Source of the DNA: Desulfovibrio sp.
GTDB taxonomy: Bacteria > Desulfobacterota > Desulfovibrionia > Desulfovibrionales > Desulfovibrionaceae
Length of the DNA stretch: 41,367 nucleotides
Assembly (NCBI GenBank): GCA_017415765.1
Contig: JAFQED010000045.1
Span: 1 to 41,367 of the forward strand
Reading direction: 5' to 3'
The notes below the pieces were generated by a model that saw only the letters and a list, made by a program, of their open reading frames with translations, made no database searches and was not told where the DNA came from. Shown here in pieces: positions 1-41,367 of this stretch. The position numbers were made by a program, and so were the translations under genes. Each line of letters opens with the position of its first letter. Position 1 is the first letter of the stretch.

Positions 1-145
1 AAATGCCATTGAAAATGGCAGTCGCTCTGGCGGACGCGAGAGCGGACGCCCGCGCCGTAAGCAAGCGGGAAAACCGCGCTTTTCCCGCGAAGCGTAGGCA
101 GCGTGACGATTGAAACACAGAGTGTTTCAATCAAAAAATGCTCTA
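1..145 (-). repeat. dispersed REP/MITE-like repeat, long form, cut by the window edge
   Basis: Copy of a family also found at 4037-4186 and 37440-37591, where it lies in the opposite orientation. It contains a hairpin TGCCATT-GAA-AATGGCA (near 4-20), a GC-rich middle, a central hairpin with arms GCGGGAAAA and TTTTCCCGC (near 65-88), and an end hairpin GATTGAAACAC-AGA-GTGTTTCAATC (near 108-132) followed by AAAAAATGCTCTA. The other terminus (TAGAGCG) would lie just left of the window. No open frame is conserved within it, so it is a non-autonomous element. Whether it moves by transposition or is a REP-type structure cannot be told from here. Confidence 0.85.
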
Positions 146-160
146 ACTGACACAGTCCGC

Positions 161-189
161 GTCATCCATTGCCCTGGGCAATGGATGAC
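161..189. repeat. perfect 14-bp inverted repeat (hairpin)
   Basis: Arms GTCATCCATTGCCC and GGGCAATGGATGAC are perfectly complementary around a single T at 175. No T-run follows on either strand, so it is not a standard intrinsic terminator. It lies between two copies of the dispersed repeat, downstream of the last gene of the leftward run. Confidence 0.8.
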
Positions 190-225
190 CGTCAGACAGT
201 TGCCAAAGCATAGCTGATCATTTGA

Positions 226-259
226 AATCAGATACCGCCAGAGGTGGTGGTATCTGATT
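226..259. repeat. 15-bp inverted repeat with 4-base loop
   Basis: Arms AATCAGATACCGCCA (226-240) and TGGTGGTATCTGATT (245-259) pair with one G-T wobble around loop GAGG. Read leftward, the stem is followed by a weak TTTC, so it could help end transcripts of the leftward gene run, but the T-tract is poor. Confidence 0.75.
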
Positions 260-269
260 GTACATCATT

Positions 270-344
270 GCTGTCTTTATCCGCAGATCTCTTCGTCACA
301 ACGGCTAAAGCAGCGACTGGCATTTTCAATGGCATTTCGCTCTA
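270..344 (-). repeat. partial copy of the dispersed repeat, variant form
   Basis: The complement matches the first part of the variant copy at 24661-24898, sharing GCTGTCTTTATCCG, the ACGGCTAAAGCAG block and the terminal hairpin ending CGCTCTA, with roughly 25 bases missing inside. The opposite end of the element is absent. Its terminal CTA (342-344) is the stop codon TAG of the neighbouring leftward gene. Confidence 0.75.
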
Positions 345-752
345 AATCATTCCGCCAGACTGTTCGCGCTCACGAAATTTTTGCTGCAACATCAGAGGCA
401 GGGAGTCGGGATCAGTCGGGTCATACTCAAACATAACCGCTGTCCCAAAACAGGAAAAGTATTTGCTGCCGTCAGGATGAAAGGCTACATTCTCACTATA
501 GCCCACAATGGCCTGCGCTCCCTTGTTCAAGGCACGGCTTGCCATACCGAAGAAGGCTTCTTCCGAGTCAAAGCCCCGGCAGCAAACCAGCCCCAAGACC
601 TTGGCAATGCGCCGCCCTTCCACCTGATGGGTCGTCACCACAGGAAAGCGTCCAGCCATAAAAATGTCGCGTACCCGACTCGTAGCTTCGGACGGACGGG
701 ACTTCTCACTCTTGCGGGACTTTTTGTCACTACCACCCAACAGAAAGAGCAT
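342..752 (-). CDS. YbjQ/UPF0145-like small protein
   Basis: A protein of 136 residues starting MLFLLGGSD. This ATG is preferred over one 63 bases upstream because GGGAGGT precedes it at normal spacing. The centre reads VVTTHQVEGRRIAKVLGLV, then a helix with ASRALNKGAQAIVGYS and a final strand FGTAVMFEY. This resembles the UPF0145/YbjQ fold (TT...EGR...V.G, A..LGADAVVG, GTAV), a family of unproven function sometimes called heavy-metal-binding. The N-terminal 30 residues are Lys/Arg/Ser-rich and not part of the family. The stop codon TAG is supplied by the terminus of the adjoining repeat, so the C-terminus (GGMI) may have been changed by repeat insertion. It is the last gene of the leftward run. 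Confidence 0.7.
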   Translation of the reverse strand: MLFLLGGSDKKSRKSEKSRPSEATSRVRDIFMAGRFPVVTTHQVEGRRIAKVLGLVCCRGFDSEEAFFGMASRALNKGAQAIVGYSENVAFHPDGSKYFSCFGTAVMFEYDPTDPDSLPLMLQQKFREREQSGGMI

Positions 753-898
753 CTTGACCTCCCTGACGTTCTGCCCGGCCTGGCCGAGCCATGTCGTATG
801 CAGGGATACGTGCAAATATCTTGCCAGTTATTATTTATACTTAAATTCCAATATATTACGAAAACATCCAAAGCCGTCTGTCAGCTTCCTGACAAGTA

Positions 899-1966
899 TT
901 ACCTGCTGTCCTGCCCTTCGGCAACGGCAGCGGCAAAAGCATTGTAGGCCAGTCGGCTTTTGCGTTGGGCCGTGTTCAGTGCTGCACGCACGACATCGTA
1001 AAAGCCTTCGCGCAAACCATCTTCCAGCAGAGCCACAAACTGCCGGGCCTCAGCAAGAAAAAGGCGATACAGCCGCTCCTGTCCGGGTCTCCCCTGAAAG
1101 GGAGGCTTGCCACACAGGGCAAGCCCGGTGGCAAGCTCATCCCGCACCCCCAGCAGGGCAGCCCTGTCTGGTCTGTCCTCTTGCTGCAAAAGGCGGGCTG
1201 CCCTGTCAAACAGGGTAAAAATCTGGGCTGCCCCGGTTATCTGGCGGTGCAGAGGATGCCCGTGCAGCACAAGGCTTTCTGCAACGCGGGCCTGCGCCCC
1301 GACAACTTCCAGCCACTGTTCACGCGCTGCCATAAAAACAGCATAGTCCTTGCGGATGCTGGCGGCCAGGCTACGCCCCCTGGCTCCGTCGTCACGGATA
1401 CGGCTATCCGCCACATAGCGACTCATGGCCCGGTAGTCTGCCAGAATGGAGCCAAGAGCCTTGTCCATACGCTCCACAGCCTTGTCAAGCTGGGCCGTGT
1501 CCTCCTGACTGAACAAAGCCGTAGGGGGTATAAGGGCTGCCCGCGCCGTAGCACGCGCCTCCTGCATCCGGGGGCGGGGCAAAAGCTGCCATGTTTCAAA
1601 ATAGGCATTTATCTGGCGGTACAGGATGTCCGGCAGGGAGAACCAGCCTGTATCCAGTACCTGCACAGCCCGGTTGTGGAAGGCCAGCACCGCATCAGCC
1701 CGTGCCAGTGCAGCCGCGTCCGGGGCTGGTGTGGAACTGACGGACGGGGTCGGGGATATGGCAGTATTTTTTTCCTGGATCACCTGAATCAAGGGAGGTG
1801 CAGTCTGCGTGGGCTGTTCTGCCTCTCCTGTCCGTTCTGCCTGTTTCACAGTTTCAGGGGTCTTGGATGCTTCCGGCGTATCGCCACAACCTGCAAGGCA
1901 GCATAACAGCAGGCAGGTAGCTATCTGGCCCGTCAGACACGTAAGCTGGCAGAAACGACCTGGCAT
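899..1966 (-). CDS. DUF3829 (YiiG-like) lipoprotein
   Basis: A protein of 355 residues with an N-terminal signal ending in lipobox LAGC, so Cys27 is the likely lipidation site. Residues 30-80 are a Pro/Thr/Ser-rich linker. The rest is predicted helical with no membrane segment, with a start (AFHNRAVQVLDTG) and heptad-like helices reminiscent of the DUF3829/YiiG lipoprotein family. The function of that family is unknown. The protein should be anchored in the outer or inner membrane leaflet. It starts 7 bases after the HAD phosphatase gene and probably shares its transcript, but a role in glycan synthesis is not shown. The family assignment is moderate; the lipoprotein call is firm. Confidence 0.75.
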   Translation of the reverse strand: MPGRFCQLTCLTGQIATCLLLCCLAGCGDTPEASKTPETVKQAERTGEAEQPTQTAPPLIQVIQEKNTAISPTPSVSSTPAPDAAALARADAVLAFHNRAVQVLDTGWFSLPDILYRQINAYFETWQLLPRPRMQEARATARAALIPPTALFSQEDTAQLDKAVERMDKALGSILADYRAMSRYVADSRIRDDGARGRSLAASIRKDYAVFMAAREQWLEVVGAQARVAESLVLHGHPLHRQITGAAQIFTLFDRAARLLQQEDRPDRAALLGVRDELATGLALCGKPPFQGRPGQERLYRLFLAEARQFVALLEDGLREGFYDVVRAALNTAQRKSRLAYNAFAAAVAEGQDSR

Positions 1967-1973
1967 GGCGGGC

Positions 1974-2627
1974 CTATGCCTCGCTGTGCGTGCTTATCCA
2001 GTCATTAAGACCTGTCAGGTCAGCCCCCCACGGGAACGGCCCCCCCTTCAGTCCCTCTCCCACGCCGTAGAAAAGCGTCCCCACCTCCTCGGCAGCATTG
2101 CGATCCGTGACGGCATCACCCACCATCAGCGCAGCTTCGGGGATGACTCCGGCCTCACGCACCACCTGAGCCAAGAGGCGGGCCTTAGCTGGCGGAGAGC
2201 CGTAGATGGCGGCAAAGTAACGGTCAAGGCCGCGCTCGCGCAAGACAACGGAGAGTTCTTCCTGTGGCGCACCGGAACAGACATAGAGCGGCAAAACGCC
2301 GTGCCAGCGTTCCAGTGTTTCCAGCGCACCGGGGATAAGGGGACAGCGGCGTACCTCGTCAAGGGCATATTCCGCAAAGCGGCGGCCCCATTCCTCTGAT
2401 TCCTTCTGGCTGATTTCCCGTCCCAGCACTTCCTGAAAAAACCAGGCAAATTTCCTGTATCGGCTCACGCCCCCGTGGACGCTGTGATACATGACAAAAC
2501 GATCCCTGGCTTCGGGGCCAAATGGCTCTGCCAGTCGGGCAAAGGCGCGGGTCTTGACGGGTACGCTGTCCAGCAACACGCCGTCACAATCAAAAACCAG
2601 ACATTCCAGACGCACAGACAGCCTCAC
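1974..2627 (-). CDS. HAD-superfamily phosphatase
   Basis: A protein of 217 residues with all four HAD motifs: DCDGVLLDS (nucleophile Asp13, acid/base Asp15), CSGAP (Ser118), Lys148, and GDAVTD (Asp171, Asp175). The helical cap lies between motifs I and II, as in the phosphoglycolate-phosphatase/beta-phosphoglucomutase type. It should hydrolyse a small phosphorylated metabolite in the cytoplasm. Translation starts at GTG, which overlaps the TGA of the acyltransferase gene (GTGA), so the two are translationally coupled. In this context it may remove the phosphate from a 3-deoxy-ulosonate phosphate or a related sugar precursor, by analogy with KdsC, but it is not KdsC-like in sequence and the substrate is inferred only from neighbours. 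Confidence 0.85.
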   Translation of the reverse strand: MRLSVRLECLVFDCDGVLLDSVPVKTRAFARLAEPFGPEARDRFVMYHSVHGGVSRYRKFAWFFQEVLGREISQKESEEWGRRFAEYALDEVRRCPLIPGALETLERWHGVLPLYVCSGAPQEELSVVLRERGLDRYFAAIYGSPPAKARLLAQVVREAGVIPEAALMVGDAVTDRNAAEEVGTLFYGVGEGLKGGPFPWGADLTGLNDWISTHSEA

Positions 2628-3256
2628 TTGTCCTCTTCATCCAACGTGGAGCGCAAGGGTATGCCCTTGCCCCGCCAGCCAATGACCCGCGCAGGTACCC
2701 CCCCCACGATGGCAAAGGGGGCCACATTGCGCGTGACCACGGCCCCGGCACCTACCACGGCCCCCTGCCCGATGCGGACATCGGGGGTAATGACACAGTT
2801 GGCCCCTATCCAGACATCGCTTTCAATGATTATCTCACCGGCTTGATGCCCCTGACGCATGATGGGCATATCCTGCCGCTCAAAACGGTGGTTGGCCGCC
2901 CGGATGACCGTCCCCGGGCCGATGGCCGTATGCGCGCCGATTTCAATGCGGCCGCCGTCTGCCCCCAAATGCACACAGGGAGAAACAGCCACATTTTCGG
3001 CCAGCTCCAGATGGCCGTCACTTGCCGTGACAAAACAGCCCCGGCCCAGCCGCACCCCTCCCCCAAGCCGCATATTGCGGCATCCCGCAAGGGTCAGGCC
3101 AGTGCCAAAACGCACCGCTCCGCAAGAGGCAAAGAGCGGCCGCCAGCATACAAGACGCAGAGCCAAGCCCAGCGGTGTGGGTATCCAGCCCAGGAGGGCT
3201 ATCCAGAGTTCTTCCAACGCGGCGAACAGGCGCGCGCGCAATGAAGGCCCAGCCAT
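2624..3256 (-). CDS. hexapeptide-repeat (LbetaH) acyltransferase
   Basis: A protein of 210 residues. Residues 1-60 contain a hydrophobic stretch (LWIALLGWIPTPLGLALRL). From about residue 70 come imperfect hexapeptide repeats ([LIV]GxxxxV), including IEIGAHTAIGPGTVI, SDVWIGANCVITPDVRIG and GAVVGAGAVVTRNV. The end VGGVPARVIGWR is typical of the maltose/colanic-acid O-acetyltransferase (WcaF/Maa) group. His in AANHRF is in the position of the catalytic His. It probably transfers acetyl or another acyl group from CoA to a sugar. The gene abuts the cytidylyltransferase gene with no spacer and overlaps the phosphatase start by 4 bases, placing it in the sugar cassette. Confidence 0.88.
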   Translation of the reverse strand: MAGPSLRARLFAALEELWIALLGWIPTPLGLALRLVCWRPLFASCGAVRFGTGLTLAGCRNMRLGGGVRLGRGCFVTASDGHLELAENVAVSPCVHLGADGGRIEIGAHTAIGPGTVIRAANHRFERQDMPIMRQGHQAGEIIIESDVWIGANCVITPDVRIGQGAVVGAGAVVTRNVAPFAIVGGVPARVIGWRGKGIPLRSTLDEEDK

Positions 3257-4027
3257 TTATTTGCGGTACCCCTGCATCAAATCGTCATTATCCATCAGAC
3301 GGCTGACACGGGCAAGGTCTTCCGGGGTGTCCACGCTCCAACTGCGGCAGTCGGTAGGTACCATACGGACTTTTTCGCCGTGTTCCAAAATGCGCATCAT
3401 GTCCACGGATTCATAGATCTCCAGAGGGCTTTCCTCCATTTCATTGAAGCGCAGCAAATAATCCCGCCGGAAGGGGATGATGCAGACCTGCTTACGCATG
3501 GGGACCCTGTCGGCACCCTTCTTGCGCGAGGGGATCGGCTCGCGTGAAAAATAAAGCGCGTCGTTGTTGCGATCCACCACTACCTTGACCTCGTTGGGAT
3601 CCTCAAACTCCTCCAGGGTATCCATTTCGGCCATCAGGTTGACCACGTTGATGGAAGCATCCTCCAGCATGGGGCGCACGGCGGCATCGATCATCTCCGG
3701 GCGCACCATTGGTTCGTCCCCCTGCACCATGACCACGATGTCGGCCCGCTGGCCGGTAGCAGCCTCTATCTTGAGCAGGGCCTCGGCCGTGCGGGTAGAA
3801 CAGCGCACATGGTGGTCGCCGGTCATGACGCAGGGGAGCCCCGCGCCCTTGCAATAGTCCTCGATAATACTGTCACAGGTGGCGACCCAGGTGGAAGAAA
3901 GGGTCTTGCTCATGGCCGTACGAAAGGCCACATGCCCCACCATAGGGACATTGTGGATAAGTGCCAGTGGTTTGCCGGGATAACGGCTGGAACCCATCCG
4001 AGCCGGGATGATGGCAATGATATTCAT
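3257..4027 (-). CDS. CMP-KDO synthetase-like cytidylyltransferase
   Basis: A protein of 256 residues, close to the KdsB length. It has the nucleotide-binding loop IIPARMGSSRYPGKPL (Arg10, Lys19), VATCD at 48-52, VQGDEP at 101-106 and a SVDTPEDL metal-binding end. It should activate a 3-deoxy-ulosonic sugar with CTP. The substrate segment is unusual: canonical KdsB has DHxSGTxR, while this protein reads HHVRCSTR (residues 72-79). It may therefore use a modified KDO or a different ulosonate. The SD AGGAG begins at the last base of the repeat at 4037-4186, so the repeat inserted directly upstream of the ribosome-binding site. A conventional kdsB elsewhere in the genome is possible. Confidence 0.8.
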   Translation of the reverse strand: MNIIAIIPARMGSSRYPGKPLALIHNVPMVGHVAFRTAMSKTLSSTWVATCDSIIEDYCKGAGLPCVMTGDHHVRCSTRTAEALLKIEAATGQRADIVVMVQGDEPMVRPEMIDAAVRPMLEDASINVVNLMAEMDTLEEFEDPNEVKVVVDRNNDALYFSREPIPSRKKGADRVPMRKQVCIIPFRRDYLLRFNEMEESPLEIYESVDMMRILEHGEKVRMVPTDCRSWSVDTPEDLARVSRLMDNDDLMQGYRK

Positions 4028-4036
4028 ATGTTCTCC

Positions 4037-4186
4037 TAGAGCTTTTTTGATTGAAACACTCTATGTTTCAATCCATACGCTGCCTACGCTTCGCGGGAAA
4101 AGCGCGGTTTTCCCGCTTGCTTACGGCGCGGGCGTCCGCTCTCGCGTCCACCAGAGCGACTGCCATTTTCAATGGCATCTCGCTCT
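4037..4186 (+). repeat. dispersed REP/MITE-like repeat, long form
   Basis: A 150-base copy with termini TAGAGC and CGCTCT(T). It starts with a T-run and the GATTGAAACAC/GTGTTTCAATC-type hairpin (with one substitution, CTATG), then has the central GCGGGAAAA/TTTTCCCGC hairpin and ends with TGCCATT-TTC-AATGGCA. It separates the epimerase stop from the cytidylyltransferase start inside an otherwise overlapping gene run. It may uncouple expression of the two halves of the sugar cassette. Confidence 0.9.
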
Positions 4187-4207
4187 TACTTGTGCCTGAC
4201 TTGCTGT

Positions 4208-5122
4208 TCAGTCATCCGTGGGGACAAGGCAGCTCCCCTGCGCCTCCAATTCTGGATGCAGGTTTTTGTGTTCTGCCTCCATCACGCGCAGGATGCCCTG
4301 CCCCAAATCCACGGTGAGCGGTGGCACCAGTTTGCGCCCAACCTTGGGCATGAAGGCATAAGGGGTTATCTGGTAATGGCCGCTGTTGGGGTCGTGCTGA
4401 TAGTTGATGGTCAGCTCCTGTCCCAGCATCTCGCCAATCATCTTGAAAAGGTCTGCCACACGCATGGGCTGGTTGCCAGAGATGATGATATTCTGATTTT
4501 CAAATTCCGGTGAAAGGATGGCAAGTGTGGCGGCCGAGGCATCATCGACATGTACATATTCGCGCAGAGCCGTGGGTGCACCGTAATAGGTGATGCTGCC
4601 AGTGGTCAGGGCTTCATGCACAAAACGGTGGATGGCATTACGCCTGTCAGTGCGTGGCCCGTACAGAGAACCGTAGCGCAGGATGGTATAGGACAGACCG
4701 TGCATGGCCTGGTAATTTTCTATATAGAGCTCGCAGGCCTGCTTGCTGCAACGGTAAAAACCGCCGGACTTGCCATACACATAGAGCGACGAGGCAAAGA
4801 CATATCGCCGTACCCCTGCCCTACGGCAGGCTTCCAGCAGCATCACATTGCCCAACACATTGACGCGGGCTGTATCCACCGGGCGGGCATTGGCCTCGCC
4901 AATGTCGGCAATACCAGCATAATTGAAGACCATTTCGGCCCCAGCCACAGCACGAGCCACAAGCTCCTCATCCAGAATATCGCCCGTGAGCATGGACTGG
5001 TCGTCACGCAACCACGGTGAGGGAGACAAATCTACAATAGTGACCGCATGGCCAGCCTCGGAGAGCTTGTCACAAATATGTGAGCCCAAAAAGCCTGAAC
5101 CGCCAAAAACCGTTATGTTCAC
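4208..5122 (-). CDS. NAD-dependent sugar epimerase/dehydratase (extended SDR)
   Basis: A protein of 304 residues when translated from GTG at 5122, preferred because GGAGG precedes it and it overlaps the aldolase stop (GTGA). It opens with the Rossmann motif GGSGFLG (residues 7-13) and Asp31 for the NAD ribose. The SDR active site is ASS (110-112) with Y123-x3-K127. The central part (LRYGSLYGPR, REYVHVDD) matches NAD-dependent epimerases/dehydratases acting on nucleotide sugars, related to GalE and WbpP. The exact reaction cannot be read from sequence. Coupling to the aldolase upstream and the cytidylyltransferase downstream points to modification of an activated sugar for surface glycan. Confidence 0.87.
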   Translation of the reverse strand: MNITVFGGSGFLGSHICDKLSEAGHAVTIVDLSPSPWLRDDQSMLTGDILDEELVARAVAGAEMVFNYAGIADIGEANARPVDTARVNVLGNVMLLEACRRAGVRRYVFASSLYVYGKSGGFYRCSKQACELYIENYQAMHGLSYTILRYGSLYGPRTDRRNAIHRFVHEALTTGSITYYGAPTALREYVHVDDASAATLAILSPEFENQNIIISGNQPMRVADLFKMIGEMLGQELTINYQHDPNSGHYQITPYAFMPKVGRKLVPPLTVDLGQGILRVMEAEHKNLHPELEAQGSCLVPTDD

Positions 5123-5919
5123 AGGCTTCCCTCCATGCGGGGACGCTCTGCCCCCTGCCACAAAAAGACCGTATCAATGCCGTAGGCAATAAAGCGGCAG
5201 CCCGCGGCTACCTGCCGCTTCAGTTCTGCCGGGTCTGGCTGCACAATGTGCAGCCCCATGCGGGCCTTGTGCTTGCGGCAAGCGGCCTCAATACGGGCCA
5301 TGGCTTCCACGAAACGGGGATGCGTAAACTGCCCTGTCAGCCCCATACTGCCGGAAAGGTCATACGGCCCCACCATGATGGCATCCAGCCGGGGATGGGT
5401 CAGGATGGAGTCCAGCTCTTCCACGGCCCGGATATGCTCAATCTGCGCCACCAAAAATATCTGCGGTGCAATGTCGGCACGGTAGGCGTCAAAGTCCTTG
5501 CCAAAGGCATTGGCCCGGCAATAGCCAACACCCCGGTATTCCGGGGCAGCCTCGCCCGCGCTACGCCAGTTGTCCTGCCCCGGATATGTAGCCCAGTCTA
5601 TGGCATGGTCAAGCTGGGCGCGGCTTTCGATCATGGGAAAAATCAGTCCCTGCGCTCCGGCCTCCAGCGCGGTCTTGATGTGGGTTTTTCCTACTTCGGG
5701 CAGACGGGCAAAGGGGACAGCCCCCCCGCACTGGATAGCCCGAATGACGTCCGGCAGACCAGTGCGCCCAAAGGAGCCGTGCTCCATATCCACAGCCACC
5801 CAGTCATAGCCAGCGCGGGCCATCAGCTCTGCCACGTCAGCCGAAGGCAGTTGCAGCCATGTGCCCACGGTGGGCTTGTCAGCGGCCAGTTGTGCGCGAA
5901 TTTCGTCAAGAGTTATCAT
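5119..5919 (-). CDS. HpcH/HpaI-type class II aldolase
   Basis: A protein of 266 residues. The start MITLDEI is chosen because GGAG lies 5 bases upstream; a frame extension to 6000 has no such site. Family features are GTWLQLPS near 19-26, AVDMEHG (Asp44, Glu46, His47), FPMIES, AQIEH and VGPYDLSGSMG. These build the metal and pyruvate enolate site of 2-dehydro-3-deoxyglucarate/HpaI aldolases, which reversibly join pyruvate to an aldehyde. The final LWQGAERPR is unremarkable. Being coupled to a sugar epimerase and near a CMP-ulosonate-type synthetase, it could make a 3-deoxy-ulosonic acid from pyruvate rather than act in catabolism; this is inference. Confidence 0.88.
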   Translation of the reverse strand: MITLDEIRAQLAADKPTVGTWLQLPSADVAELMARAGYDWVAVDMEHGSFGRTGLPDVIRAIQCGGAVPFARLPEVGKTHIKTALEAGAQGLIFPMIESRAQLDHAIDWATYPGQDNWRSAGEAAPEYRGVGYCRANAFGKDFDAYRADIAPQIFLVAQIEHIRAVEELDSILTHPRLDAIMVGPYDLSGSMGLTGQFTHPRFVEAMARIEAACRKHKARMGLHIVQPDPAELKRQVAAGCRFIAYGIDTVFLWQGAERPRMEGSL

Positions 5920-6003
5920 AAAGTCTCCATCGCAGTCAGGATAGCGCGTGGCAGCGCAAGACGCAATATATCGACCGGCCAGTGTAGAAGGGATATACAT
6001 GTG

Positions 6004-6744
6004 TCAGGGCAGGCGTGCAGGATGACAGCCTACCTCAGCCAGCAGGGCGGTGAGTGGTCTGCCCAACAGGAAAGGCAATACGTCTGCCGGTACGGCAGCA
6101 CGACTTTGTGACAGCTCCCGCCATGCAGCATCAAGGCGTACCAGTTCTGTCAGTTGGGTGCGGATCTCGGCGGTGTCCGCTGCTCCTTCTTCTCCGGCGA
6201 CCACATGTTTGCCACGGGGTTTGTAGCCCAGGCGGGCGGCCAGATCAAGGCATTCCCCTGCCGGACAGGCCGCCTCATGTGCGGCTGCAAGCTCTTGCCA
6301 GACGGCAGCCGCTTGGGGAGGCAAAACTTCCGCTGGCAGGGCAGCCAACAGTCCGGCCCTGTCCAGCATCTTACCCGTGGCAAGGCATTCCTGCAGCGGG
6401 CTGGTATCCATGCAGGACAAAAGGCTGCACTGCACAGGCCGTTGCTGATAGATAGTACAGAAAGCCCCCCCTGTACTGCCTGTTCCCTGTTCCAGGCAGG
6501 GACAACGCCAGGGATGCGCCTGATGTGAGGCATCCGTACGCCAGTGTGCCAACTTGAGCATTTCGGCTGCCAAGGGGCGCACAAGCCCACGGGCGTCATC
6601 CCGTGCCCACTCCCCGGTGCGTAGGCAGACCAGTTGTTCCAGTTGCAATGGCCCTGTTGCCACAAGGGTGGCATCCTCGACCATCAGGGTCGGTCCGCCA
6701 CGCAGACAGCACAGCCCACAGCGGCGGCACACATCCTCTGTCAT
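6004..6744 (-). CDS. Cys-cluster protein (YkgJ/CxxCxxCC type)
   Basis: A protein of about 246 residues beginning MTEDVCRRCGLCC. This is the C6-x2-C9-x2-C12-C13 signature of the YkgJ zinc/iron-chelating family. Further cysteines follow: PWRCPCLEQ, FCTIYQQRPVQCSLLSC, which match the family pattern C-x-IY-x-xRP-x-xC. The C-terminal half is helical and poor in motifs. The family is thought to bind Zn or Fe-S and its role is unknown. ATG at 6744 has GGAG at good spacing; a GTG at 6750 that overlaps the RND stop is also possible. It is translationally coupled to the RND pump, but no functional link is known. Confidence 0.82.
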   Translation of the reverse strand: MTEDVCRRCGLCCLRGGPTLMVEDATLVATGPLQLEQLVCLRTGEWARDDARGLVRPLAAEMLKLAHWRTDASHQAHPWRCPCLEQGTGSTGGAFCTIYQQRPVQCSLLSCMDTSPLQECLATGKMLDRAGLLAALPAEVLPPQAAAVWQELAAAHEAACPAGECLDLAARLGYKPRGKHVVAGEEGAADTAEIRTQLTELVRLDAAWRELSQSRAAVPADVLPFLLGRPLTALLAEVGCHPARLP

Positions 6745-6746
6745 AA

Positions 6747-9700
6747 TCACTCCTTTCCTCCGGCTGGCCCGGACTGCACAAGGGCATCATCCCCAAAGCG
6801 GCGGCCATAACGCCTGTTGAGCCAGCGTGAAAACTTTTCCATATAGTAATAATAGACCGGCGTGATATAGAGGGTAACGATCTGGGAGAAGCACAGCCCC
6901 CCCACAACAGCCAGCCCCAAGGGACGCCGGGCCTCTGCTCCGGCCCCCATGCCGATGGCGATGGGTAAGGCCCCCATCAGGGCAGCCACGGTGGTCATCA
7001 TGATGGGGCGAAAACGCACATGGCAGCCCTCGGTAATGGCAGCCAACGGGTCGGTGGCGGGATTGTGCCGCTGGGCTTCCAGGGCAAAGTCCAGCATCAT
7101 GATGGCATTTTTTTTGACTATGCCGAGCAACATGATGACGCCCACAAAACCATAGAGGTCAAGCTCCATCCCGAAAAGCCAAAGTGTGGCCAAGGCCCCG
7201 AAACCCGCAGAAGGCAGACCGGAAAGGATGGTCAGCGGGTGGATGAAACTTTCGTAAAGGATGCCCAAAACAAGATAGATGACGACCACGGCCAGCAGCA
7301 GCAACCAGCCCATGCCCTGTAAGGAAGCCTGAAAGGCCTGGGCCGTCCCCTGAGACTCGGCTGAGATGCTGTCCGGCAACAGGGGATGGGCCGTAGACTC
7401 CACGGCTTCCACGGCTTCACTCAGTGCCACGCCCGGCCGCAGGTTGTACGAGATGGTCACTGCCGGGAACTGCCCGTTATGATTGACTGCAATGGGGCCT
7501 ACGCCCGGTGTGAGACTGGCCAGGGTACTGAGAGGGACCAGCTCCCCGCGAGACGAGCGCACATACAGACGTGACAGGGCAGAGCTGTCCTGCTGGAAAC
7601 GTTTTTGCAGTTCCACAAAAACGGTATAGTCATTACTGGGAGCATAGATAGTTGAAATTTCCCGTGAGCCATAGGCCGATTGCAGGGCAAGCTCTATCTG
7701 CTGCGGGCTCACCCCCAGCGCGGCGGCCCGGTTGCGGTCAATGGTCACGCGCAATTCGGGGTTGCGTATTTGGAGATCACTGTTGACATCCTGGATCTGG
7801 GGCAAAGAGCGCAGTGCGGCCTCTACCTTTTGGGCACTGTCATAGAGGGCCTCTATGTCCGGCCCGAACATGGTGTACTGGTACAAAGCCTTGGAAGAGC
7901 GTCCCCCCACATTGATGGCCGGAGGAACCCGCAGGAAAACCCGCAGGGCAGGAGAGGTATTCAGTTCCTTGCGCAGACGCTCTGCCACGGTTCCGATGGA
8001 GGGGCGTTCCCCGTGCGGTTTGGTGTAGAGCAGCAGCGTGCCGTTGTTCATGCTTTGGCTGGAGCCGACAATACCCACAATGGAGTTGAAACGGTCGATA
8101 TGGGGATGGTCACGCAAAATACTGTCCAGACTGTGTTGCGCCTTTTGCATCCCCTGGAAGGAGATACCCTGTTCGGCTTCGGTAACACCTATCAGGAAGC
8201 CCATATCTTCTGTGGGCAAGAAGCCCTTGGGCATAACCACGCCCAACCAGCCGGTGATGACGATCAGCACCAGCGAGGCCATCAGGGTGGCAAAACGTCT
8301 GCGCAATACCCAGTCCAGAGAACGGGCATAGAGGGCCGCCAGCCTGTCGAACATCCGTTCAAGTGCGCCGTACAATCCTTCATGCCCCGGTTTGTGCTGT
8401 TGCCCAGCCTTGAGGAAATAGGCACAGAGCATGGGAGTCAGCGTCAGCGAAACCACACCGGAACAGAGGATGGCCGTTATGATGACCACGGCAAACTCAT
8501 TGAACAGCCGCCCCACGATGCCACCCATGAACAGTACAGGCAGGAAGACTGCCGCCAGCGAGATGGTCATGGAGACAATGGTGAAGCCAATTTCACGAGA
8601 ACCATCAAAAGCCGCCGAAAGTGGATCCTTGCCCATTTCCTGATGGCGGACAATGTTTTCAAGCATGACAATGGCGTCATCCACCACAAAGCCCACGGCC
8701 AGCGTCAGGGCCATGAGCGAGAGGTTGTTCAGGCTGTATCCGCACACGGCCATGATGGCAAAGGTGGATATGACCGACATGGGCAGAGCCAGGCTGGGGA
8801 TGATGGTGGCGGGCAGGTTGCGAAGGAACAGAAAGATGACCAGCACCACCAGAAAAACCGTCAGCACGAGGGTGAACTGTACTTCGGCCACGGATTCTCG
8901 GATAGTTTCCGAGCGGTCGTATTGTACTTCAACCGTAACCGATGGCGGCAGTTGTTGTTGCAATCCCGGCAGGAGTGCACGAATGGCGTCCACCACCTCC
9001 ACGGTATTGCTGCCGGGCTGGCGTTCCACGGCCAGGGTGATGCAGGGCGCGCCATTGGTCCCCCATGCGATCTGCTTGTCCTGCTCAACGCCGTCCACCA
9101 CCTCACCCAGATCACGCAAACGCACGGGGGCACCATTGCGGTAGGCCACGACCGTATCCTGAAAGGTGCGCGCATCAAACATCTGCCCGGATGCCTTGAT
9201 GGAGCGTGAACGCTCCTGCCCCTCCAGCGAACCTGTGGGCAGCATGGAGTTGGCCGCAGCTACAGCATCTGCCACTTCGTCAATGCCCAAGCCGCGTGTG
9301 GCAAGCTCATCAGGGTCAAGCTGGACACGCACCGCGTATTTTTTCTGTCCGTAGATAATAACCTGTGCTACCCCCGCCACCATGGAGAGTCGCTGGCCGA
9401 TAAGCGTATCCGCATATTCGTTAAGACGGTAGAGCGGCAGGGTATCGGAAGAAACTCGCAGGTAAAAGATGGGCATATCCGCCGGGTTGACCTTGCGAAA
9501 GCTGGGCGGTGTGGTCATGCTGACAGGCAGCCGGCGTTGAGCCAGACCAATGGCGGATTGCACGTCCAGGGCTGCGGCGTCAATATCGCGATCCAGGTCA
9601 AACTGGATGGTAATGCGGGTACGGCCTGCCGCATTGACCGAGGAAATGGAATTGATGCCCGCAATGGTAAAAAGTTCCTTTTCCAGCGGAGTTGCCACGG

Positions 9701-9884
9701 AGGCGGCCATGGTTTCCGGGTCTGCACCAGACAGGTCTGCCCTGACCTGGATAGTAGGAAAGTCCACATTGGGGAGCTGGTTGACAGGTAGGCTCCTGTA
9801 GCCGGCAGCACCGAAAAAAAGCATGCCAAGCATCAGCAGCACCGTGGCCACGGGACGGCGGATGAAAAGAGCGGCGATGTTCAT
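6747..9884 (-). CDS. RND-family efflux pump, inner-membrane subunit (MdtB/MdtC-like)
   Basis: A protein of 1045 residues starting MNIAALFIRRPVAT, the usual RND opening; upstream in-frame codons lack a ribosome site. It has 12 expected membrane segments with the two large periplasmic loops. The proton relay is intact: paired Asp in VGFVVDDAIVMLEN (TM4) and Lys in GIVKKNAIMMLDF (TM10). The segment TTPPSFRKVNPADMPIFYLRVSS matches the MdtB/MdtC branch. It should export drugs or amphiphiles with a periplasmic adaptor and an outer-membrane channel. Neither partner is encoded in the window: cbiB precedes it by about 106 bases and a Cys-cluster protein overlaps its end, so it must borrow partners. 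Confidence 0.93.
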   Translation of the reverse strand: MNIAALFIRRPVATVLLMLGMLFFGAAGYRSLPVNQLPNVDFPTIQVRADLSGADPETMAASVATPLEKELFTIAGINSISSVNAAGRTRITIQFDLDRDIDAAALDVQSAIGLAQRRLPVSMTTPPSFRKVNPADMPIFYLRVSSDTLPLYRLNEYADTLIGQRLSMVAGVAQVIIYGQKKYAVRVQLDPDELATRGLGIDEVADAVAAANSMLPTGSLEGQERSRSIKASGQMFDARTFQDTVVAYRNGAPVRLRDLGEVVDGVEQDKQIAWGTNGAPCITLAVERQPGSNTVEVVDAIRALLPGLQQQLPPSVTVEVQYDRSETIRESVAEVQFTLVLTVFLVVLVIFLFLRNLPATIIPSLALPMSVISTFAIMAVCGYSLNNLSLMALTLAVGFVVDDAIVMLENIVRHQEMGKDPLSAAFDGSREIGFTIVSMTISLAAVFLPVLFMGGIVGRLFNEFAVVIITAILCSGVVSLTLTPMLCAYFLKAGQQHKPGHEGLYGALERMFDRLAALYARSLDWVLRRRFATLMASLVLIVITGWLGVVMPKGFLPTEDMGFLIGVTEAEQGISFQGMQKAQHSLDSILRDHPHIDRFNSIVGIVGSSQSMNNGTLLLYTKPHGERPSIGTVAERLRKELNTSPALRVFLRVPPAINVGGRSSKALYQYTMFGPDIEALYDSAQKVEAALRSLPQIQDVNSDLQIRNPELRVTIDRNRAAALGVSPQQIELALQSAYGSREISTIYAPSNDYTVFVELQKRFQQDSSALSRLYVRSSRGELVPLSTLASLTPGVGPIAVNHNGQFPAVTISYNLRPGVALSEAVEAVESTAHPLLPDSISAESQGTAQAFQASLQGMGWLLLLAVVVIYLVLGILYESFIHPLTILSGLPSAGFGALATLWLFGMELDLYGFVGVIMLLGIVKKNAIMMLDFALEAQRHNPATDPLAAITEGCHVRFRPIMMTTVAALMGALPIAIGMGAGAEARRPLGLAVVGGLCFSQIVTLYITPVYYYYMEKFSRWLNRRYGRRFGDDALVQSGPAGGKE

Positions 9885-9990
9885 GCCTCTGATTATGCTG
9901 GCAGCCCAGCCGCGAGACAAGAAAAAAATGTGCAGAGAACTGAAAAAAGGAGACGGTGCAGCAGCCTGATCGATGTGGCTTGGGGTTATG

Positions 9991-11055
9991 TCAGACGACA
10001 AGCCGTAATCCGAGACAGCAAACCCACAGGCTCAGGCCACCCAGTATGGTTCCTTGTCGGATAAGGGCACAGAGGGCGTGCAAACGGGCAGTATCCCAGG
10101 GCGAGGCTTCTGACTGCGGCGGGCCAAGCCACGGTTTTTGTACCATTTGACCAAAATAGACCGATGGCCCGGCCATGCGCGCTCCACACAGCCAGGCACA
10201 GGCAGCCATACTCCAGCCTGAGTTGGGGCTGGGCATCCCCTTTGCCTGACTGGCCAGCACACGAACCCCCGGCCAGTGTCCTGACCAGATACGGTCGGCA
10301 GCTCGCCAGTGTTGCAGCACAGTGTCTGTCAGCCAGAGTAAAGCTGCCGACAGGCGTGCCGGGATAAAAGCCAGCATATCGTCTGCCCGTGCCCCGGCCC
10401 AGCCCAACCAACGCCAGCGCGGGGTCAGATAGCCCCACATGGAATCTGTGGTGCTGACAGCCTTGTAGAGCCACAGTCCTACAGGCCCGGTCAGCAAAAG
10501 CCAGAAAAACGGGGCGACCACGGCATCGGTAAAATTTTCCGAAAGGGTGTCGGCCAGGGTTTTTCGCATCAGGGGGCGGTCCATCTGGCTGGTGTCACGG
10601 CTCACCAGCCATGAAAGGGCTTCACGTCCCCCGGCAAGGGAGCATGTCTCCACCCGGCGCAGAACAATGCTGCCAGTACGCAGCAAACTGCCCGCAGCCA
10701 GCCCGGCCCAGGCCAGGTAGATGGCTGCCAGTGTCCCCAGCAGAGGCAGTGCCAGGCACAGGCGTACTACAAAAGCGGTCACTGCCAAAAGGCACAGCAG
10801 GCAAACCAGCCCTGCCAGTCGCCCGCGCAGGGACAAGCCAGAGCAAGTCGTATTTTCAGCATTATCCTGTCTGACTGTCATCCAGTGCCGGGCCGGGCCT
10901 TCCAGCCAGTGCAGTAGCCGCCCCAATGCACAGACCGGATGCGGCCACGGCAGCCGTGGGTCACCAAGACAAAGGTCAAGCAACAAGGCCAGTGGGGCCA
11001 GCCACCAGCAATCCCAGACGGAAAAGGGGAAAAGACAGGAAACGATGTTGCCCAT
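9991..11055 (-). CDS. cbiB: adenosylcobinamide-phosphate synthase
   Basis: A protein of about 354 residues, polytopic membrane. It catalyses attachment of the aminopropanol arm to adenosylcobyric acid in cobalamin synthesis (CbiB, also called CobD). Diagnostic segments are WPHPVCALGRLLHWLE, LSENFTDAVVAPFFW, STTDSMWGY, DDMLAFIPARLSA and SPNSGWSMAACAWLCGARMAGP, all in family order. The ATG at 11055 overlaps the TrmL stop (TGATG); a GTG nine bases earlier is a weaker option. No other cobalamin genes lie here, so this gene is separated from the pathway operon. The final 60 residues are hydrophobic and typical. Confidence 0.93.
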   Translation of the reverse strand: MGNIVSCLFPFSVWDCWWLAPLALLLDLCLGDPRLPWPHPVCALGRLLHWLEGPARHWMTVRQDNAENTTCSGLSLRGRLAGLVCLLCLLAVTAFVVRLCLALPLLGTLAAIYLAWAGLAAGSLLRTGSIVLRRVETCSLAGGREALSWLVSRDTSQMDRPLMRKTLADTLSENFTDAVVAPFFWLLLTGPVGLWLYKAVSTTDSMWGYLTPRWRWLGWAGARADDMLAFIPARLSAALLWLTDTVLQHWRAADRIWSGHWPGVRVLASQAKGMPSPNSGWSMAACAWLCGARMAGPSVYFGQMVQKPWLGPPQSEASPWDTARLHALCALIRQGTILGGLSLWVCCLGLRLVV

Positions 11056-11537
11056 CAGCTCCACGTCTCCAGCAGACCGGTACGCGACAGAGCCGCATAG
11101 AGCACAATGCCCGCAGCCGTAGCAAGATTGATACTGCGGACACCCCCTTCACGCATGGGGATACGCACATGATGCGGCGTAGCTGCCAAAAGCTCCTGCG
11201 GCAGACCTCGTGTTTCCGGGCCAAACACAAGGGCGTCATCTGCCGCAAAGGCAAAATGCTGCAACGGTGTGGGCTGATGGCTGGAACGGGCTGTGGTCAT
11301 AACCCAGCGTTCATTGCCGGGGCGATTGGGCCTTGTGGCAAATGCAGACCAGCTTGGCCAGGTGACAAGGATCACATTGGGCCAATAGTCCAGGCCAGCC
11401 CGTTTAAGATAACGGTCTTCCAGCTTGAAACCCAGCGGCTCGATAAGGTGGAGTTCTGTACCGGTGGCTGCACACAGGCGCGCTACATTCCCGGTATTGG
11501 GTGGTATTTCCGGTTCAAACAGGACGATCCGTGGCAT
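11055..11537 (-). CDS. trmL: tRNA (cytidine/uridine-34 2'-O) methyltransferase, SPOUT family
   Basis: A protein of 160 residues, the usual TrmL length. It methylates the ribose of the wobble base in certain leucine tRNAs using S-adenosylmethionine. SPOUT knot motifs are IVLFEPEIPPNTGNVARLC at the N-terminus, LVFGPETRGLP in the middle and IPMREGGVRSINLATAAGIV at the end, which forms the cofactor-binding trefoil. AGGAG sits ahead of the ATG and overlaps the hydantoinase-like gene's end. The start is five bases past that stop codon, so the genes are probably cotranscribed. Confidence 0.93.
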   Translation of the reverse strand: MPRIVLFEPEIPPNTGNVARLCAATGTELHLIEPLGFKLEDRYLKRAGLDYWPNVILVTWPSWSAFATRPNRPGNERWVMTTARSSHQPTPLQHFAFAADDALVFGPETRGLPQELLAATPHHVRIPMREGGVRSINLATAAGIVLYAALSRTGLLETWS

Positions 11538-11542
11538 CCAAG

Positions 11543-13294
11543 TTACTCCTGTTCTGGCAGATCCACGCTGCCGACAAGGCCCGGTTTGGTCTGGCAGACC
11601 ACACGAATATCTCTGGATCCATAGCCGCCATCATCCAGTGTGGCAAATATGTCAGATTCCGTTACCTCAAGTTCGATCCCCTCAACTCCCAGTTCCGCCA
11701 GATGGGCAGAAAGCACTTCTGTGGCGCGGGACTTTGCCGCTGCCAGATTGAAAGCCTTGTCGACAGGTTCTTCCAGCTCAAGTGTGGGGACGCGCAAGAA
11801 CCTGCGCCCGGTGTCAGCATACAGTTCAAGACTGTGGCTGGGCAGGGTGAGTGCGGCCCCCACGGCATTGGCCACAGCAGTATGGGGTGGGCAGTTAACC
11901 GGTAAGCCCATTGCCTGTTCCAGTCGCTCGCGCAGACAATGGGCTGGGCCTCCCACCAGCCAGACCCGCGTGGGACGAACCGCGTGGGCAGCGCGTAACG
12001 CAGCCAGGGTATAAATGGGCCGGGCATTGATCCGCTGCAAAAGACTGTCAGCTCCTTCCCGAATTTGGCGCATGGCGTCGTCCACAGCCAGACGGACTAG
12101 AGTTTCAGGATCAAGGCCGTGCCGTGCTGCCAAACCTGCCAGACTATCCTGTGAAGCTGACACGTTACCACGCCCTTCCAGCCCGGTTACAGTCCTGGCC
12201 GCATCCAGAACATTGAGGGCATCAAGCAGGGTTGGCCTCTGCCCGCCAAAGGCTGCTGCCGGGCCGTAGCGTTCCGGCCCTACAGCAACGAGCAGGCTGT
12301 CGCCCTGCCTGACGGGACGGAGACAGGAATCCCCTCCCACACCAATGGAGTGGCAGGCCAAGGCCCGTACCAGAGTACGCCGTCCCAGCAAAGACATACC
12401 ATCGCGCTCCATGACCGGCGAACCGTACAAAAGAAGAGCCATATCCGTTGTTGTACCGCCCATGTCAAGGAGAAGGGCGCACTCTTCTGCACTTGTTGGG
12501 CACAGGGCCATGACGCCCATAACGCTGGCTGCCGGGCCGGACAGGATGGACTGTACCGGTGACTGCCGGGCAACAGCAAGGGGCATCGCGCCACCGTCAG
12601 CCTTGAGCAGACGGGGAGCAGCAGAGATACCAGCTCCTGCAAGGGCAGCCTCAACAGCATCCAGAAAGGTATTTTGCAGATTGGCCACAGCAGCATTGAA
12701 ATAGGCCGTGGCGATGCGTCGGGGGAAATTGAGCTGCCCCGAAAAGCTGTGACCCATGCTCACGGGCAGACCGGAAGCCGTATGGGCAGCCACAGCCATA
12801 CGTTTTTCATGGGCAGGTTCGCGGGGAGAAAACTTGCTCACGCAGGCTATGGCATCCACGCCCTGCTGTGCCCACTGTGCAGCCGCATGTGTCAACGGGG
12901 TCAGATCCAGTGGGCTGACTTCTGTACCACGGTGATCCAGGCCCCCCGGCACGATGCAGACATGTTCCCCCAGCGCAAAACGCTCTGGCCGCAAACCAGG
13001 CCCGGCCGCCAGGGCCAGACCAACCGTATCAGCCCTGCCCTGTACCAGCGCATTGACAGCCAGTGTAGCACCTATACTGACACTTGCCGCCGTGTCCAGA
13101 TCCTTTTCACAGCCCGTTGCCTGTGCTTCGCTGCGCAGGGCGTCCAATGCCTGTCTGATAGTTGCGGGGAGATCCGCATGGTTCGTCCTGACCTTGGCTG
13201 CTGCTGCCAGATGCCAGCGTCCGGCGTACTCTTCCCGCAGCAGGACAGCATCCGTGTGAGTTCCACCCGCATCAATGCCAAGAAGCCCCCGCAT
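11543..13294 (-). CDS. hydantoinase/oxoprolinase A-family protein
   Basis: A protein of 583 residues when counted from the second of two adjacent ATGs; the AGGGGGG tract is better spaced to this one. It has the HyuA N-terminal actin-like fold: GIDAGGTHTDAVLL at the start (phosphate loop 1), SIGATLAVNALVQG, VSKFSPREPAHE, DGGAMPL, SILSGPAASVMG and LLDMGGTTTDMALL (phosphate loop 2). These match hydantoinase A/N-methylhydantoinase A proteins, which cleave cyclic amides with ATP. No HyuB partner is present, and the protein is shorter than the catabolic enzymes. Stand-alone members of this family are of unproven substrate. It follows the Hsp70-like gene by about 47 bases. Confidence 0.85.
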   Translation of the reverse strand: MRGLLGIDAGGTHTDAVLLREEYAGRWHLAAAAKVRTNHADLPATIRQALDALRSEAQATGCEKDLDTAASVSIGATLAVNALVQGRADTVGLALAAGPGLRPERFALGEHVCIVPGGLDHRGTEVSPLDLTPLTHAAAQWAQQGVDAIACVSKFSPREPAHEKRMAVAAHTASGLPVSMGHSFSGQLNFPRRIATAYFNAAVANLQNTFLDAVEAALAGAGISAAPRLLKADGGAMPLAVARQSPVQSILSGPAASVMGVMALCPTSAEECALLLDMGGTTTDMALLLYGSPVMERDGMSLLGRRTLVRALACHSIGVGGDSCLRPVRQGDSLLVAVGPERYGPAAAFGGQRPTLLDALNVLDAARTVTGLEGRGNVSASQDSLAGLAARHGLDPETLVRLAVDDAMRQIREGADSLLQRINARPIYTLAALRAAHAVRPTRVWLVGGPAHCLRERLEQAMGLPVNCPPHTAVANAVGAALTLPSHSLELYADTGRRFLRVPTLELEEPVDKAFNLAAAKSRATEVLSAHLAELGVEGIELEVTESDIFATLDDGGYGSRDIRVVCQTKPGLVGSVDLPEQE

Positions 13295-13341
13295 CATCCC
13301 CCCCTCGTATCGTACAAACGGTAACAGCGACTGGCTGACCG

Positions 13342-15387
13342 CTATCCGGCCAAACGTACCTGATTGAGCACTGTCAGCCGGGCCAGCATGGAGTGCAGGG
13401 CTTGCCTCAGCTTACGCCCTGTCTCATCAGTCATGTCCGCCAACACTTCATCAAGAGCCTTACCCAAGGCTTTTTCGATGTAGGCCATATTCTTTTCGAC
13501 AATCTTCCGACGATTTTTTTCCGTAAGCAGAAAACTCGGCAGACGACGCTTCCACAAAAAGCCTTTGGCAACCTTGCCAAGCCCCCAAACACCGGCAAAG
13601 GCCACACCTCCTCCCAGTACCGCCGAAACAGGTTCGCCGGTATGGGCGATGGCTCCGCCCACGGCATAGGCAGCAATGCCCGGCAAAACAGCCGTGGCCA
13701 TAAAATCCATGATGTTGAGAAAGGCCAGACGTGTTACCTTGACACTGACGGCATCCAGAAAATCCTGTGTAAGGCTGCGGGCAGAAAAGGCAAAGCGCGG
13801 GGTCAGAAAAACCCCGTTTTCCTTGAGCCAAACCCTGAAGCGTTGTTGCAGTTCAAATTCCAGTTCTGTACGCAGTGCCTCTGTTTTTTCACTGATGACA
13901 GTCAGCAGACCCGTGTCACCCCGGATATTATCACTGAAGGCTTTTTCCAGCTCCTGTACTGTCCTGCTGTTTTTCTGGGCGTCCTCCAGTACAGGCATGA
14001 TGTCCCGCTCCACTATACGTTCGGTACAGAGACGTACGATCTGGCTGGCCTGGCGTGCAAAGAGACTGCGTACCGTGCTGCACGCTTCTTCGGCAAAGTT
14101 TTCTAGCTTTTCCTCCAGCAGGGCCCGAACCCTGACATGCGAAGCAGAAAGAAGAGGATAGAGGGCCAAGCCACAGGCAATATCCTCATAGGTGCGGCGG
14201 CTGACGGTGCAGGTGGCCGCCGGGAATATCTCGCTTGCCATCTGGCTGACAAAGAACCAGCGGCTGCTGCCACCCGTGAGGATGACTTTGTGGATGTCAC
14301 GACTGTCTCCCGCCGCACGTAGGATGGTCTTGAACCACGAAAGAAGCCCGATACGCCGCCCTTCCAGCATGTCGCGGGCTTCGGGACTGAGTCCCCCCTG
14401 TCCCAGATAGGGAGCCAGCATTTCCAGCATGGCCGGGGTTGCCGTATAATTTTCGGCATCACGGATAAAGGACTCCAGGCTGTAGCCATGCACATAGCTT
14501 TCACGGGCCTGTCCAGATTTGTCGCGCCAGGTGGCCCGAAGGACCACGCCCCTTTTTTCTGCTTCTGCCGGGGTTGCGTCTTGCCCATGTGTATCCTGGG
14601 CTTTGCCAGTGTCTGCCTGTGCTGCTCGTATCAGTCGGGCCTGGGCTTCGGAAAAACGCTCTTTTTCACCCTTGCAGACTATCCAGTGAATAAAATAGGT
14701 ACTGTCCGAGACCGGGGCCTCGCGGGCAAAGTCGGTATCGTGGGCACAAAAGACCTGAAAAAAAAGGTCATCAAACAGCCGCCCGCCAAACAGGGCATCA
14801 CCATTACTCTGGAGTACTTCCATCCGCTCCAGGGTGGTGAAATCACAGGTACCACCACCAAAGTCTAGGATCAGGGCCTTGCTCTCCACATCCTCAATGT
14901 CCAGTGCTCCCGTTTGCAAACAGGAAATCAGGGCAGCATCGGATTCGCGTACAAAGGAAGGACGGGGCCACCCTGCATCCAGAAAACAGCGGGCAAGATT
15001 GAGGCTGAAGTCTTCACGGGTGCGTGAGGGCATACCTACATAGACCAGGCTGTCCGGCTCCAGTGTTCCTTCGGGCAGAGCCACGCGCAGACCATGCAGG
15101 AAATCTGTCATCCAGCGTATGGCCTCACTGTGACCGTGGGCGATTTCGGGCTTGAACTGGCAACGCAGCTCGCGGCGTCCCTGCTGGGCACGGTTGGTGT
15201 GGTATTCGCTTTCTGCGATATTCCCCACCAGCAGCGGCTTGTTATCCTCATAAAGGACCACGGTGGCAATACCGCCGGAATTATCGCTGATACGAGGCAG
15301 GATAAGCGGTTTTGGCGCGTGGGAAGTACCGTCTGAACCATAGATATAGGTATTGCTGGTACCCATGTCCATGCCAAGGATTTTCAT
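13342..15387 (-). CDS. Hsp70-like ATPase with C-terminal membrane hairpin
   Basis: A protein of 681 residues. The N-terminal 390 residues are an actin/Hsp70 nucleotide-binding domain: GMDMGTSNTYIYG (phosphate 1, residues 5-17), LILDFGGGTCDFT (phosphate 2, about 172-184) and VILTGGSSRWFFV (adenosine, 368-380). An insertion at about 250-285 is rich in Ala, Gln and Lys. The DnaK substrate-binding domain is absent. Instead there is a long helical region, then a Gly/Ala-rich hydrophobic hairpin at about 563-612 (VLPGIAAYAVGGAIAH, VLGGGVAFAGVWGLGKVA) and a basic helical tail. It starts by ATGA overlap with the membrane-protein gene, so they are a pair. It may be a membrane-associated chaperone-like or mechanochemical ATPase; the function is unknown. 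Confidence 0.85.
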   Translation of the reverse strand: MKILGMDMGTSNTYIYGSDGTSHAPKPLILPRISDNSGGIATVVLYEDNKPLLVGNIAESEYHTNRAQQGRRELRCQFKPEIAHGHSEAIRWMTDFLHGLRVALPEGTLEPDSLVYVGMPSRTREDFSLNLARCFLDAGWPRPSFVRESDAALISCLQTGALDIEDVESKALILDFGGGTCDFTTLERMEVLQSNGDALFGGRLFDDLFFQVFCAHDTDFAREAPVSDSTYFIHWIVCKGEKERFSEAQARLIRAAQADTGKAQDTHGQDATPAEAEKRGVVLRATWRDKSGQARESYVHGYSLESFIRDAENYTATPAMLEMLAPYLGQGGLSPEARDMLEGRRIGLLSWFKTILRAAGDSRDIHKVILTGGSSRWFFVSQMASEIFPAATCTVSRRTYEDIACGLALYPLLSASHVRVRALLEEKLENFAEEACSTVRSLFARQASQIVRLCTERIVERDIMPVLEDAQKNSRTVQELEKAFSDNIRGDTGLLTVISEKTEALRTELEFELQQRFRVWLKENGVFLTPRFAFSARSLTQDFLDAVSVKVTRLAFLNIMDFMATAVLPGIAAYAVGGAIAHTGEPVSAVLGGGVAFAGVWGLGKVAKGFLWKRRLPSFLLTEKNRRKIVEKNMAYIEKALGKALDEVLADMTDETGRKLRQALHSMLARLTVLNQVRLAG

Positions 15388-16556
15388 GCCTCGCCCCCAG
15401 TCATGCGTTGCACATATCCCTTGCATACCTTGCCATCCGCTTCAGACCATGGCTTGAGGATACGGCAGAGGTCACCATCTGCCACAAGGCCAACCATATC
15501 GTAAAGGCGTTCATGCTCCGTACTCTTCCAGACAAGACTGCTTACCTCTCCACCACGGGCGCGGGCAGTGGCGTAGCCTACCTCTGCCAGCTTGTCCGCC
15601 AGAAAGGCAGCATCGTCTGATGGCAAGGTATCAAGCATGGCAATGACTTCCAGTGCCAGCGGGCAGTCGTGACGCGGACATTTGTTCGGATCTGCCGGTG
15701 GAGCTTCACGACCGTCCAGCCTGGCCAAACGCGTGTCAAGCTGGGCCAGCCTCCCGAAAAGCTCCTGCAGGAGTGCCATACGAGCTTCGATCTGCTGTTG
15801 CAGGTCTGCCCGGAAGGCCACGACATCCAGCGAAACAACTTTCTTGGAGAGCAGGACAAACAGTATCCCTGCTCCCAGCAGTAAATAGAGCTTTTTGAAA
15901 GGATTGAGGGCAGACAGGCCGCCAAAGATGGCCCCCCGGATACTCGTCCATGAAGCAAGGCTGAGCATACCGCCCAAAAGATCCAGTGCAAACTTGCCCA
16001 GGGCCCCTAATCCCAGGAAGGCTAATGCCTTGTTCCGCGCCTTGGGGTGGGAGGCCAGATATTCCGAAAGCCAGCACATGCCCCAAATGGTGAAAACGCG
16101 GATGATTTCTCCGCCCACACCAAGCCAGTCCATGAGCGTAGCCAAAACCCCACCCAACAGATAACCCGTAAAAATGATCCCACCCAAGGAGACCCATGAG
16201 GCCCGCTTTTGGTAAAGGCTGGCTGTAGAAAAATCTGGCAGACGGCGGGCCGTGTCCCAGCGCAGGTCATCACGCCAGACTCCCTGCTTGCCATAGGGAG
16301 CGGCACAGTCGTCCACTATGGCTTTTTTGAGGTCATACAGGGCCTGGGCGTGACGGGCATGGTCATGAGGGGCTTCAGCGATGGCTTTGGCTGTGGCTTC
16401 GGCCCATTGCCTGGCCTTGCTGGCGGTATCGGCAACCGAACCTTTGGAGCTGTCCAGCACCTCTGTTGCGAGATGTGCAGAATGGACATCGGTCTGAAGC
16501 GGGGGGCTTTCTGGCTGAGGTTCTGACGGGAGGCTGGGGGAATGTTGTCGCTGCAT
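15384..16556 (-). CDS. polytopic membrane protein with coiled coil, partner of the Hsp70-like ATPase
   Basis: A protein of 390 residues from the ATG at 16556, which has GGAG five bases upstream. The first 115 residues are soluble and Ala/Pro/Gln-rich. Four hydrophobic segments follow: about 120-142 (SLGGIIFTGYLLGGVLATL), 147-163, 173-200 (LGLGALGKFALDLLGG) and 222-240 (LLLGAGILFVLL). Then comes a predicted coiled coil (residues 250-285, QQQIEARMALLQELFGRLAQ) and a small C-terminal domain with CPRHDC and CRILKPW. No known family was recognised. Its 3' end overlaps the Hsp70-like start by 4 bases, implying equimolar synthesis and a complex in the inner membrane. Confidence 0.8.
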   Translation of the reverse strand: MQRQHSPSLPSEPQPESPPLQTDVHSAHLATEVLDSSKGSVADTASKARQWAEATAKAIAEAPHDHARHAQALYDLKKAIVDDCAAPYGKQGVWRDDLRWDTARRLPDFSTASLYQKRASWVSLGGIIFTGYLLGGVLATLMDWLGVGGEIIRVFTIWGMCWLSEYLASHPKARNKALAFLGLGALGKFALDLLGGMLSLASWTSIRGAIFGGLSALNPFKKLYLLLGAGILFVLLSKKVVSLDVVAFRADLQQQIEARMALLQELFGRLAQLDTRLARLDGREAPPADPNKCPRHDCPLALEVIAMLDTLPSDDAAFLADKLAEVGYATARARGGEVSSLVWKSTEHERLYDMVGLVADGDLCRILKPWSEADGKVCKGYVQRMTGGEA

Positions 16557-16787
16557 GACTGCTCCGGCAAACTGTGGATAGCTGGCAAGGTACAGCTTTG
16601 TGTCAATGTAATCATGTGCCGTCAGGGACGCAAGGGCAAGGATGGACGTATACGTATGCCTGCGTGCAGGCTGGCAGACGCTTGCTGCCCGGGCGGGCAT
16701 GCGTTATTATCCTTGCAGAATCCTGTGTGCCACTGACAGCTATACATACGCTGTATGTGGTGGCAACCCAAACAGTGAGGTATATCC
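16557..16787. promoter_or_regulatory. divergent promoter region with a 15-bp palindrome
   Basis: This 231-base gap separates the leftward Hsp70-like pair from the rightward ychJ-type gene, so it must hold promoters for both. A perfect inverted repeat ACATAC-GCT-GTATGT lies at 16744-16758, about 30 bases before the rightward start codon, a typical place for an operator. CGTATACG also occurs near 16648. No clear -35/-10 pair was found on either strand. Confidence 0.5.
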
Positions 16788-17303
16788 ATGCCCCAACCAT
16801 GCCCCTGCGGCAGCGGCAAAGAGCTTGAAACCTGCTGTGGCCCGGCCGTGGAGGGTACTGTCTGGCCGGAAACGGCTGAGGCACTGATGCGCTCGCGCTA
16901 TGCCGCATATGCCATGCAGCGTTATGACTGGCTGTTGGAAAGTACCCATCCCGACTATCGCGAAGGGATCTCTCTTGAAAGGCTGGCCGAACAGGGCAAG
17001 GATGTCCACTGGCTTCGGCTTGAAATCGTAGACTGCCAGAATGACAAGCCCCTTGGCAAAAATGGCGAATATTACGATGTAGTGGACTTCTGTGCCTATT
17101 ACGAACTGGATGGGATCCCCCGTCAGTTGGGTGAGCGCAGTTTCTTTGCCCGCAAGGATGATAGGATCTATTATGTGGACGGTGTTCCCCTGCAGCGGCA
17201 GGCCTATCGCCGTCCCGCTCCCAAGGTGGGACGCAATGACGCCTGTCCCTGCGGCAGCGGTAAAAAATACAAGAAGTGTTGCGGCGCGTTGGAGCGAGCG
17301 TGA
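16788..17303 (+). CDS. YchJ-family protein with two SEC-C motifs
   Basis: A protein of 171 residues with GAGG seven bases before the ATG. It has a SEC-C zinc motif at each end: [13 protein letters not shown] (residues 5-17) and [13 protein letters not shown] near the C-terminus. Between them lies the YchJ/UPF0225 NTF2-like domain ([21 protein letters not shown], then WLRLEIVDC, and FCAYYEL...[17 protein letters not shown]). SEC-C motifs bind zinc and, in SecA, contact SecB and the ribosome; the role of YchJ is not known. The following gene overlaps its stop codon. Confidence 0.93.
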
Positions 17304-17653
17304 GTACACAGCTCCCATTGATGGCTATCCGACGTTTTTGTCTGGAGTGTCAGGGGGGGTCCCCAAGATCTGTGCGCATCTGCCCTGATGCTGCATGTCC
17401 GCTTTGGACATGGCGGCTGGCAGCTCTGCCCGGTGAAGGCCCTCAGGAAGAGGACAAAACCAGCATTCTGCGTGCGGCCTTTCGCGCTGTGCGTCGCCAG
17501 TGCCTGGCTTGTGCCGGGCATCGCCGCGATGTGCGGACTTGTTCAGCCCGTGAGGGTTGCTCTCTCTGGAGCTGCCGCTTTGGTGTGCATCCCAAAACCT
17601 ATAAAGCTGTACGTCGTCGTTTTTTTGCCCCCAAGGCTCTGAGTCTTTTTTGA
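17300..17653 (+). CDS. small protein with duplicated Cys-knuckle module
   Basis: A protein of 117 residues. The GTG start overlaps the TGA of the ychJ-type gene and has GGAG upstream. It contains two copies of one module of about 29 residues: [20 protein letters not shown] (23-residue-scale spacing) followed by PLWTWRL, and [20 protein letters not shown] followed by SLWSCRFG. The pattern is C-x2-C-x-G-x2-R-x-VR-x-C-x4-C-x-LW-x2-R, which looks like a zinc knuckle; similar single modules occur in small phage and bacterial proteins of unknown function. The neighbouring SEC-C protein is also zinc-binding, so the two may act together, but this is inference. Confidence 0.78.
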
Positions 17654-17696
17654 AAATCATTCCAAACCGTCCCCTGCCGGACAGCTGGAGGAAGCT

Positions 17697-19037
17697 ATGT
17701 CACATACACTGGAATGGTCGCGCGCCTGGAGCGGTCGCCTCACTGGTATCGATGCCTCTGCACCTCTGCCGGAACTGTCGGCCCTGGTGGAACGTTTGCG
17801 GCGGGAATGCGCCGCCGGGGAACTGCCTTTCCTGACCATGCCTTACCGGGCCAGACTGGAGGCTGACATGGCCACGGTATTGCCGCGTGTGCAGCGGTAC
17901 AAGCATATGCTGGTCTTGGGCATTGGCGGTTCGGCTCTGGGCGCACGGGCCATGCAGCAAGCCTTTGCGCCGGGGCAGGACGGGCCGGAGCATGAAGGCC
18001 CGTCACTCTGGATCGCCGACAATGTTTGTGCCGATAGATTTGAGGCCCTGCTGACGAAGCTCAAGGCCGAGGAAAGCGTGGTAGTCTGTATCAGCAAATC
18101 CGGTGGCACCATAGAGACCCTGGCCCAGTATTTTCTGGTGCGGGACTGGCTCAGGGCCGCGCTGGGTGAGGCCTGGCGCGAACACATGGTAGTTGTTACC
18201 GACCAGCAAAAAGGATTTTTGCGTGAAGAGGCCCGACAGCATGACCTGCTTTCGCTGGAAGTGCCGGATTTCCTCGGTGGTCGTTATTCTGCCCTCTCGG
18301 CTGTAGGCCTTCTTCCCGCCGCTTTCTTGGGGATTGACTGGCAGGCTCTGCTGGACGGGGCCTGGGATGTGGCCCGGCCACTGGTGGAAGACGCGGCCAA
18401 CCTGGGGCAGCATCCCTCGCTGGCTCTTGCCCGCTGGGCCAAGGCATTGGAAGACCATGGCTACAGCCAACTGATCTTTTTCTGCTATATCCCCCAATGG
18501 GCCACCTACGGGCCGTGGTTTGCCCAGCTTTGGGCCGAAAGCCTTGGTAAACAGGGTAAGGGCACTCAGCCTGTCCCTGCCATTGGCGTTACTGACCAAC
18601 ATTCGGTCAACCAGATGTTTCTGGACGGCCAGCGCGACAAGGGTTGCATCTTTCTGACCAATGCCCGGCCGCCACAGGGTCGCAGCTTCGGGCAGGATTT
18701 GCCTGAAAAGTGGGCGTGGTTGCGCGGTAAGCCCTTTGGCAGCCTTCTGGAGGCCGAAGGTCTTGGCACGCGCATGGCCCTTTGCAAGAACGATGTACCG
18801 CTGGTACATGTGGAGATGGGGGATATTGGCCCTCGGGCCGCAGGCTCGTTGATGCTGCTGCTGGAAGCGGCCACGGTCTTCACCGGTTGGCTGATGGGTA
18901 TTGACCCGCTGGATCAGCCTGCCGTGGAGCTGGGCAAACGGCTTGCCAATGCCCGCTTGGGTGCGCCGGGTTATGCCGCAGAAGAAGCAGACCTCGCCGC
19001 CTATCTGGCAACGCCGCCACAGCGGCAAGGCTTCTGA
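17697..19037 (+). CDS. pgi: glucose-6-phosphate isomerase
   Basis: A protein of 446 residues, matching the shorter bacterial/archaeal type of Pgi. It interconverts glucose 6-phosphate and fructose 6-phosphate in the cytoplasm. Signatures are LGIGGSALGARAM (about 75-87), ISKSGGTIET (phosphate site), GGRYSALSAVGLLPAAFLG, LWAESLGKQGKGTQPVPAIG with its active-site Glu, and TDQHSVNQMFLDG. GGAGGA precedes the ATG by 5 bases. It is probably the third gene of the run that begins with the ychJ-type gene, and a sensor kinase follows after 34 bases. Confidence 0.95.
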   Translation: MSHTLEWSRAWSGRLTGIDASAPLPELSALVERLRRECAAGELPFLTMPYRARLEADMATVLPRVQRYKHMLVLGIGGSALGARAMQQAFAPGQDGPEHEGPSLWIADNVCADRFEALLTKLKAEESVVVCISKSGGTIETLAQYFLVRDWLRAALGEAWREHMVVVTDQQKGFLREEARQHDLLSLEVPDFLGGRYSALSAVGLLPAAFLGIDWQALLDGAWDVARPLVEDAANLGQHPSLALARWAKALEDHGYSQLIFFCYIPQWATYGPWFAQLWAESLGKQGKGTQPVPAIGVTDQHSVNQMFLDGQRDKGCIFLTNARPPQGRSFGQDLPEKWAWLRGKPFGSLLEAEGLGTRMALCKNDVPLVHVEMGDIGPRAAGSLMLLLEAATVFTGWLMGIDPLDQPAVELGKRLANARLGAPGYAAEEADLAAYLATPPQRQGF

Positions 19038-19071
19038 TCCAGCAGCCGCATCATTGCGGACAGACCGCACC

Positions 19072-20583
19072 ATGACTGAGACGACACAACGTATGCCAGC
19101 GGAAGCAGGGGAAGGGCACAGCCCTTCCCCTCCGGTGGAAGCCGCGTTGCCCCTGAGCTATGCCCGTACCCTTTCCTGGGTATCACTGGTATTGATACTG
19201 CTGACAACCCTGGGGCTGTCCTTTTTCATTTCCAGTTCGGTACGCGAGACCCTGCTGACCCGGCAGGAGGGCTTTGCCCGGGTGCTGGCACAAAATCTCA
19301 ATAGCCAGATATTTCGGCGTTTCGCGTTGCCGACCATTCTTGCCAATGGCCGTATAGCCCTGCGCCAGTCCAGCCAGTATGAGCATCTGGACAGGGTCGT
19401 GCAGTCTGTCATCCAGGGGCTGCCATTGGAGCGTTTGCGCATATACGATTTTTCTCGGCGCGTGGCCTATTCTACACAGCGGGAGGAATTGGGCAGAGCC
19501 GGCATGTCCCCCCCCTATCTGGACGAGGTTTTGCATGGCGTGAGCCCACGGGCAGAAATCATCTCCACCATCCCAGCCTGGCAGGCTATCTTTAACCTCC
19601 CCCTGAGGCCGGGGACGTTTGTCCTGCGGATCGTCTGCCCCTTGCGGAGTGATGTTCCCCTGCGTGAAGGGGAGCCCCCCTCTGTCATGGGTGCGCTGGA
19701 ACTGACCCAGGACATCACCGACGATTACGAACAGGTTTTGGTCTTCCAGGGCATCATTGTGGTCATGTGCCTCCTGTCCTCGGTGATCCTGTTTGCTCTG
19801 CTACTGATGCTCATCCAGAGGGCCGAACGGGTACTGGCCGAACGCATCCAGAAAAACCGCCAGCTTGAGCAGGAACTGAACAGTAGTGAGCGTCTGGCCA
19901 GCATGGGGCGGGTAGTGGCCAGTATAGCCCATGAAATACGCAACCCACTGGGTATAATCCGATCCAGCGCGGAATTGCTGCGCGGTCGTAATGATAAGGC
20001 CGATGTGAGTACCATGCGTATCCTGACGGCCATATATGATGAATCCGTCCGCCTTTCGCAGACTGTCAACGATTTTCTGGACTACGCCCGGCCGCGTCAG
20101 CACCGGCAGGATCTTGTGGATCTGAATCTGGTGCTGGATCAGGTCATGGCCTTTCTGGAAGGAGAGTTTGCCCGCCACAACGTGGCCGTGGAGCGCAGCC
20201 TTGAACCGGGGCTTTTTGTAGTGGGTGACAAGGATCTGCTTTACCGTGCCTATTACAATATCCTTGTCAATGGTCAACAGGCTATGGACGGGCCGGGCAT
20301 CATCCATATTGTTGGTAAACGGATGCAGGTTGATGGCACAGACTGGGTTTGTCTAGAATTTCTGGATTCCGGCCCGGGTTTTGACATGGCTGTCCTCCCG
20401 AACCTGCTTGACCCCTTCTATACTACCAAGGATGGTGGGACCGGACTCGGTCTCCCCATAGTCCAGTCCATCATAACAAGCCATGGCGGCCGTATTGAGC
20501 TTGAAAACGGTTCCGAGGGTGGTGCGCTGGTACGTGTACTCCTGCCAGCCTCACCGTCATTGGCCGAGGGATACCATGAATGA
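19072..20583 (+). CDS. membrane sensor histidine kinase (NtrB/ZraS-like)
   Basis: A protein of 503 residues. It has a short cytoplasmic leader, membrane segment 35-55, a periplasmic sensor domain of about 165 residues without a recognised family, membrane segment 222-248 and a linker coiled coil. The DHp has the phospho-acceptor His287 in ASIAHEIRNPLGIIRSS. The ATPase domain has an N-box (YYNILVNGQQAM), G1 (DSGPGF), F-box (LLDPFYTTKDGGTGLGLPIV) and G2. It should autophosphorylate and pass phosphate to the NtrC-type regulator encoded by the next gene, whose start overlaps its end by 8 bases. The ligand is unknown. Confidence 0.93.
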   Translation: MTETTQRMPAEAGEGHSPSPPVEAALPLSYARTLSWVSLVLILLTTLGLSFFISSSVRETLLTRQEGFARVLAQNLNSQIFRRFALPTILANGRIALRQSSQYEHLDRVVQSVIQGLPLERLRIYDFSRRVAYSTQREELGRAGMSPPYLDEVLHGVSPRAEIISTIPAWQAIFNLPLRPGTFVLRIVCPLRSDVPLREGEPPSVMGALELTQDITDDYEQVLVFQGIIVVMCLLSSVILFALLLMLIQRAERVLAERIQKNRQLEQELNSSERLASMGRVVASIAHEIRNPLGIIRSSAELLRGRNDKADVSTMRILTAIYDESVRLSQTVNDFLDYARPRQHRQDLVDLNLVLDQVMAFLEGEFARHNVAVERSLEPGLFVVGDKDLLYRAYYNILVNGQQAMDGPGIIHIVGKRMQVDGTDWVCLEFLDSGPGFDMAVLPNLLDPFYTTKDGGTGLGLPIVQSIITSHGGRIELENGSEGGALVRVLLPASPSLAEGYHE

Positions 20584-21955
20584 CAACGCACATATTCTGA
20601 TAATTGACGACGAAAAAAACTATCTGCTGGTCTTGCAGACTCTGCTTGAAGACGAGGGCTACAAGGTCACGGCCATCAGTGACCCTGAAACCGCATTGGC
20701 TTTCCTTGGAGAAAGCGAGGTGGACGTGGTCGTGACCGACATGAAGATGCCCAAGATCAGTGGTCGCGAAGTTCTGCAACACGTCAAGAAGACATGGCCT
20801 TATATCCCCGTACTGATAATGACGGCATTTGGATCTATTGAAAGCGCAGTGGAGGTCATGAAGTACGGGGCTTTTGACTATATTACAAAGCCTTTTTCCA
20901 ATGATGAACTTTTGCTTTCCATCCACAATGCCACAGAACTGGCCCGCGCTCACCGCCAATATCGTCTGCTGCAGGAAGCCATGGAAGAACGCTATGGCAT
21001 GCACAAGATAGTTGGGCGCAGTCGGGCGATCCGTGATGTGCTGGTCATGGTGGAGCGCGCTGCGCCCAGCCGTTCCACAGTTCTCATTACCGGCGAATCC
21101 GGCACTGGCAAGGAGCTGGTGGCCCGTGCCATCCACTATGCCAGTCCCCGCAAGGACAAGCCCTTTATCTCGGTCAACTGCATGGCTCTCAATCCGGGGG
21201 TGCTGGAAAGCGAACTGTTCGGGCATGAAAAAGGCTCCTTTACAGGGGCTGTGGCCATGCGCCGGGGCCGTTTTGAGCAGGCCAACGGCGGCACGCTCTT
21301 TCTGGATGAGATTGCCGAACTGACGCCAGACCTGCAGGTCAAGCTCCTGCGCGTTCTTCAGGAACGCCGTTTTGAAAGGGTAGGAGGCGGTGGCGAGATA
21401 GAGGTTGATATTCGGGTCGTTGCTGCCACCAATAAGGATCTGGCTGCCCTGGTCGAAAAGGGGACTTTTCGCGATGACCTCTACTATCGGCTGAACGTGG
21501 TTCAGGTACCCCTGCCCCCCCTGCGGGAACGGCGTGAGGACATCCCACTCCTGGTGGCCCATTTTGTGGAAAAGGTGACTGCCGACAACAATATGCCAAA
21601 CAAGACCTTTTCTACCGAGGCCATCAACTATCTCTGTGGCTACGAATGGCCGGGCAATATCCGCCAGTTGGAAAACGTGGTGGAGAGCTGTCTGGTGCTG
21701 GTACCCGGCAATGTCATTGAGGTGGACAACTTGCCGCCGGAGATACGGGATGAGGACTCCCAGTTCAAAAGCGCGGTGGATCTTTTGCCGGTGCAGCTTG
21801 ACCTTGCAGACACGCTGGAAAAAATCGAGGCAGCACTCATCCGGCGTGCCCTGGTACGGGCCGGGCTGGTACAGGTCAAGGCTGCGGAATATCTGGGGAT
21901 CTCCAAGAGTCTTTTGCAGTACAAGCTCAAGAAATACGCCATTACCGGGCACTAA
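20576..21955 (+). CDS. sigma-54-dependent response regulator (NtrC/ZraR class)
   Basis: A protein of 459 residues with GAGGG before the ATG, which lies within the kinase gene's end. Receiver domain 1-120 has acidic pocket IIDDE and phospho-acceptor Asp55 in VVVTDMKMP, with Lys106. The AAA+ domain has Walker A GESGTGKE (173-180), the sigma-54 contact loop GSFTGA (220-225, Ser replacing the usual Ala) and Walker B LFLDE. The C-terminal Fis-type HTH ends in KAAEYLGISKSLLQYKLKK. It should open sigma-54 promoters when phosphorylated. Its targets are not evident; acs downstream is a candidate, but no consensus -24/-12 site was found ahead of acs. Confidence 0.94.
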   Translation: MNDNAHILIIDDEKNYLLVLQTLLEDEGYKVTAISDPETALAFLGESEVDVVVTDMKMPKISGREVLQHVKKTWPYIPVLIMTAFGSIESAVEVMKYGAFDYITKPFSNDELLLSIHNATELARAHRQYRLLQEAMEERYGMHKIVGRSRAIRDVLVMVERAAPSRSTVLITGESGTGKELVARAIHYASPRKDKPFISVNCMALNPGVLESELFGHEKGSFTGAVAMRRGRFEQANGGTLFLDEIAELTPDLQVKLLRVLQERRFERVGGGGEIEVDIRVVAATNKDLAALVEKGTFRDDLYYRLNVVQVPLPPLRERREDIPLLVAHFVEKVTADNNMPNKTFSTEAINYLCGYEWPGNIRQLENVVESCLVLVPGNVIEVDNLPPEIRDEDSQFKSAVDLLPVQLDLADTLEKIEAALIRRALVRAGLVQVKAAEYLGISKSLLQYKLKKYAITGH

Positions 21956-22567
21956 TGTAGTTGGGAGCCAACGTCTGCGACAAGTAAAACAAAACACTTA
22001 AAAGATTGAGCAAAACAATGCATTACAACGCCACATCCTGACTTTTCGTTGTTATAGAACATATTGAAATATACGGATAAAAAATGGACATTCCTGCTGA
22101 ATACCCGCAAAAATACCCACAAAATAAAAAGATCCAAAAAAATTTTGCTGGACGTGATGGATAAGCTCCTTACCGAGATTCTCGGCAAATACCGAAGCTG
22201 ATACCCAGTGGCAAGCCATGGACGGAGCTTTACTGCAAGCTCCTACGCGCTCTCAAAAAATCAACGGCTGACAGTCTTGAGTGCTACCCGACCGGCAGAG
22301 GCCGAAGCAGCAACAAAATTCATGTCCATGCGGATGGTCAGGCGTAAAAGAGCAGGCTGGGATGACAACTTCCTGCTCTCCGTTCTGGCTGCTACTCCTG
22401 CCTTTTGATTTCATGCGATTGCCCTGAACCGGATGAACCTTTTTTTCACAGCAGTGATTGAAAATCCAAACAGTTTTTGCCGCTTGACCTTTCTGCCCTG
22501 TCTGTATAAGACGTATCATGGATAACGCTCCTCTTTCGGTAATAAAAATATGGTGCAAGGAGTAAGC
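21956..22567. promoter_or_regulatory. 612-base AT-rich intergenic region ahead of acs
   Basis: No credible gene is seen. The first 200 bases are much more AT-rich than their surroundings. Small palindromes occur: CCGAG-ATT-CTCGG (22173-22185), GGAGCTT-TACTGC-AAGCTCC (22224-22243) and TCAC-AGCA-GTGA (22446-22457). A possible acs promoter is TTGACC (22484-22489) and TATAAG (22505-22510), but the spacer is only 15 bases. AAGGAG lies 5 bases before the acs ATG. The length suggests multi-site regulation or a decayed gene. Confidence 0.45.
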
Positions 22568-24622
22568 ATGTCTCACGAACGCATGACACACTTGTTGAAC
22601 AAGCAACGTAGCTTTTTGCCGCCGGAACATGGCAAAACTTCTGCCTGGATAAGCGGTGCGGATGAGTATGAAGCCATTTGCCAGCAGGCCCTGGCAGACC
22701 CGCAGGATTTTTGGAACGCACGAGCTTCGTTGCTGCTACACTGGTTCAAGCGTTGGGACAAGGTACTGGAAGAGGACAGTGTCAACCATAAGTATCGCTG
22801 GTTTACCGGCGGCAAGCTCAATGCCTCGTTCAACTGTATTGACAGGCATCTTATTTCCGGCAGACGGAACAAGGCTGCATTGATCTGGCAGGGTGAAGAT
22901 GAAATGGCAAAACGCTGCTACACCTATCAGATGCTCTATACAGAAGTCTGCCGCATGGCACATGCCCTCAGCTCTCTCCATATCCGCAAGGGCGACCATG
23001 TGGCCCTGTATATGCCCATGATTCCAGAGCTGGTGATCGCCATGCTGGCCTGTGCCCGGATCGGGGCTGTGCATACGGCCATCTTCTCCGGCTACGCAGA
23101 AGGCGGCGTACGCAGCCGTATCCAGGATGCCAAGGCCAGGGTCGTCATCACAGCCGATGCAGCGATACGCGCTGGCAAGCTGAAGCCGCTCAAGGCCAAT
23201 CTCGATCCCATCCTGGAAAAATGCCCCTCGGTGGCCCATGTCGTGGTGGTGCGCCACGCCGGGCTGGACAATATCCACATGCAGGGACGGCGGGATATCT
23301 GGTGGCATGACCTGATCGACGACTTTACCCTCAATGCGGACTATCCCTGCGAGGCAATGGATGCCAATGACCCGCTTTTTCTCCTCCACACCAGCGGCAG
23401 TACCGGCAAGCCCACGGGCATCCTGCACTCCACAGGCGGCTATCTGACCTATGCGGCCCATACCACGCAGTGGTGCTTTGATATGCGCGATGACGACGTG
23501 TACTGGTGCACAGCCGACATGGGCTGGATAACCGGGCATACCTATGGCGTTTATGGCCCGCTGGCCCTGGGGGCCACAACCATCATGTTTGAGGGGGTAC
23601 CCACCTATCCCAAGCCAGACCGTTACTGGCGCATTGTAGAGAATTTCCGTGTCAACATTCTCTACACGTCGCCAACGGTCATCCGCTCCCTGATGCGCGA
23701 AGGCGAGGCGTGGACAGAACGGTATGAACGGGACAGCCTGCGTATTCTTGCCACAGTGGGCGAACCCATCAATCCCGAAGCCTGGCAATGGTTCCACAAG
23801 CACATCGGCAGGGAAGAACTGCCCATCGTGGATACCTGGTGGCAGACAGAAACCGGTGGGGTGATGATCAGCCCAATGGCCTATGCCACCAAACTCAAGC
23901 CCGGTTCTGCCTCCCGGCCCATGCCGGGTATTGATGCGGCTGTCCTGCCCTCGCCGGACAATGCCAACCCCGATTTGGACAACCGCGTATGTGAAACCGG
24001 CACGGGTGGGCATCTTGTCATCCGCAAGCCCTGGCCGGGCATGATGCTGGGCGTATTCAACAATGAAGAGAAATACCGCTCCTACTTTACACGCTTTGGC
24101 TGTTATGAGTCCGGCGATGGGGCGGTGCAGGATGAAGACGGCTATTTCTGGATACTGGGCCGCATTGATGATTCCATCAATGTGTCAGGCCATCGCCTGT
24201 CAACAGTAGAAATAGAGGCTGTGCTGACCTCTGCCGCAGAAGTGGCAGAAGCCGCTGTGGTAGGGATGCCCCATGCCCTCAAGGGGGAAGCCATCTATGC
24301 CTATGTCTGTCTGTGCAGTGATGTCCCGTGGAGCGAGGAACTGCGCGTCCGCTTGCGTGACATGGTGCGCCGTGACATTGGGCCGCTTGCCAGCCCTGAG
24401 CGTATCCAGTTTGTAGAGGCCATGCCCAAGACCACATCGGGCAAGATAATCCGGCGTATTCTGCGAAAGATAGCCAGTGGCACGGCAGACGAACTGGGGG
24501 ATGTCACTTCGCTGGCAAATCCGCAGGTCATCCCCGGCATTGTGGATGGACACGCCAACCTGCTGGACGGGCTGGCCGAAAATACCCCCCGGCAGGAGAC
24601 ATCCGACGGGGCAGAGGGATAG
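22568..24622 (+). CDS. acs: acetyl-CoA synthetase (AMP-forming)
   Basis: A protein of 684 residues, near the usual 650. It activates acetate with ATP and CoA through acetyl-AMP. The order of motifs is the Acs cap (WFTGGKLNASFNCIDRHL), YTYQMLYTEVCR, the P-loop-like HTSGSTGKPTGILHS, DMGWITGHTYGVYGPL, DTWWQTETGG, and the hinge GRIDDSINVSGHRL. The C-terminus has TTSGKIIRRILRKIA, whose Lys is the usual acetylation-control site. The ATG has a strong AAGGAG; an in-frame ATG 18 bases upstream is less suitable. The gene stands alone between a long intergenic region and a repeat. In sulfate reducers such enzymes allow acetate assimilation. Confidence 0.96.
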   Translation: MSHERMTHLLNKQRSFLPPEHGKTSAWISGADEYEAICQQALADPQDFWNARASLLLHWFKRWDKVLEEDSVNHKYRWFTGGKLNASFNCIDRHLISGRRNKAALIWQGEDEMAKRCYTYQMLYTEVCRMAHALSSLHIRKGDHVALYMPMIPELVIAMLACARIGAVHTAIFSGYAEGGVRSRIQDAKARVVITADAAIRAGKLKPLKANLDPILEKCPSVAHVVVVRHAGLDNIHMQGRRDIWWHDLIDDFTLNADYPCEAMDANDPLFLLHTSGSTGKPTGILHSTGGYLTYAAHTTQWCFDMRDDDVYWCTADMGWITGHTYGVYGPLALGATTIMFEGVPTYPKPDRYWRIVENFRVNILYTSPTVIRSLMREGEAWTERYERDSLRILATVGEPINPEAWQWFHKHIGREELPIVDTWWQTETGGVMISPMAYATKLKPGSASRPMPGIDAAVLPSPDNANPDLDNRVCETGTGGHLVIRKPWPGMMLGVFNNEEKYRSYFTRFGCYESGDGAVQDEDGYFWILGRIDDSINVSGHRLSTVEIEAVLTSAAEVAEAAVVGMPHALKGEAIYAYVCLCSDVPWSEELRVRLRDMVRRDIGPLASPERIQFVEAMPKTTSGKIIRRILRKIASGTADELGDVTSLANPQVIPGIVDGHANLLDGLAENTPRQETSDGAEG

Positions 24623-24660
24623 GCCGCCTGGGCGTACCCTGCCAGACTTGCGTCAGGCGG

Positions 24661-24898
24661 TAGAGCGAAATGCCATTGAAAATGGCAGTCACTGCTTTAG
24701 CCGTTGCGACGAAGGAGCTTTAGCCGTAGGCGAGCTTGTGAGCCGTACGGATAAAGACAGCATAGATAACTACGGCTGGCGACAGCACTGCTAGCAAGCG
24801 GGACTTGTCCAGCTCCGCTGGGCTTGTCCCGCTCTGCGAGGAAACGGAGGCGGGGTAAGGATTGAAAACACAGAGTGTTTCAATCAGAAAATGATCTA
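24661..24898 (-). repeat. dispersed REP/MITE-like repeat, 238-base variant
   Basis: The ends match the long form: TAGAGCGAAATGCCATTGAA at the left, and the GTGTTTCAATC hairpin with GATCTA at the right. The middle is different and longer. It contains a nested hairpin with outer arms GCGGGAC and GTCCCGC and inner arms CCAGC and GCTGG (about 24796-24832), in place of the GCGGGAAAA hairpin. The right end encodes the last five residues (RSFSD) and the stop codon of the leftward HTH gene. Part of this variant recurs at 270-344. Confidence 0.88.
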
Positions 24899-25293
24899 GC
24901 GTTCAGATAGTGCAGAATTTTCTTGCTCTGATTACACACGGTCATGGACGAAACCCCGAACATGCGGGAAATCTCGCCCTGCCGCAGCCTGGGACAGGAA
25001 AAATCCTGTCCCCAGCCGTATTTGCTGGCCACATGCACCAGCCCGGCAGCCCAGCTTTCGGGCCTGCCACCATTCAGACGAATACTGTTGTCCCAGGCAT
25101 GCAGCAGCAGTCCCATGCAGGTCTGGGCATGGTCTTCCCCAAGGCCGGGTACAGGAGCATTAAGCAGTTTCTGAAAGATGGAAAAAAGCACCTCGCGTTC
25201 AAAGGCGGGCAAATTGTCAAGATTGCGCCCTTCATTCCTGAGCATCTTGCCAAACTTGGCATAGGCAGGGCTGTGCTGCTGACTAACGGCCAT
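24880..25293 (-). CDS. small HTH protein (cyclin-box/DUF6398-like)
   Basis: A protein of 137 residues counted from ATG 25293, which has AGGAG at 8 bases; ATG 25299 overlaps the previous stop codon (ATGA) but is too near the SD. The C-terminal half, PESWAAGLVHVASKYGW followed by LRQGEISRMFGVSSMTVCN and QSKKIL, resembles the TFIIB/cyclin-box-like HTH of DUF6398-type domains often found with SEC-C proteins. It is probably a DNA-binding regulator. It is the last gene of the left arm of the island. Residues RSFSD and the stop are encoded by the inserted repeat, so the original C-terminus was probably different. Confidence 0.75.
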   Translation of the reverse strand: MAVSQQHSPAYAKFGKMLRNEGRNLDNLPAFEREVLFSIFQKLLNAPVPGLGEDHAQTCMGLLLHAWDNSIRLNGGRPESWAAGLVHVASKYGWGQDFSCPRLRQGEISRMFGVSSMTVCNQSKKILHYLNARSFSD

Positions 25294-25295
25294 GA

Positions 25296-26432
25296 TCATT
25301 TCTCCTGATAGGGGTCTTCTTCGCCGGGGCTGTCCTCCAGCCGCAGCACGTCCTGCCCAAGCGCATAGTGCATCAGCCTGGGGCGTTCGGCAGAAAGCTT
25401 GAGCGAGTGGATAAGCCGCACCATACGCCGGATGCCTTCCAGCACACCGCCCAAATGTCCTGCCAGAGGAGCAAGGTCGGCATGGGCAAGGCTGCTCCGC
25501 AACTCGCTGACCAGGGCCGCGTTGCGTTCCCCCCCGGATGGACTGGATGCCAGCTCGTTGGCCAACCGCCGCACCCTTCCCAGTACTTCGTCCTGTTCTT
25601 CCAGTAGTTCACTGCAATACTCGGCCTGGTTGCGTATGACATTCAGTGTATTGTTGCCGTAGTGGGCCATGGCCCCTGCAGCCTTTTCCAGCGTATCGCG
25701 GGCCAGTGCCACCCGCCGCCCCACGGTCAACGACACGATACGGGCACATTTGGCAAGAAAACGCTCGTCATACTTGTCAAAACCGTTCTCGCGCCGGGTG
25801 TAAAGCTGCACCAGCCCAAAGGCCGGACGGCTGGCGCGCTCGCGTAACACAAAGGCCAGGCGGGAGCGGTATCCCTCGCGATAGGCAGCGCAGTCCAAGG
25901 AATCCCCCCCACGCTCCAAGGCTTGCAGGTTGTTGGAGAGCACATGTCGGGTCTGCCCTGCGGCTACGGCGTGCATCAAGGGATGAAGGTTCAAGCCTTC
26001 TTCCAGCCATGGGGCCATGAGGGGGATAGCACCACCATCCACAGATTCGGCTGCACGGGTCATCCATTCGCCGCGAGGATTCCGCAGACGGCAGACGTAC
26101 ATCTCGGCATGGAGGGCGTGGACAAGGATCCGCGCACTCTGACGCAGCACCTCCTCTGGCGGGGCCATCTGGTCTGCAATGGCCAGCAGCTCATGCGAGA
26201 CACGCAGCAGGATCTCCGTATCCTGACGGCAGGAGGCTACTGAGGCCAGCAGATCCATAAGTCCGCGCCAGCTCTTCAGCGGTACCCGATGGGCCTCTGG
26301 TCGATAGCCCGCGTCCAGGTTACGCTTGGCCGCTGGCAAAAGTGCGATGATGGCCGCCCGCATCTCGGCCGGAGCCTCAGCCAGTAACAGGGTCAGCTCC
26401 TGCCGGATGTGGATTGGAGATGCGTGCAGCAT
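25296..26432 (-). CDS. GAF-domain protein with DHp-like module and no ATPase domain
   Basis: A protein of 378 residues. Residues 1-75 are helical, 80-245 look like a GAF sensor domain (EVLRQSARILVHALHAEMYVC, then RPAFGLVQLYTRRENGF and FDKYDERFLAKCARIVSL), and 246-360 form a DHp-like four-helix module whose first helix reads AAGAMAHYGNNTLNVIRNQ. His257 is in the position of the phospho-acceptor, with NN-x-L mimicking the HEINNPL box. No N-, G1- or G2-box follows; the protein stops soon after the second helix. It could be a phosphotransfer protein or an inactive kinase relative. It lies between the membrane protein and the HTH gene, overlapping the latter by about 4 bases. Confidence 0.75.
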   Translation of the reverse strand: MLHASPIHIRQELTLLLAEAPAEMRAAIIALLPAAKRNLDAGYRPEAHRVPLKSWRGLMDLLASVASCRQDTEILLRVSHELLAIADQMAPPEEVLRQSARILVHALHAEMYVCRLRNPRGEWMTRAAESVDGGAIPLMAPWLEEGLNLHPLMHAVAAGQTRHVLSNNLQALERGGDSLDCAAYREGYRSRLAFVLRERASRPAFGLVQLYTRRENGFDKYDERFLAKCARIVSLTVGRRVALARDTLEKAAGAMAHYGNNTLNVIRNQAEYCSELLEEQDEVLGRVRRLANELASSPSGGERNAALVSELRSSLAHADLAPLAGHLGGVLEGIRRMVRLIHSLKLSAERPRLMHYALGQDVLRLEDSPGEEDPYQEK

Positions 26433-26479
26433 GGCTCGTCCTGTCTCCGGGGGAGGAGGGTTCCTCCCCCGGAACGGGG

Positions 26480-27214
26480 TCAGCTTTCCTGCTTGGAAGT
26501 TGATTTGGTCATGGCAAGGCCCAGCCCTTCAAACAACTCAAAGATGGCAAAACCATACCAGAGCGTATAGATGACATAAAAGATGAGCATACCGGCCATC
26601 AGCCAGATATGGTCAGCTACCCTGGACGCAGGGACACTGTAGAAGTTGTTGCCCGGCTCCACGGCACGCCGGATAACCTGATCCACCACCTGGGCCTCGG
26701 CAATGCGGCCCTGCTTTTGCAATTCCTTGACGGCAGGTACAAGCATTTGCCACCAGGCCGTTGCTACTTTCAACGCGGGTTCGCCGTCATACTTGCGGCT
26801 GACCGGTTCTGCCTGATTGTGGTACAGGTTATCAGAATCATCTACGGCCGAGGCCAGTAAAATACCAAGGTTGCCCTTAAAGGATACCTTGCCACCTTCG
26901 ACCGAAGCCTCACCCGCGCCGGAAGTTTGAACAAGCTTGAGGGCCAGCGGGGCAAGCTCGGCCTTTTTCAGATTGACGGAAAACTCCGCCGTTGTATCAC
27001 GCAGACCGTCCACCTGTGCCCGCACAGCCGGGATAAAGTAGGACGAGCCCTTGGAAAGTTCGTTAAAGACGCCATCGGCGTATTGCAGACCGGTCAACCG
27101 TCCCTTGCCTTCGTTATCGCTGAAAAGCGGGGTCAGAAGCAGGACAAAAAGGGCCAGAAACGATGCCATCAGGAGGCAGCCCCGCACAAAGGGCTTTTTT
27201 GCATGGACAAGCAT
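26480..27214 (-). CDS. two-helix membrane protein cotranscribed with TauE/SafE permease
   Basis: A protein of 244 residues. It has one membrane segment at about 11-32 (VRGCLLMASFLALFVLLLTPLF), a periplasmic domain of about 170 residues and a second segment near 205-226 (HIWLMAGMLIFYVIYTLWYGF) with a short cytoplasmic tail. No known family was recognised. The gene begins one base after the permease stop and has GGAGG seven bases before ATG, so it is translationally close to it. It may be an accessory subunit or sensor for the permease. Confidence 0.75.
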   Translation of the reverse strand: MLVHAKKPFVRGCLLMASFLALFVLLLTPLFSDNEGKGRLTGLQYADGVFNELSKGSSYFIPAVRAQVDGLRDTTAEFSVNLKKAELAPLALKLVQTSGAGEASVEGGKVSFKGNLGILLASAVDDSDNLYHNQAEPVSRKYDGEPALKVATAWWQMLVPAVKELQKQGRIAEAQVVDQVIRRAVEPGNNFYSVPASRVADHIWLMAGMLIFYVIYTLWYGFAIFELFEGLGLAMTKSTSKQES

Positions 27215-27215
27215 A

Positions 27216-28478
27216 TTACGCCTCCCCTCTCAGTTTACCGATATTGGTCACAAACTTGCTGCATACCCAGATGCCGAAGAAGGCCACAACAGCCCAAAAG
27301 ACCACATTGCCCACATCCTCGATCAGCCCCACTACCTGGGGAGACCAGTTCAGCACTTCCATCTCCACCAGTTTCTTGGGCAGGGTCGCAGCGCGGTTGA
27401 TAAAGCCAGCAATGATGGAAATGGCATAGAAACCACGGATATGGATACCCTTGACCACCTTGGTGGTCAGTGCGCCCACCTGGATGCCCAGCAGCGAACC
27501 AAGCAGCATCCCGATGGCCAGCGTATAGAAAACGTAGCCATAGATAGCGTACTGGCCGATGGCGGCAAAACCGGCGGTAAAGATGATTTGCAGGATGTCC
27601 GTACCAACGGTGGTCATGGAGGACACGCCGAAGATATAGACAAACATGGGGAAGGTCACAAAACCGCCGCCCACGCCCATGATAGCGGCCAAAAGCCCTA
27701 CAACCACGCCACCGGCGGCCACGATCCAGCCGGAAATGCGACGCCCGCCAGGCACAAGGTCTTCGTCAAAACTGATCATGGGCGGTAGGGTCACGCCCTG
27801 CATCTTAACCGAGAGGCCTGTCATCCCCGTACTGCCGCCGTGGGCATCCTGACTGGCCCCCGTACCACCGCGGCTGGCGCGCAAAAAGTCAAACAGGGCG
27901 TAAAATCCCAAAAAGCCCAGCAAGACCGCATAAATGCTGCTGATGAACAACTCGGAAAGCAGCGGATCGGCATTGTAAAGCCCCTTGTTGATAGCCCCGC
28001 CGATCACCGTGCCCAGCACCGAACCAGCCAGAAAAGCCACGGCCAGCTTGGCCGAGACGTTGCCCAGCTTTTTGTGTACGGTAGTACCCATGATGGCCTT
28101 GGCAAAGATGTGGAACAGGTCAGTCCCCACCGCCAGGATACCCTTGACGCCCACGGCCATGAGTGCCGGGGTGATGATGAAGCCGCCCCCTGCTCCGATA
28201 CAGCCGGTGATCAGCCCCGCAGCTAGCCCCACGGCGATGGAAGCCAAAAAGATGGTCGTGGTGTAAAAAGCCGGTGCATAGGCCGACTTGCCCCCCAGCA
28301 TCTCGTGCGCTTCATAGGCCTCCACAAGACAGCCCGCCAGCACTGGCACGGCCAGTGCCAGTAAGATAAGAAGCTTTTTGCGGTTTTTGAGGATAGAGGT
28401 AGAAACCTCCAGATCCCAGCGGGCATAGGCTTGCGAGCCCTGCAACATAAACTGGTACAACTGCCTGCCAAATGACAT
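27216..28478 (-). CDS. TauE/SafE-family anion exporter
   Basis: A protein of 420 residues from the ATG with GGGAGGA five bases upstream. After a soluble N-terminal stretch of about 40 residues and a first helix (LLILLALAVPVLAGCLVEA) come two repeats typical of TauE/SafE (DUF81): GLAAGLITGCIGAGGGFIITP and GLLAAIMGVGGGFVTFP (the paired glycine-rich motifs), each followed by further membrane segments. A loop of about 60 residues (GGTGASQDAHGGSTG onward) separates them. The family exports sulfite, sulfoacetate or related organosulfur anions. In a sulfate reducer a sulfite- or sulfonate-linked role is plausible. It lies between a CBS protein and a two-helix membrane protein. Confidence 0.92.
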   Translation of the reverse strand: MSFGRQLYQFMLQGSQAYARWDLEVSTSILKNRKKLLILLALAVPVLAGCLVEAYEAHEMLGGKSAYAPAFYTTTIFLASIAVGLAAGLITGCIGAGGGFIITPALMAVGVKGILAVGTDLFHIFAKAIMGTTVHKKLGNVSAKLAVAFLAGSVLGTVIGGAINKGLYNADPLLSELFISSIYAVLLGFLGFYALFDFLRASRGGTGASQDAHGGSTGMTGLSVKMQGVTLPPMISFDEDLVPGGRRISGWIVAAGGVVVGLLAAIMGVGGGFVTFPMFVYIFGVSSMTTVGTDILQIIFTAGFAAIGQYAIYGYVFYTLAIGMLLGSLLGIQVGALTTKVVKGIHIRGFYAISIIAGFINRAATLPKKLVEMEVLNWSPQVVGLIEDVGNVVFWAVVAFFGIWVCSKFVTNIGKLRGEA

Positions 28479-28548
28479 GACTCCTCCCAACATTGTAGAT
28501 GGCATACCGTGTGTCTGGGGAAAACCCCCAGCCACTACCTGCTATTGC

Positions 28549-29106
28549 TTACGCGGCAACCTTGGAAACCATATTGGCCAGGGCATCATAGAAGAGATTG
28601 ACATCCAGCACGCCCACCAGATTATGCTCGCCATCGGCCACAAAAAGATTGCTGTAGCGGCCATCCGAAAAGCGATGCATAGCCTCGTTCAGGCTCGCGT
28701 CCTCACTGATGATCTGCCCCTTGGCAGGCTTGCGCATGATGTCGCAGACCTTGGTGTGATGGGAGACATCATAAGCCTCATCCCAGGACGATGCGGCGTG
28801 CCGCTGCGAGACATTGCAGGTTTCGATGATATGCCTCACACGGCCCAGGTGGGCACTGGCAGTGGCATCCACCTGTAGGCTGCTGCTGGCATCCAGGCCC
28901 TGCAACATATCCACGGGGGAGAGCTTGCCCAGCATACGACCACTGTCGTCCACCACCAGAAGCACACGGGACGAGTGCCCCCCGATCCGAAAATTCTCCA
29001 CCAGCTTGCCAAGTGCCACCACGGCCTCCGCCACGGATGCCTGGCTGTGGATAGAGGCAAGATCTCCTGTCCGAATCATCAAATCCTTAACGGTAAGCTT
29101 GTTCAT
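28549..29106 (-). CDS. CBS-pair protein
   Basis: A protein of 185 residues with two CBS domains: residues 1-75 (VKDLMIRTGDLASIHSQAS, then VVDDSGRMLGKLSPVDML) and 118-180 (KVCDIMRKPAKGQIISEDAS, then LFVADGEHNLVGVLDVNLF). CBS pairs bind adenosine nucleotides and control attached or partner proteins. GGGGG precedes the ATG at normal spacing. It is upstream of the TauE/SafE gene and the spacing of about 70 bases suggests shared transcription, so it may gate the permease according to energy status. This link is inferred only from context. Confidence 0.9.
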   Translation of the reverse strand: MNKLTVKDLMIRTGDLASIHSQASVAEAVVALGKLVENFRIGGHSSRVLLVVDDSGRMLGKLSPVDMLQGLDASSSLQVDATASAHLGRVRHIIETCNVSQRHAASSWDEAYDVSHHTKVCDIMRKPAKGQIISEDASLNEAMHRFSDGRYSNLFVADGEHNLVGVLDVNLFYDALANMVSKVAA

Positions 29107-29270
29107 ATGTACCCCCTGGGTAAGTGTCTGCCATGCGAGCAGTCGCTGGCAGGATTGTATGGGGGCAGTCTAGTCCCGCGCCCGGGGACAGACCATCAGG
29201 AGCTTCCTGATTCGTAAAATAAAACTCGGTGCTTTCCCCATTGTGGGGGCGGGGGGGAGAGGGGTAGCTT
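29107..29270 (-). promoter_or_regulatory. likely control region for the CBS/TauE genes, with a 17-bp palindrome
   Basis: A perfect inverted repeat ATCAGGA-GCT-TCCTGAT lies at 29195-29211, and a second, GTCCC-GCGCCCG-GGGAC, at 29173-29189. The leftward strand has TACAAT at about 29154-29159 with no good -35 upstream, as expected at an activator-dependent promoter. A LuxR-type regulator could bind the first palindrome. It may instead be a structured spacer, since no T-run follows either stem. Confidence 0.45.
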
Positions 29271-29954
29271 TCAGATATGCAGGAGGCCGTGGCGGATGGC
29301 AATCTTGACCAGATCACCCACCGAGGCGGCCTTGAGTTTGGTGAGCACGTTGTACTTGTGGCTTTCAACGGTCTTGGGGCTGATGTAAAGGGCCTGGGCA
29401 ATGGCCTTGATGCTTTGGCCATCAGCCAGACGGCGGAAGATTTCCTTCTCGCGCGGCGAAAGGATGCTGATGTCGGGGCTGTTGGTGCTGCGGGCCTCAA
29501 GGCGGTTTTGCAGCATGGCGGCAAGGAAGCCTCCGGGGTCGGGACAGGTCAGAAAAACCTTGCCCCGACGCACACTTTCAATGGCTTGCAACAGCGTCCC
29601 GGGGGCATCGGACTTGCAGACATGGCCCATGATGCCAAGCTCGATAAGCTCTGGCAGAAAACGCTGATCCTCATGGCCGGTATAAATCAGGATGCGAACA
29701 CCGGGCTGGACTTGCAGAACAGCGCGGCTGGCTTCCACCCCGTTCATACCGGGCATGGTCAAGTCCATAATAACGATGTGCGGAGCCAGTGAGGCGGCCA
29801 GTGACACAGCCTCGCCACCGCTCTGGGCCATACCCGCCACACGGAGGTGAGGATACGGAGCCAGAAGGCTGCGGATGCCTTCCATCAGCAGCTTATGGTC
29901 ATCCACCAGCAGGATGCGGCAAATTTCCGGCATGGCGTCCGTTACGGGGGTCAC
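29271..29954 (-). CDS. NarL/LuxR-type response regulator
   Basis: A protein of 227 residues from the GTG at 29954, chosen because GGAGG precedes it; the ATG 21 bases downstream has no ribosome site. Receiver domain: LLVDDHKLLMEGIRSLL, phospho-acceptor Asp64 in IVIMDLTMPGMNG, and Lys in GHVCKSDAPG. The LuxR HTH is LSPREKEIFRRLADGQSIKA, then IAQALYISPKTVESHKYN and ILTKL-like helices. It should be a transcription factor activated by phosphorylation. No kinase is adjacent on its strand, but the divergent arm encodes one. It is the first gene of the left arm. Confidence 0.93.
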   Translation of the reverse strand: MTPVTDAMPEICRILLVDDHKLLMEGIRSLLAPYPHLRVAGMAQSGGEAVSLAASLAPHIVIMDLTMPGMNGVEASRAVLQVQPGVRILIYTGHEDQRFLPELIELGIMGHVCKSDAPGTLLQAIESVRRGKVFLTCPDPGGFLAAMLQNRLEARSTNSPDISILSPREKEIFRRLADGQSIKAIAQALYISPKTVESHKYNVLTKLKAASVGDLVKIAIRHGLLHI

Positions 29955-30000
29955 GGTTCCTCCCTCGACAAAAACACAGGTAGCAACAGGTAGCAGCGGG

Positions 30001-31182
30001 ATGTTGTCAGCTTCAAACAGCCTTTTTGTCAAGCCTTGGCTCAGCTTGCGCTGGGCCTTGACCCGCAGACAGCGTAAGAACAATTTTGTCTGCCCGGCCC
30101 GTTTCGATCAGGCAGACTCGACAGCAGCAGACCTGACAGGCAAAAAATTTCTCCATTTTCTGACGACATGGGGTCGCTTCTGCTCGGCAACGGACTGCAC
30201 CACAGCAGCGAGGCCTGACAAAGCAGTCTCGGCAGATCAGCTCCGCCATCTGGCACTGGACTGTGTGGACGCGCTGGAAGCGTTGGATCCCGCGCCCTGC
30301 CCTGCGCTGCGCCAGCAACTGAGCGCATGGCAGCCAGCAACAGGCAGCTTGCAGGATGCTCTGGCAGAAAGCCGCCTTGGCCCGTTGTTGCCCAATGTGC
30401 CACAGTCTCTTGCCCGAAACTGCACCTGTCCGCAGGACACAGCGGCCTTTTGCCATGCCCGGGCCGTAGGACGACTGCTGGATCTGGCAGCCGCAGACAC
30501 GGAAAAGCGCGTCCGCCAGCTCAGGGATGGCGTCCCCAAGCAGTTCTGGGCACTGGATCTGGCCCATAGCTTCAGCGGAGCTGCTAAGGATTGCTGCATT
30601 GAGGTGGGGGACATAAATTCTCTTCCCATGCAGGCCCTGTGGCGCGGTATGAACGCCCTGCCCTGGCAGGGGCCACCGGCTGTGAACGGCCGGGGCTTTC
30701 TTTCGGTGCTCTTTGAGGCCACGGCCAATCCCCAACTGGATCCAGCCGCGCAAAAGGCCCTGTTTTACCAGAAGAACCATTTCCTTCTGGCACCCGACTA
30801 CTGCTACCTCCACTCGCGCTTCGGTTTCCATGTTGTGGCAGCCGAAGCGCGGCTCACGGACTCCCCAGCAGACAATCACCTGCGCTTCCAGTTGCAGGGG
30901 GGCGCGGCCAATCTGGAACGACGCAGACTGCGTGCCCTCTTGGTGGCAGATCTGCTGACGCCCTTTGGCTTCAGGGCCGAAGTACGGCACGATGCCGTTG
31001 CCGCATGGTGCAGCCATCTGGATATGGAGGAAGGACGGGCATTGGCGGCCATCATGGGGTACATTGCCATCCACACCCGCCAACTGGACATGATCATGCA
31101 GGATACAGCAGAAGTGGCGGCCCGACGCGCCACCATGCTGGCCCACTGCCAGACCCTGCTACGGGGGCAGTCCCTCTCGTGA
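30001..31182 (+). CDS. stand-alone copy of the domain found at the C-terminus of the PEP-synthase-like protein
   Basis: A protein of up to 393 residues from ATG 30001; this start has no good SD, and TTG codons at 30046 and 30058 are alternatives. Residues from about 190 on match the C-terminal third of the PEP-synthase-like protein encoded at 31620-34274: SLPMQALWRGMNALPWQGPP against SLPMLALWEGLTAVPWAGPP, FQLQGGAANLERRR against FQFKGGAADLGRRS, and FGFRAEVRHDAV against HGFRAEARQDAL. No known enzyme family was recognised. There are several Cys (CSATDC, CTCPQ, KDCC) but no obvious metal site. It begins 46 bases from a divergent regulator. It may be a soluble partner or acceptor in the same phosphotransfer path. 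Confidence 0.78.
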   Translation: MLSASNSLFVKPWLSLRWALTRRQRKNNFVCPARFDQADSTAADLTGKKFLHFLTTWGRFCSATDCTTAARPDKAVSADQLRHLALDCVDALEALDPAPCPALRQQLSAWQPATGSLQDALAESRLGPLLPNVPQSLARNCTCPQDTAAFCHARAVGRLLDLAAADTEKRVRQLRDGVPKQFWALDLAHSFSGAAKDCCIEVGDINSLPMQALWRGMNALPWQGPPAVNGRGFLSVLFEATANPQLDPAAQKALFYQKNHFLLAPDYCYLHSRFGFHVVAAEARLTDSPADNHLRFQLQGGAANLERRRLRALLVADLLTPFGFRAEVRHDAVAAWCSHLDMEEGRALAAIMGYIAIHTRQLDMIMQDTAEVAARRATMLAHCQTLLRGQSLS

Positions 31183-31236
31183 ACTGCCTAAATCGTCCTG
31201 AACCGCCGCCCGGACGGCGCAAGCAAGGAGGCTGTC

Positions 31237-31614
31237 ATGCACATACTTTTTGTTGACGATGAACGCGATTTTCTGGAATTGATGGAAAAACGCATGATGC
31301 TGCGGGGCATACCCGCCGCTACGGCCAGTAACGGAGACGAAGCTCTGCAACGTCTTGAGGCCGCCATGCAGGACGGCAAGCCCTTTGACGCTGTAGTGCT
31401 GGATGTCCGTATGCCGGGGGCAGACGGGCTGGAAGTCCTGCGCCGGATAAAGGAACGCGCACCGCAACTGCCCGTCATCCTGCTGACGGGCCATGCCAGC
31501 ATGGGAGTGGCCATGCAGGGGCTTGATCTTGGGGCATACGACTATATGCTCAAACCCATAGGCATCAATGAATTGATCATTAAACTGAACGAAGCGACCC
31601 GCATGGCCGCCTGA
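31237..31614 (+). CDS. single-domain response regulator
   Basis: A protein of 125 residues, only a receiver domain: acidic pair in FVDDE, phospho-acceptor Asp56 in AVVLDVRMPGADG, Thr84 in LLTGH, Lys106 in YMLKP. AAGGAGG lies five bases before the ATG. No output domain is present, so it could be a CheY/DivK-like phosphate shuttle. It sits between two genes that share the unrecognised C-terminal domain, and the next gene starts five bases after its stop. Confidence 0.94.
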   Translation: MHILFVDDERDFLELMEKRMMLRGIPAATASNGDEALQRLEAAMQDGKPFDAVVLDVRMPGADGLEVLRRIKERAPQLPVILLTGHASMGVAMQGLDLGAYDYMLKPIGINELIIKLNEATRMAA

Positions 31615-31619
31615 ACACC

Positions 31620-34274
31620 ATGAGCCTCTGGACACGTTTTTGCCGCTGGTGCCGCCGGGAAGAAATACCTGACAGTGCCCAGCTTGCCCGCGAAGAAGCC
31701 GTCAAGGCAGCGGTGCGCCGCCGCTGCGAGGGCTTTCGTCGTCTGCTTTCTGCCAACAAACGCGCGCTGCAAGCCATAAGCAGTATGGAAGAACTGCTGC
31801 TCGGCCAGCGCGTCTTTGGCATGGAGGAGGTGCGGGGCATCTCCACACGGGCCACAGCGGCTGTTTTTCAGATGGTACGCGAACTGCAAGTTCTGTCCGG
31901 CAACGCATGGCCTACCCTGCCAACTGCCCTGGCAGACATTACGGCCAGGATGGAGGCCCGGCTGGCACATCCCGTCGCGCCCCCGCAGGGGCCGCTGGTC
32001 ATGGACGTGCAAGACCTGCGCCTTGACCATGCCCCCCTTGCCGGTGGCAAGATGGCCAGCCTTGGCGATGTTGCCGCCCATGTAGGGCTGCCCGTGCCAG
32101 ACGGCTTTGTGGTCACGGTGGCGGGTTATGAGCGTCTTATGACCTATGGCGGTCTGCGGGATGAGCTGGAACGGCGTATGCAAGCTGCCGACAGCGAAAA
32201 ACTTGACGACCTGCTGGAACTTTCCTCCGCGCTGCAACGCTGCATACTGGCTGCCCCGTTGCCGCCGGAACTGCTGACAGCCATAGAGACAAGCGTGGCC
32301 GCCCTGTGTGCCCGGCACGGGCCAGACCTCCTGCTGGCCCTGCGGAGCAGTGCCGTGGGTGAAGACGCAGCGGGGCTTTCCTTTGCCGGGCAGTACCGTT
32401 CCGAGCTTCAGGTTCCACCGGCAGAAGCTGTACAGGTCTGGAAGGAGATCATTGCCAGCAAGTATGGCCTTACCGCCCTGACCTACCGTCGCCAGCACGG
32501 CCTTCCAGATCATGCCCTGCCCATGGCCGTGGGCGTGCTGGCCATGGTGCAGGCCAGGGCCGGGGGCGTGGCCTACAGCCGTGACCCAATGGCCGGGCCA
32601 GACAGCCCGGGGCAGGTGGTCATCAACGCTGTGCAGGGCTTGCCCTGTGCCGTGGTGGACGGCAGCCAGACCCCGCATTGCTACCGTTACAGCCGCAGCC
32701 AGCCGCCAGTGCTGGAAGAGGTTTTGCCCGGCGCAGGTAGGCCCCCCCTTGAGGAGGCGCAGGGCCGCCGACTGGCCCGGATGGCCCTGGCTCTTGAAAC
32801 TTGGTATGCAGCACCACAGGATGTGGAGTGGGCACTGGGAGAAGATGGTCAGCTGGTCGTCCTGCAAAGCCGTCCCATGCTACAGCGCACGAATCAGCAG
32901 GATACACAGCGGGGCGCAGCTCTTGCCGCTCTCCCCCAGCTTGCCCAGGGGGGCATAGCGGTTTCTCCGGGGCTGGCTGTCGGCCCAGCCGTTGTGGTGC
33001 GGCGCGAAGCCGATATGCTGGCCTTCCCCGATGGCGGTATCCTTGTGGTGGAACGCGCCCTGCCTCGCTGGGCCCCCCTGCTGGCCAGAGCTGCCGGCCT
33101 TGTTAGCGAAAACGGCGGCGTGGCTGGCCATCTGGCTTCTGTGGCACGGGAATACCGTCTGCCCGCCCTCTTCAGTCTGCCCAACGCCTGTTCCCTGCTG
33201 GCCGGAAAGGGGCAGATCACCCTGGATGCCGAAGGCCAGCGTATCCTGGCCGGGGAAGCACCACTGCCGGACGGGCAGGAGAGGGGTGCCGACAGTCCGG
33301 CCCACCCCCTGCTGGCGGGCAGCCCTGTTTACCAATGTCTGGAAGATGTGGCCCGCTTCGTCACCCCTCTGCATCTGCTTGATCCCGCTTCACCCCACTT
33401 TGCGCCGGAACACTGCCAAAGTCTGCACGACATTACCCGCTTCTGTCACGAAAAAGCAGCGGGACTGCTCTGCGGTGGGCCGGAGGAGCTGGGGGGGCGC
33501 ATGGGCAAACAGCTCAAAGCCGGGGCAAAACTGCAATACTGGGTGCTGGACATGGGTGGCGGTTACCTTGGGTCGGTATCCGGCCCGGTGGTGGAGCTGA
33601 GCCAGATCGCCAGTCTGCCCATGCTGGCCCTTTGGGAAGGGCTGACGGCCGTACCGTGGGCTGGCCCACCACAGGCTGATGCCGGGAGCTTTATGTGTGC
33701 TGTTCTTGAAAGTGCCATGAATCCCGCGCTGGAAAATACCACCGCCAGTACGCTGGCCGAACGGAACTTCTGCATTATTGATGCGGACTATCTCCTCCTG
33801 CAGGCCCGCTACGGCTATCACTTTTCTACGCTGGAATGTCGGATCGCGGCCGAACAGCACCAGAATTTTGTCAGCTTTCAGTTCAAGGGCGGCGCGGCTG
33901 ATCTGGGCCGCCGCAGCGCACGGGCGGTTCTGCTGGCTGGACTGCTGGAAGAGCACGGCTTCAGGGCAGAGGCCCGACAGGATGCCCTCTTTGCCGTGGC
34001 AGAAGGCTTTACGGCCAGCCAGAGCTTGCAGAAGGTCATGCTGCTGGGCTATCTGCTTCTGCACAGCCGCCAGACCGACATCCTGATGCGGGACAGCGCG
34101 CGCGTCCAGCAGCTACGGCAGGAATGGACAGACCGCATGGCTGCGCTGGCAGATGGCTGGCCGCATGTTCAGGCACGTCTGTGCCAGCGGGTCGGGGCGG
34201 CCAGTACGGTGACAGCCAGCCAGGCATCAGGCGATGGAAAAGCGACACCCCCGCAGTCCGTTAGCTGCATGTAA
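31620..34274 (+). CDS. PEP-synthase-like phosphotransferase with novel C-terminal domain
   Basis: A protein of 884 residues. Residues 1-115 are helical. The ATP-grasp domain of PEP synthase/pyruvate phosphate dikinase spans about 128-425, with GGKMASLGD (142-150), RSSAVGEDA (242-250), FAGQY (255-259), DVEWAL (401-406) and LQSRP (415-419). A swivelling phosphohistidine domain follows at 445-545, with the catalytic His504 in NGGVAGHLASVAREYRLPAL. The PEP/pyruvate-binding TIM barrel of true PpsA is missing. In its place residues about 570-830 form a domain shared with the protein encoded at 30001-31182. It probably takes phosphate from ATP on His504 and passes it to an unknown acceptor, somewhat as rifampicin phosphotransferase does with another acceptor. 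Confidence 0.88.
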   Translation: MSLWTRFCRWCRREEIPDSAQLAREEAVKAAVRRRCEGFRRLLSANKRALQAISSMEELLLGQRVFGMEEVRGISTRATAAVFQMVRELQVLSGNAWPTLPTALADITARMEARLAHPVAPPQGPLVMDVQDLRLDHAPLAGGKMASLGDVAAHVGLPVPDGFVVTVAGYERLMTYGGLRDELERRMQAADSEKLDDLLELSSALQRCILAAPLPPELLTAIETSVAALCARHGPDLLLALRSSAVGEDAAGLSFAGQYRSELQVPPAEAVQVWKEIIASKYGLTALTYRRQHGLPDHALPMAVGVLAMVQARAGGVAYSRDPMAGPDSPGQVVINAVQGLPCAVVDGSQTPHCYRYSRSQPPVLEEVLPGAGRPPLEEAQGRRLARMALALETWYAAPQDVEWALGEDGQLVVLQSRPMLQRTNQQDTQRGAALAALPQLAQGGIAVSPGLAVGPAVVVRREADMLAFPDGGILVVERALPRWAPLLARAAGLVSENGGVAGHLASVAREYRLPALFSLPNACSLLAGKGQITLDAEGQRILAGEAPLPDGQERGADSPAHPLLAGSPVYQCLEDVARFVTPLHLLDPASPHFAPEHCQSLHDITRFCHEKAAGLLCGGPEELGGRMGKQLKAGAKLQYWVLDMGGGYLGSVSGPVVELSQIASLPMLALWEGLTAVPWAGPPQADAGSFMCAVLESAMNPALENTTASTLAERNFCIIDADYLLLQARYGYHFSTLECRIAAEQHQNFVSFQFKGGAADLGRRSARAVLLAGLLEEHGFRAEARQDALFAVAEGFTASQSLQKVMLLGYLLLHSRQTDILMRDSARVQQLRQEWTDRMAALADGWPHVQARLCQRVGAASTVTASQASGDGKATPPQSVSCM

Positions 34275-34293
34275 TACGACAAGGAGAAGCTCC

Positions 34294-36024
34294 ATGTTCT
34301 GCAAGATCAGACAGCAGCTTGCCCGTCTGCTGGACATCTCCGAGGGGCTTTCCCCGGCGCACTATCGCGCTCTCAGACGCCTGATGACCTTTCTGATGGT
34401 CAGCGTCTCTGTAACTCCCCTGCTGGTACTTTCGGCCTTCAGTCATATCCAGTACAGCCGTATGGTGGAACAGGAGCTGGAAGCCCCGCTGGATACGCTG
34501 GCCCGCAAGTCCCGTGCCTCGCTGGAGCTTTTTCTGGGCGAGCGTTTCTCTACAGTGAGTTTCATTGCCCATGCCCACAGTTTCGCCTCTCTGAACCACC
34601 CGGACGCGTTCCGGCGCGTCTTTCTGGCCCTCACCAGCGAATTTCACGGTTTTGTGGACATGGGTCTGGTCAATGCCGAAGGACATCAGGTGGACTATGT
34701 CGGCCCCTACCAGCTCAAGGGGGCAGATTATGCCGGTCAGCCCTGGCTGCGCGAGGCAGAAATCAAGGGCCGGTACATCAGTAATGTCTTTCTGGGGTTG
34801 CGGGACTTCCCGCATATGGTCATGGCCGTACACCGGCTGGAGGCCGATGGTACCCGCTGGACCCTGCGCGTGACCATCGACATCTCGCAGCTGGAAAAAG
34901 CTCTCATGCCTACCGGGCCGGACAGGGAAACAGATGTTTTTCTCTGCGACGGGAACAACATCCTCCAGACCAATTCGCGCCTTTACGGCAAGGCATTAGA
35001 AAAACTGCCGCTGTCCCTGCCCCCGGTGGGTCTGGAGCCTGCTGTCCATCACCTGAACGCCGATGGCCAGCAGTTGCTGGTGGGTACGGCCCTGCTGAGC
35101 GGCACTGACCTGCGGCTGGTAGCGGTCAAGTCCGGGCCTGAGGCACTCAGGCCGTGGACAAGCCTGCAAAGTGAGCTGATCCTTGTCCTTTGCGGGGGTA
35201 TCGTCATCATCGTGCTGGTTTCGCATTTTCTGATGAAGGCACTGGTGGCACGGCTGCAAGCCGCTGATGAACACCGGGCGGCCATTACTGCCCAGATGGA
35301 ACATCAGCACAAGCTCTCGTCCATCGGGCGTCTGGCAGCGGGGGTGGCCCACGAGATAAACAATCCCCTTGCCGTCATTCTGGAAAAAGCCGGGCTGGCA
35401 CAGGACATACTGCGCCTTTCTCCTTCAAATGGAAATCAGCCCCAGGCAGACAGCCTCCTTCCTCTGCTGGACGGCATTGAACGCACCGTACTCCGGGCGC
35501 GCAACATTACCCGGCGTCTGCTCGGCTTCTCGCGCCGGATGGAAGCCTCGTGCCAGCCCCTGCGGCTGGAACAGATCATAGCCGAAAGCCTTGATTTTCT
35601 TGGGAACGAAGCCGCCCACCGTGGGGTGGAGATCACCGTGCGTCTGCCCGAAAATCTGCCTGATGTCGTCTCTGACCAAAGCCAGCTGCAACAGGTTTTT
35701 CTGAACCTGCTGGGCAACGCCCTGGATGCTCTTGAGGGGCAGCAGGCCGGACGTATTGAGATAGATGGTAAACTTTCTGATACTGAAACAGTGCTCATCA
35801 CCGTGCGTGACAATGGTAAGGGTATGTCGCCAGAAATGCTCCGCCATATCTTTGAGCCTTTCTACTCCAGCAAACGGGAGAAAGGTACGGGCCTTGGCAT
35901 GTTTATCACCTATGCCATAATACGGCGACTGGGCGGCGATATAGTGGTTCACAGTCAACAGGATGCGGGGACAACCGTACACGTCAGTCTGCCCGTACAT
36001 GCACAGGTCATTTCGGAGGCTTAG
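34294..36024 (+). CDS. Cache-type membrane sensor histidine kinase
   Basis: A protein of 576 residues from the ATG with AAGGAG seven bases upstream. Membrane segment 1 is about 30-50, an extracytoplasmic dCache-like domain covers 55-285 (FHGFVDMGLVNAEG, WLREAEIKGRYISNVFLG, FPHMVMAVHR), and segment 2 is 293-316. The DHp has phospho-acceptor His353 in GVAHEINNPLAVI. The ATPase has an N-box (NLLGNALDAL), G1 (DNGKGM), F-box (FEPFYSSK) and G2 (GTGLGMFI). Cache domains bind small ligands such as carboxylates or amino acids. It is the only complete histidine kinase in the island and is followed after one base by a receiver gene. Confidence 0.94.
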   Translation: MFCKIRQQLARLLDISEGLSPAHYRALRRLMTFLMVSVSVTPLLVLSAFSHIQYSRMVEQELEAPLDTLARKSRASLELFLGERFSTVSFIAHAHSFASLNHPDAFRRVFLALTSEFHGFVDMGLVNAEGHQVDYVGPYQLKGADYAGQPWLREAEIKGRYISNVFLGLRDFPHMVMAVHRLEADGTRWTLRVTIDISQLEKALMPTGPDRETDVFLCDGNNILQTNSRLYGKALEKLPLSLPPVGLEPAVHHLNADGQQLLVGTALLSGTDLRLVAVKSGPEALRPWTSLQSELILVLCGGIVIIVLVSHFLMKALVARLQAADEHRAAITAQMEHQHKLSSIGRLAAGVAHEINNPLAVILEKAGLAQDILRLSPSNGNQPQADSLLPLLDGIERTVLRARNITRRLLGFSRRMEASCQPLRLEQIIAESLDFLGNEAAHRGVEITVRLPENLPDVVSDQSQLQQVFLNLLGNALDALEGQQAGRIEIDGKLSDTETVLITVRDNGKGMSPEMLRHIFEPFYSSKREKGTGLGMFITYAIIRRLGGDIVVHSQQDAGTTVHVSLPVHAQVISEA

Positions 36025-36025
36025 G

Positions 36026-36418
36026 ATGGACATCCTGCTGGTGGATGATGAACTGGATTTCATTGAACCTCTGGCCCAGCGTCTGCGTCTGCGCGGGTAC
36101 AAGGCCCGGTTTGCGACAAATGGTGAGGCTCTGTTGGATCAACTGGCCAAATCCCCTCCGGATGTCCTGGTGCTGGACTGGGGTATGCCCGGCCTGAGCG
36201 GCCCAATCCTGCTGGAGCGCATCCATACGGGCTGGCCTACCCTGCCGCTTGTTATCCTGAGCGGTTACAACACTCCCAAGGGACTCCGGCAAGAAAACTG
36301 GCCCCAAATCCGTGAGGTTCTCACAAAACCATTGCACTTCAACGGTTTTCTGGAAATACTGGAGGGCGTGTGTCCCAGCCGGGGCAACACAGTGCCCCAG
36401 CAAGGAGACAATGCATGA
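36026..36418 (+). CDS. single-domain response regulator
   Basis: A protein of 130 residues, receiver only: LLVDDELDF, phospho-acceptor Asp51 in VLVLDWGMPGLSG, and Lys101 in VLTKPLHF. GGAGG precedes the ATG by about 7 bases. The C-terminal tail of about 15 residues (GNTVPQQGD) is probably disordered. It overlaps the next gene by the ATGA type. The usual post-Asp basic residue is replaced (DWGMP), a small departure seen in some receivers. Confidence 0.93.
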   Translation: MDILLVDDELDFIEPLAQRLRLRGYKARFATNGEALLDQLAKSPPDVLVLDWGMPGLSGPILLERIHTGWPTLPLVILSGYNTPKGLRQENWPQIREVLTKPLHFNGFLEILEGVCPSRGNTVPQQGDNA

Positions 36419-37080
36419 GCCACACCGCCTGTATGGCCCGCCTGTTGGCTTCGGCCGTACACGATATGCGCAACATTCTTGCCGTTATCAGAGAATCGGC
36501 TGGTCTGGCGCAGGACATCACCCGCTTTGGCGACGGCTCGGCCGCAAGCCGAAAGGAGCTGGAGATCTCGCTGGACGAAGTGCGCCGTCAGGTGGTGCTG
36601 GCGGCCCAACTGGCCGAAGGGCTGGAATTTATGGCCCAGAACGGGCCGCCACGGGGCAGTCTGTCCCAAAGCGGTGCAACCGGTGACAAGAGCAACTCCT
36701 GTGATCTTGCCCGCGTCTGCCGCCTGTTCTGCCGCATGGCAGCACGTCAGGCCAGGGCGGCACAAATTCGGCTGGAGTGCGCGGAAAATACAGAACCTGT
36801 CTGGATGGAAAGCCGCCCCATGCCTGTCCTGCACTGTCTGCTGGATGTGCTGGACTCCTGTGTGTCTGTGGGTGGCAAGGTTGACCTGCACTTGGCCGCA
36901 ACACAACAGGAAGGGGCAACGGGTATTGCAGTGCGCGTCAGCGGCGGAGACAATGAGGCTCTTGCCCTTTCCGCGCTAACGGCCTGTCTGCGCCCCATAC
37001 AGGGGATGACCTGCGCCCGTTTGCTTTCCACCGGGCCGGGGACATTTTTTCTTGTATTGCCTACCGGAGAGGAAGGATGA
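36415..37080 (+). CDS. DHp-domain protein with decayed ATPase (histidine phosphotransfer-like)
   Basis: A protein of 221 residues. The first helix carries a kinase H-box, ASAVHDMRNILAVIRESAG (His16), then a second helix EVRRQVVLAAQLAEGLEF. The remainder has the size and strand order of a HATPase domain (CDLARVCRLFCRMAARQA, IRLECAENTEPVW, PVLHCLLDVLDSC), but the N-box Asn, the G1 DxGxG and the G2 GxG are not recognisable. It therefore probably cannot bind ATP and may act as a phosphotransfer protein between receivers, as ChpT does in other bacteria. It overlaps both neighbouring receiver genes by four bases. Confidence 0.8.
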   Translation: MSHTACMARLLASAVHDMRNILAVIRESAGLAQDITRFGDGSAASRKELEISLDEVRRQVVLAAQLAEGLEFMAQNGPPRGSLSQSGATGDKSNSCDLARVCRLFCRMAARQARAAQIRLECAENTEPVWMESRPMPVLHCLLDVLDSCVSVGGKVDLHLAATQQEGATGIAVRVSGGDNEALALSALTACLRPIQGMTCARLLSTGPGTFFLVLPTGEEG

Positions 37081-37442
37081 CGCATATCAAGGTCTTGCTG
37101 GTGGATGACGAACGCCGCTTTGTAGAAACCCTGGCCGAACGTCTGCGCTTGCGCGGCCTTGCACCCACTGTGGCCTTTGACGGTAAAGAGGCCCTGGACG
37201 CCGCCACCCGCCCGGTGGACGTTATTGTGCTGGACTTGCGGATGCCGGGTATGGATGGCTTTGAGGTGCTGCGCAAGGTCAAGGCCAGTAATCCGCAAGT
37301 GCAGGTCATCATCCTGACGGGACACGGCGGCGATGGCGAGGAGGAAACCGCCTACCGGCTGGGGGCCTGCGACTTTCTCCGCAAACCTGCCGATATTGAT
37401 GAACTCATGCACAGCATCAAAACTGCCTGTCAGATCCGTTAG
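37077..37442 (+). CDS. single-domain response regulator
   Basis: A protein of 121 residues, receiver only: VLLVDDERRF, phospho-acceptor Asp53 in VIVLDLRMPGMDG, Thr81 in ILTGH, Lys103 in FLRKPADIDEL. It starts by ATGA overlap with the DHp-protein gene, with GGAGAGGAAGG upstream. It is the last gene of the right arm. Its stop codon TAG (37440-37442) is the first triplet of the repeat at 37440-37591, so the C-terminus may have been cut or reset by the repeat. Confidence 0.93.
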   Translation: MTHIKVLLVDDERRFVETLAERLRLRGLAPTVAFDGKEALDAATRPVDVIVLDLRMPGMDGFEVLRKVKASNPQVQVIILTGHGGDGEEETAYRLGACDFLRKPADIDELMHSIKTACQIR

Positions 37443-37591
37443 AGCGTTTTTTGATTGAAACACTCTGTGTTTCAATCGTAACGCTGCCTACGCTTCGCGG
37501 GAAAAGCGCGGTTTTCCCGCTTGCTTACGGCGCGGGCGTCCGCTTTCGCGTCCGCCAGAGCGACTGCCATTCTCAATGGCATTTCGCTCTA
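37440..37591 (+). repeat. dispersed REP/MITE-like repeat, long form
   Basis: A complete 152-base copy bounded by TAGAGCG and CGCTCTA. It is the best intact member: T-run, hairpin GATTGAAACAC-TCT-GTGTTTCAATC (37452-37476), central GCGGGAAAA-type hairpin and the terminal hairpin TGCCATT-CTC-AATGGCA. The T-run precedes rather than follows the first hairpin in the direction of the gene ending there, so it is not a standard intrinsic terminator. It faces the 24661 copy in inverted orientation. Confidence 0.92.
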
Positions 37592-37700
37592 GGGCGGATA
37601 CGGCGGCATGACAGCAGCGTACTCCATCGCTTGTTTTTTTCTTCTGTCTCTGCTCTATGCCCCTGTTTACAAGGCCGTCCACTCGCGGCATAGTGTTGCC

Positions 37701-38639
37701 ATGAACGCCGTTGCTCCCGTGGCCCTTGCGCCCTGCCTTTCCTATAACAGCCCGGCCCTCGACCAGGCAGTTTTTCAGGTACTGGAGGTCTGCGGCTTAC
37801 GGGTTGCAGGTCTGCACGTACTGGTCAAGCCGAATCTGCTTACGGCCACCCCGCTGGCCTGTACCAGTCCGGCTGTAGTGGCTGCCGCCTGTCAGTGGCT
37901 GCTTGACCAGGGGGCCAGGGTGTGCGTGGGGGATTCCCCCGGCTTTGGCCGCGCCCGCAACGTAGCCCACAGCATTGGCCTGGTCGATGCCCTGCGCCCA
38001 CTGGGCCTGAGCGTGGAGGAGCTGGACAGCCCCCAGCCCCTGCGCCTTGACCTGCCCGCTGGGCGGACAAGCCGCATGATGGTAGCCCGGCAAGCCCTGG
38101 AGAGCGACCTTATCCTCTCCATCCCACGGGTCAAGGCCCATTGCCAGATGCTGCTGACCCTGGCCGTCAAAAACTGCTTTGGTTGCGTCAGCAGTCTGCG
38201 CAAGGCCCTTGTCCACACTCGCGAAGGCCGTGACCCCGCCCTTTTTGCCGACAGCCTTGCTGCCCTCTGGGCGGCCCTGCCACCGGTGGCCGGGCTGGCG
38301 GACGGCATTACCGCCATGCACGTCACTGGCCCAAGCCGTGGGCAGCCCTATCCTCTGGGACTGCTGGGGGCCAGCTCCCATGCCGTTGCACTGGACGCTG
38401 CCCTTTGCGCCGTGCTGGGGCTGGAGCTGGGGCAGACGCCGCTGGGCGCAGCCCTGATCCGCCGCAAGGCCTTCGGTTGCGTGGAAAGCGGTTGGGAGCT
38501 GACTTACCCCCTGTGCCAGCCAGACGATTTTGTCTGCCAGGGCTTCAGGCTGCCGGGAGAGCTGATGCACACATCCTTCCGGCCACTGCGTTTTCTGCAA
38601 AGCTGTATCCGCCGCCTCTGGGCGGCCCATACCCCCTGA
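37701..38639 (+). CDS. DUF362-family protein
   Basis: A protein of 312 residues from ATG 37701. An upstream in-frame ATG at 37608 would add 31 mostly hydrophobic residues, but the family normally starts near the chosen one; neither has a clear SD. Features match DUF362: HVLVKPNLLTATPLACTSP, VCVGDSPGFGRA, LILSIPRVKAHCQMLLTLAVKN and LADGITAMHVTGP. Members are of unknown function, often next to ferredoxin domains; this one has no ferredoxin C-terminus. The stop lies 9 bases before thiE. Any functional link with thiamine synthesis is unproven. Confidence 0.87.
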   Translation: MNAVAPVALAPCLSYNSPALDQAVFQVLEVCGLRVAGLHVLVKPNLLTATPLACTSPAVVAAACQWLLDQGARVCVGDSPGFGRARNVAHSIGLVDALRPLGLSVEELDSPQPLRLDLPAGRTSRMMVARQALESDLILSIPRVKAHCQMLLTLAVKNCFGCVSSLRKALVHTREGRDPALFADSLAALWAALPPVAGLADGITAMHVTGPSRGQPYPLGLLGASSHAVALDAALCAVLGLELGQTPLGAALIRRKAFGCVESGWELTYPLCQPDDFVCQGFRLPGELMHTSFRPLRFLQSCIRRLWAAHTP

Positions 38640-38648
38640 GGAGGTATC

Positions 38649-39284
38649 ATGCCCCGCATCCTGCCCGGCCAGACCGACCTTTATGCCCTGACCGATTCCC
38701 GCCTTTCCCTTGGCCGTCCGCTGCCTGTGGTGGCCGCTGCCCTGCTGGATGCGGGCGTGCGCATCCTGCAATACCGCGAAAAAAAACTCAAAGCAGGCAA
38801 GATGTTGGAGGAATGTCGCATTTTGCGCCGCATGACCCAAAATGCCGGGGCCTGCTTCATTGTCAATGACCATATAGATATAGCCATGCTGGTGGGGGCA
38901 GACGGCGTACACATTGGGCAGGATGACCTGCCCGTGCAGGAAGTGCGCCGTCTGGTGGGGCCAGAGATGATCATCGGCCTTTCCACCCATTCGCCGGAAC
39001 AGGCCGTGAGCGCGCTCAAGGCCGGGGCAGACTACATCGGCGTTGGGCCGATCTTTGCCACCCAAACCAAGGAAGACGTGGTTCCCCCGGTAGGCTTTGA
39101 GTATCTGGAATGGGTAGCCCGCAATGTGGACTTGCCCTTTGTGGCCATTGGCGGCATCAAGGAACACAATATCGCCCAGGTGACTGCCCGTGGGGCGCGC
39201 TGCTGCGCCCTTGTCTCAGAGCTGGTGGGCGCGCCCGACATTCCCGCTAAGGTGGAGGCCGTGCGCCGGGCCATGCGGAAGTAG
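38649..39284 (+). CDS. thiE: thiamine-phosphate synthase
   Basis: A protein of 211 residues with GAGGAGG before the ATG. It joins the pyrimidine and thiazole phosphates to give thiamine phosphate. Family motifs: TDLYALTD, QYREK (41-45), FIVNDHIDIA (70-79, with the Asp-binding Mg site), GADGVHIGQDDLP (83-95), GADYIGVGPIF with TQTKED (diphosphate loop), and FVAIGGI. No other thiamine genes adjoin it. The upstream DUF362 gene is probably cotranscribed. Confidence 0.95.
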   Translation: MPRILPGQTDLYALTDSRLSLGRPLPVVAAALLDAGVRILQYREKKLKAGKMLEECRILRRMTQNAGACFIVNDHIDIAMLVGADGVHIGQDDLPVQEVRRLVGPEMIIGLSTHSPEQAVSALKAGADYIGVGPIFATQTKEDVVPPVGFEYLEWVARNVDLPFVAIGGIKEHNIAQVTARGARCCALVSELVGAPDIPAKVEAVRRAMRK

Positions 39285-39411
39285 TTCCAGAATTTTTAGC
39301 ACTTTCGCTCCAATCTGTGTCCGGCCCTTGCCAACGCCTGTCCAGTTGCTATTATCACCAAAGTAGCCATATACGGCGTAACGTCCATCCGCTTACATAT
39401 CGAGGTTATCC

Positions 39412-39660
39412 ATGTGTCTAGCCATCCCCGCACAAATCGTGGAGCTTGAACCGTCAGACATGGCACGGGTGCGCGTGGGTGAAAGCAGTACATTTCTCAC
39501 GGCCTCCACCATGCTCTTGCCAGAACCGCCCAAGGTGGGCGACTATGTCATTGTTCACGCTGGTTTTGCCCTGCACACCCTGACAGAACAGGAAGCCCAG
39601 GACAGCCTTGCAGCCTTCCGTGAACTGGCGCAGGCCCTGGAAGAGGAAAAAGTCGGCTGA
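39412..39660 (+). CDS. hypC: hydrogenase maturation chaperone HypC
   Basis: A protein of 82 residues starting MCLAIPAQIVEL, the invariant N-terminal MC-[LIV]-[AG]-[LIV]-P motif whose Cys2 binds the Fe(CN)2CO unit passed from HypD. Next come ARVRVGESSTFLTASTMLL and VGDYVIVHAGFALHTL, the HypC/HupF beta fold. GAGG is six bases before the ATG. It delivers the iron centre to [NiFe]-hydrogenase large subunits. Unusually it stands alone; hypD and hypE are not seen in the window. Confidence 0.96.
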   Translation: MCLAIPAQIVELEPSDMARVRVGESSTFLTASTMLLPEPPKVGDYVIVHAGFALHTLTEQEAQDSLAAFRELAQALEEEKVG

Positions 39661-39717
39661 TACAGCTGCTTGCACAAAAAACTGCCGAAATCACCTTTCG
39701 CCAAAAGCCGTAAGTGC

Positions 39718-39746
39718 ATTGGGCAGATATATGCAATTGCCCCAAT
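39718..39746. terminator. weak hairpin between convergent hypC and hemW
   Basis: Imperfect stem with arms ATTGGG (39718-39723) and CCCAAT (39741-39746), lying in the 125-base gap between two convergent genes. No long T-run follows on either strand, so terminator strength is doubtful. A 12-bp palindrome ATCCTGCAGGAT also lies at 39763-39774, close to the hemW stop. Confidence 0.35.
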
Positions 39747-39785
39747 ATCATCGCATTGAAAGATCCTGCAGGATGATAGAGCACA

Positions 39786-41042
39786 CTATGCCTGAGGCCA
39801 GGTTACCGTACGGATTTCCGGCTCATCATCCAGCAGGACAGACAATCTTGGTGATGCAGGCAGGGATGGCCCTTCCTTCAGGCTGGCTGTGATACGCTCA
39901 AAGAGATTGGAAAGAATGGAATTGGAGACAACCATCCCGCTGCGGGTCAGGCGCAGATAGCCGCCCCGGATGCGGATCAGACCGTTTTCATGCAGAGCCT
40001 GTACAATACGATGATGGTCGCGCAGGAAGTCCCGCCCCGTCAACTCGCGATACGCCTTGAGGCGTAAGCCCCGTGCAGTTCGCAAGCGCAACATCACCAG
40101 TTCCAGCACGCGGGTATGGGCATCCAGCTCCTCCACTTCCTGCCCCAGAGTCCCGGCACGGATGCGGGCATCCCAGGCACGCTGGCTGGCCGGATTCGTC
40201 CAGCGGCGACCCTGCACCGTAGAAGTGGCGGAGGGGCCAAATCCCAGATAGTCCATGCCCTCCCAGTAGCCAAGGTTGTGGCGGCATTGAAAGCCCATCC
40301 GCGCAAAATTGGAGATCTCGTACTGCATATAGCCGTGGGATTCCAGCAGGGCCGCCCCTTCGGTGAACATGATGTTCTGATCCCGTTCCGGCGGTAGCTG
40401 CAAGCGGCCCTCCTCGCAGTCCAGTTCCAGCGGTGTGCCCGGCTCAAGGGTCAATCCGTAGGCCGAAATGTGGTCAGGTGACATCCGCACGGCATCCTTG
40501 AGGGTTTGCAGCCATTGACGAACCCCCTGCCCCGGCAGGCCCCAGATCAAATCCATGTTGATGTTGGCACAGCCACTCTCACGCGCCGCAAAGATGGTGT
40601 GCAGACTATCATGGGCCTTGTGCGGCCGCCCCAGCAGACGCAGGGTGGTGTCGTCCATACTCTGGATACCCACCGAAAGGCGATTGATGCCAGCCGCCAG
40701 AAAGGCGGGAAGGACGCGCCCGCCGCGCAGGGATTCCGGATTGGCCTCCAGGGTAATCTCTGCCTTGTCCCCAAGCCGAAAAACACGCGCCAGCCGCTCC
40801 AGTACAGTGCCCACAATGCGCGGAGGCAAAAGACTGGGCGTACCGCCGCCCCAGAAGACCGAGTGGATCTCGGATCCCCCCAGACGATCACCCCAGTGGG
40901 CCAGCTCCAGCAGAAGGGTGTCCACATAGTCCTGCACTTGCGGCGATGTGGAGGCATCCACCCCCTTGCCCAGGGGCACGGAGTGGAAAGCGCAATAGCG
41001 GCAGCGCGTGCGGCAGAATGGAACATGGATATAGACGAGCAT
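39786..41042 (-). CDS. hemW: HemW-type radical SAM protein (heme chaperone)
   Basis: A protein of 418 residues from the ATG at 41042, chosen because MLVYIHVPFCRTRCRYC is the normal N-terminus; the frame extends further upstream without family similarity. The 4Fe-4S cluster binds Cys10, Cys14 and Cys17 (C-x3-C-x2-C). Other family signatures are FWGGGTPSLL, TLEANPES, INRLSVGIQSMDD, NMDLIWGLPGQG, YEISNFARMGFQCRHNLGYW and YLGFGPSATS, with a HemN_C-type winged helix at the end. HemW transfers heme to target proteins and is not the coproporphyrinogen oxidase despite common mis-naming. Confidence 0.95.
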   Translation of the reverse strand: MLVYIHVPFCRTRCRYCAFHSVPLGKGVDASTSPQVQDYVDTLLLELAHWGDRLGGSEIHSVFWGGGTPSLLPPRIVGTVLERLARVFRLGDKAEITLEANPESLRGGRVLPAFLAAGINRLSVGIQSMDDTTLRLLGRPHKAHDSLHTIFAARESGCANINMDLIWGLPGQGVRQWLQTLKDAVRMSPDHISAYGLTLEPGTPLELDCEEGRLQLPPERDQNIMFTEGAALLESHGYMQYEISNFARMGFQCRHNLGYWEGMDYLGFGPSATSTVQGRRWTNPASQRAWDARIRAGTLGQEVEELDAHTRVLELVMLRLRTARGLRLKAYRELTGRDFLRDHHRIVQALHENGLIRIRGGYLRLTRSGMVVSNSILSNLFERITASLKEGPSLPASPRLSVLLDDEPEIRTVTWPQA

Positions 41043-41162
41043 AACCTTTCCGTGGCGATAAACTGACAGGTAGGGGACGACTGCCCCTGTGCCGTACAGG
41101 GAGTATGCCCCGTCAGGGCCGCTTTGGCAAATCCGGGCAAACAGCACGGCCAGGCCGTCAAC

Positions 41163-41198
41163 TAGAGCGAAATGCTATCGAAAATGGCAGTCGCTCTA
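41163..41198. repeat. solo 36-base terminal hairpin of the dispersed repeat family
   Basis: TAGAGCGAAATGC at the left and GTCGCTCTA at the right enclose a hairpin like the end of the long repeats (TGCTATC against AATGGCA, with two changes). It has its own TAGAGC and GCTCTA termini, so it is a minimal unit of the family. It lies upstream of hemW. Confidence 0.8.
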
Positions 41199-41226
41199 AA
41201 AACCGGACTGTTCGGTAAATAAAAAT

Positions 41227-41250
41227 CCACCGGCATAGCCGGTGGTTTTT
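41227..41250 (+). terminator. strong bidirectional intrinsic terminator
   Basis: Perfect 8-bp stem CCACCGGC-ATA-GCCGGTGG followed by TTTTT; on the opposite strand the same stem is followed by ATTTTTATTT. No rightward gene precedes it in the window, so it may end a leftward transcript entering from beyond the right edge or insulate the start of an element there. Confidence 0.8.
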
Positions 41251-41253
41251 CAT

Positions 41254-41350
41254 ATGCGCCTGTAAGGCTCTGTTACCAGCAGCGCCCTAGCAGGCGCATT
41301 GCAAATCTGGCATCTGCATTTCTGCTACTTGCGGCCCGTAAACGGGCTGC
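41254..41350. other. two further hairpins at the right edge
   Basis: The arms ATGCGCCTG (41254-41262) and CAGGCGCAT (41291-41299) pair perfectly. A second stem, GCGGCCCGT with ACGGGCTGC (41331-41339 and 41342-41350), pairs with one G-T wobble. Together with the terminator at 41227 these may belong to a structured RNA or the end of a mobile element (terminator then hairpin is known for the left end of IS200), but no transposase is visible. Confidence 0.45.
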
Positions 41351-41367
41351 CAGGGTATGGGAGGGAT

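Follow-up and report, generated by a model that had tools for sequence, protein, structure and literature searches.

A PEP synthase-like protein of Desulfovibrio with an intact phosphohistidine donor and an unnamed C-terminal domain common to many sulfate-reducing bacteria

Introduction

Which acceptor would a PEP synthase-like protein serve if its swivelling phosphohistidine domain were followed by something other than a PEP/pyruvate barrel? The question is raised by P0001, which is encoded as a single open frame of 884 amino acids (window ORF list) in a 41,367-nucleotide stretch of Desulfovibrio sp. DNA (contig JAFQED010000045.1), the whole of which we call the window. A preliminary description made from the sequence had proposed that P0001 phosphorylates a new acceptor and that it is perhaps linked to the adjacent receivers. 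We addressed both proposals by comparing P0001, its C-terminal domain (CTD), and its gene neighborhood with those of relatives.

Results

P0001 has an intact donor module

When P0001 was scanned against Pfam (E up to 1), PPDK_N was matched in two stretches (E 7e-68, the best at residues 139-366), the PEP-utilizers swivel was matched at residues 469-538 (E 1e-14), and residues 445-464 gave one sub-cut-off match. The ATP-grasp motifs listed in the preliminary description are all present (GGKMASLGD at 142, RSSAVGEDA at 242, DVEWAL at 401, and LQSRP at 415), with K144, R242, D401, E403, Q416, and R418 intact, and the swivelling histidine is present and correctly numbered as His504, within NGGVAGHLASVARE at 498. 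About 120 additional residues, which that description did not list, precede the ATP-grasp domain, PPDK_N starting at residue 139. At the level of sequence, the architecture of P0001, its intact catalytic residues, and the missing barrel profile are established. The features of the locus are collected in Table 1.

Table 1. Features of the window around P0001
Feature	Coordinates	Strand	Remarks
Small protein	26480..27214	-	No Pfam match; with long TauE type in relatives
TauE/SafE family permease	27216..28535	-	PF01925, E 5e-36; frequent CTD-family neighbor
CTD-only paralogue	30001..31182	+	393 aa from ATG 30001; N-terminal domain and CTD, no ATP-grasp or swivel
Stand-alone receiver	31237..31614	+	PF00072, E 2e-27; ends 5 bp before P0001
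P0001, PEP synthase-like protein	31620..34274	+	884 aa; N-terminal domain, ATP-grasp, swivel, CTD
P0001 N-terminal domain	31620..31994	+	Residues ~1-125; outside PEP synthase match
P0001 ATP-grasp domain	32034..32909	+	PPDK_N; extended to ~430 by DVEW and LQSRP motifs
P0001 swivelling phosphohistidine domain	32949..33263	+	Residues ~444-548; His504 codon 33129-33131
P0001 CTD	33345..34169	+	Residues ~576-850; no known family
Sensor histidine kinase ORF	34234..36024	+	HisKA and HATPase_c over cut-off, dCache below; internal ATG 34294, scanned from 34285
Stand-alone receiver ORF	35963..36418	+	Internal ATG 36026, scanned from 36017
HisKA-like protein	36370..37080	+	No recognized ATPase domain; HisKA below curated cut-off
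Stand-alone receiver	37077..37442	+	

The CTD does not match a PEP/pyruvate barrel

Beyond residue 538, P0001 had zero Pfam matches (E up to 1), PF02896 included, and PF02896 was not among the families matched by 63 CTDs. The barrel family itself was found in 97 of 99 genomes of the phylum and twice in the genome of the window, one of the places being G000:C30. In profile comparisons with hhalign, the CTD family matched the barrels of PPDK, PEPS, and EI with probabilities of 1.0, 0.1, and 0.2%, compared with 99.9-100 for these barrels among themselves. By these profiles a degenerate barrel as the CTD was rejected, and the earlier statements that P0001 lacks the barrel and that a different domain makes up its final 300 residues hold at the level of sequence. 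A profile search of the C-terminal region, which had been proposed as a check, matched no known family: nothing significant was found in Pfam, NCBIfam, or PDB sequences, the best PDB-sequence match being a single one at chance level (E 2.1). Among open-licence PMC literature we found no papers on the CTD.

The CTD family is widespread in sulfate reducers and its key residues are nearly invariant

The CTD was present in 107 of the 297 genomes sampled from the phylum. Genomes with the CTD were dsrA-positive in 102 of 107 cases, versus 41 of the 190 others. The CTD is an unnamed domain common to many sulfate-reducing bacteria, and P0001, which carries the conserved residues of the family, is a member of a widespread group and not an isolated oddity. 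As a single-protein query, P0001 recovered 2 loci in a scan of genome contigs, and an alignment query would reach further. No CTD match was found on plasmids by tblastn, and one scan of viral contigs gave nine pattern matches, none of them a relative. When we looked for fusions, the long ORFs of L061 and L089 carried no further Pfam domain and L082 gave only a sub-cut-off match; the N-terminal extension of L061 may be just open frame.

Eight conserved CTD positions were followed through 137 copies (P0001 numbering: D604, H610, H734, G757, G758, R768, R817, and D820). Seven are identical in every copy, including those that have lost the donor, and R817 is kept in 135, being K in L143 and Q in L088. 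This near invariance is evident from the alignment, and the 76 copies that lay outside the alignment defining the positions all retain the seven.

Of the 137 copies, 114 have every donor motif (K, R, DxE, QxR, and His), which implies that most of the family is under selection for phosphotransfer. The 23 copies without at least one donor motif comprise 11 dead paralogues, three CTD-only copies, L062, one L081 copy, and seven others, of which L057, L064, L202, and L206 are cut by the end of the fetched stretch, L063 has a split frame, L203 is probably misaligned, and L076 is a short ORF.

A sister lineage has lost the donor and kept the CTD

The CTD-only protein upstream of P0001 is 35% identical to the P0001 CTD over 242 positions. 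It belongs to a neighboring sister lineage in which key ATP-site residues and the swivel histidine have been lost and whose window member is reduced to an N-terminal domain and the CTD. At their N termini, CTD-only proteins align with approximately residues 20-140 in the dead full-length paralogues, so the CTD-only copies have retained the dead lineage's counterpart of the P0001 N-terminal domain. In a CTD tree built by a quick method, with long-branch warnings and an unusual residue make-up in the row of the window's CTD-only copy, dead and CTD-only copies persist within one clade beside intact ones. As read from these alignments, the dead or truncated sister lineage is new here, and its persistence means that the CTD must serve a function for which no donor in cis is required.

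Signaling genes and a TauE permease recur beside CTD genes

Around P0001, the window holds receivers, a histidine kinase, and a TauE permease. We compared this arrangement with other CTD loci and with barrel-gene controls. Another 38 CTD loci were retrieved and 37 of them used, L158 (4.1 kb) being excluded because of its length; a separate set of 38, those fetched first, is weighted to close relatives, with G040 and G020 each in twice. The neighbor sets were taken from the listed matches of the CTD search, not randomly. Profiles for the receiver, histidine kinase, TauE, and 26480 proteins were built from pooled loci and applied equally to test and control, and typing covered these four and the CTD. 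Within 5 kb, a receiver-only ORF was found at 27 of 37 CTD loci versus 0 of 39 controls, a histidine kinase at 26 of 37 versus 1 of 39, and a TauE permease at 23 of 37 versus 0 of 39 (each p < 1e-9); any receiver-containing ORF was found at 29 of 37 versus 3 of 39. The neighborhood is, by gene content, conserved and frequent but not universal: 14 of the 37 loci are without TauE in 5 kb and 10 are without a receiver-only ORF. A same-strand receiver directly adjoins the CTD gene, within 60 bp, at 10 of 37 and 11 of 38 loci, with gaps that are approximate because the most distant start was taken for each ORF.

TauE lay within 6 kb in 70 of the 137 CTD rows, and its type followed the CTD clade: clade I had 40 long and 7 short permeases and clade II had 5 long and 18 short. 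Distances between CTD proteins correlated with those of the nearest TauE proteins (n = 46, rho 0.43, permutation maximum 0.28), whereas for the nearest receivers the correlation lay within the permutations (n = 59, rho 0.25, maximum 0.35) and for the nearest kinases it was absent (n = 55, rho 0.01), the shared species tree being ignored in all three. Because CTD distances track TauE better than receivers, the receivers seem likelier to be inputs than to be dedicated acceptors. The suggested link between P0001 and its adjacent receivers is thus borne out as a recurrent gene association and loses ground where it would make them dedicated acceptors.

A related locus appears in the published nitrate cluster

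The Desulfovibrio "nitrate cluster" comprises DVU0251-DVU0245 and Dde_0597-0605. Isolated insertion mutants in DVU0246 (PEPS-like), DVU0247 (receiver), DVU0250, and DVU0251 (TauE) were nitrate resistant, growing equally with and without 100 mM nitrate, whereas nitrate inhibited an isolated DVU0245 mutant and a mutant in DVU0248 (a kinase annotated as a pseudogene) had little or no advantage in preliminary data (PMC4001038). In a related genus, the PEPS-like genes at the syntenic position (L080, L087, and L088) carry the CTD, Pfam having been run on L080 only; the synteny was checked most fully for L080, in which no TauE was identified. DVU0246 is annotated at 2235 bp, and its homology to the CTD family would follow from synteny in L080. 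A CTD-family homologue therefore appears to sit in the nitrate cluster, which would give one branch of the family a published mutant phenotype.

Discussion

The reading that we favor, to which we give about an even chance, is that P0001 is a signal-linked phosphotransferase of the His-swivel type in which the acceptor module has been replaced and which works together with the TauE-type anion transporter. ATP would presumably phosphorylate His504, and the swivel would carry the phosphate to a CTD site made up of D604, H610, H734, R768, R817, D820, and G757-G758. The CTD would be an unnamed acceptor or target-binding domain in place of the PEP/pyruvate barrel. P0001 and the TauE-family anion permease of sulfate reducers would form one working unit, switched by the neighboring histidine kinase and stand-alone receivers, and the CTD-only protein, derived from a paralogue stripped of its donor machinery, would probably serve as a partner subunit or provide an additional copy for target binding. 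We infer the phosphotransfer itself, the control by receivers, and the action on transport. Part of the original proposal of a new-acceptor phosphotransferase stands, as far as sequence can tell, in that an intact phosphohistidine donor is joined to a CTD that is not a barrel; transfer to a new acceptor remains a conditional part of our favored reading.

Rather unlikely is a metabolic small-molecule dikinase, in which the CTD binds an imported sulfur oxyanion, sulfonate, or product and His504~P phosphorylates it after TauE uptake, trapping or activating it much as HpeHI acts on phenolics, while the two-component genes merely control expression or activity. The donor-intact majority with its enzyme-like invariant charged CTD residues, the correspondence of CTD clade and TauE subtype, and the prevalence of dsrA among CTD genomes fit such an enzyme, and HpeHI, CreHI, and PpsAB provide a precedent (PMC12167813). 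However, all eight tested CTD residues are kept in dead and donor-deleted lineages, which a purely catalytic site would need only if it worked in trans.

A phosphorelay from His504~P to the aspartates of the adjacent receivers, as the preliminary description suggested, seems improbable. Receiver-only ORFs do lie near most CTD loci, and three are in the window's same-strand cluster. Against this, the receiver and CTD distances stay within the permutation range, sensor kinases, the usual phosphate source for receivers, are near 26 of the 37 loci, and no role would be left for the CTD. To our knowledge, there is no precedent for transfer from a swivel histidine to aspartate.

We attach similarly little probability to a noncatalytic sensor, whose ATP-grasp and swivel domains would sense ATP/AMP and change conformation while the CTD serves as an effector binding the permease or another partner. 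The survival of dead and CTD-only copies beside intact ones in one clade and the conservation of CTD residues irrespective of donor state are what such a sensor would predict, but the complete set of donor residues is retained in 114 of 137 copies. That P0001 is an ordinary or degenerate PEP synthase with a diverged PEP/pyruvate barrel is barely credible: its ATP-grasp and swivel domains give high scores with PEP synthase models, but these scores (240 and 250 bits) fall short of the curated cut-offs (740 and 598), and neither the hhalign comparison nor the 63 CTDs scanned for PF02896 supports a barrel.

Within the favored phosphotransferase reading, a bolder version can be held only tentatively, and we think it rather unlikely: sulfate reducers may have a dedicated phosphotransfer system distinct from the sugar PTS. 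In it, the histidine of the swivel, charged by ATP, would act via the CTD to energize or gate a TauE-type anion permease under two-component control, with the dead or donor-less paralogue as a second subunit sharing phosphate or target in trans. If the unit controls or drives sulfur-oxyanion uptake, the nitrate phenotype would be explained and signal transduction would be connected to phosphotransfer and anion transport in a new way. In this family an unnamed domain is joined to a phosphate donor that is well understood, the dead and CTD-only paralogues are an almost ready-made test of CTD function, and the apparent tie to nitrate sensitivity bears on nitrate dosing against oil-field souring (PMC4001038).

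Comparison with known systems

The nitrate cluster resembles the window in bringing together a TauE permease, a histidine kinase, a receiver, and a PEP-utilizing protein. It differs in also holding a phosphonate-binding-like protein and a DSP-type phosphatase, and in the window, by contrast, the TauE is of the long type and is accompanied by the 26480 protein, and a CTD-only paralogue is present; the CTDs of L080, L087, and L088 fall on the opposite main side of the tree from the window's. For a TauE homologue of Archaeoglobus, sulfite import has been proposed (PMC3949148).

Like PEP synthase (PpsA; TIGR01418, NF005057), P0001 carries the K, R, DxE, and QxR motifs in its ATP-grasp domain and, after that domain, a swivel with the catalytic histidine, but it has no PF02896 barrel, an additional N-terminal domain, and a CTD unrelated by profile, and it falls below the NCBIfam equivalog cut-offs (249.6/598 and 240.4/739.75 bits). 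The canonical PEP synthase swivel motif is GGXT(S/C)HAA (PMC12167813); P0001 reads GGVAGHLA, so the regulatory Thr is replaced by Ala.

Rifampin phosphotransferase, HpeHI, CreHI, and PpsAB likewise pass phosphate from ATP through histidine to an acceptor, with the barrel swapped for another acceptor domain. HpeHI, like its homologues CreHI and PpsAB, is a His-swivel dikinase whose acceptor domain is a different one; in these enzymes and in rifampin phosphotransferase the swivel is C-terminal, the RPH motif lying at most 50 residues from the C terminus and the HpeH swivel forming the C-terminal 120 residues (PMC12167813). In P0001 the swivel is central (469-538 of 884) and the new domain comes after it; both this position and the score against the RPH model (182.6 bits, cut-off 999) set it apart. 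PTS enzyme I (PtsI/PtsP) has the swivelling phosphohistidine domain in common with P0001 and, as a concept, the coupling of phosphotransfer to transport, whereas P0001 has no barrel and would take its phosphate through the ATP-grasp domain, not from PEP.

Results

A PEP-synthase-like donor module joined to a different C-terminal domain

Two Pfam families exceeded their cut-offs in P0001, the PEP-synthase-like protein (PPDK_N, E 7e-68; PEP-utilizers, E 1e-14), and no other Pfam family did. The NCBIfam PEP synthase models gave 250 and 240 bits, where their cut-offs lie far above, at 598 and 740. A search of PDB sequences returned chains named PEP synthase as the best relatives, the two alignments shown spanning residues 125-356 and 373-539 only. 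The motifs quoted in the preliminary description are all present, and its numbering of the swivel His504 is correct. Because these residues are intact and relatives such as HpeHI exist, P0001 would be expected to carry out the donor chemistry; HpeHI lost activity when its conserved His was substituted, and it yielded AMP as the main nucleotide product (PMC12167813).

The same description had proposed that no PEP/pyruvate barrel follows the swivel and that a different domain takes its place, which holds at the profile level. When 63 family members were scanned singly, the C-terminal domain (CTD, ~576-850) had no significant match in Pfam or NCBIfam (best E 0.014), and the sub-significant matches were spread across unrelated families, with one to three members each. 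A 63-row CTD profile found one chance-level chain (E 2.1) among PDB sequences. In hhalign, the CTD matched the PPDK, PEPS, and EI barrel alignments with probabilities of 1.0, 0.1, and 0.2, whereas these barrels matched one another at 99.9-100, and intact and dead CTD groups (dead paralogues lack key ATP-site residues and the swivel His) matched at 100. Therefore, the profile comparison gives no sign of a barrel, and at that level we rejected a barrel as the identity of the CTD.

Features of the window and of related stretches (L-numbers)
Feature	Position	Strand	Remarks
P0001	31620-34274	+	one ORF, 884 residues
Sensor kinase ORF	start 34234 or 34294	+	directly 3' of P0001
CTD-only paralogue	30001-31182	+	35% identity to P0001 CTD
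378-aa protein	25296-26432	-	no Pfam match over cut-off; 75-76% identity in Desulfovibrio relatives L035 and L036
26480 protein (small)	26480-27214	-	no Pfam match; travels with long TauE type at many loci of the phylum
HisKA-like protein	36370-37080	+	E 3e-4, below cut-off; no ATPase domain recognised by Pfam
TauE-associated PEPS-like protein, another genus	L062:7302-9707	+	ATP motifs degenerate; no swivel match
Three CTD-bearing ORFs side by side	L081:5942-14233	-	adjoin short TauE
CTD protein seemingly in two frames (634 and 177 aa)	L063:8215-10789	-	one genome; apparently a frameshift or assembly error
DSP-type phosphatase	L080:6218-7231	-	adjoins PEPS-like gene of nitrate-cluster type

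The CTD is kept where the donor module is dead or absent

Seven same-genus genomes carry a full-length counterpart of the CTD-only paralogue adjoining the intact protein, in which the lysine of GGK, both residues of DxE, and the QxR Gln are gone and the His is replaced by Arg; in four genomes from two other genera of the family, the counterpart is dead as well (His to Gln or Arg). In a quick-method tree, 11 dead and three CTD-only proteins (window, L035, and L036) form one clade (SH-aLRT 99), within which the CTD-only proteins nest and to which the L062 protein is sister. The CTD-only proteins appear to have lost the ATP-grasp and swivel and kept the N-terminal domain and CTD, since their N termini still match ~residues 20-140 of dead full-length proteins (best E 3e-8 for L036, 1e-6 for the window, and 1e-4 for L035).

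D604, H610, H734, G757, G758, R768, and D820 are identical in 137/137 copies and R817 in 135, and all five donor motifs are complete in 114/137. These eight positions were picked on a 63-row alignment covering 61 of the 137 copies; the 76 outside it all retain the seven invariant residues. Since dead and CTD-only copies keep these residues too, the CTD has a function that persists without a working donor in the same protein.

Distribution of the CTD

Among 297 genomes of one phylum, the scope of both the distribution and the sulfate-reducer link, 107 carry the CTD, by single-sequence and profile searches alike, many of them in several copies. The profile split is sharp: even the weakest of the best E-values among the 107 is ~1e-61, and the remaining 190 genomes gave nothing at a threshold of 0.001. 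The matches listed lie mostly within open frames of 850-950 aa. dsrA exceeded its curated cut-off in 143/297 genomes, comprising 102/107 with the CTD versus 41/190 without (Fisher p 1e-38, shared ancestry ignored); the five exceptions (G042, G078, G094, G113, and G164) are 62-80% complete. G235, of the window's genus and listed as 100% complete, has no CTD match and only partial dsrA matches, below the cut-off. Eight genomes of the L081 genus each gave 7 to 14 stretches matching a full-length PEPS-like query, possibly including pieces and barrel-type dikinases. A plasmid search and one viral scan yielded no CTD relatives.

CTD genes often lie among receivers, kinases, and TauE permeases

A receiver ends 5 bp before the P0001 gene, which is followed directly by the sensor kinase ORF, a receiver, the HisKA-like protein, which could be a phosphotransfer intermediate, and another receiver; upstream, on the other strand, lie a TauE permease and the 26480 protein. 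Within 5 kb of the CTD gene at 37 further loci, one per genome, we found a receiver-only ORF at 27, any receiver at 29, a kinase at 26, TauE at 23, and the 26480 protein at 14, versus 0, 3, 1, 0, and 0 at 39 barrel-bearing PEPS/PPDK/EI genes (p below 1e-9 each for receiver-only, kinase, and TauE). In the first set of 38 loci, a receiver-only ORF was present at 31, a kinase at 26, TauE at 23, and the 26480 protein at 18.

TauE lies within 6 kb in 70/137 CTD rows and was not found in the stretch examined for 67. The two main sides of the CTD tree track different TauE types: the long type outnumbers the short 40 to 7 in clade I, and the short outnumbers the long 18 to 5 in clade II, with some loci carrying both. 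Pairwise distances between CTD proteins correlated with the distances between their nearest TauE permeases (n 46, rho 0.43, permutation maximum 0.28), whereas those of the nearest receiver (n 59, rho 0.25, maximum 0.35) and kinase (n 55, rho 0.01) stayed within permutations.

Discussion

The simplest reading is that phosphate would pass from ATP through His504 to a site that lies within the CTD or is bound by it, with P0001 acting in one unit with the TauE permease under two-component control. Candidate acceptors would be the transported compound, the transporter, a partner CTD, or a CTD histidine. The preliminary description had suggested a new acceptor, perhaps linked to the adjacent receivers; a link of CTD genes with receivers is borne out by the excess of receiver-only ORFs, but direct transfer from His504 to these receivers, though possible, is least favored by the data, as receiver distances do not follow those of the CTD proteins beyond permutation.

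CTD proteins form a large unnamed family in which known donor chemistry is joined to a new C-terminal module and the genes keep unusual genomic company. Their interest lies mainly in the donor-less paralogues, through which the new module can be tested directly, and in the apparent mutant phenotype of one branch.

That phenotype would come from the Desulfovibrio nitrate cluster DVU0251-DVU0245 (TauE, hypothetical protein, PtxB-like, kinase, receiver, PEP-utilizing protein, and phosphatase), whose kinase is an annotated pseudogene in DvH (PMC4001038). Isolated insertion mutants in DVU0246, 0247, 0250, and 0251 grew equally with and without 100 mM nitrate, a DVU0245 mutant was inhibited by nitrate, and a DVU0248 mutant had little or no advantage in preliminary data; for DVU0250, pooled data are at odds with the isolated mutant (PMC4001038). 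Its authors suggest a leaky thiosulfate transporter and say that the gene roles are not readily apparent (PMC4001038). Unlike this cluster, L080 has no TauE identified in the stretch examined, and its DSP-type phosphatase possibly acts on phosphohistidine or its acceptor. L080 otherwise resembles the cluster, with a phosphonate-binding protein, HAMP/PAS kinase, 119-aa receiver (the length of DVU0247, 360 bp), PEPS-like protein with CTD, and DSP phosphatase in the same order, and L087 and L088 likewise have the kinase, 119-aa receiver, and PEPS-like gene. By this synteny, which would place DVU0246 in the family, one branch of CTD proteins appears to have a mutant phenotype.
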